NCBI RefSeq assembly: GCF_017894385.1
Contig: NZ_CP059560.1
Location: 4,782,501-4,846,500 of the forward strand
Reading direction: 5' to 3'
DNA: 64,000 bases
From: Aromatoleum petrolei
Lineage (GTDB): Bacteria > Pseudomonadota > Gammaproteobacteria > Burkholderiales > Rhodocyclaceae
Below, in pieces: positions 1 through 64,000 of this stretch; the stretch's first letter is position 1, and each line of letters opens with the position of its first letter. A program made the position numbers and the translations under genes. The notes below the pieces were generated by a model that had not been told where the DNA came from, ran no database searches, and was given only the letters and a program-made list of their open reading frames with translations.

Positions 1-900
1 CGCCGGCGCGACATGGCGATGGTGTTCCAGTCCTTCGCGCTGCTGCCGCACCTGACCGTGCTCGACAATGCCGCGTTCGGGCTCGAAGTCGCCGGCATGG
101 GGCGCAAGGAGCGTGAGCGGCGCGCGTTGGAGGTGCTCGACGAGGTCGGCCTGAAGGCCTTCGCCGGCAAGCGCCCGGCGGAACTCTCCGGCGGCATGCA
201 ACAGCGTGTGGGCCTCGCGCGCGCGCTGGCGGTGGATCCGTCGCTGATGCTGATGGACGAGGCCTTCTCGGCGCTCGATCCGCTCAAGCGCACCGAGATG
301 CAGGAACTCCTGTTGACGCTGCAGAAGGAGCACAAGCGCACGATCATCTTCGTCTCGCACGACCTCGACGAAGCCTTCCGCATCGGCAACCGCATCGCGA
401 TCATGGAAGGCGGGCGCGTCGTGCAGATCGGCTCGCCCGACGAAATCCTGCGCAATCCGGCCGACGATTACGTGCGCGCGTTCTTCAAGGGAGTGGACGT
501 CAAGCGCTACCTCACCGCCAAGGATGTCGCCCTCCCGGACGAGGTCCTCGTGATGGAGGCGCCGGCCGACCTCAATGCGGGTTTCGAATCGGCGATCGGG
601 CGGCTCCGGCAGATGCGCCGCAACTACGGCTTCGTCGTCGACAAGGAGCGGCGGGTGCTGGGCACGGTGTCGATCGATTCGATGCTGCGTTGCCTGGCGG
701 AGGGCAGGACCACGCTCGAGCAGGCGCTGCTCGACGACATCCCGCCCGTTCCCGGCGACACCCGCATGACCGAGCTCATTTCCAACATCGTCAGGAATCC
801 CTATCCGCTCCCGATCATCGACGGCGAGCGGCGCTATCTCGGCGCCGTCACCCAGACGATCCTGCTGCGGAACATGGCACAGGAGACGGCCAATGTCTGA
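1..900 (+). CDS. proV: Glycine betaine/proline ABC transporter ATPase ProV, 5'-truncated by window edge
   Basis: Cytoplasmic ATPase of an osmolyte (glycine betaine/choline-type) ABC importer. The reading frame is open from base 1, so the Walker A part lies outside the window. Visible in order are the Q-loop segment MVFQSFALLPH, the ABC signature LSGGMQQRVGLARAL, Walker B LMLMDEAFSALD, and the H-loop FVSHDLDEA. A C-terminal pair of CBS-like repeats follows (roughly the last 110 residues), as is usual for ProV/OpuAA, where it senses ionic strength. The stop overlaps the start of the permease gene by 8 bases, indicating translational coupling. The betI-betB-betA genes downstream support betaine or choline as substrate. 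The family call is firm; exact substrate is inferred. Confidence 0.93.
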   Translation, partial: RRRDMAMVFQSFALLPHLTVLDNAAFGLEVAGMGRKERERRALEVLDEVGLKAFAGKRPAELSGGMQQRVGLARALAVDPSLMLMDEAFSALDPLKRTEMQELLLTLQKEHKRTIIFVSHDLDEAFRIGNRIAIMEGGRVVQIGSPDEILRNPADDYVRAFFKGVDVKRYLTAKDVALPDEVLVMEAPADLNAGFESAIGRLRQMRRNYGFVVDKERRVLGTVSIDSMLRCLAEGRTTLEQALLDDIPPVPGDTRMTELISNIVRNPYPLPIIDGERRYLGAVTQTILLRNMAQETANV

Positions 901-1729
901 GTTTCTACCGATCGGCGAGTGGGCCGACCAAGCCGTGAATTTCCTGCTGGAGAACGACAGCGGCACCTTCGGGGCGCTCGGCACCTTCGTCGGCAGCCTG
1001 ACCGAACTCGTCGAACAGGCCCTCATGCTCATCCCGAGCTGGGTGTTGGCCGTCGTGCTGACGGTCCTGGCGTTCCGCCGCGTGGGCTGGCGCTTCGCGC
1101 TGTTCTGCGCAGCCGCGGTCGTCGTGATCATCGGCACCGGATTCTGGAACGCAACGATGGCCACGCTCGCGCTGGTGATCTCGGCGACCCTGATCAGCCT
1201 GATGGCGGGCGTGCCGCTGGGCATCTGGACGGCGAAGAGCAAGCTTGCGGCCTGCATCGTGCGCCCCGGCCTGGACTTCATGCAGACAATGCCTGCCTTC
1301 GTGTACCTGATTCCGGCGGCGATGCTGTTCGGTCTGGGCAAGGTGCCCGGCGTGCTGGCGACGGTGATCTTCGCGATGCCGCCGGTGGTGCGCCTGACCT
1401 GCCTCGGCATCCGCCAGGTCAATAGCGAGCAGGTCGAGGCGGGTGTCACCTTCGGCTGCACGCCCTGGCAGCTGCTGTTCAAGGTGCAGATTCCGGGCGC
1501 GCTGCCTTCCATCATGGCCGGCATCAACCAGACCATCATGATGGCGCTGTCGATGGTGATCATCGCGTCGATGGTGGGTGCGGGCGGTCTCGGCAATGAC
1601 GTGCTGACCAGCATCTCGCGGCTGGACATCGGCCTTGGCTTCGAGTCCGGGCTCGCCGTCGTGCTGCTCGCGATCATTGTCGACCGGATGACCGAAAGCT
1701 TCGGCGTGGCGCGGCCGACGAAAGCCTGA
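893..1729 (+). CDS. proW: Glycine betaine/proline ABC transporter permease ProW
   Basis: Inner-membrane permease of 278 residues that pairs with the upstream ATPase. Several hydrophobic segments are evident (about residues 45-65, 70-85, 95-120, 145-165, 215-235, 250-270). A typical EAA loop, QVEAGVTFGCTPWQLLFKVQIP, would contact the ATPase. The stretch TMPAFVYLIPAAMLFGLGKVPG is characteristic of the ProW/OpuAB group. The start overlaps proV by 8 bases. No periplasmic binding protein gene follows, so it is either upstream of the window or elsewhere. Next downstream on the same strand is betI, after a gap of about 118 bases containing a BetI-like operator. Confidence 0.93.
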   Translation: MSEFLPIGEWADQAVNFLLENDSGTFGALGTFVGSLTELVEQALMLIPSWVLAVVLTVLAFRRVGWRFALFCAAAVVVIIGTGFWNATMATLALVISATLISLMAGVPLGIWTAKSKLAACIVRPGLDFMQTMPAFVYLIPAAMLFGLGKVPGVLATVIFAMPPVVRLTCLGIRQVNSEQVEAGVTFGCTPWQLLFKVQIPGALPSIMAGINQTIMMALSMVIIASMVGAGGLGNDVLTSISRLDIGLGFESGLAVVLLAIIVDRMTESFGVARPTKA

Positions 1730-1783
1730 GGTCCTGCGTTCGACGTGCAGCCCACGCCCCCATGGGGCTGGGCTGTATTTATA

Positions 1784-1799
1784 TTGATTGCCTGTTCAA
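1784..1799 (+). promoter_or_regulatory. BetI-like operator upstream of betI
   Basis: The 16-mer TTGATTGCCTGTTCAA has TTGA and TCAA outer half-sites. It closely resembles the BetI operator style known from gammaproteobacteria (TTGATTG...GTTCAA, from memory). A second copy with the same framework TTGnnTGnnnGTTCAA lies before betB. Position, 49 bases upstream of the betI start, fits autoregulation. Binding is inferred. Confidence 0.6.
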
Positions 1800-1847
1800 G
1801 GTAAACCCTTCAGACTTTCGCCCTCCTGTTTTGAGTCAGAGGAATTC

Positions 1848-2435
1848 ATGCCCAAGGTCGGAATGCAGCCGATCCGCCGGTCGCAGCTGATCGAGGCCAC
1901 GCTCAAGGCGGTCGACGAGGTCGGCCTCGGTGACGCCAGCATCGCCTACATCGCACGCCTCGCCGGGGTGTCGAACGGCATCATCAGCCACTACTTCCGC
2001 GACAAGAACGGGCTGATCGAGGCGACCATGCGCCACCTGATGCAGGCGCTGGGCGAGGGCGTGCGCACGCGGCGCGCAGCGCTCTCCGACTCGCAGCCGC
2101 GTGCCCATCTGCGCGCAATCATCGAAGGAAACTTCGACACCAGCCAGGTGAGCGGGGCGGCGATGAAGACCTGGCTCGCCTTCTGGGCCAGCAGCATGCA
2201 CCACCCCTTGCTGCAGCGCCTGCAGCGCATCAACGACCGGCGCCTGTACTCGAACCTGTGCGGCGAGTTCCGCCGCGCGCTGCCCCCGGAGCTCGCGCGC
2301 TCCGCTGCGCGCGGCCTCGCTGCGCTGATCGACGGCCTGTGGCTGCGCGGGGCGCTGTCGGGCAAGGCCTTCGACACCGAACAGGCGTTGCAGATCGCCT
2401 ACGAGTACGTCGATCTGCAGCTCGCGAAGGCCTGA
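1848..2435 (+). CDS. betI: TetR-family transcriptional repressor BetI
   Basis: 195-residue TetR-type DNA-binding repressor of choline/betaine genes. The N-terminal helix-turn-helix reads [24 protein letters not shown], a textbook BetI version of the TetR domain. The all-alpha C-terminal ligand-binding half ends near [11 protein letters not shown]. The start [11 protein letters not shown] at 1848 was chosen because it matches BetI N-termini and has an AGAGGA ribosome-binding site; an in-frame TTG 60 bases upstream falls inside the operator. It lies directly before betB-betA on the same strand, the usual betIBA order. In the known systems choline relieves repression. Confidence 0.95.
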
Positions 2436-2566
2436 GCAAGCCCCTCGATAGACCACCGCCTGCCGAGCGGGCAGGCCGCGGGACGTCCTCTTCAGGTGCC
2501 GTCCATCGCCGCGCTTTCGCCTGCCGCCGCCACGTGGTCGCGCGCAGAACCGCCCCGGTCGTTTTT

Positions 2567-2582
2567 TTGGCTGAGCGTTCAA
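2567..2582 (+). promoter_or_regulatory. BetI-like operator upstream of betB
   Basis: The 16-mer TTGGCTGAGCGTTCAA matches the betI-proximal site at 11 of 16 positions and shares the framework TTGnnTGnnnGTTCAA. It is preceded by a T-tract and lies 78 bases upstream of the betB start, where a repressor could block initiation. Confidence 0.5.
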
Positions 2583-2659
2583 TCCCCAGCACGTAGCCTT
2601 GGCTCCGAGATCCCGCACCGTGCGAAACGCGGCGCGGATACCCGGTCAGAGGAGTCGTC

Positions 2660-4132
2660 ATGCCCCGTTTCAATGAACAACAGCTGTATATCGACGGCCG
2701 CTACGTCGCGGCAACCAGCGGTGCCAGCTTCGAAACCGTCAATCCGGCCAATGGCGAGGTGTTGGCCCGCGTGCAGCATGCCAGCCAGTCCGACGTGGAC
2801 GCAGCGGTGCGAAGCGCGGCGGCCGGCCAGGCGACATGGGCCGCCATGACGGCGATGCAGCGTTCGCGCATCCTTCGCCGCGCGGTGGAGATCCTGCGCG
2901 AGCGCAACGATACCCTCGCCGAGCTCGAGACGCTGGACACCGGCAAGCCGCTCGCCGAGACGCGCGCCGTCGACATCACGACCGGTGCAGACGTGCTGGA
3001 ATACTACGCCGGCCTGGCACCGGCGATCGAAGGCGCGCAGATCCCGCTGCGGGAGACGAGCTTCGTCTATACGCGCCGTGAGCCGCTCGGCGTCGTCGCC
3101 GGCATCGGCGCATGGAACTACCCGATCCAGATCGCGCTGTGGAAGTCCGCGCCCGCACTTGCCGCGGGCAATGCGATGATCTTCAAGCCCAGCGAGGTCA
3201 CGCCGCTCACCGCGCTGAAGCTCGCCGAGATCTACACCGAGGCGGGACTCCCGGATGGCGTCTTCAACGTGCTCACCGGCAGTGGCCGCAAGGTCGGGCA
3301 GTGGCTCACCGAGCACCCGGGCATCGCCAAGATCTCCTTCACGGGCGGCACCGCGACGGGGAAGAAGGTCATGGCCAGCGCGTCGGGCTCGACGCTCAAG
3401 GAGGTGACGATGGAGCTTGGCGGAAAGTCGCCGCTCGTCGTGTGCGCCGACGCCGACCTCGATCGCGCCGCGGACATCGCGGTGATGGCGAATTTTTTCA
3501 GCTCCGGCCAGGTATGCACCAACGGCACGCGCGTGTTCGTGCCGCGCGCCCTGCAGGGCGAATTCGAGGCGCGCGTGTTGGCGCGTGTGGCGCGCATCCG
3601 CGTCGGCAACCCGATGCACGAGCGCACCAACTTCGGTCCGCTGGTGAGCTTCAGCCACATGGATAGCGTCCTCGGCTACATCGAAAAGGGCCGGGCAGAA
3701 GGTGCGCGCCTGCTGTGCGGCGGCGCGCGGATCGTCTCCGGCGACTGCGAGCGCGGCGCCTACGTCGCCCCCACGGTGTTCACGGACTGCACGGACGAGA
3801 TGAGCATCGTGCGCGAGGAAGTCTTCGGCCCGGTGATGAGCATCCTCGTCTATGACGATGAGGAGGAGGCCGTGCGTCGCGCCAACGCCACCGACTACGG
3901 GCTCGCCGCCGGCGTCGTGACGTGCGATCTCGCCCGCGCGCACCGCATCATCCATCGCTTGGAAGCGGGCATCTGCTGGATCAACACCTGGGGCGAATCG
4001 CCGGCCGAGATGCCGGTGGGCGGCTACAAGCAGTCCGGCATCGGACGCGAGAACGGCCTCACGACGCTGGAGCACTACACGCGGCTGAAGTCAGTGCAGG
4101 TCGAACTGGGCGAGTTCCACTCGGTGTTCTGA
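2660..4132 (+). CDS. betB: Betaine aldehyde dehydrogenase
   Basis: 490-residue NAD(P)-dependent aldehyde dehydrogenase that oxidises betaine aldehyde to glycine betaine in the cytoplasm. Visible motifs are the cofactor-binding segment [10 protein letters not shown] and [12 protein letters not shown], the general-base motif [11 protein letters not shown], and the nucleophile in [13 protein letters not shown] at Cys286. Length equals the family norm. The C-terminal [20 protein letters not shown] and TRLKSVQV are typical of BetB. An AGAGGAG ribosome-binding site precedes the ATG. betA begins 20 bases downstream, so the two are cotranscribed. Confidence 0.96.
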
Positions 4133-4152
4133 GCCCTCCCGAGGACGAAAAC

Positions 4153-5877
4153 GTGAAGAAAGAATACGACTACATCATCATCGGGGCCGGTTCCGCCGGC
4201 AACGTGCTCGCCGCACGCCTGACCGAGGATGCCGACGTCAGCGTGTTGCTGCTGGAGGCGGGCGGCCCGGACTACCGCCAGGACTTCCGCACCCAGATGC
4301 CGGCCGCGCTGGCCTACCCGCTGCAGGGCCGCCGCTACAACTGGGCCTACGAGACGGACCCCGAGCCGCACATGAACAACCGGCGCATGGAGTGCGGGCG
4401 CGGCAAGGGGCTGGGCGGCTCGTCGCTGATCAACGGCATGTGCTACATCCGCGGCAACGCGCTGGATTTCGACAACTGGGCCACGGCGCGAGGGCTGGAG
4501 GACTGGAGCTATCTCGACTGCCTGCCGTACTTCCGCAAGGCCGAATCGCGCGACATCGGCGCCGACGCCTACCACGGGGCCGACGGTCCGCTGAGCGTCG
4601 CGACGCCGAAGCCAGGCAACAACCCGCTGTTCGAAGCGATGGTGGAGGCGGGCGTGCAGGCGGGTTTCCTGCGCACCGGCGACCTCAACGGCTACCGGCA
4701 GGAAGGTTTCGGGCCGATGGACCGCACCGTGACGCCGCAAGGGCGCCGCTCCAGCACCGCGCGCGGCTACCTCGATCAGGCGCGCGAGCGGGCCAACCTT
4801 GCCATCGTCACCCACGCGCTCACCGACCGCATCCTCTTCAGCGGCAAGCGCGCGACCGGTGTCGCCTACCTGCAGGGCGACAGCAGCGAGCCGCTCACCG
4901 TGCACGCCCGCCGCGAGGTCCTGCTGTGCGCAGGCGCGATCGCCTCGCCGCAGATCCTGCAGCGCTCGGGCGTCGGCCCCGCGCCGCTGCTGCGCAGCCT
5001 CGACATCGCGCTCGTGCACGACTTGCCGGGGGTCGGCGCGAACCTGCAGGACCACCTCGAGATGTACCTGCAATACGCGTGCAAGGAGCCGGTGTCGCTG
5101 TATCCGGCGCTCAAGCTGTGGAACCAGCCCGCGATCGGCGCGCAGTGGCTGTTCAGCGGCACGGGCATCGGCGCCAGCAACCAGTTCGAGGCCGGCGGGT
5201 TCATCCGCACGCGCTCGGCGTTCGCGTGGCCGAACATCCAGTTCCACTTCCTGCCGGTCGCGATCAACTACAACGGCAGCAATGCCGTGAGCGAGCACGG
5301 CTTCCAGGCGCACGTCGGCTCGATGCGCTCGCCCAGCCGCGGGCGCGTCCATGTGAAGTCCAAGGACCCGCGCGAGCACCCGAGCATTCTCTTCAACTAC
5401 ATGAGCACCGAGCAGGACTGGCAGGAGTTCCGCGACGCGATCCGCATCACCCGCGAAATCATGCACCAGCCGGCGCTCGACCCTTACCGCGGCCGCGAGC
5501 TCAGCCCCGGCCTCGATCTCAGGAGCGACAGCGAGCTCGACGCCTTCGTCCGCGCGCGTGCGGAAACCGCCTTCCACCCCTCGTGCTCGTGCAAGATGGG
5601 CGAGGACGATTTGGCCGTCGTGGATGGGGAGGGCCGCGTGCATGGCCTGCAGGGGCTGCGTGTCGTCGATGCGTCGATCATGCCGCTGATCATCACCGGG
5701 AACCTCAACGCCACCACCGTCATGATCGGCGAGAAGATCGCCGACCGCATCCGTGGGCGTGAGCCGCTGCCGCGGAGCGACGCGCCTTACTACGTCGCGG
5801 GGGAAGCGCCGGTGCGCGGGCGTCCACAGCGCAGCGCGATCGAAGCGCGGCAACGCGGCCATGAAGTGGCGCAATAG
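4153..5877 (+). CDS. betA: Choline dehydrogenase (GMC oxidoreductase)
   Basis: 574-residue FAD-dependent GMC oxidoreductase that oxidises choline to betaine aldehyde and can act on the aldehyde as well. The N-terminal dinucleotide-binding motif is [17 protein letters not shown], with LLLEAGG following. The GMC signature [20 protein letters not shown] and the C-terminal catalytic region [12 protein letters not shown] are intact. The GTG start at 4153 was chosen because it places the FAD motif at residue 7, as in BetA, and is 20 bases after the betB stop. The family prefers a membrane-associated electron acceptor. Convergent with the M1 peptidase gene downstream. Confidence 0.95.
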
Positions 5878-5892
5878 CTAATTCAGAGGCTC

Positions 5893-5923
5893 CCAGGCAC
5901 CCATGACGAGCATGGGTGTCTGG
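5893..5923. terminator. Hairpin between convergent betA and M1 peptidase genes
   Basis: Two 13-base arms (CCAGGCACCCATG and CATGGGTGTCTGG, one G-U wobble) enclose a 5-base loop ACGAG. It sits 15 bases after the betA stop and 18 bases before the stop of the opposing gene, so it probably serves both. There is no clear T-tract on the plus strand. Confidence 0.6.
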
Positions 5924-5941
5924 TAATCGAGCGGGGATACT

Positions 5942-8011
5942 CTAAGGCGCCTGCCGCACCGGAATCAGTTGGCCCGGAGTGGGCCATACGCCGCGCTCGA
6001 CCAGCCGCGCATTCTCGAACACGAGCCAGCTCTGCGCGCCGTAGTGAGGCAGGGGGCGCAGCAGTGCACGGAGTGCATCCGCGTCCCGCGCCGAAACCAC
6101 TGCCAGTGGTGCGCCGGATCGGTGCGGAATGGTCCATGCTTGGGCGCTGCCGCGATTGCTCAGATGCTCGGGCCGCGGCGGCAGGCCGGCCTTCTTCAGC
6201 ACCGCATCCACGTCCGCGTGCACACCGGCCAGCAGCACCGGCCCGTTCGCCTTGCCGATGTCGCCCACCTCGATAGCCTGCGGCTCGACCTCGAACAGGC
6301 GTCGGGACAGCGCGACGGCCGCTTCACGTACCTCGGGTGCAGCGGAGGCCTGCGCCAGATGCGGCGCGCGGGTGATGATCCACTGCCGCAGGATGGGCGG
6401 CAACTGCTCCGGCCCGAGCATTCGCCAGACCTGCAGCTCGGGATCCAGGCGCACGCCCGTGGGGGGCGCGTCCATCTCCAGCATGACCGCCTCGCTCTCC
6501 CCCGCGACGTCGATCCAGCGCGTCTCCTCACGGTCGGGGAAGACAAGCTGCACCGGCAGGTGCAGGGCATAGGCGGGGCCGTTCTGTGCCACGCTGAGCG
6601 TCAGTCGCGCGCCCCCTTCCGCGCGGCGGGCATCGGCGGCGGTGATCGTGACCGCCGGGCCGCCGGCGCGGCCGACCCACTGCTGGAAGAAGGCATCGAG
6701 AGGCCGGCCCGAGGCGCGCTCGAAGGCCGCCTGAAGGTCTTTCCAGGAGGCGGTGCGGAACTGCTGCGTTTGCCACAACGCACGGATGCCGCCGCGGAAG
6801 GCGTCCTCGCCGATGAGGTCGCGGAGCATCACGAAGAGCATCGCGGCCTTGCCGTAGCCCACGGCCGCCGCCGCACCATGAGTGCGAGAGCGGAAGTCGG
6901 CCAGTGCCTGCTGGTCGGCGGCGGGCACGGCGGCGAAATCGCGCAGCCATCCCAATCGCATCGCGCGTGCCGCTTCGGCAGACTCCGATTCCTTGTAGGC
7001 GTAGTCCGCCATGAAGGTGGTCAGTCCTTCCGCCCAGTTGCCGCGGGCGTAATCGACGTAGACGCCGTTGCCCCACCAGTTGTGCAGCACCTCGTGTCCG
7101 AGCGAAGTGGCGCGGATGAAGGGAAGTTTCAGCACTTCGGCGCCGAGGTAGGTCAGCGTCGGCAAGCCGAAGCCGGTAGGGAGCGGGCTCGCGACCACCG
7201 AGAACTCGGTGAACGGATAGGGGCCGATCTCGGCCTCATAGCGTTCGAGGTAGCGGCGGGTGTCGTCCAGGTAGCCGTCGGTGAGGCCGGGGATGGCATC
7301 CAGATCGCGGAAGAAGTAGGTGCGCAGGCGCACGGGTTCTGCGGATGCCCGCGGCATCATCCTCTCGCGGACGACCCAGGGGCCCGCCATGAGGTCGATG
7401 CCGTCGGCCGGCTGGGCGAATTCGAAGCGCGCGCGGTAATGTCCCGGCCCGTGGCCCGAACCGGCGGGCGCGATTTCCTCGGACCGCAGCCGTCCAGGCA
7501 CCAGCGCCCGCTGGTCTCCCGGCACCGTCAGGGTCACGCGGTATGCGAACAGCGCGGCGGGCCGTGGATACCAGGCGCCTCCGGATGGCAGGAAGCTGCC
7601 TCCGGGCGAAGCCGCGGGCGACAGGCCTTGCAGCACGTCGCGGTGATCGAGCGTGGGGTCCAGGGCCGGCAAGGTGCCGGTGTATTCGAGATGCAGCGTG
7701 TCCGCGGCCGGAGGCAGCGTCACCTGCCACGTGCGGATGAATCCATGGCGCCCGCCCGGGCGGACTGCGACCGGTTTGCCCCGGGCTGTGGCAGCGGTCA
7801 CTTCCAGGGCTTCGTGCAGCTCGAAATGGAAATCACGCGAGGCCGGGCTTACCTCGGCTCGCACCGTGAGGCGGCGCGTGCCGGGATCCAGTTCGACCGC
7901 GAGCTCCAGACTCGGCGAGGCCGCCCGCGCCGCGGACGCGAAGAGGAGCAGCGCAGGGATCAGGACAGCCACGAGGGCCGAGGTGATTCGCGGGCGGAAA
8001 CGCGCCTTCAT
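5942..8011 (-). CDS. M1-family metallopeptidase, exported or membrane-anchored
   Basis: 689-residue protein with an N-terminal signal or anchor (TSALVAVLIPALLLFASAARA). The zinc site is GHEVLHNWWGN (His306, Glu307, His310), with the third ligand probably Glu328 in GNWAEGL. The spacing is one residue shorter than the canonical HExxH-x18-E of M1 aminopeptidases. The GAMEN exopeptidase motif is not evident; the corresponding stretch reads GFGLPTLTYLGAE, so aminopeptidase activity is not assured. A C-terminal region of about 200 residues follows the peptidase domain. The start overlaps the stop of the upstream ChaN-like gene (ATGA), so the two are coupled. Substrate is unknown. Confidence 0.8.
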   Translation of the reverse strand: MKARFRPRITSALVAVLIPALLLFASAARAASPSLELAVELDPGTRRLTVRAEVSPASRDFHFELHEALEVTAATARGKPVAVRPGGRHGFIRTWQVTLPPAADTLHLEYTGTLPALDPTLDHRDVLQGLSPAASPGGSFLPSGGAWYPRPAALFAYRVTLTVPGDQRALVPGRLRSEEIAPAGSGHGPGHYRARFEFAQPADGIDLMAGPWVVRERMMPRASAEPVRLRTYFFRDLDAIPGLTDGYLDDTRRYLERYEAEIGPYPFTEFSVVASPLPTGFGLPTLTYLGAEVLKLPFIRATSLGHEVLHNWWGNGVYVDYARGNWAEGLTTFMADYAYKESESAEAARAMRLGWLRDFAAVPAADQQALADFRSRTHGAAAAVGYGKAAMLFVMLRDLIGEDAFRGGIRALWQTQQFRTASWKDLQAAFERASGRPLDAFFQQWVGRAGGPAVTITAADARRAEGGARLTLSVAQNGPAYALHLPVQLVFPDREETRWIDVAGESEAVMLEMDAPPTGVRLDPELQVWRMLGPEQLPPILRQWIITRAPHLAQASAAPEVREAAVALSRRLFEVEPQAIEVGDIGKANGPVLLAGVHADVDAVLKKAGLPPRPEHLSNRGSAQAWTIPHRSGAPLAVVSARDADALRALLRPLPHYGAQSWLVFENARLVERGVWPTPGQLIPVRQAP

Positions 8012-9228
8012 GGCGCCGGAGGGAATTTGACGACCAGATCGAGCGTCTCGTCGCCCCGCTTCACGCGGACCGGCAGCCATGTGCCCGGCGGTTGCCCGCG
8101 AACCGATGCGGACACCGAGCGCGACTGTTTCACCGGACGCCCCGCGACTTCCACCAGACGGTCGCCGTTCTTCAGACCCGTCCGTTCGGCGAGGCTGCCG
8201 GCGGTGACCTCGACGATGCGCACGCCGCCGTCCTCATCTTCCAGGCGCACGCCCAGCCGGGGCGGCTCCGGCTGGGCGCCGGCCTGCACGGGTAGCGCGA
8301 ACACGGCGTCCGCGAGGCCTGCGCGAACCGTATCGCAATCGAAGTCGGCCGGCAGGGGCAGCAGGGCGCCGATGCGGGTGACGCCGAGGTCGCGCAGCTG
8401 GTGCGGCACCCCATCGCCGAAACGGATATGGCCGCTGCCCATGATGCCGACGACAAGGGGCTTGTCCCCAGCCGGGCCCGGCTTCAGGGATCGGGCCAGG
8501 ACCTCGGCCATCGCCCGGTCCCAGGTGGTCTGGGACTCGACGAAATAGCCGAACGCCGCGTCGCTCTGCGCCGCCTTCCCGTCCTTCCTGTCATTGCGTG
8601 GCGGATGTTCGCGATACGCCCGAAACAGATGGTCCCGATAGAGCTCCGTCGGTGTCGCCGGACGCCCCACGCCTTCCCGCTCTCCCGGCGGGACCGCGTC
8701 CCAACCCTTGTCGGCGATGGCGCGGGTGAGTGCCTGATCGACGTTCAGTGCCACCATGCGGATACGGTTGATGCGGGCGAACTCGAAGAGCGGCAGGTAC
8801 AGCTCCGCCGGCGCGTTCCATACCTTGCCCCATTCGGACTGCTGCAGAAACTCCTTGACCGTGAGTTTGCCGGCCACCCAGCGGTCCAGCGCCGGCTGCA
8901 CACGGCGCGGGAACATCTCGAAACCGATGACCATGTTCGGGCGCTGAACATGGAGCGCGGCCAGTACCTGCGCTTGCCAGCGGTGGTGGTCGGCCACATC
9001 GTGGAGCTCCCCCAGCAGCACGACGTCGCGCTGCGCGATCTCGCCCAGCAGCGGCAGGGCGCCCGCGACGTGCGGCCGCTCGCCGTCGAGGGTGTGCCAG
9101 GCGGCGGGCGTGAGGCAGGTGGAAGCGGCGGTCGTGGAATGCGCCTCGCGGGCGACGGCCACGCCATCGAGACCCAAGGCCGCAAGGGTGATGGCGACCA
9201 TGAACAGGCGAGAGAGGTTCGAGTTCAT
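8008..9228 (-). CDS. ChaN-family (haem-binding/Tiki-like) protein with C-terminal PDZ domain
   Basis: 406 residues with a signal peptide (LFMVAITLAALGLDGVAVA). The ChaN/PF04187 signature appears as VVLLGELHDVADHHRWQ and MVIGFEMFPRRVQPALDRW, and later VVGIMGSGHIRFGDGVPHQL. The last 100 residues form a PDZ domain (LGVRLEDEDGGVRIVEV, then LAERTGLKNGDRLVEVAGRPV). ChaN proteins bind haem in Campylobacter and are distantly related to Tiki proteases. The start MNSNLSRL was chosen because the signal peptide begins there. It overlaps the M1 peptidase gene by 4 bases, suggesting joint action in the periplasm. Function is not established here. Confidence 0.8.
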   Translation of the reverse strand: MNSNLSRLFMVAITLAALGLDGVAVAREAHSTTAASTCLTPAAWHTLDGERPHVAGALPLLGEIAQRDVVLLGELHDVADHHRWQAQVLAALHVQRPNMVIGFEMFPRRVQPALDRWVAGKLTVKEFLQQSEWGKVWNAPAELYLPLFEFARINRIRMVALNVDQALTRAIADKGWDAVPPGEREGVGRPATPTELYRDHLFRAYREHPPRNDRKDGKAAQSDAAFGYFVESQTTWDRAMAEVLARSLKPGPAGDKPLVVGIMGSGHIRFGDGVPHQLRDLGVTRIGALLPLPADFDCDTVRAGLADAVFALPVQAGAQPEPPRLGVRLEDEDGGVRIVEVTAGSLAERTGLKNGDRLVEVAGRPVKQSRSVSASVRGQPPGTWLPVRVKRGDETLDLVVKFPPAP

Positions 9229-9380
9229 CGCGTTCCGGGAGAGGGAGGCATGAGTCGGATTGCATTGTGCATGCCGAGTTCCCCGCGCAGCGGACATGGC
9301 AAGTGCCACTTGCCGCAATGCGAAGACGTCGTACGTGCGAGCCCCGCCGCTCGGTGCCGTGGCCCTTGCGCGCGAGCGGG

Positions 9381-10733
9381 TCATGCGGCCAATACGGCCC
9401 TCGCAGCCCCCGCAGCGTATACGGAACCGGTGACGCACAGCAGCGCATCGGGCGGCAGATCGAGGAGCGTCTCCCTCACGGCCTGTTGCGGGTCTTCGAT
9501 GATCCGCACAGGCAGATCGGGATAGCGCTGCCGGAGCCAGCCGACGATCACGATGGGGTCGAGCGAACGCTGCCGGTCGGCGCGCGTGGCGACGAGCGAA
9601 TCGGCTTTGGACGCGAGTATCGGGAGCAGCGTCGCGAGGTCCTTGCCGGACGAGATGGACACGACCAAATGGCGTTCGCGACAGCTCAGCGTGTCGAGCG
9701 CGCGCATCAGGGCGCGTGCGGAGGTTTCGGTGTGGGCACCGTCGGCGACTACCCAGGGGGCGCGTCGGAGAATTTCGGTGCGCCCCGGCAGTGCGACCTG
9801 CGCGAGGCCGTGTCGTGCGGCCTCCGCGAGTTGCGGCAGCGGAAGCAGGTCGGCGTGGCGGATGCAGGCGATCGCCATTGCGGCGTTGCCGGCGAGATGG
9901 GGACCCAGCACGGGCAGCGCGAGATCGAGCGCCAACGGACCGCAGTCGACGCGCAGCGCGAGGCCGTTCGTGTCGGCCCGCATCACCTCCGTGGCGAACT
10001 CGGTGCCGAGGCGGTGCAGCGCTGCGGCGCAGCGCGTCGCCTGCGCCTCGACGACGGCGAAGGCCTCGCGGGGCAGCTCGCCGATCACCACCGGGGTCCA
10101 GGGCTTGATGATGCCGGCCTTCTCGCCGGCGATCGCCGCCAGCGTCGTGCCCAGTCGGTCCGTGTGTTCGAGTTCGATGCTGGTGATGCAGGACACGAGC
10201 GGGGAGACGATGTTGGTGGGATCGCGCCGTCCGCCGAGCCCGACCTCGATCAGCGCGACGTCGACGCGCTCGCTCGCGAACAGCGCGAAGGCGATCGCGG
10301 TCGCGAAATCGAAGAAACCCGGCGGATACGCATCGTGGAGCAGCTCGGCGAGATGGGGTCGGACGCGCTCGGCCGCGGCGACGAACCCGGCTTCGTCGAT
10401 CTCCCGCCCGCCGACGCGATATCGCTCGCTATACCGCTGTAGGTGCGGCGAGGTGTAGCTGCCGACGCGCAGACCGGCGGCGCCGAGGATTGCCTCGCAC
10501 AGCAACACCGTGCTGCCCTTGCCTTTGGAGCCGGCGACGTGGATGGACCGTAGCGCCCGCTGCGGGTTGCCGATGCGGGCAAGCAGCCTGCTCACCGGCT
10601 GCAGCGCTAGCTCTGCCGGCGGGCAGGGGCGGCCCACTTCGGCCGCGACGAGCGCGTCGATCAGCCGGGCCAGGTCGTCGCCATCGCGCAGCGGCCGGGC
10701 GGCCGCTTCCGCAATACCGGCCGGGAAACTCAT
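9381..10733 (-). CDS. folC: Bifunctional dihydrofolate synthase/folylpolyglutamate synthase
   Basis: 450-residue Mur-ligase-like enzyme that adds glutamate to dihydropteroate and polyglutamylates tetrahydrofolates. The ATP loop is [17 protein letters not shown], followed by [12 protein letters not shown]. Further conserved segments are [23 protein letters not shown] and GEKAGIIK, and the C-terminal [12 protein letters not shown]. The start overlaps the folD stop as ATGA, so it is translationally coupled in a purU-folD-folC operon. This makes its likely role the polyglutamylation of the folates used by the one-carbon pathway around it. A second housekeeping folC elsewhere is possible. Confidence 0.88.
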
Positions 10734-11635
10734 CCCCACGCGGCCTCCATCAGCCCCTGCGGCACCGGGAGGCCGTGCTGGCGGCATGCCGCTTCCAGCG
10801 TGTTGAGCAGCAGGCAGGCGATGGTCATCGGTCCGACGCCGCCCGGAACCGGCGTGATGGCACCGGCGACTTCGGCAGCGCTTTCGAAGTCCACGTCACC
10901 GACCAGTCGGCCCTTGCCGTCCGGTGTGTCGATACGGTTGATGCCGACGTCGATCACCGTCGCGCCCGGCTTGATCCAGTCGCCGTGGACCATGCGCGGA
11001 CGGCCGACGGCGGCGATGAGGATGTCGGCGCGGCGGCATTCGTCGGCCAGGTCGCGAGTTTTCGAATGGGCGACCGTGACCGTGCAGCTTTCGCGCAGCA
11101 GCAGCGCGGCCATCGGCTTGCCGACGATGTTCGAGCGCCCCAGCACGACCGCGCGCAGGCCGGACAGGTCGCCTAGCCGGTGCTTGAGCAGCATGAGGCA
11201 ACCCAGCGGGGTGCAGGGGACCATGCCGTCGCCACCGGTTGCGAGGGCGCCCGCATTGAGCGGGTGGAAGCCGTCGATGTCCTTCTCCGGGCGGATCGCG
11301 TTGATGATCCGGTCGGCGTCGACCTGCGGCGGCAGGGGCAACTGGACGAGGATGCCGTGAACGGCCGGATCCTCGTTGAGCCGGGCTATCAGTTCCAGCA
11401 CTTTTTCCTGCGGCACGCTGTAGGGCAGGCGGTACTCGAACGAGGCCATCGAGGCTTCGCGCGCCTGACGCGCCTTGTTGCGGACGTAGACCTGGCTCGC
11501 CGGATCCTCGCCGACGAGGATGACGGCGAGGCCGGGGGTGAGGAGGTGTTGTTCCCGCAGGCGCACGACCTGGCGTCCGATCTCGGTGCGCAGGCGTTCG
11601 GCGGCTTGCTTTCCGTCGATGATCTCGGCTTTCAT
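10730..11635 (-). CDS. folD: Methylene-THF dehydrogenase/methenyl-THF cyclohydrolase FolD
   Basis: 301-residue bifunctional enzyme interconverting 5,10-methylene-THF and 10-formyl-THF with NADP. Motifs include [36 protein letters not shown], the nucleotide-binding segment [15 protein letters not shown], and [17 protein letters not shown]. Length is as expected. The start MKAEIIDGK lies 14 bases after the purU stop and has a GGGAGAGC ribosome-binding site. Its position between purU and folC points to oxidising methyl groups onward to formyl-THF rather than to biosynthesis only. Confidence 0.96.
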
Positions 11636-11649
11636 CCAGCTCTCCCTGC

Positions 11650-12531
11650 TCAGCGGAACACGATGGTCTTGTTCCCCGTGAGGAACACGCGGTGCTCGAT
11701 GTGGTACTTGACGGCGCGGGCGAGGGCGAGGCATTCGGTATCGCGGCCGACGGCGACGAGGTGCTCCGGCTGGTAGGTGTGATCGACGCGCTCGACGGCC
11801 TGCTCGATGATCGGACCTTCGTCGAGGTCCGAGGTCACGTAGTGGGCGGTCGCGCCGATCAGCTTGACCCCGCGGTCATGCGCCTGGTGATAGGGTTTGG
11901 CGCCCTTGAAGCCGGGCAGGAAGGAGTGGTGGATGTTGATCGCGCGGCCCGAGAGCTTGTGGCACAGGTCCTCGGACAGCACCTGCATGTAGCGTGCGAG
12001 CACGACCAGGTCGGAGCCGGTCTCGGCGACGATCTCGAGCAGGCGCGCTTCCTGCGCCGCCTTCGTGTCGGGCGTCACCGGCAGGTGATGGAAGGGGATG
12101 CCGTGCCAGTCGGCGAGACGCTTGAGATCCGGATGGTTCGACACGATGGCGGGTACCTGCATCTTCAATTCGCCGGTGCGCATGCGGTAGAGCAGATCGT
12201 CGAGGCAGTGATCGAACTTCGACACCATCAGCAGCACCTTCGGGCGCACCAGCGTGTCGTGCATCTCCCAGGTGAAGTCCTCCTCGGCGCGGGGCAACTC
12301 ATCGCCGAAGGCGCGCTTGAGCTCGTCGAAGGAGGGCGTGCGGCCGGATGTCGTCGAGAACACCGTGCGCACAAAGAAGCGTCCGGTGAGGATCTCGTCG
12401 AACTGCTGCATCTCCATGATGTAGCAATGGCGCTCGGCCAGGAACGACGAGATGCGGGCGACCGTTCCGATCACGCCCTTGCAGCTCGCCTTGAGTACGT
12501 AAATGTTCTTGCCTTCGGTCATGACCGACAT
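11650..12531 (-). CDS. purU: Formyltetrahydrofolate deformylase PurU
   Basis: 293-residue hydrolase releasing formate from 10-formyl-THF. An N-terminal ACT domain ([21 protein letters not shown]) is followed by the formyltransferase fold, with the catalytic segment [22 protein letters not shown] and [19 protein letters not shown]. The start MSVMTEG has an AGGAG ribosome-binding site. It heads the purU-folD-folC operon and is divergent from the corrinoid protein gene, sharing a 321-base intergenic region. In this context it would regenerate free THF and export one-carbon units as formate. Confidence 0.95.
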
Positions 12532-12852
12532 CGCGCGTCTCCTGAATGTAGCGTTGTGTCCACCCCGGTCGTGCGAGGCGGCTCCTGTGTCCCTGTGTGG
12601 CCGGCAACTGTTGGCCGTCGCCCAATTTAGTCTTCCGGTCAGCACTCGCCTGTCTGGTTGCGACGGGTTCTGATCGCCCTACGACAGCCGCGTCAGTGCT
12701 GACGATGGCGGCGATCGCGGGCAGATCGGGGTGTCGCGTTTGGACATGAGCGGGTCGTTGAGACGCCTGCCAGTTGCGGGGGGGCGGCCTAACCTGTGCC
12801 GCATCGGGTCCGCTGCGGTCGGCACCCGCAACGACCTGAAGGAGAAGACGAG
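12532..12852. promoter_or_regulatory. Divergent promoter region purU / corrinoid protein copy 1
   Basis: 321 bases without a gene. The part from 12623 onward recurs upstream of the second corrinoid gene: blocks starting CAATTTAGTCTTCC, then TGTCTGGTtGCGAC (12651-12664), then a nearly identical stretch from TTTGGACATG to the start codon. Conservation outside the coding region suggests regulator binding and a shared promoter. No sigma-54 or cobalamin-riboswitch signature was recognised. Confidence 0.5.
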
Positions 12853-13554
12853 ATGACGGAGCAGTTCGACGACGACGAGGATTTCGACCTGGCATCGCTG
12901 CCCGATGACGAGCTCATCGAGCAGGTGCACGACGATCTCTACAACGGCCTGCGCGAGGAGATCGTGGAGGCGACCAACATCCTCCTGTCGCGGGGCTGGA
13001 GCGCGAGCCGGGTGCTCGACGAGGCGCTGGTCGAAGGCATGCGCATCGTGGGGGTGGATTTCCGCGACGGCATCCTGTTCGTGCCCGAAGTGCTGATGGC
13101 GGCCAATGCGATGAAAGGCGGCATGGAGATCATCCGTCCGCTCTTGGCCGACACCGGCGCGGAGACGGTGGGCAAGATCGTGATCGGCACGGTGAAGGGC
13201 GACATCCACGACATCGGCAAGAACCTGGTGGCGATGATGATGGAAGGGGCGGGCTTCGAGGTGATCGACATCGGCATCAACATCCCGGTGGAGACCTACA
13301 TCGAGGAGTTGGAGAAGCACAAGCCGGACATCCTGGGGATGTCGGCGCTGCTGACGACGACGATGCCGTACATGAAGGTCGTGATCGACACGCTGAAGGA
13401 GAAGGGCCTGCGCGACGACTACATCGTGCTGGTGGGCGGGGCGCCGCTGAACGAGGCCTTCGGCAAGGCCGTCGGAGCCGACGCCTACTGCCGCGATGCG
13501 GGCGTGACGGTGGAGACCGCCAAGGCGCTCATCCAGCAGCGACGCGCCGCCTGA
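12623..13554 (+). repeat. Direct repeat copy 1: corrinoid gene with its upstream region
   Basis: About 0.93 kb that recurs in the same orientation at 18834-19789. The coding parts differ by two residues out of 233; the upstream parts are conserved in blocks, with copy 2 carrying an extra 12-base tandem repeat. The copies flank about 5.3 kb and could recombine to delete it. Confidence 0.9.
12853..13554 (+). CDS. Corrinoid (B12-binding) methyl carrier protein, copy 1
   Basis: 233-residue methyl carrier of the MtaC/MtbC/MttC/MtgC family. An N-terminal helical cap domain (about residues 15-105) precedes the cobalamin domain. The cobalt-ligating DxHxxG motif is DIHDIGKN, and further conserved parts are MSALLTTTMPYMKVVID and VLVGGAPLNEAFGKAVGADAY. 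In known systems a substrate-specific methyltransferase methylates its Co(I) and a second one moves the methyl to THF. The ATG follows GAAGGAGAAG. The protein is 99% identical to the copy at 19088. No MttB/MtgB-type methyltransferase gene is adjacent, so the methyl donor is not shown by the window. Confidence 0.92.
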   Translation: MTEQFDDDEDFDLASLPDDELIEQVHDDLYNGLREEIVEATNILLSRGWSASRVLDEALVEGMRIVGVDFRDGILFVPEVLMAANAMKGGMEIIRPLLADTGAETVGKIVIGTVKGDIHDIGKNLVAMMMEGAGFEVIDIGINIPVETYIEELEKHKPDILGMSALLTTTMPYMKVVIDTLKEKGLRDDYIVLVGGAPLNEAFGKAVGADAYCRDAGVTVETAKALIQQRRAA

Positions 13555-13576
13555 TTCGGGACAAGGAGGCCCTGGC

Positions 13577-14209
13577 ATGGAGCCCGTCCTGATCATCGCC
13601 TGCGGTGCGCTTGCACGCGAGCTGAAGGCCGTGATTGCCGCGAACGGCTGGCAGCACGTGCAACTGCACTGCCTGCCGGCGGATCTCCATAACCGCCCCG
13701 ACCGCATCCCCGAGGCCGTGCGTGAGCAAATCCGGGCGAGCCGAATACGCTTCGCGCGCATCCTCGTTGGCTATGCCGACTGCGGCACCGGTGGGCTGCT
13801 CGACCAAGTGCTCGAAGAGGAGGGCGTCGAGCGCCTGCCCGGCGCGCATTGCTACGAGTTCTACGCGGGCACCCCGGCCTTCACGGTGCTCGCCGACGCC
13901 GAACCGGGCAGTTTCTACCTGACGGATTTCCTCGTGCGCCACTTCGAGCGGCTCGTGATCCGGGAACTCGGCATCGAGCGGCACCCGGAACTCGCGTCGG
14001 AATATTTCGGCAACTACCGCCGCCTGGTCTACCTCGCGCAGTCGGAGGACGCGCAGTTGCTGGAACAGGCGCGGGACGCCGCGAAGCGGCTCGGCCTCGA
14101 ATTCCATTATCGGTTCACGGGCTACGGCGACCTCGAAGGGGCCGTCGTCCGCTTCCATCGACAGCCAGGACGCAACGCCCGCAGGGAGCAGGATTCATGG
14201 CAAAGCTGA
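13577..14209 (+). CDS. DUF1638 protein of the corrinoid cluster
   Basis: 210 residues matching the DUF1638 family, which in methanogens and various bacteria occurs beside methylamine-type corrinoid methyltransferases. Recognisable segments are LIIACGALARELKAVI, ILVGYADCGTGGLLD and GAHCYEFYAGTPAF, with Cys residues (near positions 10, 74 and 97) that could bind metal or cobalamin. No signal peptide or membrane segment. It starts 22 bases after the corrinoid gene with an AAGGAGG ribosome-binding site, and overlaps the next gene by 13 bases. Biochemical function is unknown to me. Confidence 0.8.
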   Translation: MEPVLIIACGALARELKAVIAANGWQHVQLHCLPADLHNRPDRIPEAVREQIRASRIRFARILVGYADCGTGGLLDQVLEEEGVERLPGAHCYEFYAGTPAFTVLADAEPGSFYLTDFLVRHFERLVIRELGIERHPELASEYFGNYRRLVYLAQSEDAQLLEQARDAAKRLGLEFHYRFTGYGDLEGAVVRFHRQPGRNARREQDSWQS

Positions 14210-14514
14210 TTGTTGTGCAGTGGCGTGACATCCCTGCGCAGGTGATCGTCAAGAACGGGCGGGAGAGCGCGAAGGTGCAGCTTTCCGAGCGCTTCCAGGT
14301 GGCGATAGATCGCGCCGCGATGCGCGCCGGCAAGGGTAGCTCCGAGGCCTATCTCGAAGACTGGCAGCGACTGCCGCCGCGCGAGTGTGGAAGCGAGCTG
14401 CAGGCCGAAGCGGCCGCCGAGGCTGCGCGCATCGAGGCGCGTTATAGCGACGGGGACCTCGAAACCCTGGTACGGGCGAAGGGCGTAGCGGTCGCGCAAG
14501 ACGCCGCGAACTAG
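14197..14514 (+). CDS. Small PF13769-type ('virulence factor') protein in corrinoid cluster
   Basis: 105 residues beginning MAKLIVVQWRDIPAQVIVKNG. This resembles the short family databases label 'virulence factor' (PF13769), a name that tells nothing about its role here. The sequence is soluble and mixed alpha/beta in the first 60 residues, with a charged helical tail. It overlaps the DUF1638 gene by 13 bases and precedes the metV-like gene by 64 bases, so it belongs to the same transcription unit. I infer a role in the methyl pathway from context only. Confidence 0.65.
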   Translation: MAKLIVVQWRDIPAQVIVKNGRESAKVQLSERFQVAIDRAAMRAGKGSSEAYLEDWQRLPPRECGSELQAEAAAEAARIEARYSDGDLETLVRAKGVAVAQDAAN

Positions 14515-14578
14515 AAAACGACATCAACAAACAGCCACGCTGCCGCGCCAACGACGGCGGTGGACGAAGGAGACATTC

Positions 14579-15052
14579 ATGTACGCAGTACGCCGGTGGG
14601 TGGTCCGACACTCACGGGGTTTCGAGATGATCTACAACGCATTCGAGCCGGTCATCGCGCGGCTCGATCCGCTGTGGCGCAGCGTCGGATACGCGCGCGC
14701 GGAGAGGCCGGTGGCGAAGGTCGAGCGGGCCATCAAGGGCTTCCTGTTCGATTGCAAGATGTGCGGCCAGTGCGCGCTCAGTTCGACGGGGATGTCCTGT
14801 CCGATGAACTGCCCCAAGACGCTGCGCAACGGCCCCTGCGGCGGCGTGCGCGCGAACGGGCATTGCGAGGTCAAGCCGGAGATGAAATGCGTGTGGGCCG
14901 AGGCCTGGGCCGGTAGCCAGCAAATGAAGTCCGGCAAGAAGATCCACGTCGTGCAGAAACCGGTGGACAACCGGCTGCGCGACACATCGTCCTGGTTGCG
15001 CGTCGTGCGCAAGATCGCTGAACAGCGGGCCGGGCAGGGAGAGCAGAAATGA
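14579..15052 (+). CDS. MetV-like Fe-S/zinc partner of methylene-THF reductase
   Basis: 157-residue protein of the MTHFR C-terminal family (PF12225; MetV in acetogens). The cysteine-rich centre reads CKMCGQCALSSTGMSCPMNC, then CPKTLRNGPCGG and HCEVKPEMKC, suited to one or more Fe-S clusters or zinc. In acetogens MetV supports the MetF flavoprotein in electron transfer. The stop overlaps the metF start as ATGA, giving coupled synthesis in a fixed ratio. Its presence argues for a MetVF-type complex rather than the single-subunit biosynthetic enzyme, and possibly for running the reaction in the oxidative direction. Confidence 0.85.
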   Translation: MYAVRRWVVRHSRGFEMIYNAFEPVIARLDPLWRSVGYARAERPVAKVERAIKGFLFDCKMCGQCALSSTGMSCPMNCPKTLRNGPCGGVRANGHCEVKPEMKCVWAEAWAGSQQMKSGKKIHVVQKPVDNRLRDTSSWLRVVRKIAEQRAGQGEQK

Positions 15053-16089
15053 TCTTCGACGACGAACCGACCCCCGGCGAAGGACTCCCGATCCTTCCGG
15101 GCCATGTCTCGCCGGGCCGCCTGGAGCGCGTGTTGCGCGCGGGCAAGTTCGCGGTCACGACCGAGATCGATCCGCCCGATTCGGCGGATCCCGACGAAGT
15201 GTTCAAGCGCGCGGCGATCTTCGACGGCTACGTCGACGCGATCAACGCGACCGACGGCTCCGGTGCGAACTGCCACATGTCGAGCGTCGGCGTGTGTTCG
15301 CTGCTGACGCGCCGCGGCTACGCGATGGTGATGCAGATCTCGTGCCGTGACCGTAACCGCATCGCGATCCAGGGCGAGATCCTCGGCGGCGCGGCGATGG
15401 GCGTCGCGAACATCATGTGCCTGACCGGCGACGGCGTGCAGGCGGGCGACCATCCGCAGGCGAAACCGGTTTTCGACCTCGATTGCATGTCCTTGCTGGA
15501 GATCGCCCGTGGCATGCGCGACGATGCCCGTTTCGAGAGCGGGCGCAAGCTCGCGTTGCCGCCGCGCGTGTTCCTCGGCGCCGCGGAAAATCCCTTCGCG
15601 CCGCCCTTCGACTGGCGCCCGCACCGCCTCGCGAAGAAGGTCGCGGCCGGCGCGCAGTTCATCCAGACGCAGTATTGCTACGACATCCCGCGGCTCAAGG
15701 CCTTCATGTCGCAGGTGCGCGATCTGGGCCTGCTCGAAGGGCCGAACCGCGTGTACATCATGGTCGGCGTCGGTCCGCTCGCGTCGGCCAAGAGCGCGAC
15801 ATGGATCCGCGAGCACGTGCCGGGCGTCCACATTCCGGATAGCGTCATCAAGCGCCTGGCCGGCGCCGAGAAGCAGAAGGCCGAAGGCCGGCAGCTGTGC
15901 ATCGACCTGATCCAGGAGATCCGCGAGGTCGAAGGTGTCAGCGGCGTCCACGTGATGGCTTACCGCCAGGAGGAGGCGGTGGCGGAAATCATCCAGAGCT
16001 CGGGCGTGCTGGAGGGACGCGTGCCGTGGTATCCGGGGCGTGACTCTCGCTCCGGGAAGCAGAAACGCGAGACCTGCCCAGCGCACTAG
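15049..16089 (+). CDS. metF: Methylenetetrahydrofolate reductase, MetF type
   Basis: 346-residue TIM-barrel flavoprotein interconverting methylene-THF and methyl-THF. Conserved segments are FAVTTEIDPPDSADPDEVF, GANCHMSSVGVCSLL, MVMQISCRDRNRIAIQGEI and NIMCLTGDG, then GAQFIQTQYCYDIPRLKAF. The sequence is nearer the MetF of acetogens and demethylating bacteria than E. coli MetF, consistent with the coupled MetV partner. In this operon it would oxidise methyl-THF produced from methylated corrinoid. It ends convergently, 256 bases from the HyuA-like gene; the gap holds nothing I recognise. Confidence 0.88.
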   Translation: MIFDDEPTPGEGLPILPGHVSPGRLERVLRAGKFAVTTEIDPPDSADPDEVFKRAAIFDGYVDAINATDGSGANCHMSSVGVCSLLTRRGYAMVMQISCRDRNRIAIQGEILGGAAMGVANIMCLTGDGVQAGDHPQAKPVFDLDCMSLLEIARGMRDDARFESGRKLALPPRVFLGAAENPFAPPFDWRPHRLAKKVAAGAQFIQTQYCYDIPRLKAFMSQVRDLGLLEGPNRVYIMVGVGPLASAKSATWIREHVPGVHIPDSVIKRLAGAEKQKAEGRQLCIDLIQEIREVEGVSGVHVMAYRQEEAVAEIIQSSGVLEGRVPWYPGRDSRSGKQKRETCPAH

Positions 16090-16345
16090 GGTCGGTGGCG
16101 GACGGGCATGGCTCGTCCGCCCGGTCCCGCCGCAACACCCTTTCTGGCGCCGCCGCTGTCCTCGTCGCGGCGCAGACGGGCTCCCGACCGCCCGTCAAAC
16201 GCCCGAAGCGCCCCACGGTGATCCTGCGTGACCGGCTGTTGGCGGAATCGCGCGGCGACCGGGTCGAGTGAGGCAGGTTGGCGACGGATTCACCGGAGCA
16301 GGAGCCGGAATCCAGCGTGCCCCCCGCCCCATGGGTCCGAGCTGA

Positions 16346-18385
16346 TCAGGCTGGCTCGGCTTGTGCGACCCGATCAGTGCGCCGGCACGGGGGGCCATAC
16401 GCGATCGCGGTGAGCCGCATCTCGAAGAACACGTCGCCGTCGATCTCGTTGTTGACGCTGTTCTCGTCCTGTTCGAAGTCGATCTGCACCGAGGCCGCCC
16501 CCGCTTCCCGCGCCTGGGTCGCGGCTTCGTCGGCGGCGAGCGTGCGGGCGTATTCGACGGCTTCGCCGAGCTGCGGGAAGTCCTTCGGCCCATCGGGCGC
16601 GAAAACCCGGAAAGTCCCCCGCGTCGGCTGCGTGATCGTCAGATGCACCCGCTGCGAGACTTCGCCCAGCACGGCGCCGACGGCATTCGCCACTTCCGCA
16701 AAACGGGGCATGTAGAGGCCGGTGCGCAGTCCGCGCGCGACCTCAGGGTAGTAGCTCGCGGCGGGACCGCCGACGGCGACAACCGGAGCGTCCCCCGCGA
16801 ACTGGACGGAGAACAACGAGGGCTTGGACGGATCCCGCCGCTGTTCCATGACCATCTCGGTGAGCAGCCGTGCGAGCTTGTCCGCCTGGGCCGCGGCGAG
16901 GCGGTTCTGTTCGTGCAGCCCCGCCTCGATGAGCTTCTGGCTGATGCCGTCGACGACGAGATCGAAGACCTCGCGCGACGGGCCTTCGGCGTCGCCGTCG
17001 GGCCACGTTCCGCAACCGTACAGGCGGCGCATCTGGCGCGCCCAGATCCGCGCGCCCAGCTCCGCGGCGCGGGTGGACCAGTGGCTCGAGACGCCGAGTA
17101 CGTGGGCCGCGTCGGTGGGCGTGAAACCGCTGTAGATCACCAGCCCCTTGCGTTCGAGGCGGGCGAGCGCGCGCGCGAGCCGACGGTCCTCCGCGGTGGC
17201 GTATTCCATGTCCACGGGTTTGACCGAGACGCGCTCCCAGGCCTGCCGTTCGTCGTCGGGCAGGCGCGCCAGCAGCGCCTCGTCGTGCTGCAGGCGCAGC
17301 GCGAAGCGCAGTTGGCTGCCGTGGGGAGCCGATTTCGCCTGACGCTCGAGGACGGGCAGCACTTCAGGATGTTCGGCGGCGAGCAGGCTGAGCGGCACGA
17401 CCCGGCGCGGGCCGATCGAGATCCCTTCGCCGCCGCTGAAACGCACTTCGCTGTCGCCGCCGAGACCGATGGAGTACACACGCACCGCCTCGACCATGGG
17501 CTGCCATCCGCCGATTAACGCACCATCGAAACTCAGTTCCGGTCGCCCGTTGCGAACGACGGCGATGTCGGTCGTCGTGCCGCCCATGTCGGCGACGATC
17601 GCGTCGCGCAATCCGCTCAGCGCACAGGCGCCGAGGACGCTGGCGGCCGGGCCCGAGAGCACGGTGCCCACGGGGCGCTGCAGCGCCGATTGCGCATTGA
17701 TCAGCGAGCCGTCGCCCTTGACGATCATCAGCGGGGCGTCGATGCCGCGCGCGGACAGGATGGCCTCGACCGACTCGATGAGGCGCTGGACGTGGGTGAT
17801 CATGCGCGCATTGAGCGCGACCGTCGCGGCGCGACGGGGCGCGCCGAGCGAAGACGCGAGCTCGTGCCCGCAGGTCGCCGGCTTGCGCGAGAGCTCCTGC
17901 ACGAGTTCGCGCACCCGCACCTCGTGGCGCGGGTTGCGCACGCTGAAGGTGGCCGAGATCGCGAAGGCCGAGACCTTGTCGCGCCAGTTCAGGATCGCCC
18001 TGCGCACGGCCTCTTCATCGAGCGGCGCGGCTTCGGCGCCGCCCGCATCGTGGCCGCCCGCGACGGTGACGATGGCCTCGGGGCCGAGCAGCTCCGCGAG
18101 CCCGCTGTTCTGCACCTGGCGCTCGTCGTAGCCGATCAGCAGCGCGCAGACGGGCGAACCTTTGCCCTCGACGACCGAGTTCGTCGTCAGCGTTGTCGAC
18201 AGGGAGACGAGGGATACGTTGGAGAGGGATTCGGGCGGCAGACTGTCGATCGCGCGCGCGATGCCGACGGTCAGGTCGTAGCGCGTCGTCAGCTGTTTGG
18301 CGGCTGCGATCACTTCGCGGTGCTCGTCGACGAGCACCGCGTCGGTGAAAGTGCCGCCCGTATCGATACCCAGCATCAAGCCCAT
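16346..18385 (-). CDS. HyuA-type hydantoinase/oxoprolinase ASKHA ATPase without HyuB partner
   Basis: 679 residues. The ASKHA phosphate-binding start is LMLGIDTGGTFTDAVLVD, with adjacent SLVSLSTTLTTNSVVEG and a second nucleotide motif IVADMGGTTTDIAVVRNG. The order is hydantoinase_N followed by hydantoinase_A, then a C-terminal region of about 150 residues. Such subunits normally pair with a HyuB protein in hydantoinases and acetone carboxylases, but no HyuB is present. It is embedded in a corrinoid locus and cotranscribed with a small membrane protein 13 bases upstream. An ATP-dependent role in reactivating or loading corrinoid proteins is one possibility; a substrate-activating kinase is another. 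Start at MGLMLGID with a GGAGGG site. Confidence 0.75.
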   Translation of the reverse strand: MGLMLGIDTGGTFTDAVLVDEHREVIAAAKQLTTRYDLTVGIARAIDSLPPESLSNVSLVSLSTTLTTNSVVEGKGSPVCALLIGYDERQVQNSGLAELLGPEAIVTVAGGHDAGGAEAAPLDEEAVRRAILNWRDKVSAFAISATFSVRNPRHEVRVRELVQELSRKPATCGHELASSLGAPRRAATVALNARMITHVQRLIESVEAILSARGIDAPLMIVKGDGSLINAQSALQRPVGTVLSGPAASVLGACALSGLRDAIVADMGGTTTDIAVVRNGRPELSFDGALIGGWQPMVEAVRVYSIGLGGDSEVRFSGGEGISIGPRRVVPLSLLAAEHPEVLPVLERQAKSAPHGSQLRFALRLQHDEALLARLPDDERQAWERVSVKPVDMEYATAEDRRLARALARLERKGLVIYSGFTPTDAAHVLGVSSHWSTRAAELGARIWARQMRRLYGCGTWPDGDAEGPSREVFDLVVDGISQKLIEAGLHEQNRLAAAQADKLARLLTEMVMEQRRDPSKPSLFSVQFAGDAPVVAVGGPAASYYPEVARGLRTGLYMPRFAEVANAVGAVLGEVSQRVHLTITQPTRGTFRVFAPDGPKDFPQLGEAVEYARTLAADEAATQAREAGAASVQIDFEQDENSVNNEIDGDVFFEMRLTAIAYGPPCRRTDRVAQAEPA

Positions 18386-18398
18386 TCTTGTCCCTCCG

Positions 18399-18686
18399 TC
18401 AGGTTCCGTTTTCCGCGCACTTGGCCGTCGTGCGGCTGGTCTTGCGACCGCGTGCATACAAGGCCCTCACAAGGCCGATGACACTCAGGCCGAGCCACAA
18501 CACCTGGGTGATGACGGCAGCGAGGTTGAAGTCGTGCATCAGCGAGATCAGCAGGCAGGCGGGGCTGAGGATGTTCAGCCCGAGATAGCGAAGGCCGTCG
18601 TGCCGGAGGCGGCCGACCTGCAGGCCGGCATACGCGACCAGGCAGGCGATCACACCGACGAGTCCAATAAAATCCGAGGGGGTCAT
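18399..18686 (-). CDS. Small membrane protein (CBU_0592-like)
   Basis: 95 residues with three hydrophobic segments: near residues 5-24 (FIGLVGVIACLVAYAGLQVG), 32-52 (LRYLGLNILSPACLLISLMH) and 54-74 (AAVITQVLWLGLSVIGLVRAL). A basic tail follows. The pattern resembles the short CBU_0592-type membrane family of unknown function. It lies 13 bases upstream of the HyuA-like gene on the same strand, so the two are probably cotranscribed. The start MTPSDFIG was chosen over an in-frame ATG 45 bases upstream because it begins just before the first membrane segment. Confidence 0.65.
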   Translation of the reverse strand: MTPSDFIGLVGVIACLVAYAGLQVGRLRHDGLRYLGLNILSPACLLISLMHDFNLAAVITQVLWLGLSVIGLVRALYARGRKTSRTTAKCAENGT

Positions 18687-19087
18687 GAAAGTCTGGGGAA
18701 AGTTGAGGGGCTGGTGCTCCGAAGGCGGCATGGGCCATGGAGCTGATTGTGTTTGATGTCAGCCCACGGGGCCTGACCTCCACCGCGGTGTCTCCGTACA
18801 GCATCGGCAGATTGATCCATGCGCAATTTAGTCTTCCTTCCGACATTCGCTTGTCTGGTAGCGACAATTTTGGGTCGTGAGGCGACAGTCCCGTCATTGC
18901 TGACGCGTGAGCTCGCTCGCGGCCAGTCGGGCTGCATAAGGGGCGGCATAAGGGGCTGCATAAAGCTGTCGTGTTTGGACATGGGGGGGTCGTTGAGACG
19001 CCTGCCAGTTGCGGGGCGCCGTCCTAACCTGTGCCGCATCGGGTCCGCTGCGGTCGGCACCCGCAACGACCTGAAGGAGAAGACGAG
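18687..19087. promoter_or_regulatory. Divergent region upstream of corrinoid protein copy 2
   Basis: 401 bases without a gene. From 18834 it matches the upstream region of copy 1 in blocks, including TGTCTGGTaGCGAC at 18852-18865. A second GCGACA occurs near 18882. A 12-base unit beginning GCATAAGGGG is repeated about three times at 18934-18966 and is absent from copy 1. The last 100 bases before the start codon are nearly identical to copy 1. Confidence 0.5.
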
Positions 19088-19789
19088 ATGACGGAGCAGT
19101 TTGACGACGACGAGGATTTCGACCTGGCATCGCTGCCCGATGACGAGCTCATCGAGCAGGTGCACGACGACCTTTACAACGGCCTGCGCGAGGAGATCGT
19201 GGAGGCGACCAACATCCTGCTGTCACGCGGCTGGAGCGCGAGCCGCGTGCTCGACGAGGCGCTGGTCGAAGGCATGCGCATCGTGGGCGTGGATTTCCGC
19301 GACGGCATCCTGTTCGTGCCCGAAGTGCTGATGGCGGCCAATGCGATGAAAGGCGGCATGGAGATCATCCGTCCGCTGCTGGCGGACACCGGCGCGGAGA
19401 CGGTGGGCAAGATCGTGATCGGCACGGTGAAGGGCGACATCCATGACATCGGCAAGAACCTGGTGGCGATGATGATGGAAGGGGCGGGCTTCGAGGTGAT
19501 CGACATCGGCATCAACATCCCGGTGGAGACCTACATCGAGGAGTTGGAGAAGCACAAGCCGGACATCCTGGGCATGTCGGCGCTGCTGACGACGACGATG
19601 CCCTACATGAAGGTCGTGATCGACACGCTGAAGGAAAAGGGCCTGCGCGACGACTACATCGTGCTGGTGGGTGGGGCGCCGCTGAACGAGGCCTTCGGCA
19701 AGGCGGTCGGTGCCGACGCCTACTGCCGCGACGCCGGCGTGGCCGTCGAGACCGCCAAGGCGCTCATCCAGCAGCGACGCGTCGCCTGA
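18834..19789 (+). repeat. Direct repeat copy 2: corrinoid gene with its upstream region
   Basis: Partner of the repeat at 12623-13554, same orientation. It is about 24 bases longer because of the tandem GCATAAGGGG units in the upstream part. Near-identity at codon level suggests a recent duplication or ongoing gene conversion. Confidence 0.9.
19088..19789 (+). CDS. Corrinoid (B12-binding) methyl carrier protein, copy 2
   Basis: 233 residues, identical to the protein at 12853 except for two near-C-terminal changes (Thr to Ala in CRDAGVTVE and the penultimate residue Ala to Val). The cobalt-ligating motif DIHDIGKN and the cap domain are intact, so both copies should be functional. This copy directly precedes the methyl-THF:corrinoid methyltransferase gene (76 bases), whereas copy 1 precedes DUF1638 and metVF. 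Two loci with one carrier could let both operons be expressed separately or raise the carrier dose. Confidence 0.92.
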   Translation: MTEQFDDDEDFDLASLPDDELIEQVHDDLYNGLREEIVEATNILLSRGWSASRVLDEALVEGMRIVGVDFRDGILFVPEVLMAANAMKGGMEIIRPLLADTGAETVGKIVIGTVKGDIHDIGKNLVAMMMEGAGFEVIDIGINIPVETYIEELEKHKPDILGMSALLTTTMPYMKVVIDTLKEKGLRDDYIVLVGGAPLNEAFGKAVGADAYCRDAGVAVETAKALIQQRRVA

Positions 19790-19865
19790 CGCTGCTTCCA
19801 CAAGACAAGAACCACATACGCGCGGTGCCGCTATCCGGCGCCCGCAATCCACAAAGGATGGAAAA

Positions 19866-20780
19866 ATGACCGACACCGTAATCAGTTCGCACAAGAGGGA
19901 AGTCGTCATCGGCTTCGAGCGCCCCTTCGTCGTGATCGGCGAGCGCATCAACCCGACCGGGCGCAAGCTGCTGGCTGCCGAGATGGCGGCCGGCGATTTC
20001 TCCCGCGTGATTTCCGACGTCCAGGCACAGCTCGAGGCCGGTGCTCACATGCTCGACGTCAATGCCGGCATTCCGCTTGCGGACGAGCCCGCCATCCTCG
20101 CCGAGACCGTCAAGCTCGTGCAGTCGCTGACCGACGTGCCGCTGTCGATCGACTCGTCCATCGTCGCCGCGCTCGAAGCGGGCCTTTCGGTGTACAAGGG
20201 CAAGGCGCTGGTGAACTCCGTGACCGGCGAGGAAGACCGCCTTGAGACGGTGCTGCCGCTGGTGAAGAAGTACGGCGCGGCGGTGGTGGCGATCAGCAAC
20301 GACGAAACCGGCATCTCGCAGGACCCCAACGTGCGCTTCGAGATCGCCCGCAAGATCGTCAATCGCGCGGCCGACTACGGCATCCCGGCCTGCGACGTCG
20401 TCGTCGATCCGCTGGTGATGCCGATCGGCGCCGTGTCGACCTCCGGCCGTCAGGTGTTCGAGCTGTGCCACCGTCTGCAGAAGGAGCTGAAGGTGAACAC
20501 CACCTGCGGCGCCTCGAACGTCAGCTTCGGCCTGCCCAACCGCAATGGCGTCAATGCCGCTTTCATGAGCATGGCGATCGCGTCGGGGATGACCTCGGCG
20601 ATCACCAACCCGCTGCACACCGAGATCATGACTGCGATCATGGGCGCGGACGTGCTGATGGGGCATGACCAGGACTGCATGCGCTGGATCCGCAAGTTCC
20701 GCGAAGTGCCGGCGCCCGGTGCCGACGGCGCGGAGGCGCGCGGCCGCCGCGAAACCCGCCGTCGTCGCGTCGAAGCCTGA
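19866..20780 (+). CDS. Methyltetrahydrofolate:corrinoid methyltransferase (AcsE/MtgA-like)
   Basis: 304-residue pterin-binding TIM-barrel protein of the DHPS-like methyltransferase family. It carries ERINPTGRKLLAAEMAAGDF, the segment AHMLDVNAGIPLADEP, VPLSIDSSIVAALEAG and KALVNSVTGEEDRLE. The pterin-site loop NTTCGASNVSFGLPNRNGVN contains the Asn conserved in AcsE. It would move methyl groups between the corrinoid protein and THF. The last 20 residues are Arg-rich and unlike the rest, a lineage-specific tail. It has a weaker AAAGGATGG site and lies between the carrier and the activator genes, as in mtg and O-demethylase operons. Confidence 0.9.
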   Translation: MTDTVISSHKREVVIGFERPFVVIGERINPTGRKLLAAEMAAGDFSRVISDVQAQLEAGAHMLDVNAGIPLADEPAILAETVKLVQSLTDVPLSIDSSIVAALEAGLSVYKGKALVNSVTGEEDRLETVLPLVKKYGAAVVAISNDETGISQDPNVRFEIARKIVNRAADYGIPACDVVVDPLVMPIGAVSTSGRQVFELCHRLQKELKVNTTCGASNVSFGLPNRNGVNAAFMSMAIASGMTSAITNPLHTEIMTAIMGADVLMGHDQDCMRWIRKFREVPAPGADGAEARGRRETRRRRVEA

Positions 20781-20874
20781 GGCAGGCCGGGCCGCGCGGG
20801 CAAGTCCCGACGACAGGGGCAGCACCGCGCACAGGTCCGGCAGGCAGAAAACCCCAAGACCCCAGGAGACCTTC

Positions 20875-22917
20875 GTGACCCAGGACGCCCTCGTCGTTTT
20901 TACCCCCTCCGGACGGCGCGGCCGATTCCCCATCGGCACGCCCGTGCTGCAGGCCGCGCGCGCCCTCGGCGTCGATATCGATTCGGTGTGCGGCGGCCGG
21001 GGAATCTGCGGTCGCTGCCAGGTCGTGTTGAGCGAAGGCGAGTTCGCCAAGCACGGCGTGAATTCCTGTGCGAGCAACCTCAGCGAGCGCAGCGACAACG
21101 AGCAGGCTTGGGAAAAGACCCACGGCGCGATGAACCCCGGCCGGCGCCTGAGCTGTTCGACGACCGTGCTCGGCGACGTCGTGATCGACGTGCCCGCCGA
21201 CAGCCAGGTGCACCGCCAGATCGTGCGCAAGCGCGCCGAGGTGCGCGACATCGAGCTCGATCCGGCGGTCCGGCTCTACTACGTCGAAGTGCAGCAGCCG
21301 GACATGCACGTGCCCTCGTCCGACCTGCGTCGCCTTAAGGAAGCGCTGGACTTCGACTGGCGGCTGACGAACCTGCAGGCCGATATTCGCGTCGTTCAGG
21401 AACTGCAGTCCGCATTGCGCCAAGGTGAATGGAAGGTCACTGTCGCCGTGGTCGACGCGGAACGCATCATCGCGGTGTGGCCGGGTTTGCGCGAGAAGGT
21501 CTATGGCATGGCGGTGGACGTCGGCTCGACGACGATCGCCGCGCACCTGTGCGACCTGCAGACGGGCGAGGTCGTCGCGTCCGCCGGCAAGATGAACCCG
21601 CAGATCCGCTTCGGCGAGGACCTGATGAGCCGGGTCTCGTACGTGATGATGAAGCCGGGCGGCGACGGCGAGATGACGCGCGAAGTGCGCGCGGCGCTCA
21701 ACGGGCTGGCCACGGAGCTCGCCGCCGAGGCGGGAATCCGGGTCGTCGACATCCTCGAAGCGACCTTTGTCGGCAACCCGATCATGCACCACCTGTTGTT
21801 CGGGATTAACCCGGTCGAACTCGGCGGCGCCCCGTTCGCACTGGCCACCGACGAGGCGGTGACCGGCTTGTGGGCGACCGAGATCGACCTCCACATCCAC
21901 CCGAACGCCCGCATCTACGCGCTGCCCTGCATCGCCGGCCATGTCGGTGCGGACACGGCGGGCGCGATCCTGTCGGAGACGCCCTATCTCACCGATGCAA
22001 TGACGCTGATCGTCGATATAGGCACCAACGCCGAGATTGTCCTCGGCAACCGCAGCCGCCTGCTCGCGGCATCCAGCCCTACAGGGCCGGCATTCGAAGG
22101 CGCGCAGATCAGCTGCGGCCAGCGCGCGGCGCCGGGTGCGATCGAGCGCGTGCGCATCGATCCGGTGACGCTCGAGCCGCGCTTCCAGGTGATCGGCAGC
22201 GAGCTGTGGTCGGACGAAGCGGGCTTCGCCGCAGCGACGGCCGCGACCGGCATCACCGGGATCTGCGGCTCGGGCATCGTCGAGGTCATCGCCGAGATGT
22301 ACCTCGCGGGCATCATCGACCAGGATGGCGTGATCGACGGCACGCTCGCGGCGCGCAATCCGCGTATCCAGCCGAACGGACGCACCTTCGCGTACACGCT
22401 GTTCGAGACCGACGAGCGCATGCTGCAGATCACGCAGAACGACGTGCGCGCGATCCAGCTCGCGAAGGCCGCGCTATATGCCGGCGTGCGCCTGCTGATG
22501 GACAAGATGGGTGTCGAGCGTGTCGAGCGGATCAGCCTCGCCGGGGCCTTCGGCAGCCATATCGACGTGAAGTACGCGATGATCCTCGGCCTGATCCCCG
22601 ACTGCCCCCTCGATCACGTTGCGGCCGTCGGCAACTCGGCGGGAACGGGCGCGCGCATCGCGCTCCTGAACCGCGGCCGGCGCGAGGAGATCGAGACCGT
22701 CGTACGCCGTGTCGACAAGATCGAGACCGCGGTCGAACCGAGCTTCCAGCAATACTTCGTCGATGCGATGGCGATTCCGCACAAGTCCGATCCTTTCCCG
22801 AACTTGCGCGCGGTCGTGCAGCTGCCGGAGAACAAGGTGCGCGAGCGGGAAGGTGCAGCGGGACGGCCGCGGCGCGGACGGCGGGAGCGCACGCTCCCCG
22901 AAGAGGCCCGGACATGA
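20875..22917 (+). CDS. RACo-type corrinoid activation ATPase with N-terminal 2Fe-2S domain
   Basis: 680 residues. The N-terminal ferredoxin domain has Cys39, Cys45, Cys48 ([14 protein letters not shown]) and a fourth ligand at about Cys94 (RRLSCSTTV), the plant-type 2Fe-2S pattern. The rest is the ASKHA-like ATPase with [45 protein letters not shown] and [13 protein letters not shown]. RACo proteins use ATP to re-reduce corrinoid accidentally oxidised to Co(II). The GTG start at 20875 places the first Cys as in the family and has a CCAGGAGA site. The stop overlaps folE2 as ATGA. It is the expected repair partner of the two carriers. Confidence 0.9.
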
Positions 22918-23711
22918 GCGAAAGACTTGAAGACGTGCAGAACGCCGAGGACGAGCGCCGCATCGCGATCGACAAGGTCGGCATCAAGGGGATCCGCCAC
23001 CCGGTGCGCGTGCGCGACAAGAGCGAGGGCGTGCAGCACACGGTCGCGGAATTCAGCATGTTCGTCGGCCTGCCGCAGCATTTCAAGGGCACGCACATGT
23101 CGCGCTTCATCGAGATCCTGAACGGCAACGAGCGGGAGATCTCGGTCGAGTCGATCGGGCCGATGCTGCGCGAGATGGTCGCGCGCCTGGAAGCGGAGAC
23201 GGGCGTGATCGAGCTGCGCTTTCCGTACTTCATCAACAAGGCCGCACCGGTGTCCGGCGTGCAGAGCCTGATGGACTATGATGTCCGCTTCATCGCGGAA
23301 CTGCGTGAAGGCGGGGAATACGTCTTCACGATGAAGGTCGTGGTGCCGGTGACGAGCCTGTGCCCGTGCTCGAAGAAGATTGCGCAATACGGCGCGCACA
23401 ACCAGCGCTCGCACGTGACCGTCACCGCGCAGACGCGCGGCTTCGTCTGGATCGAGGAGATCGTCCAGCTTGTCGAAAGCCAGGCATCGTGCGAACTTTA
23501 CGGCCTGCTCAAGCGTACGGATGAGAAGTTCGTGACCGAACGCGCTTACGAGAATCCCAAATTCGTCGAAGACATGGTGCGCGACGTCGCGGGCCTGCTC
23601 AATGCCGATAAGCGCATCGAGCGCTACGTCGTGGAGTCGGAGAACTTCGAGTCCATTCACAATCATTCGGCCTACGCGCTGATCGAGCGCGACAAGCGGA
23701 TCGCCCAATAA
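22914..23711 (+). CDS. folE2: GTP cyclohydrolase I type 2 (FolE2)
   Basis: 265-residue enzyme for the first step of tetrahydrofolate synthesis, the zinc-independent type also called GCYH-IB. Typical segments are [59 protein letters not shown] and the C-terminal [16 protein letters not shown]. The start overlaps the RACo stop (ATGA), tying folate synthesis to the methyl-transfer operon. The same idea recurs with folB after the sarcosine oxidase genes. Whether it is the cell's only GTP cyclohydrolase cannot be seen here. Confidence 0.94.
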
Positions 23712-23715
23712 ACGT

Positions 23716-24399
23716 ATGGATAGTTCACGGTTTGAAATCTTGATCGGCGAGGCACTTTCGGCCCACGGGCTCATCGTGCGCGGCGGCTTCAATTTCGGAC
23801 CCGAAGAGAACGCGCCGCAGGGTCCCTCCGGGATTCCGGCGCGAGCGGTCGTGGTGGTCGGACAGGCCGGCGCGTCCGCGTGGCCGCATTTTTTGGCATG
23901 GCGAGAGCGCCAGCCGAAGGAGCTGCGCGACCCGCTCGACACCTGGGCGCGCGAGGTGATCGGCGCCGTGGCCGCTCAGCTCGGCGCACGGGCGGTTTCG
24001 CCGTCGGACCGGCCTTTCGTGCCGTTTCAGCAATGGGCGATGCGCGCCGAGGGATTGCGCGCCTCTCCGCTCGGCCTCCTCATGCATCCACGCTACGGCT
24101 TGTGGCATGGCTACCGCGGCGCGCTGCTGTTCGATAGGGAAATCGAGGTCGCGGCAGGGGAGGAGGCGGTGCATTTGTGCGACGCCTGTGTCGAAAAGCC
24201 GTGCCTGAAGTCCTGTCCGGTCGGCGCCTATTCCCTGGCCGGGTTCGACTATGCGGGGTGCCTCGGTCACGTGCGCTCGCCGACCGGTCGCCCGTGCATG
24301 ACGACGGGTTGTTTCGATCGTAACGCCTGCCCCAACGGCGCAGCCTACCGCTATCCGAAGGACATGCAGGTGTTCCACATGGCCGCCTTTGCCGCGTAA
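23716..24399 (+). CDS. Small Fe-S protein with CblC/QueG-like features
   Basis: 227 residues. The second half has a ferredoxin-like cluster CDACVEKPCLKSCPVGAYS, followed by further cysteines in AGCLGH, RPCMTTGCFDRNACPNGA. The middle (PFQQWAMRAEGLRASPLGLL, then YGLWHGYRGALLF) recalls the QueG/CblC/reductive dehalogenase group, whose members handle cobalamin, though the full corrinoid-binding domain is not obvious. It starts 4 bases after folE2, so it is in the RACo operon. A role as electron donor to RACo or in handling the corrinoid is my inference. No signal peptide. Confidence 0.65.
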   Translation: MDSSRFEILIGEALSAHGLIVRGGFNFGPEENAPQGPSGIPARAVVVVGQAGASAWPHFLAWRERQPKELRDPLDTWAREVIGAVAAQLGARAVSPSDRPFVPFQQWAMRAEGLRASPLGLLMHPRYGLWHGYRGALLFDREIEVAAGEEAVHLCDACVEKPCLKSCPVGAYSLAGFDYAGCLGHVRSPTGRPCMTTGCFDRNACPNGAAYRYPKDMQVFHMAAFAA

Positions 24400-24803
24400 G
24401 AAGGGCAACCGCTACAGCCGGTCCGGCTAGATTCCTTTCGGGCTGAGCCTGTCGAAGCCCCGCCAACGCCCTTCGACAGGCTCGGGGCGAGCGCTTGTAT
24501 CTGCTTGCGGCGTCGATGGTGACAAACGCCGACGACCTTGGCTTGGGCTTGGGCGTTGCGTTGAGCCCTGGTCTTTCGCCTTTCGCTCCCCCATCTGACG
24601 CCGTCGCGGTGTTTCCACCGGCGGAGACCATTTTTTGCCGGTATCCGTCGCTGTCGCGCAAAACGGTCCGAATTGAGCACGTGTGTGACGGATACAGGCA
24701 AAGGCGTCCCGGACAGAATTCCTAACATCTCCTCCCATGAAGCCGCCATCTGTTGCGGCACAAGGCTTTTACGACAGCCACTCATCCGAGGAGACAGGAA
24801 CCC
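24400..24803. promoter_or_regulatory. 404-base intergenic region before glyA
   Basis: Holds a REP-type palindrome near its start and, further on, a perfect 9-base inverted repeat GTATCCGTC (24641-24649) and GACGGATAC (24687-24695) separated by 37 bases. The region would contain the promoter of the glyA-sdaA-sox operon. A glycine riboswitch was looked for and not recognised. Confidence 0.45.
24445..24483. repeat. REP/REPIN-type palindrome
   Basis: Arms GAGCCTGTCGAAG and CTTCGACAGGCTC are perfect complements around a 13-base loop. The same core occurs at 33241-33301. This is a common intergenic palindrome core in proteobacteria and may act as a transcript-end hairpin for the RACo operon. Confidence 0.75.
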
Positions 24804-26066
24804 ATGTTTGCACTGACCGACCGCATTGCCGATTTCGACGACGAGCTGCAGGCGGCGATGGAGGGCGAGTTCGAGCGCCAGGAATCGCACATCGAGCTGA
24901 TCGCCTCCGAGAACTACACCAGCCCGCGCGTGCTGGAAGCGCAGGGCAGCGTGCTCACCAACAAGTACGCCGAGGGCTATCCGGCCAAGCGCTACTACGG
25001 CGGCTGCGAGCACGTCGATGTGGTCGAGCAGCTGGCGATCGACCGCGCCAAGCTCCTCTTCGGTGCGGACTACGCCAATGTGCAGCCGCACTCGGGCTCG
25101 CAGGCCAACGCCGCGGTGTACATGGCGCTCCTGGAGCCGCACGACACCGTGCTCGGCATGAGCCTCGCGCACGGCGGGCACCTCACGCACGGCGCCAAGG
25201 TGAACTTCTCCGGCAAGCTCTACAACGCCATCCAGTATGGCCTCGATGAGGCAACCGGCGAGATCGACTACGCCCAGGTCGAGGCGCTGGCGAAGGAGCA
25301 CAAGCCGAAGATGATCGTCGCAGGCTTCTCCGCGTACTCGCGCGTGGTCGACTGGCAGCGCTTCCGCGAGATCGCCGACCAGGTCGGTGCGTACCTCTTC
25401 GTCGACATGGCCCACGTCGCGGGCCTCGTCGCCGCCGGCCTGTATCCCAACCCCATCCCCTTCGCCGACGTCGTCACCACCACCACCCACAAGACCCTGC
25501 GCGGCCCGCGCGGCGGCCTGATCCTCGCGCGGTCCAACCCGGATCTCGAGAAGAAGCTCAACGCGGTCGTCTTCCCCGGCATCCAGGGCGGCCCGCTGAT
25601 GCACGTCATCGCGGGGAAGGCGGTCGCGCTCAAGGAAGCGCTGCAGCCCGAGTTTCGCGCCTACCAGCAGCAGGTGCTGAAGAACGCGCGGACGATGGCG
25701 GGCGTCTTCATGGAGCGCGGCTACAAGATCGTCTCGGGCGGCACCGACGACCACCTCTTCCTCGTCGATCTCGTCGACAAGGGCCTCACCGGCAAGCAGG
25801 CCGACGCGGCCCTCGGTGCGGCGCACATCACCGTGAACAAGAACGCCGTGCCCAACGACCCGCAATCGCCCTTCGTCACCAGCGGCATCCGCATCGGCAC
25901 GCCGGCGATCACCACGCGCGGCCTGCAGGAAGCCGAGGCCAAGGAACTCACGCACTGGATCTGCGACGTGCTCGACCACATTGACGACCAGTCCGTGATC
26001 GCCGCCGTGCGCGAGAAGGCGAAGGCCTTGTGTGCGCGCTTCCCGGTCTATCCGGCCACCCGCTGA
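24804..26066 (+). CDS. glyA: Serine hydroxymethyltransferase
   Basis: 420-residue PLP enzyme converting glycine plus methylene-THF to serine (reversible). The PLP lysine is Lys230 in [14 protein letters not shown]. Other landmarks are [42 protein letters not shown] and [18 protein letters not shown]. Start has a GAGGAGACAGG site. It heads the operon glyA-sdaA-soxBDAG, so it is probably a catabolic copy: it takes both products of sarcosine oxidase (glycine and methylene-THF) and makes serine for the next enzyme. A housekeeping glyA may exist elsewhere. Confidence 0.96.
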
Positions 26067-26088
26067 TCGGCCCCCGGAGCGACACGCC

Positions 26089-27468
26089 ATGGCGATCAGC
26101 GTATTCGAGATGTTCAAGGTCGGGATCGGCCCGTCCAGTTCCCACACCGTGGGGCCCATGCGTGCCGCTCTGACCTTTGCGTCCGGCCTCAAGGACGAGG
26201 GGCTGCTGCCGCGCGTGCGCCGCATCCGCGCCGAGCTCTACGGCTCGCTGGGGGCGACCGGCAAGGGCCACGGCAGCGACAAGGCGGTGCTGCTGGGCCT
26301 GGAAGGGGAGGCGCCCGACCTCGTCGACCCCGACACCATCGATGCCCGGCTCGCGCGCATCCGCGAGGGCAAGCGCCTGACGGTGCTGGGCCTCCACCCG
26401 GTGGACTACTGCGAGAAGACCGATCTCGTCTTCCTGCGCCGCCAGACGCTCCCCTACCACCCCAACGGCCTGCGCCTGATGGCCTTCGGCGAGGGCGAGG
26501 CGGAGCTCGCGAGCAAGGTGTACTACTCGGTGGGTGGCGGCTTCGTCGTCAACGAGGAGGCCGCGGGTGCGGACCGCATCGTCGAGGACGCGACCGAGCT
26601 GCCGTACCCCTTTCACAGCGCCGACCAGCTCCTGACCCAGTGCGCGGTCAATGAGCTCTCCATCAGCCAGCTGATGCTGGAGAACGAGAAGGCGTGGAGG
26701 AGCGAAGCCGAGACGAGGAACGGCCTGCTGCACATCTGGAAGGTGATGCAGGCCTGCGTGCGCCGCGGCTGCGAGGTCGAAGGGACGCTCCCCGGTGGCA
26801 TGAAGGTCAAGCGCCGTGCGGCGGAGATGCACCGCAAGCTCTCCGGCACGCCCGAGGCGAGCCTGCGCGATCCGCTCACGACGATGGACTGGGTGAACCT
26901 CTACGCGCTCGCCGTCAATGAAGAGAACGCCGCGGGCGGGCGCATCGTCACCGCGCCCACCAACGGCGCGGCCGGCATCATCCCGGCGGTGCTGCACTAC
27001 TACTACCGCTTCATCCCCGGCGCGACCGAGGACGGCGTCGTGCGCTTTCTTGCGACCGCCGCCGCGATCGGCATCCTCTTCAAGGAGAACGCCTCCATCT
27101 CCGGCGCCGAGGTCGGCTGCCAGGGCGAGGTCGGGGTGGCGTGCTCGATGGCGGCGGGCGCCTTGGCCGAAGTGATGGGCGGCACCCCCGAGCAGGTCGA
27201 GAACGCCGCCGAGATCGGCATGGAGCACAACCTCGGGCTCACCTGCGACCCGGTCGGGGGACTGGTGCAGGTGCCGTGCATCGAGCGCAACGCGATGGGC
27301 TCGATCAAGGCGATCAACGCTGCGCGCATGGCGCTGCGCGGTGACGGCAAGCACTTCGTGTCGCTCGACAAGGTGATCAAGACCATGCGCGAGACCGGGC
27401 GCGACATGAAGGACAAATACAAGGAGACGTCGCGCGGGGGACTCGCCGTGAACGTCATCGAATGCTGA
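26089..27468 (+). CDS. sdaA: L-serine ammonia-lyase (single-chain, Fe-S type)
   Basis: 459-residue L-serine deaminase giving pyruvate and ammonia. The N-terminal beta domain begins [20 protein letters not shown] and the alpha domain contains [40 protein letters not shown] and [19 protein letters not shown]. The Cys residues in the last segments match the 4Fe-4S ligands of the family. It starts 22 bases after glyA. Together with GlyA and SoxBDAG it completes sarcosine to pyruvate. Confidence 0.95.
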
Positions 27469-27486
27469 AGACGAGGAGATAACATC

Positions 27487-28737
27487 ATGCAGCATTACTC
27501 AGGATTCGGGCTCGTCAAGCACGCGCTCAGCTACCACGAGAACTGGCAGCGCGCCTGGCGCAATCCGACGCCGAAGAAAAAGTACGACGTGATCGTCGTC
27601 GGCGGCGGCGGCCATGGGCTCGCGACCGCCTACTACCTCGCCAAGGAACACGGCATCACCAACGTCGCGGTGGTGGAGAAGGGCTGGCTCGGCGGCGGCA
27701 ACACCGCGCGCAACACCACCATCGTGCGCTCGAACTACCTGTGGGACGAAGCGGCGTGGCTGTACGAGCACGCGATGAAGCTGTGGGAAGGCCTGTCGCA
27801 GGATCTCAACTACAACGTCATGTACTCCCAGCGCGGCGTGATGAACCTCGGCCACACGCTGCAGGACATGCGCGACATCCACCGGCGCGTGAACGCCAAC
27901 CGCCTCAACGGCATCGACGGTGAGGTGCTGGACGTCAAGCAGATCCAGGAGATCGTGCCGATCATGGACTGCTCGAAGAACACGCGTTACCCGATCATGG
28001 GCGCCTCGTGGCAGCCGCGCGGCGGCGTCGCCCGCCATGACGCGGTGGCCTGGGGCTTTGCGCGCGGCGCCGATGCGCTGGGCGTGGATCTCCTGCAGCA
28101 GACCGAAGTCACCGGCATCCGCAAGAACGGCAACAAGGTGCTGGGCGTCGAGACGACCCGCGGCTTCATCGCCGCCGACACGGTGGGGGTCGTGACTGCC
28201 GGCAACTCCGGCGTGCTCGCCAAGATGGCGGGTTTCCAGCTGCCGATCGAATCGCACCCGCTGCAGGCGCTGGTGTCCGAGCCGATGAAGCCCATCCTCG
28301 ACACCGTCGTGATGTCGAACAAGGTGCACGGCTACGTCAGCCAGTCGGACAAGGGCGACCTCGTCATCGGCGCCGGCATCGACGGCTACAACGGCTACGG
28401 CCAGCGCGGCAGCTACGCGACCATCGAGCACACGCTGCAGGCCATCGTCGAGATGTTCCCGATGTTCTCGCGCGTGCGCATGAACCGCCAGTGGGGCGGC
28501 ATCGTCGATACCTGCCCGGACGCCTGCCCGATCATCTCGGCCACGCCCGTCGGCGGCCTGTTCTTCAACTGCGGCTGGGGCACGGGCGGCTTCAAGGCCA
28601 CCCCCGGTTCCGGGAACGTCTTTGCGGCGACGCTCGCCGCGGGCAAGGCGCATCCGCTCGCCGCGCCGTTCTCCATCGACCGCTTCATCAGCGGCAAACT
28701 CATCGACGAACACGGCGCCGCGGGCGTCGCGCACTGA
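27487..28737 (+). CDS. soxB: Sarcosine oxidase beta subunit
   Basis: 416 residues, the DAO-type flavin subunit of heterotetrameric sarcosine oxidase, which demethylates sarcosine to glycine. The FAD motif is [21 protein letters not shown]. The segment [13 protein letters not shown] contains a His (about residue 184) in the place where this subunit carries covalent FMN in characterised enzymes. The C-terminal [18 protein letters not shown] is conserved. Preceded by ACGAGGAGATAAC. It begins the soxBDAG set in the standard order. Confidence 0.95.
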
Positions 28738-28753
28738 GGAGGAGCAGGACACC

Positions 28754-29053
28754 ATGCTGCACATCTACTGCCCGCACTGCGCGGAAACCCGCGAGGAAGA
28801 AGAATTCCGCCCCAAGGGCGAGGCCCACATCGCGCGCCCGGTGGAACCGGAAGCGACGAGCGACGAGGACTGGGGCAACTACCTCTTCTTCCGCAAGAAC
28901 CCGCGCGGCCTGCACCACGAGCTGTGGTACCACGCCGCCGGTTGCCGCAAGTTCTTCAACGTCACGCGCGACACCGTGAGCTACCAGATCCTCGAAACCT
29001 ACAAGGTCGGCCAGAAGCCCTCGGTCACCGCTGACAAAGGAGCGGCCAAATGA
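28754..29053 (+). CDS. soxD: Sarcosine oxidase delta subunit
   Basis: 99-residue zinc-binding subunit. Ligands are visible at Cys6 and Cys9 (IYCPHC) and at His60 and Cys64 (WYHAAGC), the spacing known for SoxD. It starts 16 bases after soxB with a GAGGAGC site, and its stop overlaps the soxA start as ATGA. Confidence 0.95.
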   Translation: MLHIYCPHCAETREEEEFRPKGEAHIARPVEPEATSDEDWGNYLFFRKNPRGLHHELWYHAAGCRKFFNVTRDTVSYQILETYKVGQKPSVTADKGAAK

Positions 29054-32000
29054 GCCAGCAGAATCGTCTCGGCACCGGCGGGCGCATCGACCGCAGCCGC
29101 CCGCTGCGCTTCACCTTCAACGGCGTCGACTACCAGGGCTTCGCCGGCGACACGCTCGCCTCGGCCCTGCTCGCCAACGGCGTCGATGTCGTGGGCCGCA
29201 GTTTCAGGTACTCCCGCCCGCGCGGCATCATGGCCGCCGGCGCCGAGGAGCCGAATGCGATCATGCAACTGGGCGCGACCGAAGCCGGCCAGGTGCCCAA
29301 CGTGCGCGCCACGCAACAGGCGCTCTACGGCGGGCTGGTCGCCGCGAGCACCAACGGCTGGCCGAACGTCGAGCGCGATCTCATGGGCGTGATCGGCAGC
29401 GTGGGCGGCAAGTTCATGCCGCCGGGCTTCTACTACAAGACCTTCATGGCGCCCGCCTCGATGTGGCCGAAGTACGAGAAGTACATCCGCAAGGCCGCGG
29501 GCCTCGGGCGCGTGCCCAGGGAGAAGGATCCGGACATCTACGACCACATCAACCGTCACTGCGACGTGCTGGTGATCGGCGCCGGCCCCGCGGGTCTGGC
29601 GGCCGCGCTGGCAGCCGGCCGTTCCGGCGCGCGCGTGATCCTGTGCGACGAGCAGGAAGAGATGGGCGGCTCGCTCCTCGATTCGCGCGAGCTCATCGAC
29701 GGCCGTCCGGCTTCCGCCTGGGTCGCCTCCGTGCTCGCGGAACTGGCGACCCTGCCCGACGTGCTGATCCTGCCGCGCACCACCGCCAACGGCTACCACG
29801 ATCACAACTTCGTGACCCTGCACGAGCGCCGCACCGAACACCTCGCCGACCTCGCGCCGAGCGTGAACGGCCGCCGCCAGGTGCGTGCGCGCATGCACCG
29901 CGTGCGCGCCGGTGAAGTGATCCTCGCCACCGGGACCCACGAGCGTCCGCTCGTCTTCGCCAACAACGACGTGCCGGGCTGCATGGTGGCGGGCGCCGTG
30001 TCGACCTACATCCGCCGCTACGCCGTCGCCCCGGGCCGCCGCCTGGTGCTGTCGACCGCGAACGACCACGCCTACCGCGCCGCGCTCGACTGGATTGATG
30101 CCGGCCGTGAAGTGGTCGCGATCGTCGATGCGCGCGAGCACCCGGACGGCGACCTCGTCACTGAGGCGCGGTCGCGCAACATCCGCATCATCCCCGGCAG
30201 CGCGGTGATCGAGGCGCAGGGCAAGAAGCGCGTCTCCGGCGCGCTCGTCGCCCGCATCGACATCGGTTCATTCCGCGTCACGGGCCGCGTCGAGACGCTG
30301 TCGTGCGACACCCTCGCCAGTTCCGGCGGCTACAGCCCGGTCGTGCATCTGGCGGCGCACACCGGCGCCCGCCCCGAGTGGCGCGACGATCTCCTCGGCT
30401 TCGTGCCCGGCAAGGTGCCTGGCATGACCCCGGTGGGCGGCGTGCACGGCAAGGGCGCGCTCGGCGACGCGCTCGCCGACGGCGCCGCGGCCGGCACGGC
30501 TGCCGCCCAGCGCACCGGCTTCCAGATCGAAACCCCCGCACTGCCCAAGGTCGCCAAGGTGCGCGAAGGCAAGGCCGCGGCGCTCTACCAGGTGCCGCAC
30601 GTGAAACCCGCGATGCGCGCCCCGAAGCAGTTCGTCGATCCGCAGAACGACGTCACCGCGGCCGGCATCGAACTCGCCACGCGCGAAGGCTTCGAGTCGA
30701 TCGAGCACGTCAAGCGCTACACCGGCATGGGCTTCGGCACCGACCAGGGCAAGCTCGGCAACATCAACGGCATGGCCATCGCGGCGCGCTGCCTCAAGCA
30801 GACCATCCCGCAGACCGGCACCACGGTGTTCCGCCCGAACTACACGCCGATCACCTTCGGCGCGATCGCCGGCCGCCACTGCCGCGAGTTCTTCGACCCG
30901 CGCCGGTTCACCGCGCTGCACGCCTGGCACGTCGAGCATGGTGCGAAGTTCGAGGAAGTGGGCCAGTGGATGCGCCCGTGGTACTTCCCGCAGGGCAACG
31001 AGACGATGCACCAGGCGGTGCAGCGCGAGTGCCGCGCCGTGCGCGAAGGCGTCGGCATCCTCGACGCCTCGACGCTGGGCAAGATCGAGATCCAGGGCAA
31101 GGACGCGCGCGAGTTCCTCAACCGCATCTACACTAACGCGTGGACCAAGCTCGACGTCGGCAAGTGCCGCTACGGCCTCATGTGCAAGGACGACGGCATG
31201 GTGATGGACGACGGCGTCACCGCCTGCATCGCCGAGAACCACTTCCACATGACCACCACCACCGGCGGCGCCGCCGCGGTGCTCGACTGGATGGAGCTGT
31301 GGCACCAGACCGAGTGGCCGGAGCTGGAGGTGTACTTCAACTCGGTGACCGACCACTGGGCGGCGATGGCGATCAACGGCCCCAACGCGCGCAAGCTGCT
31401 GGCCGAGCTCACCGACGACATCGACCTCTCCAAGGACAACTTCAAGTTCATGGACTGGCGTGCCGGCACGGTGGCAGGGGTGCCGGCGCGCGTCTTCCGC
31501 ATCTCCTTCACCGGCGAGCTGTCGTTCGAGATCAACGTGCAGGCCAACCACGCGATGCACGTGTGGAAGGCGCTCTTCGACAAGGGCGCGAAATACGGTC
31601 TCACCCCCTACGGCACCGAGACCATGCACGTGCTGCGCGCGGAGAAGGGCTTCATCATCGTCGGCCAGGAAACCGACGGCTCGATGACGCCGGAGGACCT
31701 CGGGATGCAGTGGTGCGTGGGCTACAAGAAGCCCTTCTCATGGATCGGGCGGCGCGCGCTCACGCGCCCGGACACGAAACGCGAGGATCGCAAGCAGCTC
31801 GTCGGCCTCAAGCCCCTCGACCCGCAGCTCGTGCTGGATGAAGGCGCGCAGATCGTGCTGGAGAAGGAGATCAGGATCCCGATGCCGATGGTCGGGCACG
31901 TCACCTCCAGCTACTTCAGTCCCACGCTGGGCCACTCGTTCGCGCTCGCGGTCGTCAAGGGCGGCAGCCAGCGCCTGGGTCAAACCGTTTATCTGCCGAT

Positions 32001-32079
32001 GGCCGACGGCCGGGTGCATGCGGCCGAGGTCGTGAGCCCGGTCTTCTATGACGCAGAAGGAGCACGTCATCATGTCTGA
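29050..32079 (+). CDS. soxA: Sarcosine oxidase alpha subunit
   Basis: 1009 residues, the expected length. An N-terminal ferredoxin-fold segment (LRFTFNGVDYQGFAGDTLAS) precedes an NAD-binding oxidoreductase domain with VLVIGAGPAGLAAALAAG near residue 175. The C-terminal 400 residues are the GCV_T-type folate-binding domain (GILDASTLGKIEIQGKDARE, then GLTPYGTETMHVLRAEKG). It passes the methyl carbon to THF as methylene-THF. The gene overlaps soxD by 4 bases and soxG by 8 bases. Confidence 0.95.
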   Translation: MSQQNRLGTGGRIDRSRPLRFTFNGVDYQGFAGDTLASALLANGVDVVGRSFRYSRPRGIMAAGAEEPNAIMQLGATEAGQVPNVRATQQALYGGLVAASTNGWPNVERDLMGVIGSVGGKFMPPGFYYKTFMAPASMWPKYEKYIRKAAGLGRVPREKDPDIYDHINRHCDVLVIGAGPAGLAAALAAGRSGARVILCDEQEEMGGSLLDSRELIDGRPASAWVASVLAELATLPDVLILPRTTANGYHDHNFVTLHERRTEHLADLAPSVNGRRQVRARMHRVRAGEVILATGTHERPLVFANNDVPGCMVAGAVSTYIRRYAVAPGRRLVLSTANDHAYRAALDWIDAGREVVAIVDAREHPDGDLVTEARSRNIRIIPGSAVIEAQGKKRVSGALVARIDIGSFRVTGRVETLSCDTLASSGGYSPVVHLAAHTGARPEWRDDLLGFVPGKVPGMTPVGGVHGKGALGDALADGAAAGTAAAQRTGFQIETPALPKVAKVREGKAAALYQVPHVKPAMRAPKQFVDPQNDVTAAGIELATREGFESIEHVKRYTGMGFGTDQGKLGNINGMAIAARCLKQTIPQTGTTVFRPNYTPITFGAIAGRHCREFFDPRRFTALHAWHVEHGAKFEEVGQWMRPWYFPQGNETMHQAVQRECRAVREGVGILDASTLGKIEIQGKDAREFLNRIYTNAWTKLDVGKCRYGLMCKDDGMVMDDGVTACIAENHFHMTTTTGGAAAVLDWMELWHQTEWPELEVYFNSVTDHWAAMAINGPNARKLLAELTDDIDLSKDNFKFMDWRAGTVAGVPARVFRISFTGELSFEINVQANHAMHVWKALFDKGAKYGLTPYGTETMHVLRAEKGFIIVGQETDGSMTPEDLGMQWCVGYKKPFSWIGRRALTRPDTKREDRKQLVGLKPLDPQLVLDEGAQIVLEKEIRIPMPMVGHVTSSYFSPTLGHSFALAVVKGGSQRLGQTVYLPMADGRVHAAEVVSPVFYDAEGARHHV

Positions 32080-32767
32080 TTACGCACAAATGGAACTCAA
32101 TCCGCGCGGCGCGGTGAAGTCGGAGTCGCCGCTGGCGAGGGTGCGTCCCGCGGTGGTGCAGGCGGCCTCGCCGCAGGACGCCCGCGTGGTCGTGTCGGAG
32201 AAGGCCTTCCTCGGCCACCTCGTGCTGCGCGGCAATGCCGGCGACGAGGCGTTCCGCAGCGGTGTCGAGCGTGCGCTGGGGCTCGCGCTGCCGCTCGAGC
32301 TGGGGCCGATCTCGCTCGACGAGGCGCGCGGCGTGAGCATCCAGTGGATGTCGCCCGACGAGTGGCTGGTGATCGTGCCGGCCGGTCTGGAGTTCGAGGC
32401 GGAAGCTGCGCTGCGCCGCGAGCTCACCGGCCACTACGCGGTGATGAACACGAGCGGCGGGCAGACAGTGCTGGAACTGGCCGGTCCCGGCGTGCGCGAG
32501 CTCTTGATGAAGTGCACGCCCTACGACGTGCATCCGCGCGCCTTCCCGGTGGGGAAGGGGGTCACCAGCGTCTTGGCGAAGGCTTCGGCGGTGATCCGTC
32601 GCGTCGGCGAGGAGCGCTGGGAATTGGTGATCCGGCGCAGCTTCGCGGATTACCTGTACGCCTGGATCCTCGATGCGGCCGAGGAGTTCGGGGTCTGCGT
32701 CGCGCCGGGCGGTTCATCCCGCCAGGCGGTGCGCGGCGCCGAGCGTGAGCTGGTCGAGACGAGGTAA
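32072..32767 (+). CDS. soxG: Sarcosine oxidase gamma subunit
   Basis: 231 residues, GCV_T-related gamma subunit. Typical parts are ARGVSIQWMSPDEWLVIVPA, SGGQTVLELAGPGVRELLMK, CTPYDVHPRAFPVGKG and the C-terminal SFADYLYAWILDAAEEFG. The start lies inside the soxA end (8-base overlap), preceded by GAAGGAGCACG. It completes a full soxBDAG set. Confidence 0.93.
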   Translation: MSDYAQMELNPRGAVKSESPLARVRPAVVQAASPQDARVVVSEKAFLGHLVLRGNAGDEAFRSGVERALGLALPLELGPISLDEARGVSIQWMSPDEWLVIVPAGLEFEAEAALRRELTGHYAVMNTSGGQTVLELAGPGVRELLMKCTPYDVHPRAFPVGKGVTSVLAKASAVIRRVGEERWELVIRRSFADYLYAWILDAAEEFGVCVAPGGSSRQAVRGAERELVETR

Positions 32768-32772
32768 GCGTG

Positions 32773-33225
32773 ATGAAACTCGACCGTATCGAAGCTCCCG
32801 CACCGGCGCGGTCGGGCCTCGCCTTCCCGGTCGCGCCCGCCGCGGAGCCGTGCGAGGACGCGATTTTCCTGCGTGGCATCCGCGTCGAGGCGCTGATCGG
32901 TGTGTATGAACACGAACGCCACGCCCCCCAGCCGCTCGTGATCGATCTCGAACTCGGGCTGAGTCACGCGCGCTGCTGCACCAGCGACGACCTGCGCGAC
33001 GCGGTCGACTACGGCCAGGTCCTCGCGGCCGTCCGCCGTCTCGCGCAGGTGAATCGCGCGGTGTTGCTGGAAGCCTTCGCGCAGAACGTCGCCGACGCAC
33101 TGCTCGCTGGCTTCGAGCTCTCGTCGGTTGCCATCGGGGTGAGCAAGCCGGCGATCTTCGACGCCGCCGACAGCGTCGGCGTCTCGATCCGCCGGCGAAG
33201 GGGGGCTCCTGCAGGGGGAGATTGA
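32773..33225 (+). CDS. folB: Dihydroneopterin aldolase-type FolB
   Basis: 150 residues. The FolB fold is recognisable from DAIFLRGIRVEALIGVYEHE, QPLVIDLELGLSH and DAVDYGQVLAAVRRL, ending with IGVSKPAIFDAADSVGVSI. About 30 extra residues precede the domain. It lies 5 bases after soxG with only an AGGTAAG-like site, so it is the tail gene of the sarcosine operon. Other members act as dihydromonapterin aldolases or epimerases. A GTG three bases upstream is an alternative start. Its place here suggests extra folate supply for sarcosine oxidase. Confidence 0.85.
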   Translation: MKLDRIEAPAPARSGLAFPVAPAAEPCEDAIFLRGIRVEALIGVYEHERHAPQPLVIDLELGLSHARCCTSDDLRDAVDYGQVLAAVRRLAQVNRAVLLEAFAQNVADALLAGFELSSVAIGVSKPAIFDAADSVGVSIRRRRGAPAGGD

Positions 33226-33240
33226 CCCGGAAAGGAAATA

Positions 33241-33301
33241 CCGTTCTCGCTGAGCCTGTCGAAGCCCTGCCAATGCCATTCGACAGGCTCAGGGCGAACG
33301 G
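33241..33301. repeat. REP/REPIN-type palindrome after folB
   Basis: Nested inverted repeat: outer CCGTTC...GAACGG and inner GAGCCTGTCGAA...TTCGACAGGCTC, about 23-base arms with two mismatches. The core is shared with 24445-24483. It may also end the sarcosine operon transcript. Confidence 0.75.
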
Positions 33302-33464
33302 TTCGAATAATTGCCGCCTTCATGAGCGCCCGCCCTTGAAGGCTCGCTCCCTGGGAAAGTGCCCACCGGCGTCTCGCGCGTGTCCGGTTCACGATCGCTA
33401 ATGTCAGGACGTGCTCGTACAAGTCGTCTTAGACTCACGCTTCGGAATACGGAACGCCGCTCCC

Positions 33465-34685
33465 ATGGAAAAAGCCCTCGCCGCTGAGACCCCGCTCCCC
33501 GCAGCACCTGCGGCCGACGCCCTGAGTGTCACCACCTACCCGGTGATTGCCGCGATCAGCTTCTCGCATCTGCTCAACGACATGATGCAGTCGGTGCTGC
33601 TCGCCATCTATCCGATGCTGAAACTCGGTCTCGATCTGTCGTTTGCGCAGGTCGGCCTGATCACATTGGCCTATCAGCTCACCGCCTCGCTGCTTCAACC
33701 GCTGATCGGCCTGTACACAGACCGCCGGCCAATGCCTTATTCGCTGCCGGTCGGCATGGGCTTCACACTGTTCGGTCTGCTCTCCTTGTCGCAGGCGGGC
33801 AGCTTTGGCGCAGTCCTGACTTCAGCGATGCTCATCGGCATGGGCTCGTCGATCTTCCACCCCGAGTCCTCGCGTGTCGCCCGCATGGCTGCCGGCAGTC
33901 AGCCCGGCCTGGCGCAGTCTTTGTTCCAGATCGGCGGAAACCTCGGTTCGGCCATCGGTCCGTTGCTCGCCGCCGTGATCATCGTGCCGCAGGGGCAGGG
34001 CAGCGCCGCCTGGTTCTCGCTGTTCGCGCTGGTCGGTGTCGTCGTCCTGAGCTTTGTGGGCCGCTGGTCCCATCACCACGTCACCAGTTTCCGCAAGCGG
34101 ATGAGCGCGCATGCCGGCAACGGCCTCTCCCGCCGCCAAGTCGCCGGCTCGCTCGCCATTCTCGGTCTGCTCATGTTCTCGAAATTTTTCTACATGACCA
34201 GCCTGAGCAGCTATTACACCTTCTACCTGATGGACAAGTTCGGCCTCGCGCTGGGTACCGCACAGATCTATCTGTTCGCCTTCCTCTTCGCCGTGGCATG
34301 CGGCACCGTGCTCGGTGGGCCGATCGGGGACCGCATCGGCCGCAAGCGGGTGATCTGGATCTCCATCCTTGGCGTCGCCCCGTTCACTCTGCTGCTGCCG
34401 CACGTCGGCCTGTTCTGGACCGCCGTCCTTTCGGTCGTCATCGGCCTGATCCTCGCCTCGGCCTTTTCGGCCATCCTGGTCTACGCTCAGGAACTCGTCC
34501 CCGGCAAAGTCGGCACCATTTCCGGCCTGTTCTTCGGTCTGGCTTTCGGCATGGGCGGCATTGGCGCCGCACTGCTCGGCCAGTTGGCCGACGCGACGAG
34601 CATCGGAACCGTGTACCAGTTCTGCGCGTATCTGCCGCTGATCGGGCTGCTGACAGCATTCTTGCCGGCGATCAGGAAAGGGTAG
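33465..34685 (+). CDS. MFS transporter, fosmidomycin-resistance (Fsr) type
   Basis: 406 residues with about twelve hydrophobic segments. The N-terminal part AISFSHLLNDMMQSVLLAIYP is the Fsr signature, followed by QLTASLLQPLIGLYTDRRP and GMGSSIFHPESSRVARMAAG. The second-half MFS loop is GGPIGDRIGRKRVIW. Characterised relatives export fosmidomycin; the natural substrate here is unknown. It has its own start region about 160 bases after the REP element, so it is unlikely to be part of the sarcosine operon. Only a weak ribosome-binding site is visible. Confidence 0.88.
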   Translation: MEKALAAETPLPAAPAADALSVTTYPVIAAISFSHLLNDMMQSVLLAIYPMLKLGLDLSFAQVGLITLAYQLTASLLQPLIGLYTDRRPMPYSLPVGMGFTLFGLLSLSQAGSFGAVLTSAMLIGMGSSIFHPESSRVARMAAGSQPGLAQSLFQIGGNLGSAIGPLLAAVIIVPQGQGSAAWFSLFALVGVVVLSFVGRWSHHHVTSFRKRMSAHAGNGLSRRQVAGSLAILGLLMFSKFFYMTSLSSYYTFYLMDKFGLALGTAQIYLFAFLFAVACGTVLGGPIGDRIGRKRVIWISILGVAPFTLLLPHVGLFWTAVLSVVIGLILASAFSAILVYAQELVPGKVGTISGLFFGLAFGMGGIGAALLGQLADATSIGTVYQFCAYLPLIGLLTAFLPAIRKG

Positions 34686-34873
34686 CTTGGGCGGAAGGGG
34701 CGACAGACGCGAAGGTTGGCCGGCCAATCAGTTATCCCCCCTTGCGGGGAAAGTCCCCCGCTCGTGGCAGAATCGTCCTTCCGCGAACAATAGGGCGCCG
34801 CGAGGACCGTTGCTGCACCGGTCCCGCAAGCACCCAAACACGCCGCCCCCTTCCGGCCGGCAAGGACCCCAGC

Positions 34874-35815
34874 ATGCCCGACCTTGATACCCTGACCGCA
34901 TCGCAAGCACACGCACATCTGCGCCGGCAGACCTGGAGCGGTTTCGCAGCGGCGGGCATGGTGGTCATTTTCTGGTCCGGGTTCAACATCGTCTCGCGCC
35001 TCGGTGGGCGCAGCGCGCTCACGCCCTTCGACCTTGCGGCGCTGCGTTTCGGCATTTCCGCGCTCTTGCTGTTGCCGGTCTTCCTGCGCCGGCCCAATGC
35101 CATCGCCTGGCCGCGCCTGCTGACGCTCGCCGCCTTCGGCGGACTCGGCTACGCCCTGCTGGTCTATGGCGGCTTCTCCCTTGCGCCCGCTTCTCACGCC
35201 GGGATTCTCGTCAATGGCGGCATCCCCTTCGCCACGGCGCTGGTGGCATGGCCGCTGCTGGGTTTCCGGCCCACGCGGCGCGTCGCAGCGGCATTCGCCC
35301 TGACCGCCCTCGGCATCGCGCTGATCGCCTACCAGAGCCTCGCCGGCGAGGTCGGCGCAGCCCCGCGGCAATGGCTCGGCGACCTGTTCTTCCTGTGCGG
35401 CGCCTTGTGCTGGGGCGTCCTCGGGGTGCTGCTCAGAAAATGGAATCTGCGGCCGTTCGATGCGATGGCCGGAATCGCGATCGTCTCGGCGCTCGTGTTC
35501 CTGCCCGTCTACGTCGTCGCACTGCCCAAAGCGCTGAGCCTCGTGCCGACCGAACAGCTATTGCTGCAGGCCATCTACCAGGGCGTCATCGCCGCGGTAC
35601 TGGCGGGCCTGCTGTATGCCCACGCGAGCCAGACCATCGGCCCGATCAAGGCGGCGCTGATGCTCGCCCTGGTGCCAGGCATTTCCGCCGTGGCGGCGGT
35701 CCCCATTCTCAACGAGCCCCTCGGTGGCGTGACGGTCGCCGGCCTGCTGTGCGTGAGCGGCGCCGCCATCCTGGGCGCAATCGGGGCCACACCGCCGAGC
35801 GTTCGGCGCGGGTAG
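34874..35815 (+). CDS. EamA/DMT-superfamily transporter
   Basis: 313 residues with ten hydrophobic segments arranged as two EamA repeats. The first begins GMVVIFWSGFNIVSRLGGRS and the second GDLFFLCGALCWGVLGVLLRKW. The C-terminal repeat has SQTIGPIKAALMLALVPGISAV. Such proteins export amino acids or metabolites, but substrate cannot be told. The ATG is preceded by a weak AAGGACCCC site. It stands alone between an MFS gene and a degraded region. Confidence 0.85.
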   Translation: MPDLDTLTASQAHAHLRRQTWSGFAAAGMVVIFWSGFNIVSRLGGRSALTPFDLAALRFGISALLLLPVFLRRPNAIAWPRLLTLAAFGGLGYALLVYGGFSLAPASHAGILVNGGIPFATALVAWPLLGFRPTRRVAAAFALTALGIALIAYQSLAGEVGAAPRQWLGDLFFLCGALCWGVLGVLLRKWNLRPFDAMAGIAIVSALVFLPVYVVALPKALSLVPTEQLLLQAIYQGVIAAVLAGLLYAHASQTIGPIKAALMLALVPGISAVAAVPILNEPLGGVTVAGLLCVSGAAILGAIGATPPSVRRG

Positions 35816-36275
35816 AGCGCCGTCGTTCGATACTTGGGGATCGAAGGCGATGATGCGCCTGCGATCCCCGAGCAGTGCGAGGCTTGGCGTGGCGATGTAC
35901 GGCCGCCTGCAGACTTGCTTTACCGCATCTCGAAGGCTTCGCGACGAGATCTCAGGCGCCGGCCCCATAGCGCGGCAAGCCGCGTCTCCAACTGGCGCGC
36001 CTTGCGATCATGGCGCTCGAGGAGGAAGCGTCCATACGGCCCCTCCACGGTGACCGGCTGGCCGACGGTGGCGGCCGCTTACCGGTGACGGTGGGGCTAT
36101 CGTGAAGGCGACTAATTGAATGTTCTTGCAGCGCGAACGGTGGGCGGAAAAAGCGATGTGGCCTGAGCGCACCCAACCGGCGCCGGACCTTCTTGATAGG
36201 CATCAACGAAAACTATCTCCCTCTCCATCACTCTTATTCCGGTCCGCGGAGTCGGGACAATTTCAGGAGCGAGAT
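35816..36275. other. 460-base region without an intact gene
   Basis: Contains a small protein-like open stretch on the minus strand (see next entry). The 200 bases before the SDR gene are lower in GC than the surroundings and would hold its promoter. No RNA gene or clear operator was seen. Confidence 0.4.
35920..36078 (-). pseudogene. Possible C-terminal gene remnant
   Basis: A 52-codon open stretch on the minus strand, bounded upstream by a stop and lacking a start. It reads GQPVTVEGPYGRFLLERHDR followed by a basic stretch ending REAFEMR. Codon third positions are strongly G/C, as in real genes here. It could be the tail of a lost gene; no family was recognised. Confidence 0.25.
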
Positions 36276-37028
36276 ATGGTGAAAAGGCTTGAAGGCAAGG
36301 TGGCAGTCATCACTGGCGCCAGTAGCGGGATCGGGAGATCGATCGTCGAGAAATATGTCGAAGAAGGCGCCCAGGTCGTGGCGTTTGCTCGCAATCTTGA
36401 CGCCTTGAAGGAATTGGAGACGACCTGCCCGGGGCAGATCAAGGCCGTTGCAGGCGATGTCACGCAAAGCGAAGACCTGAAGCGCCTTGTCGATGAAGCC
36501 GTCCAGGCCCACGGCGGAGTGGATGTCGTCGTTCCCAACGCAGGTATTGCGCGAGTCGTATCATTCGAGAACAGCACTCGCGAAGCCTTCGAGACCCAGT
36601 TCTCGGTCAATCTCTTCGGCGCTGCGGAAACAGCGCGTCTCTTCATTCCCCACATCAGAAAGGGGGGATCGATTCAGTTCATCACCACCTTCCTGACCCA
36701 GGTAGGCTTCCCCGGTCTAGCCGTTTACAGTGCCAGCAAGGCGGCTCTGAAGTCCCTGTCACAAACCCTGGCGGCAGAACTCGCCCCCCAGGGCATCCGG
36801 GTGAACTCCATCGCGCCCGGCCCGATAGCGACTCCGCTTTGGGGAACGGTGGGGCTGCCGCCTGAAATACTGGGGGGCGTTGCGGAAAAGATAACCGCTC
36901 GGCTGATGCCCGGTACATTCGGCCAGCCGGAGGATATCGCCGACCTCTCGGTGTTCCTGGCCTCGGACAGTGCCAAGAACATCTATGGCCAGGAAATCGT
37001 CGTGGATGGCGGCTACACGGTCGGATAA
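36276..37028 (+). CDS. Short-chain dehydrogenase/reductase
   Basis: 250-residue classical SDR. The cofactor motif is VITGASSGIGRSIVEKY, with NAGIARV in place of NNAG, and the catalytic Tyr/Lys pair in AVYSASKAALKS. The position of the catalytic Ser is occupied by Thr (FITTFLTQVG, 13 residues before the Tyr), an uncommon change. The C-terminus NIYGQEIVVDGGYTVG is standard. An Asp-free, Arg-containing region after beta-2 (VAFARNLDALKE) favours NADP. Base composition is visibly less GC-rich than neighbours, suggesting acquisition. Substrate unknown. Confidence 0.85.
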   Translation: MVKRLEGKVAVITGASSGIGRSIVEKYVEEGAQVVAFARNLDALKELETTCPGQIKAVAGDVTQSEDLKRLVDEAVQAHGGVDVVVPNAGIARVVSFENSTREAFETQFSVNLFGAAETARLFIPHIRKGGSIQFITTFLTQVGFPGLAVYSASKAALKSLSQTLAAELAPQGIRVNSIAPGPIATPLWGTVGLPPEILGGVAEKITARLMPGTFGQPEDIADLSVFLASDSAKNIYGQEIVVDGGYTVG

Positions 37029-37198
37029 GCTTTCTTGTGACTTCCCAACTTTGACCCGCCGGGGCAGGCGGGAGATGGCTGTTGCGGCATTCATCGAGCG
37101 AACAGCTTCCCGGATTCCGTCGGACGGGTAACGCTGACCTGCTTTCCGCTTTGTAGTAGCCTTGCGCATTTTTCCGCCCTTCGGGCGTCGGGTTTCGG

Positions 37199-37984
37199 AT
37201 GGCGCAAGGCGTGTCGCGTACGCATATCAACGGTTCCGGGCTGGTTCGCGCGCTTGGCGGGCTGACGGCCGCTGACGTGCCCGCGTCGAAGCAGTCCTTT
37301 GCCGACCGGCTCGGCCAATGGCTGGGCTTCGCGGATGCGCTCACGCTTTATTCCGCGCTCAATGCCGGGACGCCCGGCGATGCCGTCCCTTCCTCCGGCG
37401 CCCCGTCGCAGGACGGCGAGGCGCTTCGGCAGGCCATGGTCCACCTGCGCGATGCCCTGACAGAATCGATCGCAAACGACGGGGTGTTCCGGCCGGGACC
37501 GGCCCGGATCGAACTGCCGACGCCCGATCCCCTGGTGCCGGTGGAGAGTGCGGCGGATTTCGCGCCCTACCATCGCTACTATCTCGCCCACCAACGCGAC
37601 ATGGCGGTGCGCGTCGGCCCCTTGCGGGCAATGGTTCGCGCGGCCCTGCAGGGGCGGTCGGGCGCCCTGGGTCGGCTGGCCGCGCTCGATGCGGTGATGG
37701 ACCAGGCGCTGGCCGCGCGCGAGCGCGAGCTGCTGGCGACCGTGCCGGCACTCCTGGGCAGGCGTTTCGAGCAATGCTACAACGCCCACCGCGCGACGCT
37801 CGCGGAAACGCCGACGGCCGATGATGCGGCCCGGTGGATGCAGCCGGGCGGGTGGCTGGCGGAATTCTGCCGTGAGATGCAGTCCGTGCTGCTTGCGGAG
37901 GTCGATCTACGGCTGCAACCGGTCGCAGGGCTGATCGCGGCCCTCGACGAAGCGGTGGCGAATGAGGTGACAAGTAAGCAATGA
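37199..37984 (+). CDS. DUF3348 protein, first gene of the DUF802/OmpA cluster
   Basis: 261 residues, soluble, largely helical, without signal peptide. The N-terminus HINGSGLVRALGGLTAADVP and the middle DFAPYHRYYLAHQRDMAVRV match the DUF3348 family. The last third is rich in Ala, Arg and Glu. The stop overlaps the next gene by 4 bases (ATGA), so it is coupled to the membrane protein. It occurs with DUF802, OmpA and DUF2894 partners in other betaproteobacteria, to my knowledge without a described function. A cytoplasmic partner of the motor-like complex is my inference. Confidence 0.75.
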   Translation: MAQGVSRTHINGSGLVRALGGLTAADVPASKQSFADRLGQWLGFADALTLYSALNAGTPGDAVPSSGAPSQDGEALRQAMVHLRDALTESIANDGVFRPGPARIELPTPDPLVPVESAADFAPYHRYYLAHQRDMAVRVGPLRAMVRAALQGRSGALGRLAALDAVMDQALAARERELLATVPALLGRRFEQCYNAHRATLAETPTADDAARWMQPGGWLAEFCREMQSVLLAEVDLRLQPVAGLIAALDEAVANEVTSKQ

Positions 37985-40191
37985 ATAGAATCATCTGTGT
38001 GGCAGCCTTCCTCGTGGGCCTGGTCGCCGTGTCGTGGGTCGGCGCCGGATACGTGGGTACCAGCGCGCTGGCGCTGACGATGACGGCAATCATCGGCGCG
38101 GTGTATGTGACGGGCGCGGCGGAACTGCGGCGCTTCCACTGCACCACGGGCGCTCTGGCGCGGGCGCTCGACGGGATTCCGGCGGATCTGTCGCATCCGG
38201 ACGAATGGCTGCGCCAGCTGCCGCCGTCCGTGCAGAATCCGGTGCGCCTGCGCATCGAAGGCGAGCGCGCGGGTCTGCCCGGCCCTGCGATGACCCCCTA
38301 TCTCGTGGGCCTGCTGGTGTTGCTGGGCATGCTCGGCACCTTCCTCGGCATGGTCGTGACGCTCAACGGCGCGGTCATCGCGCTGGAGAGCACCACCAAT
38401 CTGGAGGCGATCCGTTCTTCGCTCGCGGCGCCGGTGCGTGGCCTGGGGGTCGCGTTCGGCACCTCCGTGGCGGGCGTCGCGGCCTCGGCGATGCTGGGGC
38501 TGATCTCGGCCGTGTGCCGGCGCGAGCGCATGCGGGTCGCGCAGCTCCTCGAGACCCGCATCGGAACCTCGCTGCGCGGCTTCTCGCTCGCGCATCAGCG
38601 GCAGGAAACCTTCAAGGCCCTGCAACTGCAGGCGCGCGTGCTGCCGGAGCTGGTCGACAAGCTGCAGGCGATGATGGAGCAGATGGACCGGCAGGGCAGG
38701 GAGCTGAACGAGCGCCTCGTGGCCGGGCAGGAGCGCTTCCATCGCGATGCGCGCGAGGTGTATTCCGAACTGGCCTCGTCGGTGGACAAGTCGCTCAGGA
38801 CCAGCCTGGGCGAAAGCGCCCGCCTCGCCGGCGAGACCATCCGCCCCGCCGTGGCCGAGACGATGGACGGCATCGCGCGCGAGACCAGCGCGCTGCGGGC
38901 GCGGCTTGCCGAGGCGGTGCAGGCGCAGCTGGAAGGGATCTCGACGCGCTTCGACGGCAGCGTCACTCGGGTTGCCGAGACCTGGAACGCCGCGCTGGCG
39001 ACGCACGAGCGCACCAGCGAAGAACTGAGCCGCGGGATGCAGGGGGTGCTGGGCGCCTTCGGCGAGACTTTCGAGCGGCGCTCGGCCGCGCTGCTGGACT
39101 CGGTGGAAACGGCCCACGCGAGCCTGCGGTCCGATCTGGCCGCCACCACTTCGACGTTGGCGCAGGACACGGCCGCGCTCCAGACGCGTCTTGCCGATAC
39201 CGTCGAACGACAGCTCGACGGCGTGTCGACGCGCTTCGGCGACACGGCGGCGACCGTCGCCGCAAACTGGGCGTCAGCTCTCGCCAGCCACGAGCGCACC
39301 AGCGAACATCTCGCTAAGGACCTGCGCAAATCGCTCGAGACCTTCGCCGAGAATTTCGCGCAACGTTCGGCCGCGCTGGTGGCGGCGATCGGTGAATCCA
39401 CCGCCGCGCAGCAGGCGCGGCAGGCCGCGGCCGACGAGGCACGCCTCGTGGCGCAAACGCAGGCGCTGGAGTCGATGGCGGCTTCGCTGCAGCAGGAGTG
39501 GCACGCGGCCGGCGCACAGACGCTCGCGCGGCAGGAACAGATCTGCACGACGCTGGGCGAGACGGCGCACGAGATCGCCGCCGCGGCACGGGCCCAGGCC
39601 AGCGGCACCATCGAGGAGGTCGCCCGGCTCATGCACACGGCCGCGGAAGCGCCGCGTGCCGCGGCCGAGGTCATCGGCCAGCTGCGCCAGGAGCTCTCGG
39701 CGAGCATCGCGCGCGATAACGGGCTGCTCGAGGAACGCAGCCGCATCATGGAGACACTCGCGACGCTGCTGTCGGCGATCAACCACGCGTCGACCGAGCA
39801 GCGATCGGCGATCGACGCCCTGGTGGCCTCCGCGACCGGCCTGCTCGAGTGCGCCGGCAGCCGTTTCGCGGCGAACATCGAGGCGGAATCGGCGCGGATC
39901 GCGGACGTGGCGGGCGAGATCAGCGGAGGCGCCGCCGAGGTGGCGAGCCTGGGTGAGGCCTTCGGCGCAGCCGTGCAGCGCTTCGCCGAGTCCGGCGACC
40001 GGATGATGGTGACGCTGGCGCGCATCGAAGGTGCGCTCGACAAGTCGCTCGCGCGCAGCGATGAGCAACTCGCCTACTACGTCGCACAGGCGCGCGAGAT
40101 CATCGACTTGTCGATCATGTCGCAGCGGCAGATCGTCGAGGATCTGCAGCAGCTCTCCGGCAAGCAGGCGTCGCTTGTCGGCGAGGGGTGA
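37981..40191 (+). CDS. DUF802 protein: MotA/ExbB/ZorA-like membrane core with long coiled-coil tail
   Basis: 736 residues. Four hydrophobic segments lie near residues 4-22, 25-45, 107-130 (YLVGLLVLLGMLGTFLGMVV) and 154-178 (GLGVAFGTSVAGVAASAMLG). The last two carry the Gly-rich MotA/TolQ/ExbB proton-channel signature. The remaining 550 residues are a long helical, Ala/Glu-rich tail. It contains two clear repeats of about 95 residues with AETWNAALATHERTSEEL (about 331) and AANWASALASHERTSEHL (about 426). This layout, a MotA-type core plus long intracellular tail, is that of ZorA in Zorya defence. The gene is coupled to DUF3348 and ends 2 bases before the OmpA gene. Confidence 0.8.
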   Translation: MNRIICVAAFLVGLVAVSWVGAGYVGTSALALTMTAIIGAVYVTGAAELRRFHCTTGALARALDGIPADLSHPDEWLRQLPPSVQNPVRLRIEGERAGLPGPAMTPYLVGLLVLLGMLGTFLGMVVTLNGAVIALESTTNLEAIRSSLAAPVRGLGVAFGTSVAGVAASAMLGLISAVCRRERMRVAQLLETRIGTSLRGFSLAHQRQETFKALQLQARVLPELVDKLQAMMEQMDRQGRELNERLVAGQERFHRDAREVYSELASSVDKSLRTSLGESARLAGETIRPAVAETMDGIARETSALRARLAEAVQAQLEGISTRFDGSVTRVAETWNAALATHERTSEELSRGMQGVLGAFGETFERRSAALLDSVETAHASLRSDLAATTSTLAQDTAALQTRLADTVERQLDGVSTRFGDTAATVAANWASALASHERTSEHLAKDLRKSLETFAENFAQRSAALVAAIGESTAAQQARQAAADEARLVAQTQALESMAASLQQEWHAAGAQTLARQEQICTTLGETAHEIAAAARAQASGTIEEVARLMHTAAEAPRAAAEVIGQLRQELSASIARDNGLLEERSRIMETLATLLSAINHASTEQRSAIDALVASATGLLECAGSRFAANIEAESARIADVAGEISGGAAEVASLGEAFGAAVQRFAESGDRMMVTLARIEGALDKSLARSDEQLAYYVAQAREIIDLSIMSQRQIVEDLQQLSGKQASLVGEG

Positions 40192-40193
40192 GC

Positions 40194-40838
40194 ATGGACG
40201 AGTTCGACGGCGGCCTCGAGAATTCGACGACTGTCTGGGCGGTATTCGGCGACCTGATGTCGGGCCTGCTGGGAGCCTTTGTGCTGATCCTCGTCGGCGT
40301 GCTTGGCGTGCAGCTGGATCTGGTGAGTAGCCTGGAAGCGGAGGTGCAGAAGCGCCGCATCGAGGAGCAGCGCCGCGAGGCACTGGAAAAGGCGCTTGCG
40401 GTGCCGCTCGCCGCCGGGCGCGTGACGCTCGACGACGGTCGCATAGGCATCAGCGGCAGCGTGCTGTTCGAGCTCAACTCGGACAAACTGCAGCCCGAAG
40501 GCCGCCAGTTGCTGAAGAGCCTCGCGCCGCCGCTGGGCGCGTACCTGTCGGTCAACGATGAAATGCTCATGGTGAGCGGCTTCACCGATGACCGCCCGGT
40601 GCGCGACAGCAACCGCCAGTTCGCCGACAACCTCGAACTGTCCGCGCAGCGCGCCCTGACCGTGACGCGGGCGCTGATCGACGAGGGTATCCCGGCTAGC
40701 TCGGTATTTGCAGCGGCGTTTGGCCAGGAGCAGCCGGTCGCGTCCAATGCCGACGAGGAAGGGCGTTCGCGGAACCGGCGCGTCGAAATGGCACCGGTTC
40801 CCAAGTCAGGCAAAGCCGACGCAGCGGTCAATGGCTGA
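40194..40838 (+). CDS. MotB/ZorB-like OmpA-family protein
   Basis: 214 residues. The N-terminal segment VWAVFGDLMSGLLGAFVLIL is a single membrane helix with an acid (Asp20) at its entry, as in MotB and ZorB, where the Asp carries protons or ions. A short helical linker leads to a periplasmic OmpA peptidoglycan-binding domain: LFELNSDKLQPEGRQLL, VSGFTDDRPVRDSN, LSAQRALTVTRALID and GRSRNRRVEM. It directly follows the MotA-like gene, with GAGGGG as ribosome-binding site; an in-frame GTG lies six bases upstream. It overlaps the DUF2894 gene by 8 bases. Confidence 0.85.
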   Translation: MDEFDGGLENSTTVWAVFGDLMSGLLGAFVLILVGVLGVQLDLVSSLEAEVQKRRIEEQRREALEKALAVPLAAGRVTLDDGRIGISGSVLFELNSDKLQPEGRQLLKSLAPPLGAYLSVNDEMLMVSGFTDDRPVRDSNRQFADNLELSAQRALTVTRALIDEGIPASSVFAAAFGQEQPVASNADEEGRSRNRRVEMAPVPKSGKADAAVNG

Positions 40839-41574
40839 AGACGCTTTCCCGTCCGCAGACGTGCTGGTCGACGCCCTGCGCGCACGCAATGCCGAGCGTG
40901 TCGATCCGGTCGCCCTGCGCTTCGTCGAGGCCCTCGCACGCCGTGCCACGGACGGCTGCGAGGCGGCGCGCGCGGCCGTCCGGCGCCGGCTGGCGCAGGC
41001 CGTGTCCAATTGCCACGAGCGGCTCGACGCCGCCGGCCGGGCGGCGGACGATGTGTTCGCACGCGGGGCCGCGCGTTTCCCCGATTCCGTGGGAGCGCTG
41101 CAGCAATACCGCGAGGCCGGTGATGTGGCCGGCCTGCATTGCCTGTTGGCGCGGCTGGAGGGACAGGGCGCCGCCTCGCCCCTGGGCGGGCTGCTCGACC
41201 ACATCGGTCGCGACGTGCCCGAGTCCGCGGGTGGTTCCTCTTCCAGCAAGATAGGGGCGCCGCCTCCCGTAACCCGCGAGCTCAAGTCGCTGAGCTACTT
41301 CCGCAGCACCTGGTCGCGGCTCAGTCTCGAGCGGCAGCTGTCCGAAGCCTTCGCCCAGGCGCCCGAAAACGCCGGGCCGCTCAACTCGCATCACCTCGTG
41401 CTGCAGGCGCTGGGGCAGATGCGTGACATCTCGCCCGAATATCTGCGCGAGTTCATGTCCTACGTCGACGCCCTGCAGTGGCTGGAGCAGGCCGACAACA
41501 GCCGCATTCCCGCCCGCAACAGCACGGTGCGCAAAAGCGCCGCTCGGGGCGAGCGCGAGAAGAAGCGCAGGTAG
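40831..41574 (+). CDS. DUF2894 protein, last gene of the DUF802/OmpA cluster
   Basis: 247 residues, soluble, no signal peptide. The conserved C-terminal half reads KSLSYFRSTWSRLSLERQLS, then PLNSHHLVLQALGQMRDISP and REFMSYVDALQWLEQ, ending in a very basic tail. The N-terminal half is Ala/Arg-rich and helical. It overlaps the OmpA gene by 8 bases, so all four genes of the cluster are coupled or nearly so. No nuclease, helicase or other enzyme motif was found. Function unknown; probably a cytoplasmic partner. Confidence 0.75.
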   Translation: MAEDAFPSADVLVDALRARNAERVDPVALRFVEALARRATDGCEAARAAVRRRLAQAVSNCHERLDAAGRAADDVFARGAARFPDSVGALQQYREAGDVAGLHCLLARLEGQGAASPLGGLLDHIGRDVPESAGGSSSSKIGAPPPVTRELKSLSYFRSTWSRLSLERQLSEAFAQAPENAGPLNSHHLVLQALGQMRDISPEYLREFMSYVDALQWLEQADNSRIPARNSTVRKSAARGEREKKRR

Positions 41575-41656
41575 TTCGTCGAAGGCCGTCAATCCCCACG
41601 CCAAATCGTGTTGTCTTCCCTGTCACTGGCGGTCGGATTGCTAGTAATCTATTCAA

Positions 41657-42979
41657 ATGTTTAGCACCGCACACGGCGACCACCTGCCCAGTCTTGTCGA
41701 TCTGCTGCTCGACGCGGTGTTTCTCGTCGACTCCGACGGACGTATCGCCTACGTGAGCGCCGCCTGCGAGCGCATGCTCGGTTACACGCCGCAGGAGATG
41801 ATCGGGCGGGAGCTGTTGGAGTTCCTCGTCCCCGAAGACCGGGAGCGGACCGTCGCAGAGGCCGGTGAAGTCGTCGCGGGGCGCTCGCGGATCGGTTTCG
41901 AGAACCGCTACATCCACAAGGACGGCCGTCACGTCCACCTCATGTGGTCCGCGCGCTGGTCCGAACGGGAGCGGTTGCGCATAGGCGTGGCACGCGACGT
42001 CTCCGAACTGAAGCACGCCGAGGCCATCCAGCGGGCCACCTACGCGATCTCCGAAGCCGCTCACGAAGCCGAGGATCTCGACGTCCTGCTGCGCGAGATC
42101 CATCGCATCATCGCCACGCTGGTGCCGCTGGCGGGTCTCGCCCTGGCGACTTGCGACAGGCGGACGGGGCAGCTTGCCTTCTCCTACCAGCGGGACTGTC
42201 ACGGCAATCCGCTGCCCCTGCACGAACCGGTCGCATGCGACTTCTGCTCCAAGGTGATCTGTGGCGGCAGGCCGGTCTACCTGCGTGATGGGGCGCTGGG
42301 CGCGCTCTCGGGCGACGACGAAGCCTGGTTCGCGATCCCGCTGATCGCGCAACATGAGACGATCGGTGCCCTGGTGCTGCAAGGCGATTCCGGCAAGGAC
42401 TACACGGAAAAGGACAGGGAGCTGCTGCATTACGTCGCCGAACAGGTAGCGATCGCAATCGATCGTGCCCAGCTCAAGGCCGAATTGCTGCGGGCGGCCC
42501 GCTACGATGAATTGACCGGCCTGCCGAACCGGCGCTTCTTCAACGACCGCATCAAGGCGGTCGTCGCCCGAAGCATGCGCAATCAGGCGCGCATGGCGCT
42601 GCTGTACATCGATCTCGACGATTTCAAACAGGTTAACGACTCGCTCGGGCACGCGAGCGGTGATCAGCTGCTGCAGGAGGTTGCGCGGCGGATTCAGCGC
42701 TGCGTGCGCGGGACCGACACGGTCGCCCGCCTTGGCGGTGATGAATTCGTCGTCCTGCTCGACGACTTGCACACGCCGGATGACGCCCGCGGCGTCGCCG
42801 ACAAAATCCGCGAAGCGGTGAGCCACCCGGTCGACCTCGGTTCATGCGTCCTGCGTACACAGGCCAGTATCGGCATTGCCGTGTATCCGGATCACGGCCA
42901 GGAAATCGACCGGATCCTGCAGTACGCCGACATGGCGATGTACGAGGACAAGCGGAACAAGACCTTGCAGGCGATGTAG
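41657..42979 (+). CDS. PAS-GAF-GGDEF diguanylate cyclase
   Basis: 440 residues, no membrane segment. A PAS domain (about 10-125, DAVFLVDSDGRIAYVSAACE) is followed by a GAF-like domain (about 140-270) and a GGDEF domain (about 285-440). The active-site motif RLGGDEFVVLL is intact, and the inhibitory I-site RGTD sits five residues before it, so product inhibition is likely. It makes c-di-GMP from GTP. A Cys-rich stretch in the GAF region (ACDFCSKVICGG) might bind a metal or sense redox. Single gene, about 80 bases after DUF2894. Confidence 0.9.
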   Translation: MFSTAHGDHLPSLVDLLLDAVFLVDSDGRIAYVSAACERMLGYTPQEMIGRELLEFLVPEDRERTVAEAGEVVAGRSRIGFENRYIHKDGRHVHLMWSARWSERERLRIGVARDVSELKHAEAIQRATYAISEAAHEAEDLDVLLREIHRIIATLVPLAGLALATCDRRTGQLAFSYQRDCHGNPLPLHEPVACDFCSKVICGGRPVYLRDGALGALSGDDEAWFAIPLIAQHETIGALVLQGDSGKDYTEKDRELLHYVAEQVAIAIDRAQLKAELLRAARYDELTGLPNRRFFNDRIKAVVARSMRNQARMALLYIDLDDFKQVNDSLGHASGDQLLQEVARRIQRCVRGTDTVARLGGDEFVVLLDDLHTPDDARGVADKIREAVSHPVDLGSCVLRTQASIGIAVYPDHGQEIDRILQYADMAMYEDKRNKTLQAM

Positions 42980-43126
42980 CCGGGCTGACGACGGCGCCGG
43001 GAGGCGGCGTCGCGCCCTGGTCGGGCAGCGCATGCGGGTGGCCTCAACGGCTGCCCCGCGAATGAATCGTGTGCAGCCCGGTGTTCCGCTGTCCGGTCCT
43101 CGCGCGCATCGGTTGGGGCCGGGATG

Positions 43127-43717
43127 TCAATCGAGGCAGCATGCGGCTTCTGCGGGTTCCTCGCAGCCGCAGTGGACCTGTCCGGCAATGTGGCGGTGAA
43201 TCGACCTGAAGCGTTCCTGCACCGTGTCGCCGAAGATCGGGTCCGAAGCGAAATGGATCGCCGAATCGACGAGAAACCAATCGTCGTCGCTCAGCGAAGC
43301 GTCCAGTCGCGGGAAAATCTCGCGCTCTTCGGTGTCCATGTGATCCTTCAGAAACACCACGTAGTCGTGGACGTCCGCCTGCAAGGTCGCGCGTGGCATC
43401 ATCGTTCCCGCGGCAGCGGCGGCCAGGTCCGTGGCCAACCTTGCGCTGCTCTCGGCAATTGAACGGTGCTCGCCCGTGAGATGTTCGATCAAGGGTCTGG
43501 CCTGGGGGTCGTGGGCGAGCAGGCGGCCGAACGCTTCATCCTCGCGTGGATGGTGGTAGTGGTCCGGGTACTGCGTCATGTAATACACGATGTCCGCCAT
43601 CAAATCGTAATCGAGCTCGTCGCCGTCGACGAAGTTGGCGATCAGCGCCTCGAGCAGATCGAGCAGCTTGCGGTAATTGGCGTGCTCGGCGCGCCATTTC
43701 TGAACATGTGCGGTCAT
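43127..43717 (-). CDS. Hemerythrin (HHE) domain protein
   Basis: 196 residues. Candidate di-iron ligands are His and Glu in RAEHANYRKLL, QYPDHYHHPREDEAFGRL, LTGEHRSIAES and FLKDHMDTEEREIFP, the hemerythrin/HHE pattern. The C-terminus is Cys-rich (VHCGCEEPAEAACCLD), which is unusual and may bind metal. The start MTAHVQKW has an AGGAG site. It is divergent from the ferredoxin gene, sharing a 189-base region with a Crp/Fnr-type site. Likely roles are oxygen or nitric oxide sensing or Fe-S repair; not determinable here. Confidence 0.85.
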   Translation of the reverse strand: MTAHVQKWRAEHANYRKLLDLLEALIANFVDGDELDYDLMADIVYYMTQYPDHYHHPREDEAFGRLLAHDPQARPLIEHLTGEHRSIAESSARLATDLAAAAAGTMMPRATLQADVHDYVVFLKDHMDTEEREIFPRLDASLSDDDWFLVDSAIHFASDPIFGDTVQERFRSIHRHIAGQVHCGCEEPAEAACCLD

Positions 43718-43821
43718 GACGATCTCCTGCAGTCGTTGGGGTAACACTGGCGCTCCGGCTGGCTCTATCCGGCGCCGGTGTGCGCGGTGTAGTTAATGCT
43801 ATGGAGGCGGGCTGGTGGGGG

Positions 43822-43839
43822 GAATGACTTTTGTCATTC
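43822..43839. promoter_or_regulatory. Crp/Fnr-type palindrome upstream of fdxA
   Basis: GAATGAC-TTTT-GTCATTC has perfect 7-base arms and the TGA-N6-TCA core of Crp/Fnr-family sites. A TACATT -10-like element lies at 43861-43866, which would put the site centre near -42, the class II activator position. The inner bases differ from the Fnr consensus (C/G in place of T/A). Confidence 0.5.
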
Positions 43840-43906
43840 AGCGTGGCCAGGTCCGGGGCTTACATTGCTCCCACACCCCAACCGAACAGCCTGTGAGAGC
43901 AAAGCC

Positions 43907-44230
43907 ATGACCTACGTTGTCACCGAAGCCTGCATCAAGTGCAAGCACACCGATTGTGTCGATGTTTGCCCGGTCGACGCTTTTCGCGAAGGCCCGAATT
44001 TTCTCGTGATCGACCCGCAGGAATGCATTGACTGCACGCTGTGCGTCGCCGAGTGCCCGGTCGATGCGATCTATGCCGAGGACGATGTGCCGACCGATCA
44101 GCGGCACTTCATCGCGCTCAACGAGGAACTGGCAAAGGTCTGGATCCCGATCGTCGAGGTCAAGCCCGCACCTCCGGATGCGGGCGTGTGGGCAAAGGTG
44201 AAGGACAAGCTCGGTCTGCTCGAACGTTGA
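43907..44230 (+). CDS. fdxA: 7Fe ferredoxin FdxA
   Basis: 107-residue cytoplasmic ferredoxin. The first cluster motif is [18 protein letters not shown] and the second [16 protein letters not shown], the pattern of 3Fe-4S plus 4Fe-4S ferredoxins of the Azotobacter FdI type. The C-terminal 45 residues wrap round the fold as in that family. A Crp/Fnr-type palindrome precedes it. It is convergent with the Crp/Fnr regulator gene, 25 bases away. It could serve low-oxygen electron transfer. Confidence 0.93.
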
Positions 44231-44255
44231 GCAGCCGTCGAGGGCGTCGCGGCGC

Positions 44256-45020
44256 TCAGGACTCGACGATCCGCTCCAGCATGTCGGGGCGCATGATCTC
44301 GATCCGACCGGGTCGCGACGCGATCCAGCCGGCCTTCTGCCACCGGCTCAAAATGCGGATCACGGTTTCGACCCGCGCGCTCACGAGTTGGCTGAGTTCG
44401 TCGCGGGCGAGATGCACGTCGATGATGACACTGCCCGTGGCCGTCGTTCGACCGAACCGCTCGATCAGGTAATGCATCAGCGCCGCCAGGCGGCGCGGCA
44501 CCGAGCCGGCGCTGACGATGTCGATCTTCGCGCGCAGCGCGACGGTGTGCCGCAGCAGTGCGCGGTTGATCGCGCGCCCGACAGCGATGGAATTGTCGAG
44601 GGCGTCCCGCAGGGTATCGGCACGAATCGACAGCAACTCGACCGGTTCGCCGAGTGCGATGGCGTCTGCGGGAAAGATGCCATCTTCGAGCGCCGCCGCA
44701 AGGCCGACTGCCTCGCCGCGCCGGAACAGGCCCATCAGGATGCCCTCGCCGCTTGGCGTCATCTGGCGGATCTGGATTACCCCGGATTCGATGACCGAAA
44801 ACCAGCTCGCACGCTCCCCGGCGTACCACAGCGATTCACCGGCTTCCAGGCGGCGCGGGCGCGTGCCTTGCGCAAGATGCCGGAGATCGTCCAGCCCCAC
44901 ATGCGCGAACAGTTCGAGCGTGCCGAGTCGCTGTGCCAGCGCGTCGGCGAATACACCGCCGCGCCCTTCCGATGTGGCGGGCGGGGGATGCAGGAGTGAG
45001 AAGGGCGGGGCGTGTCCCAT
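44256..45020 (-). CDS. Crp/Fnr-family transcriptional regulator
   Basis: 254 residues. A cyclic-nucleotide-binding-like beta-barrel (about 35-150; SLWYAGERASWFSVIESGVI) and a winged helix (about 170-250) with recognition region LARDELSQLVSARVETVIRI are present. The N-terminal cysteines that hold the Fe-S cluster in Fnr are absent, so it does not sense oxygen in that way; it is nearer Dnr/NnrR or other non-Fnr classes. The start at MGHAPPFS is the most upstream in-frame ATG and has a weak site. It follows sdhB on the same strand after 33 bases and may be cotranscribed. Targets might include the palindrome before fdxA. Confidence 0.85.
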   Translation of the reverse strand: MGHAPPFSLLHPPPATSEGRGGVFADALAQRLGTLELFAHVGLDDLRHLAQGTRPRRLEAGESLWYAGERASWFSVIESGVIQIRQMTPSGEGILMGLFRRGEAVGLAAALEDGIFPADAIALGEPVELLSIRADTLRDALDNSIAVGRAINRALLRHTVALRAKIDIVSAGSVPRRLAALMHYLIERFGRTTATGSVIIDVHLARDELSQLVSARVETVIRILSRWQKAGWIASRPGRIEIMRPDMLERIVES

Positions 45021-45053
45021 GGCGTTCTCGAAATGCCGTTCGGCAGGGCGCCG

Positions 45054-45749
45054 CTACGAGGACTCGCGCACCAGCGCCTGGCGGATGCGCTCGATCGCGT
45101 GCGACGGGCTCAGTCCCTTGGGACAGACTTCGGTGCAGTTCATGATCGTGCGACAGCGGTACAGACGATACACGTCGTCAAGGTAGGCGAGCCGCTCGGC
45201 GGTGGCAGTGTCGCGCGAATCGGAGATGAAGCGGTAAGCCTGCAGCAGCCCGGCCGGGCCGATGAATTTGTCCGGATTCCACCAAAACGATGGACAGAAG
45301 GAACTGCAGCACGCACACAGGATGCACTCGTAAAGTCCGTTCAGCTTTTCGCGCTCGGCCGGCGATTGCAGGCGCTCGCGCTCGGGCGGCGGGGTATCGT
45401 TGATCAGGTAGGGCTTGATCGAGTGGTAGTGCGCGAAAAACTGCGTCATGTCGACGATAAGGTCGCGAATCACCGGGAAGCCCGGCAAGGGCCGCAGCAC
45501 GACCGGCTCCTTCAGTCCCGCCAGCGGCGTGAGGCACGCCAGCCCGTTGCGGCCGTTGATGTTCATCGCATCCGACCCGCACACGCCTTCGCGGCAGGAG
45601 CGGCGGAACGACAGGCTGTCGTCGATCGTCCTGAGCCGCATCAGCGCGTCGAGGAGCTTCTTGTCGCCTGCCTCCAGCGCGAGCTCGTAATCCTGCATGT
45701 GCGGCTGCACATCGGTTTCGGGATTGAAGCGATAGATGCTCAACCGCAT
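45054..45749 (-). CDS. sdhB: Succinate dehydrogenase iron-sulfur subunit
   Basis: 231 residues. The 2Fe-2S motif SCREGVCGSDAMNINGRNGL and the following Cys are intact. The 4Fe-4S motif CILCACCSSFCPSFWW and the 3Fe-4S motif CRTIMNCTEVCPKGL are also intact. Length is normal. A perfect AAGGAG site precedes the ATG. It lies only 24 bases after sdhD: the flavoprotein gene sdhA, normally between sdhD and sdhB, is absent. The protein looks functional and so would need a flavoprotein encoded elsewhere. Confidence 0.95.
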   Translation of the reverse strand: MRLSIYRFNPETDVQPHMQDYELALEAGDKKLLDALMRLRTIDDSLSFRRSCREGVCGSDAMNINGRNGLACLTPLAGLKEPVVLRPLPGFPVIRDLIVDMTQFFAHYHSIKPYLINDTPPPERERLQSPAEREKLNGLYECILCACCSSFCPSFWWNPDKFIGPAGLLQAYRFISDSRDTATAERLAYLDDVYRLYRCRTIMNCTEVCPKGLSPSHAIERIRQALVRESS

Positions 45750-45773
45750 GATTGCTCCTTGACGCGGCCGCCC

Positions 45774-46118
45774 TTACGCGCCGCCGGTGAAATGCACCGC
45801 CATCGTCAGCAGGACACGGATCACGATCGCGAACAGGATTACCCCGACCAGTGCGAGCAGGGCAAGGCGCAGTGCCGGCGAGTGGATGTAGTCGAGGGCG
45901 ATGTCGCGAACGCCGATCCATCCGTGCAGGGCCAGGGCAGCGAAGAACACGACGATCAGCACGGACCCGTGCGTGCTGGTCGCCAGGGTGTCCCAGCGCT
46001 CGTAGTCGAGCGGGGGGCCGCCCAGCAGCGTCGCCGCGCCCAACGCAAGCAGGAACAGCAGCACCAACGCTGTCACGCGCTGCAGCACCCAGGCTCGTTG
46101 ACCGAGGAACAGCCTCAT
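45774..46118 (-). CDS. sdhD: Succinate dehydrogenase membrane anchor SdhD
   Basis: 114 residues with three membrane segments (about 12-33, 48-70, 88-108). The segment FFAALALHGWIGVRDIALDY carries the His and Asp-Tyr typical of SdhD. The start overlaps the sdhC stop (ATGA). Its stop is 24 bases before sdhB, with no trace of sdhA between. Confidence 0.9.
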   Translation of the reverse strand: MRLFLGQRAWVLQRVTALVLLFLLALGAATLLGGPPLDYERWDTLATSTHGSVLIVVFFAALALHGWIGVRDIALDYIHSPALRLALLALVGVILFAIVIRVLLTMAVHFTGGA

Positions 46119-46501
46119 GAGAGCCACCTCGCAGCGGCGAAGAGGGCGATGACTGCCGCCGCGACGATCGCAGCCCGCGCACTCGCGCGCGCCTGCGGCA
46201 GAGCGCTGCCGATGCCCGCATCCATCAGCAGGTGCCGTATCCCGGCGAGCAGATGATGCGTCGCAGCCCAGACGAAAAGGACCACGAGCGCCGCCCGCCA
46301 CCGCGCGGATACGAGATCACGCAATGCCAGGAAGTCGGCCTCGCTGCGCAGCGAGCGATCGAGCGCGAGCGCCAGCAGCGGCAGGCTGAGCACCAGCAAC
46401 ACGCCGGAAATCCTGTGCCCGATCGACGCTATTGCTCCAATGGGGAAGCGGATCTGCAAGAGATTCAGGAATTTTGGCGCAGCTCCCACGCGTGCTCGCA
46501 T
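46115..46501 (-). CDS. sdhC: Succinate dehydrogenase cytochrome b556 subunit SdhC
   Basis: 128 residues, three membrane segments. The N-terminal FLNLLQIRFPIGAIASIGHRISG and the haem-ligand region ATHHLLAGIRHLLMDAG are the SdhC signatures. The start MRARVGAAP was preferred over a Met 12 codons upstream because it matches other SdhC N-termini and follows GGAGACGG. It heads the incomplete sdhCDB set. Confidence 0.92.
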   Translation of the reverse strand: MRARVGAAPKFLNLLQIRFPIGAIASIGHRISGVLLVLSLPLLALALDRSLRSEADFLALRDLVSARWRAALVVLFVWAATHHLLAGIRHLLMDAGIGSALPQARASARAAIVAAAVIALFAAARWLS

Positions 46502-46781
46502 GTCCGTCTCCGGTCCGATTCGCCGCTGGACGTGCACCGTGCCGCGGCCGACTTCGGCCGCACTGCGCTCACCGACCGTTCGCCTGCACTGTCATGCAGG
46601 TGCGGAACGAGCCTATCGCGCAACGGCCGTCTACTGGACTATAGTGGGGCTTGCAAAAGAGTCAACAAAAATACATCTTTAACGCGCGTCCAAAAATTCG
46701 CACGCGCCCGTTGCCGTTATCCGATCCCATATGCCCGATTAGGACTACGATGAAACCAGCGATCTCCTTCGCGGTGCCCCC

Positions 46782-47540
46782 ATGTCGATGAATGATAGTC
46801 GTCCAGAGCCCCGGCATCTCCGCCCTGCACAGGTCATGGCTGCCATCGCGTGCGGCGTGCGCGTTTTTGCAGACACCGCACCCCTTTCGCTCGTGTACGC
46901 AGGCGGTTTCGCCGTGTTCGGCGTGGTGCTCGTTTCCCTGCTTGCCACCGTCGGGCTGGCGCCGATGGCGTTGCCACTGGTGGGTGGCTTCCTGATCGTG
47001 GCCCCGGTCCTGCTGGCGGGTTTCTTCGCCATGTCGGCGGCTCGGCGCAATGGCCGCAAGCCGACATGGCGGGATGTCGGCAGCGGTTTCGTGCGCTCGC
47101 CCCCCGCGCTCTGGGGGCTCACGCTCGTCTGCGTATTCCTTTTCGTCATCTGGATGACCGACGCGGGCATCCTCTACAGTTTCATGCTGGGGCGCAGTTA
47201 CGTCGGATGGAAGATGCTGTTTCCGATATCGACGGAACTCCTGCGCTTCCACCTCGGCGCGGTTGTCGCGGGAGGCCTGTTCGCGGTGATCGCATTCTGC
47301 ATCACGGCATATGCCGTTCCCCTACTCATCGAGGGCCGCGCCAATCTGGTCGTTGCCGTGAGTGCGAGCGTTCGCGCGATCTTTCGCAGCCTCCCGGCCA
47401 ATCTGACATGGAGTGTCGTGCTCGGGGGCACGATCATCGTGTCGATCATCGTGCCGCTGCTGCTGACTGTGACCTTGCCCGTCACCGCGTTTGCGACTGA
47501 ATGCCTTTACCGGACGGTGTTCCCGCACGAGCCCGACTGA
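46782..47540 (+). CDS. DUF2189-type integral membrane protein
   Basis: 252 residues with about six hydrophobic segments (for example VYAGGFAVFGVVLVSLLATV and VVLGGTIIVSIIVPLLLTVT). The N-terminal arrangement (HLRPAQVMAAIACGVRVFAD) resembles the DUF2189 family. No catalytic motif. The stop codon lies in the first unit of a 10-base tandem repeat. An AT-richer stretch at about 46630-46690 probably holds its promoter. Function unknown. Confidence 0.75.
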   Translation: MSMNDSRPEPRHLRPAQVMAAIACGVRVFADTAPLSLVYAGGFAVFGVVLVSLLATVGLAPMALPLVGGFLIVAPVLLAGFFAMSAARRNGRKPTWRDVGSGFVRSPPALWGLTLVCVFLFVIWMTDAGILYSFMLGRSYVGWKMLFPISTELLRFHLGAVVAGGLFAVIAFCITAYAVPLLIEGRANLVVAVSASVRAIFRSLPANLTWSVVLGGTIIVSIIVPLLLTVTLPVTAFATECLYRTVFPHEPD

Positions 47541-47560
47541 GCCCGACTGAGCCCGACTGA
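47531..47560. repeat. 10-base tandem repeat at the DUF2189 stop codon
   Basis: GCCCGACTGA occurs three times in a row, with a partial fourth unit. The first unit contains the TGA stop of the membrane-protein gene. Slippage here would not lengthen the protein, because each added unit lies after the stop. Confidence 0.85.
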
Positions 47561-47661
47561 GCCCGCAGAGCGTGCAGACATGCGCCGGCGACTTCGCTCC
47601 GGGAATTCCACTTCGTCATCCACATTCGAGCTGCCGGACAGCGGCAGCATGGGAGGCAGCC

Positions 47662-48129
47662 TTGAGCAACGACATCACCGATATCACCCGCCAGCTTGTG
47701 GAACAGACCGCGGATTCGATCATCTTCGCGGACGGGGAAGGGCGGATTCGCATCTGGAACGCCGCCGCGGAAGCGCTGTTCGGCTTTTCACGCGAGGAGG
47801 CAATCGGGCAGAGCCTCGATCTGATCATTCCCGAGCGCCTGCGGGCGGCACATTGGGAAGGATTTCACCGCGCCGTGGCCAACGGCCGAACCCGCCTCGG
47901 CGGCCGTGCCGTGATCACACGATCGTTGAATGCTGCTGGCGCCACGATCTATGTGGAAATGAGCTTCGCGCTGGTTTCGGACGAGCGTGGCGAGGTACTG
48001 GGATCGGTGGCGATGGCGCGCGATGCGACACAGAGGCGCGAAGATGAAAGGCAGCTTCAGCAGCGCATCCGCGCGCTCGAAGAGGAATCCGCCATGCGCG
48101 CAGCGCAGCCGGGGCAGCAATCCACGTGA
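47662..48129 (+). CDS. Single PAS-domain protein
   Basis: 155 residues made of one PAS domain (QTADSIIFADGEGRIRIWNA to LGSVAMARDATQRRE) and a short C-terminal coiled coil. No output domain. The start chosen is TTG at 47662, because GGGAGG lies five bases upstream and the preceding in-frame residues look non-coding. PAS proteins of this size can act as sensors for partner kinases or cyclases. Convergent with the phosphoesterase gene. Confidence 0.75.
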   Translation: MSNDITDITRQLVEQTADSIIFADGEGRIRIWNAAAEALFGFSREEAIGQSLDLIIPERLRAAHWEGFHRAVANGRTRLGGRAVITRSLNAAGATIYVEMSFALVSDERGEVLGSVAMARDATQRREDERQLQQRIRALEEESAMRAAQPGQQST

Positions 48130-48151
48130 AACCGTCCGTGACGGGCGGTTT
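48129..48151. terminator. Bidirectional hairpin between PAS and phosphoesterase genes
   Basis: AAACCGTCC and GGGCGGTTT (one G-U pair) around loop GTGAC. It lies between two convergent stops, with A/T at both feet. Confidence 0.6.
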
Positions 48152-48168
48152 GCGCCCAGGCCATGCCT

Positions 48169-48933
48169 TCAGCCGACTTCGACCGTGAGCCCCGGGTCGA
48201 ACGAGGCGTTCTCCGCAATGCCGTCGCGCACATAGCCGCGGGGGTTCGCCAGGACGCGCGTGCCGCCGACGCGGTAGTCGAAGCTGTCGTGCGTATGGCC
48301 GTGTATCCACAATGCAGCCTCGCTGTCCGAGACCAGGGTCTCGAGGTCGGAGACAAAGCACGCGTTCAGCGGCGAGCCCCCGAAACGCGCAGCAATGCTG
48401 CGGGGCGACGGCGCGAAATGCGTCACGACGACGGTAGTGCCGTCGAAGCGTTCCGCGAGCCGGGTCCTGAGCCAGTTTGCATGATCCTCGAACAGGGCCG
48501 CGCAGTGCTGCGGCGTGAAGATCACCTTCTGCGCATCATCGATGGCGATGCGGCTGAAATCGCGGCTGAAGCGGGTGGCTTCGTCCATGGCCTGTTCGCG
48601 CAACGCACCGTCGCCGGCAATGCGGAAGTCGGACCACAGCGTCGCACCGAGTATGCGCACGTCGCCGATGCGCATTTCCTCGCAATCGAGCACCGTCACG
48701 CCGCTGTCGTGGCTGAGTTCGTGCAGCATCCGATTCGTCTCCGGGATGCTCGAGCCGTAATATTCGTGGTTGCCCGGAACGTAGATTGCGGGCCGATTCA
48801 GGGCCGCAGCCCAGCCGAGCGCCTCCCGCGGACGGTGGATGTCGCCGGCCAGGATCAGCAGGTCGGCCCCGGTGTCGGGGACCTCGCACGGCGCCAGGCC
48901 GAGATGGATGTCCGATACGATTTGCAGCTTCAT
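48169..48933 (-). CDS. Calcineurin-like metallophosphoesterase
   Basis: 254 residues with all metal-binding motifs: SDIHLG near the N-terminus, LAGDIH, PGNHEYYGSSIPE, VVTHFAPS and IHGHTHDSFDY. Cytoplasmic, no signal peptide. The group includes nucleotide and phosphodiester hydrolases, and substrate cannot be told. Start MKLQIVSDIHL places the first motif at residue 7. Confidence 0.88.
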   Translation of the reverse strand: MKLQIVSDIHLGLAPCEVPDTGADLLILAGDIHRPREALGWAAALNRPAIYVPGNHEYYGSSIPETNRMLHELSHDSGVTVLDCEEMRIGDVRILGATLWSDFRIAGDGALREQAMDEATRFSRDFSRIAIDDAQKVIFTPQHCAALFEDHANWLRTRLAERFDGTTVVVTHFAPSPRSIAARFGGSPLNACFVSDLETLVSDSEAALWIHGHTHDSFDYRVGGTRVLANPRGYVRDGIAENASFDPGLTVEVG

Positions 48934-49081
48934 GAACGAGTCGCTCCTGTACTTGTCGATTGGATGAACCAGGCGGGAAAAGGTAACAATTGCTGCCTGG
49001 CCTGGCTGAATGATCCGTCCGGATCCGTCGCGCGGGATCCGGAGATTGGACATGTGATCGCGCACAAAGTGGCGGGACGAA

Positions 49082-49372
49082 ATGGATCAATGGTTCACCG
49101 CAAATCTCGGTGATGCGATGCTGGCCGGCGAGGATCTGGAGCGCGTGTGTGCGCTCTTCGAGCGGCGGCACGGGCGAAACGCCACGACGGCGGTGCTGAT
49201 GCGACACGAGAACCAGGGCCGCCTGCATTGCGAACTCGTGCTCTATTTTCCCCCGGAGCTGGCGGACCTTGCAGCGGCCGTCGGGGCGCACGTATGCGGC
49301 CAGCCGGGGCTTCCCGGATTGGGGGTGGCAATCGGATCACCGCAGCGCCTGTCCGAACTCACGGATGCGTGA
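49082..49372 (+). CDS. Hypothetical small protein
   Basis: 96 residues, soluble, mixed alpha/beta (FTANLGDAMLAGEDLERVCA, then GRLHCELVLYFPPELADLAA). It reads like a small intact gene with good codon use. No family recognised. Convergent with the diguanylate cyclase downstream. Confidence 0.6.
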   Translation: MDQWFTANLGDAMLAGEDLERVCALFERRHGRNATTAVLMRHENQGRLHCELVLYFPPELADLAAAVGAHVCGQPGLPGLGVAIGSPQRLSELTDA

Positions 49373-49408
49373 CCTTCGTTCTGCGGTCGTCGAAGCATGC
49401 GCGGAGCC

Positions 49409-51259
49409 CTAGACGGCCTCGTCGGATTCGGCAAAGCGCACTGTGTTGCGGCCGGCGGCCTTGGCGCGGTACATCGCGGTATCCGCGCGTTGCAGGAGGG
49501 CTTCGACCGTGGTTTCGTGGCCCCGGAACAGCGTTACGCCGATGCTCGCGCTGCAGTGGTGTTCGATGGTGATGTCGTTGCCCACGTCGTTGCGCTTGCG
49601 CAGGTGATAAGGCTGGGACAGGGATTCCAGCATGTCCTGTGCGATCGCCGCCGCATGGGCGAGTGAGACTGCGCGATCGGTCGCCAGAGCGCCTATCAGC
49701 ACGACGAATTCGTCCCCGCCAAAGCGCGCCACCGTGTCGGCTTCCCGCACGCAACGCTTCAACCGCTCGGCGACCTCCAAAAGCAGCAGATCACCGACCG
49801 CATGCCCATGCTCATCGTTGAGCGGTTTGAAACGGTCGAGGTCCATGAACAGCAAGGCACCGTAGCAAGCGCTGCGGCCGGTCAGTGCCAGCGCCTGGTT
49901 CAGGCGGTCGGTGAAGAGGCGACGGTTGGGCAGTTGGGTGAGGGTGTCCAGGAATGCCAGCTGGCGGATCTGTTCCTCGAGTTTGCGCCGCGCGGTGATG
50001 TCGCGATCGACGCCGCGGTAACCGAGCAGCTTGCCTTCATCGTCGAGGATCGGCGTGCCGCTGGTCAGCGTTACCATCGGCGTGCCGTTCTTGTGCAGGA
50101 CGATGTTTTCGAGATCCCGGAACGGCGCCCTTGCGGCGACGGTCTCCGCTAACGCAGCACTCACACGGGCCGCCTCGTCCGGGGGCATCAGCTCGAACGG
50201 TGTCTTGCCCAGCAGTTCCTCGGGACTGTAATCGAGAAGTGAGCGGACACTCGCGGATGCAAAGGTGTAGCGCCCTTCGGCGTCCACCTCCCAGATCCAG
50301 TCGGCCGAAATGTGGGCGATGTCGCGGAATCGTTGTTCGCTCCGGGCCAGCTCCCGCGTGCGCAGCTCGATACGTCGTTCCACTTCGGCCCGCTCCCGTC
50401 GCAGGCTCTCGATCGAATGGTGGAGGCCGGCGGCAAGGATGCAGATCGACAGTCCGAGGGCGGATTTCATCACCAGATTGAGTGGGTCGCCCCAACCGTC
50501 CACGGGGGACACGCTCAGCATCCACGTGCCATTCGGAATCGGAACCGCCACGCTTACCGGGTCGATCAAGGGATCGCCGGATGTCGCAATCGTATGGTGC
50601 ACCCGGAAATCGCCATCCGGGTCATTTCGCCACAGGTGGTACGCGTAGCCTTCGGCTTTCAGATGATCGAGGTCTGCCGATTGCAGCACGTCGGGAAAAC
50701 GGATCAGAACCGAAATCAGACCCCAGAATTTCCTGTCGGGGCCGGAGCCGAGATGGACGGGCAATCGTCCGATTGCCGCAACGCCGCCCTGCACCAGCTG
50801 GACCGGCGGCGTCAGCGTGAGGGTGGCCGTATCACGCGCGCGGATCGCTTCCTTGTCGCGGGTGGGGCCGTGCAGCAGATCGGTTCCGATCACAGGTGCA
50901 TTCTCCGCTTCCGGCACGATGATACGAACGATCCCGTCGGGTGCTAGGGCAAGAGCGGACGCTCCGGCGTAGAACGGGAGGAGCTCGCCTGCAAGCTGTT
51001 CGACGTTGGCCGGGGTGCCGTTGGCCTGGCGTACCAGCGCTGCAAGAGGATAGGTCGCCGACAGGGCTCGCTCGATGTTGCGCCGAATCGCCGCTCCATG
51101 CGTCACCGCCATCCGTTCGGCAACCTGCCGCTCGTCTGCTATCGATTCCGCCTCGGAACGCCAGATCACCGTCACGGCGATCGCTGCCGTGAGCAGGAAC
51201 GAGGGCATTGCCTTTCGCCATGGCAGCTTCACATTGTTCTCCGGCGAGCCTGCGGACAT
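49409..51259 (-). CDS. CHASE-like/PAS/GGDEF membrane diguanylate cyclase
   Basis: 616 residues. An N-terminal membrane segment (about 18-33) and a second one near 270-285 bracket a periplasmic CHASE-type sensor. A PAS domain follows (about 310-430, DIAHISADWIWEVDAEGRY), then GGDEF (about 440-605). The active site is ARFGGDEFVVLIG and the inhibitory I-site READ is in place, so an active, feedback-controlled c-di-GMP synthase is expected. It is divergent from phoX, sharing a region with a palindrome and a TATAAT element. Confidence 0.9.
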   Translation of the reverse strand: MSAGSPENNVKLPWRKAMPSFLLTAAIAVTVIWRSEAESIADERQVAERMAVTHGAAIRRNIERALSATYPLAALVRQANGTPANVEQLAGELLPFYAGASALALAPDGIVRIIVPEAENAPVIGTDLLHGPTRDKEAIRARDTATLTLTPPVQLVQGGVAAIGRLPVHLGSGPDRKFWGLISVLIRFPDVLQSADLDHLKAEGYAYHLWRNDPDGDFRVHHTIATSGDPLIDPVSVAVPIPNGTWMLSVSPVDGWGDPLNLVMKSALGLSICILAAGLHHSIESLRRERAEVERRIELRTRELARSEQRFRDIAHISADWIWEVDAEGRYTFASASVRSLLDYSPEELLGKTPFELMPPDEAARVSAALAETVAARAPFRDLENIVLHKNGTPMVTLTSGTPILDDEGKLLGYRGVDRDITARRKLEEQIRQLAFLDTLTQLPNRRLFTDRLNQALALTGRSACYGALLFMDLDRFKPLNDEHGHAVGDLLLLEVAERLKRCVREADTVARFGGDEFVVLIGALATDRAVSLAHAAAIAQDMLESLSQPYHLRKRNDVGNDITIEHHCSASIGVTLFRGHETTVEALLQRADTAMYRAKAAGRNTVRFAESDEAV

Positions 51260-51320
51260 TGATGCGGCAAATCGGCGGTCCTCGGCAGATGGTCGTGCGC
51301 GATCATCGCATCGTTCCGGT

Positions 51321-51344
51321 TAAGTACTAATACGTACTTATAAT
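51321..51344 (+). promoter_or_regulatory. Palindrome overlapping a TATAAT element between GGDEF gene and phoX
   Basis: TAAGTAC-TAATAC-GTACTTA has perfect 7-base arms and overlaps TATAAT at 51339-51344. The stretch is strikingly AT-rich in a GC-rich region. An operator placed on the promoter, as for TetR-type repressors, is the simplest reading. No clear -35 element was found. Confidence 0.45.
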
Positions 51345-51514
51345 ATGGTATCAACCAATAATTGGGAAGGCGCGGATTGCACAGCTGCCTGCAACTTGCG
51401 GGCGCTAAACACTGGCGGTCTGTCGACCGATCGCTCCGTCATGAGTTCTTAACCTGCGCGGATTACCGTGCGTGCTCGCAAGCGGCATCGCGTAATCCCA
51501 CAGAGGAACTCTCA

Positions 51515-53704
51515 ATGAACAATCTGCAATCCCTGCGCCCCGACAGCGACGATGAATCCACCAACACGTCTGCCAATCCGGGCTTCGACAGCATCCTGCA
51601 GGCCCGCCTGTCGCGGCGCCAGCTCCTTGGCGGCGGCGCGGGCGCTGCCGCGCTGGCGATGCTCGGTGGCGTGTCGCCGGCTCTCGCGACCGCATCCGCA
51701 CAGGGGGCTGCCGCCCCCGGCCGCAAGCTGCCGAAGCTCGCCTTCAACCCGGTGGCGAAGAGTCTTGCCGATGCCGTATCGGTGCCGGAAGGTTACCGCT
51801 ACACCGTCCTCTATCGCCTCGGCGACCCGCTAGACGGCAGCGTGGGCGAGTATCACAACGACGGCACCGACCCGGCGGAGAGCTTCGCGCTGCGCGCCGG
51901 CGACCATCACGACGGCATGCACTACTTCGGTCTCGGGCCGAACGGCAAGCACCACAAGAACGCGTCCGACCGCGGCTTGCTGTGCCTCAACCACGAAGCG
52001 ATCACGCCGGCCTACCTGCATCCGAACGGCCCCACGGAGGTCGGCGGCGTGCGCACGGTCGCGGACGAGGTGCTACGCGAGTTCTACGCACATGGCGTGA
52101 GTGTGGTCGAGACCGCGCGTGAAGGTGGCGAATGGCGTTACCTGCGCGACTCGCACTTCAACCGCCGCGTTCATACCCTGACCGAGATCGATCTGTCCGG
52201 TCCGGCCGGCAAGACCCCGTACATGGTCACGAAGTACTCGCCGGACGGCAGCCGCACGCGCGGCACCATCAACAACTGCGCGAGCGGGCACACGCCGTGG
52301 GGTACCTATCTCACCTGCGAGGAAAACTGGGCCGGGTACTTCCGCCGCATCACCGCCACCGACAACCCCAAGCGCAGCGCCCGTGAACTGGCGGCGCTCG
52401 CCCGCTATGGCGTCGCCGGCAACGGCCGCGAACTGTGGGCGACCGTCACGCCCGATACGCCGGACGACCTCTACGGCCGCTGGAATGCGATGAAACTCGG
52501 CAGCTCGACGGACGGCAGCGACGACTACCGCAACGCGCCCAACACCTACGGCTGGGTCGTGGAGATCGACCCGTTCAGCCCGCAGGCAACGCCGAAGAAG
52601 CGCACCGCGCTGGGCCGCTTCGCCCACGAAGGCGCATGGCTCGGCCCGGTCCGCGTCGGCCACCCGCTGGTGTGGTACATGGGCTGTGACTCGCGCAACG
52701 AATATATCTACAAATACGTCTCGAACGCCGTGTGGCACCCGGACGACGCCAACGGTGGCATGGCCGCCGGCGACAAGTACCTCGATGACGGCAGGCTCTA
52801 CGTCGCCCGCTTCGATGCCGACGGCACCGGCCAGTGGGTCGAGCTGAGCTTCGGTGTCGGCAACGTGTTGCCCGCGAACCCCGCCTACGCCTTTGCTGAC
52901 CAGGCCGACGTCATCGTGCATGCGCGCCTCGCGGCCGACGCGGCCGGTGCAACGAAGATGGATCGTCCCGAATGGGGTGCCGTGAACCCGCGCAATGGCG
53001 AGGTCTACATGGCCCTCACCAACACCAATGCTACGAGCCGTCCACTTTCCCGTCTCGACGCTGCCAACCCGCGCTTCTACAGCGACCGCAAGACGACCGG
53101 TCAGGATCAGCGCGGCAACCCCAACGGCCACATCATCCGCTTCGCCGAAGCCGGAGGCGACGTCGCCGCGTCCTCGTTCAAGTGGGACGTGTTCCTGTTC
53201 GGCGCGCGCGCGACGGCTGACGCGGCGAACGTGAACATCTCCGGCCTGACCGATGCCAACGACTTCTCCAGCCCCGACGGTCTGTGGTTCAGCCAGGCGA
53301 CCGGCGTGCTGTGGATGGAGACCGACGACGGCGCCTACACCGACGTCACGAACTGCATGCTGCTCGCGGCGGTGCCGGGGGAGGTCGGCGACGGTGGTCC
53401 GCGGACCATCGTCAGCAGCGACGGCACGACCACGCGCGCGGTTGATACCTACGTCGGCAAGCCGCCGGGCGAGGAAAGCCTGCGGCGCTTCCTCGTCGGG
53501 CCGAAGGAGTGTGAGATCACCGGGGTTGCGGAAACGCCGGACGGCAAGGCGCTGTTCGTGAATATCCAGCATCCGGGCGAAGACACCCGTCCCGATTTCG
53601 CCACTGCCGCCTTCGGCAGTCACTGGCCGGATGGCGGACAGTCGCGTCCGCGTTCGGCCACCATCGTCATCACACGCAAGGACGGCGGCCGCATCGGCGT
53701 CTGA
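51515..53704 (+). CDS. phoX: PhoX-family alkaline phosphatase, Tat-exported
   Basis: 729 residues. A twin-arginine signal is visible at about residues 33-60 (LSRRQLLGGGAGAAALAMLG), so it is exported folded to the periplasm. The PhoX family (DUF839) is recognised from VPEGYRYTVLYRLGDPLDGS, GLLCLNHEAITPAYLHP, NNCASGHTPWGTYLTCEENW and DSRNEYIYKYVS. Characterised PhoX enzymes are calcium- and iron-dependent phosphomonoesterases. Start at 51515 follows AGAGGAAC. A standard Pho box was not found upstream. Two hairpins follow the stop. Confidence 0.9.
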   Translation: MNNLQSLRPDSDDESTNTSANPGFDSILQARLSRRQLLGGGAGAAALAMLGGVSPALATASAQGAAAPGRKLPKLAFNPVAKSLADAVSVPEGYRYTVLYRLGDPLDGSVGEYHNDGTDPAESFALRAGDHHDGMHYFGLGPNGKHHKNASDRGLLCLNHEAITPAYLHPNGPTEVGGVRTVADEVLREFYAHGVSVVETAREGGEWRYLRDSHFNRRVHTLTEIDLSGPAGKTPYMVTKYSPDGSRTRGTINNCASGHTPWGTYLTCEENWAGYFRRITATDNPKRSARELAALARYGVAGNGRELWATVTPDTPDDLYGRWNAMKLGSSTDGSDDYRNAPNTYGWVVEIDPFSPQATPKKRTALGRFAHEGAWLGPVRVGHPLVWYMGCDSRNEYIYKYVSNAVWHPDDANGGMAAGDKYLDDGRLYVARFDADGTGQWVELSFGVGNVLPANPAYAFADQADVIVHARLAADAAGATKMDRPEWGAVNPRNGEVYMALTNTNATSRPLSRLDAANPRFYSDRKTTGQDQRGNPNGHIIRFAEAGGDVAASSFKWDVFLFGARATADAANVNISGLTDANDFSSPDGLWFSQATGVLWMETDDGAYTDVTNCMLLAAVPGEVGDGGPRTIVSSDGTTTRAVDTYVGKPPGEESLRRFLVGPKECEITGVAETPDGKALFVNIQHPGEDTRPDFATAAFGSHWPDGGQSRPRSATIVITRKDGGRIGV

Positions 53705-53717
53705 GGCTGGAGTTCTG

Positions 53718-53738
53718 ACGGGCGCCTGAGGCGCCCGT
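53718..53738 (+). terminator. Hairpin after phoX
   Basis: Perfect 9-base arms ACGGGCGCC and GGCGCCCGT with a TGA loop, 13 bases after the phoX stop. Confidence 0.6.
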
Positions 53739-53751
53739 GTCACAAATGAAA

Positions 53752-53772
53752 AACGCGGCGCCAAGCCGCGTT
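53752..53772 (-). terminator. Terminator for the minus-strand small gene at 53814
   Basis: Arms AACGCGGC and GCCGCGTT. Read on the minus strand the stem is followed by a run of T, the form of an intrinsic terminator, 41 bases beyond the stop of the small gene. Confidence 0.65.
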
Positions 53773-53813
53773 CGTCCTTGAGGTGTCCGGCACGTGCCGG
53801 ACGATCCCTTCTG

Positions 53814-54083
53814 CTAAACGTTGGCCGCGCGTCCGTACATCCGCAGGATGTTCTGGAAACTGCGATTGCGCTCGTTCGGATCGTACTTGCTGAAGATCTT
53901 CTCTTGGCGCACGCGGTTGAACGGCGGTAGTGCATCCAGAATGGCGCGGCGCTCGTTCAGGATGTGCTCGCGCATACGGTCATTAACGAAGACGAAACGG
54001 ACGGGATCGTAGAGGCCGTCTTCGCGCTCGCGGTGGAAGCCGGGTTCTGCCGGCAGGAAGTTCTCGGTGGTGTGGCTTTTCAT
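53814..54083 (-). CDS. Hypothetical small basic protein
   Basis: 89 residues starting MKSHTTENFLPAEPGFHRER. It is soluble and rich in Arg, Asn and Phe (for example VRFVFVNDRMREHILNERRA, then NRSFQNILRMYGRAANV). No family recognised. A minus-strand terminator just beyond its stop supports it as a real gene. Composition differs little from neighbours. Confidence 0.6.
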   Translation of the reverse strand: MKSHTTENFLPAEPGFHREREDGLYDPVRFVFVNDRMREHILNERRAILDALPPFNRVRQEKIFSKYDPNERNRSFQNILRMYGRAANV

Positions 54084-54245
54084 GATCGTCGGTGGATTAA
54101 TGCTGTTCGGTTTTGTTCTTTTCCGGGATTTTACCCAAGAAACGTTACGAACATATTTCCCGCGACATTTCCATTGGCATATTTGTGCAGGCGACCGTGG
54201 CATCCATGCAACTTGGCGACGACCATGCGACCGGGTCTCGCCCGC

Positions 54246-55673
54246 TCAGGCGGAGGGTTCGACTGTCCGTGCCGCGGGGACGACGCGATAACACGGGTTG
54301 TAGGCAGTGCCGGGCAGCTTCATGCGCCCCTGTGCGACGAAGGAGGCGAGCAGGGCGTCCATCGGCCCCATGATCTCGGCGTCGCCCTGGATCTCGAACG
54401 GCCCGTGCTTCTCGATCTCGCGGATGCCCTCATTCTTGACGTTGCCCGCGACCACGCCCGAGAACGCGCGCCGCAGGTCGGCTGCGAGCAGGTGCTTGGG
54501 CTGGCTGCGATGCAGCCTGAGGCGCTGCATGTTCGAATGCGTCGGACGGAACGGTTGCTGGAACTCGTGTTCAATGCGCAGCAGCCAGTTGAAGTAGTAG
54601 GCGTCGCGGTTCTCCTTGCGGAAGTTGCGCACACGGCCGATGCCGCCATGGATCTCGCGCGCGACTGCGGCGGGGTCGTCGATGATGATGCGGTAACGGC
54701 TGCGCGCCTCGTCGCCGAGCGTCTCGCCGATGAAGCTGTCGATGCGACGGAAATATTCCTCGGCGCTCTTCGGTCCGGTGAACACCAGCGGGAAGGGCTG
54801 TGCAGCATTGGCGGGATGCAGCAGGATGCCTAGCACGTAGAGGATCTCCTCCGCGGTGCCCACACCGCCGGGGAACACGACGAAACCATGGCCTGCGCGG
54901 ACGAAGGCTTCGAGGCGTTTCTCGACGTCGGGCAGGATCACCAGGTCATTGACGATGGGGTTGGGCGATTCGGCGGCGATGATTCCGGGCTCGGTGAAGC
55001 CCAGATAGCGCGGCTTGCCTATGCGCTGCTTCGCATGGCCGATCGTCGCGCCCTTCATCGGCCCTTTCATCGCGCCCGGCCCGCAGCCGGTGCAGATGTC
55101 CAGCCCGCGCAGGCCCATCTCGTAGCCGACGCGCTTCGTATAGTCGTACTCCTCGCGGCTGATCGAGTGTCCACCCCAGCACACCGCGACGCTGGGCTGG
55201 ATCACCGGCTGCACGATCCCGGCATTGCGCAGAATGTGGAACACCGCATCGGTGATGCCCTCCGAGCTGCCGAGGTCGAACCGCGCGGGGGCTGCACTGC
55301 CGGTCGCGCCGGTGTCGCCGTTGGCATAGAGCACATCGCGGAGCACGGCGAACAGGTGCTCCTGGATGCCAAGGATCATCTGTCCGTCGACGAAGGCGCT
55401 CGCCGGTGCATTGCGGATATCGAGCTTGATGCCGCGTGATCGCTGGATGATCTCGATGTCGAAGTCGGGGTAACGGGCGAGCAGTTCCTTGCCGTCGTCG
55501 AGCGGATTGCCGCAATTGAGCACGGCGAGGGCGCAGTTGCGGAAGGCTTCGCGCAAGCCACCCTGGCCCTGGCTGGAGAGGCGGGCGGCTTCGCTGCGCG
55601 ACAGCACCTCCATGCGCCCGGTGGGCGACACCTGAGCGTTGACGACGGGAAATCTTGCAGAATGCATGCTCAT
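54246..55673 (-). CDS. ppnN: Nucleotide 5'-monophosphate nucleosidase PpnN (YgdH-like, LOG family)
   Basis: 475 residues. A DUF4478-like N-terminal domain, the central LOG/lysine-decarboxylase-like Rossmann domain and a DUF3412-like C-terminal domain follow in that order. Motifs are GLDICTGCGPGAMKGPMKGA and VVFPGGVGTAEEILYVLGIL (PGGxGTxxE). E. coli PpnN cleaves purine and pyrimidine monophosphates to base and ribose phosphate and is activated by (p)ppGpp. Length is slightly above E. coli. Start is set at MSMHSARF; MHSARF six bases on is equally possible. Confidence 0.88.
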   Translation of the reverse strand: MSMHSARFPVVNAQVSPTGRMEVLSRSEAARLSSQGQGGLREAFRNCALAVLNCGNPLDDGKELLARYPDFDIEIIQRSRGIKLDIRNAPASAFVDGQMILGIQEHLFAVLRDVLYANGDTGATGSAAPARFDLGSSEGITDAVFHILRNAGIVQPVIQPSVAVCWGGHSISREEYDYTKRVGYEMGLRGLDICTGCGPGAMKGPMKGATIGHAKQRIGKPRYLGFTEPGIIAAESPNPIVNDLVILPDVEKRLEAFVRAGHGFVVFPGGVGTAEEILYVLGILLHPANAAQPFPLVFTGPKSAEEYFRRIDSFIGETLGDEARSRYRIIIDDPAAVAREIHGGIGRVRNFRKENRDAYYFNWLLRIEHEFQQPFRPTHSNMQRLRLHRSQPKHLLAADLRRAFSGVVAGNVKNEGIREIEKHGPFEIQGDAEIMGPMDALLASFVAQGRMKLPGTAYNPCYRVVPAARTVEPSA

Positions 55674-55955
55674 GGGGATGAATCTCGTGTCTGGTTGGTG
55701 CGGCCGCGACAATCGGGCCGAGGAGCGGGCGGCGTGCAGGCTACCGTTCCGTTGTTACATTTTTGCGTCCGGACGGCACGGAGCGTGTCGGGACGCGGGT
55801 AGCAGCAAGAATTCCAGCGGGATGTGAAAAATTTAATGGCCAGGCATGACCATTTATGGTTGATGCATTCCGCCGTATCCCGGTAATATTCATTTACAAG
55901 TTCCATCGCCGATGCGACAGCCTGCTGCCGCAAGCGGCATACCGCGAAATTTCAG

Positions 55956-56198
55956 ATGTCCACAAATCCGTCCTGGAAGCAGTTTACCGTCGAGCGCCTG
56001 GCGCGCGAAATCGGCGTATTGGGCGAAATCATCGTCGATGATGTTCTTTTCGATCTGGGCTTCGAGGATGGCGAGCTGCCCCCGCGTCAGCTGATGACCT
56101 TCCTCGCCCGACTGCAGCGCGAGCTTCCCGAGACGGTCGATCGCGACGCTATCATCAAGGAACTCGTCGCCGGACTCCTCTCAACTCCAAACTCCTGA
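55956..56198 (+). CDS. Hypothetical small protein upstream of HAMP receptor
   Basis: 80 residues, acidic, helical (TVERLAREIGVLGEIIVDDV, then QLMTFLARLQRELPETVDRD). No family recognised. The HAMP protein gene starts 5 bases after its stop, so the two are probably translated together. It may be a cytoplasmic partner. Confidence 0.6.
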   Translation: MSTNPSWKQFTVERLAREIGVLGEIIVDDVLFDLGFEDGELPPRQLMTFLARLQRELPETVDRDAIIKELVAGLLSTPNS

Positions 56199-56203
56199 CC
56201 GTC

Positions 56204-57067
56204 ATGACCATCCGAAACAAGCTGATCCTCGGTTTTTCCGTGCTGCTCGCGTTCATCTTCGTTCAGGGCGCAGCGACCGTCTTCTACGGTTCGCGCACGC
56301 AGGACCTGGTGGATACGGCGGTGAACAGGAACTTCATCGCCGCGACCGAGATCACCGACCTCCTCGCGTCGGCACAACAGCTGCGGCGGCAGGAAAAGGA
56401 ATACCTGATCTACGCAGGCAACGTCGACGGGCGCAATGCCGTGCTCGAAGACTGGAACGCCACGCACGCGCGCATCCTCGGCCAGCTCGAAGCGATGGTC
56501 GCCAACAGCAAGGGCATCTACCTTCCCGCCGACAGTACCGCATTCGCACAGTGGAAGGGCGCACTCGACGGTTACCAGAAGGAGTTTGCCCGCATCGTCG
56601 AAGGCTTCAGCTACGACGTCTCGATGCTCGACGAAGGGGAAACCGCTGGCGGTTCGCGGACATACAACAAGGCGGTGCGCGCCAACGAGGAGCTGCGCCC
56701 GGTGGTCGATCGCTTCAATAGCGTCCTGATCGAGGGGGCCACGAAGCTGGCGCGCACCCGTGCCGAAGAGTCGGCCCTGGCCTACCAGGGCATCCGCGGC
56801 AACTTCGATGTCGTCGATTACGTCAACATCGGCTTCGCGGTGGCCGGCCTGCTGCTTGCGGGCGGCCTCCTCGCGACGATCCCGGGCTCGATCACCCGCC
56901 CGCTCGAGTCGCTCATCGAATCGGCCGACAAGATGAGTCTGGGTGACCTGGGCAAGAAATTCGAGGCTGGCGGCGTCAGGGACTTCGAGCGGCTTGCCGC
57001 TTCGCTGGAGCGCATGCGCGTGACGATGGAGGCGATGATCGTCCGGCTCAAGGCGCGCTCCCGCTGA
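56204..57067 (+). CDS. HAMP-domain membrane sensor lacking an output domain
   Basis: 287 residues. An N-terminal membrane segment (about 8-28) and a second one (about 208-230) flank a helical periplasmic sensor with AQQLRRQEKEYLIYAGNVDG, as in the four-helix-bundle sensors of chemoreceptors. A HAMP domain follows (GSITRPLESLIESADKMSLG) and the protein ends about 25 residues later with ARSR. There is no methyl-accepting, kinase or GGDEF module. It is either a truncated receptor or one that signals through a partner such as the 80-residue protein upstream. Confidence 0.82.
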   Translation: MTIRNKLILGFSVLLAFIFVQGAATVFYGSRTQDLVDTAVNRNFIAATEITDLLASAQQLRRQEKEYLIYAGNVDGRNAVLEDWNATHARILGQLEAMVANSKGIYLPADSTAFAQWKGALDGYQKEFARIVEGFSYDVSMLDEGETAGGSRTYNKAVRANEELRPVVDRFNSVLIEGATKLARTRAEESALAYQGIRGNFDVVDYVNIGFAVAGLLLAGGLLATIPGSITRPLESLIESADKMSLGDLGKKFEAGGVRDFERLAASLERMRVTMEAMIVRLKARSR

Positions 57068-57127
57068 CTGCCAGCACCTGCAGCACACTACCGCATCATC
57101 CGGCAATTCTTGAGACAAGGAACCTTC

Positions 57128-57790
57128 ATGCGTAACGCTCTCCGTCCGCTGCTCCTCGCCCTGGCCCTCGGAACCGCCCTGGCGCTGCCTGCTCACGCGC
57201 AGCAGCAGTCGGCGTCCGGTGCCGTCGCAACCAAGGTGGTCGCGCGCACCGTCGCCGCCAAGCCCGTTACGGGCGACCTTGCCGCCGGGGATTACGTGAT
57301 CGACGTCGCCCACTCGCACGTCTATTTTTTCATCTCGCACCTTGGCGTCAGCCGTTTCATGGGCCGTTTCGACGACATCAAGGGCACGTTCGTGATCGGG
57401 CAAAAGCCGGCTGAAAGTGCCGTCAGCGCCACGGTGCCGGTGGTCAGCGTCAATACCAAGCACCAGAAACTGGAAGACCACCTGAAGAGCGCCGACTTCT
57501 TCGACGTGGCGCAATTCCCGACCATGACCTTCGAGTCGACGCGGGTGAACTGGAACAACCGCGGCGAGGGGGTCCTGTCGGGAAACCTGACGATTCATGG
57601 CGTCACGAAGCCGGTCGATTTCAACCTGAAGCTGACCGGTGCCGGGAAGGGGCCGCGCGGCGACACCCGTGCCGGATTCGAGGGTACGACCACGATCAAG
57701 CGCAGCGATTTCGGCATGACCTACGGCCTGCCGCGCGTCGTGGGGGATACGGTCGAGATCGCGCTGTCGGTCGAAGGCATCCGCCAGTAA
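57128..57790 (+). CDS. YceI-family periplasmic lipocalin-like protein
   Basis: 220 residues. A cleavable signal peptide (LRPLLLALALGTALALPAHA) is followed by a low-complexity stretch and the YceI domain: YVIDVAHSHVYFFISHLGVS, FVIGQKPAESAVSATVPV, DVAQFPTMTFESTRV and NLTIHGVTKPVDFNL. The fold binds isoprenoid-like molecules in known members. The ATG follows AAGGAACC. A strong terminator follows. Confidence 0.9.
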   Translation: MRNALRPLLLALALGTALALPAHAQQQSASGAVATKVVARTVAAKPVTGDLAAGDYVIDVAHSHVYFFISHLGVSRFMGRFDDIKGTFVIGQKPAESAVSATVPVVSVNTKHQKLEDHLKSADFFDVAQFPTMTFESTRVNWNNRGEGVLSGNLTIHGVTKPVDFNLKLTGAGKGPRGDTRAGFEGTTTIKRSDFGMTYGLPRVVGDTVEIALSVEGIRQ

Positions 57791-57844
57791 GCGTCGGCTG
57801 CGCGTGCGGCCCTGGAGGCCGCATGGATTGCATTCGGTATCACG

Positions 57845-57878
57845 TTCGGCCCTGCCATCGAGCAGGGCCGAATTTTTT
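57845..57878 (+). terminator. Intrinsic terminator after yceI-like gene
   Basis: Perfect 10-base arms TTCGGCCCTG and CAGGGCCGAA with an 8-base loop, followed by TTTTTT. Also able to work for the convergent DsbA-type gene. Confidence 0.85.
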
Positions 57879-57912
57879 GCGGGCCACGGTCGTGGTCCCG
57901 CGGAATCAGTGC

Positions 57913-58563
57913 TCAGTACCGGCTATTCAACTCTTCGGCAACGAGTTGTTTGAGCTGCTCGTAGCCGAAGCTGGGCATCGGGCGGCCGTTGACGAAGAAC
58001 TCCGGCGTCTTCGTCACGTTGAGCGTGCGCGCGTCGGCCAGATCCTGCCGGACGATCGCGTCGATCGCGGGAGACGCCATGTCGACCTTGAGCTTTTCGA
58101 TGTCGAGGCCGACGCCGTTGATGAAGTTCCACACCATGTCGGGCTGCGGGTTGTGGTGCGAGGCCCAGTTGGGCTGAGCGGCAAACAGCGCCTCGAGCGT
58201 CTCCCAGAACTTGCCCTGGAGCTTCGCCGCTGCCAGCAGCTTCACGATCTGCTCAGAACCGTCGTGGAAAGGGGCGTAGCGCACGCTCACGCGGATGCGT
58301 CCGGGCGCCGCGGCCATCAGCTGCTTCACGTAGGGGTAGAAGTCGCGGCAGGTCTCGCAGGCCGGATCGAGGAATTCCACGATGTGCACGCGCGCTTCGG
58401 CCTCACCCAGCGTCGGCGAGTGCTCGCGCACGAGGATCGCGCGGTTCTGTTCGGCGACCTCGTCGCGGCGGTTGCCCTTCTCGGAATCATGGACGAGCGT
58501 CGCGGTGGCGAAGATCGCGACCATCAGCGCGGCGGCGATTGCGAAAATGTACTTCTGGTTCAT
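57913..58563 (-). CDS. DsbA-type thioredoxin-fold protein, membrane-anchored
   Basis: 216 residues. An N-terminal hydrophobic segment (IFAIAAALMVAIFATATLV) exports or anchors it. The active site is FLDPACETCRDFYP, a CxxC inserted in a DSBA-like domain with a conserved cis-Pro region NVTKTPEFFVNGRPM. The CETC pair differs from E. coli DsbA (CPHC) and is nearer the BdbD/thioredoxin_4 group. It overlaps the DsbB-like gene as ATGA, so the two probably form an oxidant pair in the periplasm. Confidence 0.88.
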   Translation of the reverse strand: MNQKYIFAIAAALMVAIFATATLVHDSEKGNRRDEVAEQNRAILVREHSPTLGEAEARVHIVEFLDPACETCRDFYPYVKQLMAAAPGRIRVSVRYAPFHDGSEQIVKLLAAAKLQGKFWETLEALFAAQPNWASHHNPQPDMVWNFINGVGLDIEKLKVDMASPAIDAIVRQDLADARTLNVTKTPEFFVNGRPMPSFGYEQLKQLVAEELNSRY

Positions 58564-59000
58564 CGGGACATCCTGTGTTGGGCAAAAAGGAGCAAACCGG
58601 CGATTAGGGTGAAGGCGATCAGCGACAGCGTCGGGATGGTCAGGAAACCGAACCATTCGATCTGGATCTCCTTGCACGAGACGCCGCGCGAGCACGGCTG
58701 GATGCGCTCGGGGATCACGCCCGCGACGAGCAGCACGTGGAACAGGGCAACCAGCCACCCGGCGAGCGTCAGCGGCAGCGCGTAGCGGATCACGCTGCGA
58801 TCGAGGGGGAACATCCCGGCGGGCAGGATGAGCACGAGCGGGAACATGGCGATCCGCTGCCACCAGCACAGCACGCAGGGCGGCAGCTCCATGACCTCGC
58901 CGAGGAACAGGGCGCCGAGCATGGAAGAGGCGGCCACCAACCACGCCCCGAAGAGCGGCGTCCAGCCCGCCGGGGACGGTGCGATGGAATCAGCCTTCAT
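58560..59000 (-). CDS. DsbB/BdbC-type disulfide bond formation protein
   Basis: 146 residues, four membrane segments. The first redox pair is in ELPPCVLCWWQRIAMFP and the second in IQPCSRGVSCKEIQIEW. It would pass electrons from the thioredoxin partner to quinone. It overlaps the partner gene by 4 bases and the DUF1330 gene by 11 bases. Confidence 0.9.
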   Translation of the reverse strand: MKADSIAPSPAGWTPLFGAWLVAASSMLGALFLGEVMELPPCVLCWWQRIAMFPLVLILPAGMFPLDRSVIRYALPLTLAGWLVALFHVLLVAGVIPERIQPCSRGVSCKEIQIEWFGFLTIPTLSLIAFTLIAGLLLFAQHRMSR

Positions 59001-59286
59001 ACGCGATCAGGACGACGTCGGCGGCCTGTTCACGCAGCGGAATCAGTGCCTGATAGACGGGCGAGTTGAACCAGCCGTTGAGCGAATCGATGTCCGGGAA
59101 ACGCAGCACCACGGTATCGGTGTGCGCATGCTCGCCGCCCAGCACCGTCACACGCTTGCCGCGCAGCACCAGCTCTCCGCCCCAACCGTCCAGCGTTCCG
59201 GGTACGCGGGAGCGATATTGGTCCCATTTGGCGGGATCCTTGATCGTGATGTGGCCGATGACGTAGGCCGGGGCTTTCTGTTTCAT
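58990..59286 (-). CDS. DUF1330 family protein
   Basis: 98 residues, a dimeric alpha-beta barrel fold of the DUF1330 type: APAYVIGHITIKDPAKWDQY, LVLRGKRVTVLGGEHAHTDT and the typical VVLRFPDIDSLNGWFNSPVY. Cytoplasmic. First gene of an operon with the DsbB/DsbA pair. Function unknown; the link to disulfide formation is only positional. Confidence 0.85.
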   Translation of the reverse strand: MKQKAPAYVIGHITIKDPAKWDQYRSRVPGTLDGWGGELVLRGKRVTVLGGEHAHTDTVVLRFPDIDSLNGWFNSPVYQALIPLREQAADVVLIAYEG

Positions 59287-59614
59287 CAGGAGTCCTGGTG
59301 GCGGAAGAACGAGGCGCCGCCGCGCGGCAATGCTGCGCCGGACGGAAGATCGCGGCTGAAAGGCGCGGATTATATCCGAGTCATAGGGGCGGTTTGGGTT
59401 CCGTGTCCGTGGCCCGCATGGCGCCTCATTCGGTGCGCGCAAGCGTTTCCGGTGCGTACGCTCACGCAGGGACGGCATATCGCTATCAGGCCCTGCAACG
59501 GGAGTTGTATAGGTGATGAGGTTATATGGAAATAAGGTTTTATGCGTTGTCATACATCCTGGCTTGGGCTATCGTCGGGGCCTTCTCCTCATATCGCCCG
59601 CTATCGGATTCAGC
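59287..59614. promoter_or_regulatory. Divergent region DUF1330 / sbp with probable sbp promoter
   Basis: 328 bases without a gene. TTGTCA (59547-59552) and TATCGT (59570-59575) are 17 bases apart, 40 bases before the sbp start. Direct repeats AGGTTATATG (59519-59528) and AGGTTTTATG (59535-59544) lie just upstream of the -35, where an activator such as CysB or Cbl would bind. The stretch is AT-rich. Confidence 0.5.
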
Positions 59615-60610
59615 ATGAAGAAACTGACCAGCCTGTTGCTCGCAGCCGGATTCGCCTTCGCCACCGGCGCGTCTGCCCAGTCCAATCTGCTCAACGTCTC
59701 CTACGACGTGGCGCGTGACGTTTACAAGGATTACAACCCGCTGTTCCAGAAGCACTGGAAGGAGAAGAGCGGCGAAACCGTCGAACTGCGCCAGTCGCAC
59801 GGCGGCTCGTCGAAGCAGGCGCGCGCGGTGGCCGACGGCCTCGAGGCCGACGTGGTGACGATGAACCAGGCCACCGACGTCGATTTCCTCGCGGAGAAGG
59901 GGCTGGTCGCCAAGGACTATCCGAAGAAGTTCCCCGACAATGCCTCGCCCTACACGTCGACGATGGTGTTCATCGTGCGCAAGGGCAACCCGAAGGCGAT
60001 CAAGGATTGGAACGACATCGCCAAGCCCGGCATCCAGCTGATCATCCCGCACCCCAAGAACACCGGCAACGGCCGATATTCCTATCTCGCCGCCTGGGGC
60101 TACGCGCTCAAGCAGCCGGGCGGCAACGACAAGACGGCGGCCGAGTTTGTCGGCGCGGTGCTCAAGAATGCGCCGCTGTTCGCATCGGGCGGCCGCGACG
60201 CGACGACCACCTTCATGCAGCGCAAGATCGGCGACGTGCTGGTCACCTTCGAGTCGGAGGCGGAGTTGATCGCGAAGGAATTCGGTCGCGGCGAGTTCGA
60301 GGTCGTCTATCCGAGCCTCTCCATCCTCGCCGAATTCCCGGTTGCGATCGTCGAGAAGGTTGTCGACAAGAAGGGTACGCGCAAGCTGGCGCAGGCCTAC
60401 CTCGAGTACCTGTGGTCGAAGGAGGGTCAGGAGAACGCCGCGGCGAATTACCTGCGTCCGCGTGACGCCGACGTGCTGAAGAAGCATGCGGCGCAGTTCC
60501 CCGCGATCAAGACCTTCACCGTGGATGAGGTGTTCGGCGGCTGGAGCAAGGCGGCACCCGCGCACTTCAAGGACGGCGGCAGCTTCGACCAGATCTACGT
60601 TCAGAAGTAA
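59615..60610 (+). CDS. sbp: Periplasmic sulfate-binding protein
   Basis: 331 residues. A signal peptide (LTSLLLAAGFAFATGASA) precedes the sulfate-binding fold: NVSYDVARDVYKDYNPLFQK, RQSHGGSSKQARAVADGLEA, DVVTMNQATDVDFLAE and IIPHPKNTGNGRYSYLAAWG, all characteristic of Sbp/CysP. It delivers sulfate (or thiosulfate) to the CysTWA importer. A strong hairpin separates it from cysT, likely allowing more Sbp than membrane subunits. Confidence 0.95.
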   Translation: MKKLTSLLLAAGFAFATGASAQSNLLNVSYDVARDVYKDYNPLFQKHWKEKSGETVELRQSHGGSSKQARAVADGLEADVVTMNQATDVDFLAEKGLVAKDYPKKFPDNASPYTSTMVFIVRKGNPKAIKDWNDIAKPGIQLIIPHPKNTGNGRYSYLAAWGYALKQPGGNDKTAAEFVGAVLKNAPLFASGGRDATTTFMQRKIGDVLVTFESEAELIAKEFGRGEFEVVYPSLSILAEFPVAIVEKVVDKKGTRKLAQAYLEYLWSKEGQENAAANYLRPRDADVLKKHAAQFPAIKTFTVDEVFGGWSKAAPAHFKDGGSFDQIYVQK

Positions 60611-60627
60611 AATCCCGGGCCTTTCAT

Positions 60628-60661
60628 GCGCAGCGGCCCCATCGCGGGCCGCTGCGCTTTT
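60628..60661 (+). terminator. Hairpin with T-run between sbp and cysT
   Basis: Perfect 12-base arms GCGCAGCGGCCC and GGGCCGCTGCGC, loop CATCGC, then TTTT. It looks like an intrinsic terminator inside an operon, so partial readthrough is likely. Confidence 0.75.
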
Positions 60662-60693
60662 CGATTCCCACGACTGACGGTTCGATTCTCGAC

Positions 60694-61590
60694 ATGTTTC
60701 CCGCTCCCGCCAAACGGGATGGCGTCCTGCCCGGCTTCCGCCTGGGGCTGGGCTACACGCTGACCTACCTCACCCTGCTGGTGCTGATACCGCTCGGCGG
60801 CATGATCCTCATGACCGGCAAACTGAGCTGGAGCAACTTCTGGGAGATCGCCACCGCGGAGCGTGCGCTGGCGTCCTATCGGGTCACCTTCGGCGCATCC
60901 CTGTTCGCAGCGACGGTGAATGCCGTGTTCGGTCTGATTGTCGCCTGGGCGCTGGTGCGCTATCCGTTTCCGGGCAAGCGCTTCGTCGATGCGCTGGTCG
61001 ATCTGCCCTTCGCACTGCCGACGGCGGTGGCAGGCATCACGCTCGCGACCCTGTACGCGGAGAACGGCTGGGTCGGGCAGTTCCTCGCCAAGCTCGGCAT
61101 CAAGGTCGCCTTCACGCCGCTGGGCATCGTCGTCGCGCTGATCTTCGTGACGCTGCCTTTCGTCGTCCGCACGCTGCAGCCGGTGATTGAGGACATCGAG
61201 GCCGAGGTCGAGGAGGCCGCTGCGTCGCTGGGCGCGACGCGCTTGCAGACCTTCGCCCGGGTGCTGTTGCCGGGCATCTTCCCGGCCTGGCTGACGGGCT
61301 TCACGCTCGCATTCTCGCGTGCGATTGGCGAGTTCGGCTCGGTGATCTTCATCGCCGGCAACATGCCGCTGATCTCGGAAATCACCCCCTTGCTGATCAT
61401 CTCCAAGCTCGAGCAGTACGACCTGGTCGGCGCAACCGCGCTCGCGGTCGTGATGCTGGTGATCTCCTTCGTGATGTTGCTCGTGATCAACCTGCTGCAG
61501 TGGTGGGCGGCCAACCGCCACGCGAAGGGCAGTGACGCCGAACCCGCCGAAGCGCTCGCGCCCGGCGCACTGGTGGAGGCCCGGCCATGA
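60694..61590 (+). CDS. cysT: Sulfate/thiosulfate ABC transporter permease CysT (CysU)
   Basis: 298 residues, six membrane segments (for example [20 protein letters not shown]). Conserved parts are [20 protein letters not shown] and the EAA loop [20 protein letters not shown]. Stop overlaps the cysW start as ATGA. Confidence 0.95.
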
Positions 61591-62483
61591 CAGTACGCCG
61601 TGCCACCGCGGAGCCGCGCTGGGTCCGCCTGCTGCTGACGGGCGTCGCTCTCGGCTTCCTGTTCCTGTTCCTCGTGCTGCCGCTGATCGCGGTGTTCTGG
61701 GAAGCTTTCGCGCAGGGAGCGCAAGCCTACTGGGAGGCGCTGAAGGACTCCGAGGCGCGTTCGGCGATGCTGCTGACGCTGACGATCGCCGCGGTCGTGC
61801 TGCCCTTCAACATCGCCTTCGGCGTCGCCGCGGCATGGGCAATCGCGAAGTTCGAATTCCGCGGCAAGAGCCTGCTCACGACGCTGATCGACCTGCCGTT
61901 CGCGGTGTCGCCGGTCGTCGCCGGCCTGATCTTCATCATCCTGTTCGGCGCGCAAGGCTTCTTCGGCTCCTGGCTCGCCGCGAACGACATCAAGATCATC
62001 TTCGCGCTGCCGGGCATGGTGCTCGCGACGCTGTTCGTGACCTTTCCCTTCGTCGCGCGCGAACTGATCCCGCTGATGCAGGCGCAGGGGCGCGACGAGG
62101 AGGAGGCCGCGATCTCGCTCGGTGCTTCGGGCTGGCAGATGTTCTGGCGCGTGACGGTGCCGAATATCAAATGGGGTTTGATGTACGGCGTGATCCTCGC
62201 CAACGCGCGCGCGATGGGCGAGTTCGGCGCGGTGAGCGTCGTCTCCGGCCACATCCGCGGCGAGACCAACACGCTGCCGCTGCACGTCGAGATCCTCTAC
62301 AACGAATACAACCAGATCGGCGCCTTCGCTGCTGCCACCGTCCTCGCCTTCCTCGGCCTCGTGACGCTGGTCGCGAAGACGGTCGTCGAGTGGCGCATGC
62401 GCAGGGAGACCGAAATGCTAACCGCCGATCTGCCCCCGGAAAAAACCGAACAGCCCCTGACCGTGGCCACGGAACGCCCATGA
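61587..62483 (+). CDS. cysW: Sulfate/thiosulfate ABC transporter permease CysW
   Basis: 298 residues, six membrane segments. It pairs with CysT to form the channel. Landmarks are [20 protein letters not shown], the EAA loop [20 protein letters not shown], and [20 protein letters not shown], typical of CysW. Overlaps cysT and cysA by 4 bases each. Confidence 0.95.
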
Positions 62484-63547
62484 GCATCGAAATCCGCAAC
62501 ATCAGCAAGTGCTTCGGCAACTTCGTCGCGCTCGACGACCTCTCCCTCGACATCCCGACCGGCGAGCTGGTTGCGCTGCTGGGGCCGTCGGGCTGCGGCA
62601 AGACGACCCTCCTGCGCATCATCGCCGGCATGGAGACGCCGGATGCCGGCTCGGTGCTGTTCGGCGGCCAGGAGGCGACGCACGTCCACGCGCGCGAGCG
62701 CCAGGTCGGCTTCGTGTTCCAGCATTACGCGCTGTTCCGTCACATGTCCGTGTTCGAGAACGTCGCCTTCGGACTGCGCGTGCGCCCGCGCAAGGAGCGC
62801 CCGAGCGAGGCCGAGATCCGCGAGCGCGTGATGGGCCTGTTGAAGCTTGTCCAGCTCGACTGGCTCGCGCAACGCTATCCTTCGCAGCTCTCCGGCGGCC
62901 AGCGCCAGCGGATCGCGCTCGCCCGCGCGCTGGCGGTCGAGCCCAAGGTGCTGCTGTTGGACGAGCCCTTCGGCGCGCTCGACACCAAGGTGCGCAAGGA
63001 GCTGCGCCGCTGGCTGCGCCGCCTGCATGACGAGATGCACATCTCCTCGGTGTTCGTCACGCACGATCAGGAAGAGGCGCTGGAGGTCGCCGACCGCGTC
63101 GTCGTGATGAACCGTGGCCACATCGAGCAGATCGGCTCACCCGACGAGGTCTATTCGAGTCCCGCGTCGCCCTTCGTCTATCAGTTCCTCGGCAACGTGA
63201 ACGTCTTTCACAGCCGCCTGCACGGAGCCTGGGCGGAGGTCGAGCGGGAAGGGGAGGCGCCGGCCGCGGGGTCGATCGCCTTCGTGCGTCCGCACGACAT
63301 CGAACTCGATGTGGCGCCGCTGGCTGGCGGGATGACCGCGGGCGTGCGACACGTCCATCGCATCGGTCCGCTGGTGCGCGTCGAACTCGAGCACGATGGC
63401 GAGACGATCGAGGTCGAGCTGACGCGCGAGCGCGCGGCGAGCCTGGATCTGCCGGTCGGCAGGACGGTGTGGATCAAGCCGCGGCAGGCCAAGGTGTTTG
63501 CCACCGAGGCGACGGCGCCAGCGGGAAAGCAGCCCTTCCTGTTCTGA
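62480..63547 (+). CDS. cysA: Sulfate/thiosulfate ABC transporter ATPase CysA
   Basis: 355 residues. Walker [15 protein letters not shown]-loop [17 protein letters not shown], signature [15 protein letters not shown], Walker [13 protein letters not shown] and H-loop [14 protein letters not shown] are all intact. A C-terminal TOBE-like domain of about 110 residues follows ([13 protein letters not shown]). Coupled to cysW by ATGA. Last gene of sbp-cysTWA, convergent with the antiporter gene 16 bases on. Confidence 0.96.
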
Positions 63548-63563
63548 TCCGCGGCCGGGGCTG

Positions 63564-64000
63564 CTAGTTCGTCATTCCCTGTGCGATGGCAACGATGTAG
63601 ACCGTATAAAGCGCGAGCAGTATGACGCCCCTGCGGCGGTTGATGAAGCCGTCGCGGGGCGGCCAGGTGACGGCAAGCGCGATCAGGCCACAGACGAGGG
63701 CGACGGCGACTTCGCGCCAGTCGGCTTCGATTGGGTGGATGATCGCCGCGACCGCGACGATGAGCAGTCCGTTGAAGATGTTGCTGCCGAGTATCGTGCC
63801 CAGGCTCACCTCGTCGTGGCCGCGCAGCTTTGCGATGACGGTGGTGGCGAGTTCCGGGGTGGACGTGCCGATGGCGACGAGGGTTGCGCCGATGATGAAC
63901 TCGTCGATGCCGTAGGTCGTCGCGATCCCCTTCGCGGAAATGACGATGATGTTCCCTGCGAGGACCAGGAACCCCAGCCCGACGACGGCGGACGCGATTG
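63564..64000 (-). CDS. CaCA-family calcium/sodium antiporter, truncated by window edge
   Basis: The C-terminal part of an integral membrane exchanger. The frame is open to the right edge of the window. The second alpha-repeat of the family is visible: IIGATLVAIGTSTPELATTV, then VSLGTILGSNIFNGLLIVAV, followed by two or three more hydrophobic segments. These are the ion-binding motifs (GTSTPEL and GSNIFN) of YrbG-type exchangers. The N-terminal half lies outside. Ion specificity is not determinable. Confidence 0.85.
   Translation of the reverse strand, partial: IASAVVGLGFLVLAGNIIVISAKGIATTYGIDEFIIGATLVAIGTSTPELATTVIAKLRGHDEVSLGTILGSNIFNGLLIVAVAAIIHPIEADWREVAVALVCGLIALAVTWPPRDGFINRRRGVILLALYTVYIVAIAQGMTN

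Follow-up and report, generated by a model that had tools for sequence, protein, structure and literature searches.

Zorya type III was named in 2021 for a gene set in which DUF3348 and DUF2894 proteins flank a ZorA–ZorB pair, and the version from Stenotrophomonas nitritireducens protects E. coli against phages, an activity reported there under inducible expression (PMC8565338). In the account of Payne et al., the two extra proteins are proposed to regulate ZorAB in place of ZorC, ZorD and ZorE (PMC8565338). The DUF3348 protein is called ZorF and the DUF2894 protein ZorG in both PMC8565338 and PMC11890865, whereas in PADLOC-DB naming they are ZorG3 and ZorF3, respectively; we keep to the family names. 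Within the literature searched, DUF3348 and DUF2894 come up in only 2 papers and DUF802 in 1.

For types I and II, PMC11890865 describes a cryo-EM assembly of the form ZorA5B2 and reports that the membrane aspartate, peptidoglycan binding and the tail of ZorA matter for defence; the motor pair, the membrane aspartate, the peptidoglycan-binding domain and the long ZorA tail are all shared with the locus presented here. The general plan of the flagellar MotAB motor, a channel protein combined with an Asp-bearing single helix, is also alike. The same two elements make up the TolQR and ExbBD motors, and we know of no counterpart, in either MotAB or TolQR/ExbBD, to the ZorA3 tail or to the two partner proteins.

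A type III cassette in Aromatoleum petrolei

The window, by which we mean the whole 64,000-nucleotide stretch that was analyzed, carries a cassette of four genes at 37199-41574, followed by a gene that lies outside the system:

37199..37984, + strand: DUF3348 protein, 261 aa (PF11828, 4e-84; PADLOC PDLC00658, 8.4e-83)
37981..40191, + strand: ZorA3, 736 aa (PADLOC PDLC00650, 3.2e-296; PF05650 DUF802, 3e-34)
38854..39423, + strand: two tandem 95-residue units in the ZorA3 tail (best self-match; unit borders approximate)
40188..40838, + strand: ZorB3 (PADLOC PDLC00651, 3e-112; PF00691 OmpA, 1e-16; NCBIfam PRK09040)
40831..41574, + strand: DUF2894 protein, 247 aa (PF11445, 1e-56; PADLOC PDLC00652, 1.4e-63)
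41657..42979, + strand: PAS-GAF-GGDEF protein, a neighbor outside the system (PF00990, 6e-49)

As an initial sequence-only reading had noted, the four genes overlap or nearly touch: the ZorA3 start overlaps the end of the DUF3348 gene by 4 bp, ZorB3 either overlaps ZorA3 by 4 bp (GTG at 40188) or follows it after a 2-bp gap (ATG at 40194), and the ATG of the DUF2894 gene at 40831 gives an 8-bp overlap with the end of the ZorB3 gene at 40838. A scan for promoters and terminators yielded nothing of use. Because all four proteins match PADLOC models for Zorya type III (E from 1.4e-63 to 3.2e-296), which are also the best PADLOC models for each of them, the cassette is Zorya type III, an already known anti-phage system built around an ion-driven membrane motor, and its central pair is a true ZorA3 and ZorB3, not a pair of lookalikes. 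The ZorA3 and ZorB3 homologues are encoded by adjacent genes, with DUF3348 and DUF2894 on either side, and we found no feature setting the locus apart from type III as described (PMC8565338). The PADLOC ZorA1/A2 and ZorB1/B2 models match the window proteins weakly; neither ZorC and ZorD (type I) nor ZorE (type II) had a PADLOC match among the four proteins (E ≤ 1) or the 10 window neighbors (E ≤ 1e-5), and Pfam matched no HNH domain in any of the cassette proteins. The sequence-only reading was thus right to see a ZorAB-type ion-motor pair in which ZorC/D/E are replaced by two other cytoplasmic proteins, and wrong to suggest a system not yet described, a view that the identification brings to an end. 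We consider the joint claim, identity as Zorya type III together with an ion-motor pair, to be probable.

The motor pair and the ZorA3 tail

The membrane and channel part of ZorA3 covers about residues 1-190, with hydropathy segments at 1-47, 103-136 and 157-179. A MotA/ExbB-type channel signature had been claimed for this protein, and the claim is borne out by the PADLOC ZorA1 and ZorA2 models, which match the channel region at about residues 107-194 (1e-12 and 8e-10), with no match to Pfam MotA_ExbB reported for ZorA3 at E ≤ 1. Its polar channel residues T161, S162 and S169 are present in 94/94 aligned sequences and T120 in 93/94. ZorB3 has, as had been read from its letters, one membrane helix carrying an aspartate, followed by an OmpA-type domain; the aspartate sits in the motif FGDLM, at residue 20 counted from ATG 40194 (22 from the GTG start), and is invariant in all 22 aligned sequences, the window protein included; the OmpA domain is conserved too. 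The Zorya hallmark of a ZorB aspartate with a ring of ZorA serines and threonines is therefore present at the level of sequence, which supports motor pairing of ZorA3 with ZorB3, and in this protein pair the aspartate would face the Ser/Thr residues. Of the proteins with solved structures, a MotB (6ysl, 8e-13) comes first in sequence similarity to ZorB3, whereas among the matches listed (25 of 42 families) ZorB3 fell well under the cut-offs for MotB, MotD and MotS, with 88.9 bits for MotD PRK09038 (cut-off 283); NCBIfam PRK09040, named “hypothetical protein”, gave 371.5 bits (cut-off 194).

After residue 190, ZorA3 continues for another 546 residues, which include 3 prolines and match DUF802 (PF05650) in two stretches. 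This tail repeats itself at an offset of 95 residues (the best ungapped stretch of 60 residues scores 156, and the highest of 100 shuffles scores 53), in units spanning about residues 292-386 and 387-481. The helical tail of 550 residues with 95-residue repeats proposed earlier thus holds for the tail and for the offset, and, there being two copies, its “repeats” amount to two units. Several ZorA3 orthologues differ by one gap of exactly 95 residues, and near relatives of the window protein have one, two or three units. Unit counts placed on a tree follow length class for the most part.

Tails range from about 365 to 770 residues (protein lengths less 190), have a hydrophobicity period of 3.64 (mean of 91 proteins; 3.65 in the window ZorA3), and vary in length mostly by whole helix turns, with steps of 95, 87, 73, 51, 40 and 11 residues. 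None of 20,000 jittered sets was as regular as the observed single gaps, whose sizes are mutually non-independent, and the result holds at periods of 3.64, 3.65 and 3.667 but fails at 3.6 (4349/20000). The test used pairs of sequences separated by a single gap, so that of 476 pairs, 173 with at least two gaps and 133 with none were excluded, as were the rows L077, whose start was mis-called, L159, with 461 aa, L162, which contains masked letters, and any protein under 541 aa. At a period of 3.64, six of the 26 distinct gap sizes were off phase (6, 94, 150, 174, 190 and 241). Two of these are exact doubles, 174 of 87 and 190 of 95, and single tail steps of 103 and 152 residues occur too. As a control, the gaps of the two partner proteins showed no whole-turn preference, these gaps being smaller than those of the tail and, for DUF3348, including all gaps because single gaps of at least 5 residues were too few. 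Given that most length differences are whole turns, the simplest view of the rod that the tails would form is a continuous, register-locked bundle, and both the periodicity and the indel phase are consistent with the single tail bundle of a ZorA5B2-type assembly.

Partner proteins and a proposed mechanism

The AlphaFold2 model of the DUF3348 protein consists of helices only (pLDDT 86.7, pTM 0.83), and hydropathy reveals no membrane segment in this protein. The model of the DUF2894 protein likewise contains only helices and has low overall confidence (pTM 0.49); its C-terminal end is basic, the last 25 residues having a net charge of +3 or more in 92/93 aligned sequences (median +6). Only DUF families exceed a Pfam cut-off in either protein, and no enzyme fold was found among the Pfam matches or in the predicted structures. 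Since both partners are predicted to be all-helical and without an enzyme fold, type III may lack the nuclease present in types I and II; the models are also compatible with an enzyme of an unknown kind, and the basic end of DUF2894 may have membrane, RNA or protein as its ligand instead of DNA.

By homology, five ZorA3 and two ZorB3 subunits would assemble into a rotary machine of the inner membrane, driven by ions and anchored to peptidoglycan through the OmpA domain of ZorB3 as in types I and II. The ZorA3 tails would bundle into one long cytoplasmic rod, whose locked register could carry torque or a conformational signal away from the membrane, and the far end of this rod would engage DUF3348 and DUF2894, both seemingly non-enzymatic helical proteins. 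The basic end of DUF2894 might then hold or block phage DNA as it enters, close to where it is injected, such that type III would act without a nuclease of its own. This effector step is the weakest of the mechanism, and we offer it as a tentative suggestion that leans toward the doubtful; it draws on the helices-only partners, on the DUF families being the only ones over a Pfam cut-off, on the basic end of DUF2894 and on neighbor surveys of 119 loci and of 95 unique loci, in which no clear fifth gene emerged near the cassette. The proposal in full, which we put forward as unlikely to be right in every part, sees in type III a motor that is largely resident and has no nuclease. The angle of the rod tip relative to the motor would matter, hence tails of many lengths but mostly of whole turns, and by rotation or torque the rod would act on two helical proteins without enzyme activity, which would halt phage DNA uncut. 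What we add to the described system is the whole-turn variation of the tail, the all-helical partners without an enzyme fold, and a marker gene that is near-universal in one genus. How type III acts without a visible nuclease is a question worth specialist attention, and natural ZorA3 tails, in many lengths that differ mostly by whole turns, are ready rulers for asking whether the tail passes rotation on.

Distribution, surroundings and rival readings

The marker gene was present in 77 of the 81 sampled species of one genus, never as two separate genes in one genome, compared with 42/81 for the restriction family HSDR_N, and such near-universality is unusual for a defence system. The cassette is absent from most relatives, exceeding the cut-off in 26/150 genomes of the window's family and 8/369 of the class sample, and its flanks show several contexts, even inside the near-universal genus. 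In 23 genomes, one of them an outgroup, the tree of ZorA-N plus ZorB had 13 of 20 splits in common with that of rpoB and departed from it in the other 7 (Mantel r 0.71, 0/2000 permutations). Plasmid matches were rare (at E ≤ 1e-50, 27 of 72,556 records, each 366 kb or longer), and none of 50,697 phage records matched at E ≤ 1e-30; viral contigs held 28 loci matching ZorB3, all at ≤38% identity and nearly all limited to the OmpA domain. The cassette looks like a resident gene set in some bacteria. A core gene set unrelated to ion flow was what the sequence-only reading had named as speaking against it, and that description applies in part, to the distribution in this one genus, with ion flow not contradicted.

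Around 25 loci outside the window's genus, 143 neighbor proteins (the first of 156, leaving out proteins >900 aa, L082, L084, L085 and part of L083) matched 76 PADLOC families at 1e-15, and 129 control proteins from 20 hand-placed stretches in 20 genomes matched 20, numbers too small to indicate an enrichment of defence genes around the cassette. Among the neighbor matches listed (25 of the 76 families), one model was found in three members and the rest were single, and restriction and methyltransferase models occurred; none of the control families was of either kind, and the control DpdF/PsyrT matches probably represent a housekeeping helicase. The 10 neighbors in the window had no PADLOC match at E ≤ 1e-5.

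These data bear on whether the cassette is instead a vertically kept envelope device with a native role outside defence, such as force or signal transfer at the cell wall, its protection of E. coli being a by-product. The near-universal, single marker, the splits shared with rpoB, the scarcity on plasmids and phages, and the window neighbors without defence matches all favor this; against it stand the absence from most relatives, the varied flanks, the cassettes that depart from the rpoB order, the restriction or methyltransferase neighbors in other genomes and the phage protection measured for type III (PMC8565338), and we find it rather improbable. That the four genes are a chance neighborhood, a TolQ/ExbB-like protein next to a generic OmpA protein and two unrelated unknown genes, could appeal to OmpA-domain proteins being common, and to ZorB3 matching many of them, but is refuted by the conserved gene order, which is identical in 38/38 cassette regions and kept in 69/80 genome-contig loci (the other 11 are cut by contig ends); type III-specific models match besides, and its probability is vanishingly small.

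A different mode of action is conceivable for the same motor: DUF3348 and DUF2894 would gate ZorAB, and infection would open the channel, such that the depolarized cell stops before phage release, with no effector acting on DNA. The regulatory role proposed by Payne et al. and the proton-channel abortive-infection idea that they cite (PMC8565338) agree with this, as do partners without the look of enzymes. However, the type II effector ZorE is a nickase (PMC11890865), which means that a mechanism of ion flow alone does not hold for Zorya in general, and a leak has no obvious need for a tail of such length largely in helical register, nor for a conserved basic end on DUF2894; we judge it unlikely. 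The reading that we prefer is that of a register-locked rod that would act on two helical partners. The near-universal marker in one genus raises the question of whether certain defence systems can be resident instead of patchy.

The PAS-GAF-GGDEF gene was considered as a fifth component, a diguanylate cyclase, and was rejected as a general one because GGDEF genes are not clearly enriched near cassettes outside the window's genus. Within that genus, the PAS-GAF-GGDEF gene lies immediately behind the cassette at 8 of 11 loci, with pieces of it at a ninth, and no clean empty site was found, genome G005 having no cassette yet retaining the GGDEF gene. Across the 95 unique loci, a GGDEF gene lies at most two genes from the cassette in 16, of which 8 are in the window's genus. 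The largest neighbor cluster (40/119 loci, duplicate strains included; the next largest in 14) is a chained set with GGDEF-type proteins at many positions, and GGDEF matches per genome range from 0 to 95 across 25 of these genomes.

Identity of the four-gene cassette

All four proteins of the cassette match Zorya type III in PADLOC, although the sequence-only reading, which had described the anatomy of the cassette correctly without tools, had suggested that the system might be undescribed.

Genes of the cassette (window coordinates, strand, Pfam family and PADLOC match)
37199-37984, + strand: DUF3348 gene; Zorya type III component, E 8.4e-83
37981-40191, + strand: DUF802 gene, ZorA3; Zorya type III, E 3.2e-296
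40188/40194-40838, + strand: OmpA gene, ZorB3; Zorya type III, E 3e-112
40831-41574, + strand: DUF2894 gene; Zorya type III component, E 1.4e-63

PMC8565338 (2021) counts as Zorya type III 6,401 gene pairs, written 'zorBC' in that paper, with DUF3348 and DUF2894 proteins on their flanks, and reports phage protection of E. coli by one of these systems, taken from Stenotrophomonas nitritireducens; PMC11890865 gives the identical composition. The names of the flanking proteins clash: DUF3348 is ZorF and DUF2894 is ZorG in both papers, versus ZorG3 and ZorF3, respectively, in PADLOC-DB. The window locus represents an ordinary case of a defence system that is already known and has experimental support.

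All 22 aligned ZorB3 sequences carry the membrane aspartate (Asp20, counted from the ATG at 40194), and none varies at D132 or R196 of the OmpA domain, residues expected from work on the OmpA family to bind peptidoglycan. In ZorA3, T161, S162 and S169 are invariant in all 94 sequences, and position 120 is Thr in 93 of them. A single-sequence search returned no solved relative of ZorA3 at E≤1. For types I and II, PMC11890865 describes cryo-EM structures in which five ZorA surround two ZorB, and lists the Asp, peptidoglycan binding and the tail as needed or important for defence.

Occurrence, surroundings and inheritance

Within the window's genus, DUF3348 exceeded the cut-off in 11/17 genomes, within its family in 26/150 and within a class sample in 8/369 (these samples share a few genomes); at E≤0.001 the first two counts were 15/17, the four extra matches being short and weak, and 28/150. 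Gene order was identical in all 38 cassette surroundings, taken from 38 of 41 genomes (the window's own excluded, and three omitted because of short contigs or a contig edge). The full ordered set was likewise present in 69 of 80 genome_contigs loci, some from the same strains as the 38, and the remaining 11 end at a contig end.

In another genus, reached through genome G327, DUF3348 was found in 77 of 81 sampled species genomes (one of the four negatives is 76% complete); no genome carried two separate DUF3348 genes, and six gave two pieces of one frame. The restriction family HSDR_N was found in 42 of the same 81 genomes, 41 over the cut-off. Across the family of this genus, 70/198 genomes and 18/54 genera had a DUF3348 match, which in one case is a piece of 42 residues.

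We compared the cassette with rpoB in 23 genomes (20 of this genus, G327, G436 and one outgroup), all of which carry it complete. Of 20 splits, 13 are common to the rpoB tree and the tree of ZorA N-terminal parts and ZorB, distances correlate (r 0.71, reached in 0/2000 permutations), and shared flanking genes define about five contexts, with some loci sharing little or nothing; inheritance in this genus is therefore mainly vertical, with exceptions and moves. The cassettes of genomes G574 and G547 (loci L259 and L261) occupy a separate context and branch away from the position given by rpoB; they are candidates for transfer or replacement.

ZorB3 was detected at E≤1e-50 in 27 of 72,556 plasmid records, all of at least 366 kb and including one of 738 kb from Azoarcus sp. 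KH32C, and in no phage record at E≤1e-30. None of ten neighbours of the window cassette had a PADLOC match at E≤1e-5. In 8 of the 11 genus loci, the gene immediately after the cassette is a PAS-GAF-GGDEF gene (41657-42979 in the window); genome G005 has this gene without the cassette, and outside the genus the two show no clear association. On its 3' side, a block at 43127-45020 (hemerythrin, ferredoxin with DUF3470, Crp-type regulator) is collinear with several loci of the genus.

Length units in the ZorA3 tail

The tail of the window ZorA3 contains two successive 95-residue units, and many of the lengths found in 95 unique ZorA3 frames were clustered, with others in between. Lengths in the window's wider group (640-645, 734-739, 825-831) are spaced by 95 or nearly 95, those in Burkholderiaceae (697, 784-785, 871, 959) by a unit of 87, and lengths of 809 and 882, one from a Zoogloea, by 73. 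In several alignments the two proteins are set apart by one clean gap whose length is exactly that of a unit: for example, the window protein and that of locus L049 differ by a single 95-residue gap and are otherwise gapless, with 78% identity outside it. In a second genus, steps were 102, 51, 40 and 11, some with an extra gap of 1 or 2 residues, as well as 103 and 152. A tree of 39 proteins, built from ZorA N-terminal parts and ZorB, implies at least nine changes in the count of 95-residue units, which was assigned mainly from length.

Two otherwise complete cassettes have short ZorA3 frames: L159 (1857-3239; 461 aa, 949 bases before ZorB3) and L162 (9771-11138; 456 aa, 763 bases before ZorB3). 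The L162 frame contains 100 masked letters; that of L159 has no such letters and could be broken or the product of misassembly.

Phase of the tail gaps

Hydrophobicity along the ZorA3 tail has a mean period of 3.64 residues in 91 proteins, and 3.65 in the window protein. Among 476 near-neighbour pairs drawn from 113 proteins, 133 had no tail gap, 170 exactly one and 173 two or more. The single-gap pairs provided 26 distinct gap sizes of at least 5 residues. At periods of 3.64 and 3.65 these sizes gave mean cosine phases of 0.72 and 0.77, matched by 0/20000 jittered sets (shifts of at most 5 residues); the effect persisted at period 3.667 (1/20000) and was gone at 3.6 (4349/20000). Gaps of 6, 94, 150, 174, 190 and 241 residues were off-phase. 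The same test showed no preference in DUF3348 (all gaps, 12 sizes; 9956/20000) or DUF2894 (single gaps, 16 sizes, 19107/20000; all gaps, 8542/20000). Within the literature library searched, nothing was found on ZorA together with hendecads, or on coiled-coil repeats in ZorA or Zorya. Since indels that keep register are expected in any coiled coil, the whole-turn preference supports a continuous rod and is compatible with rotation but no proof of it.
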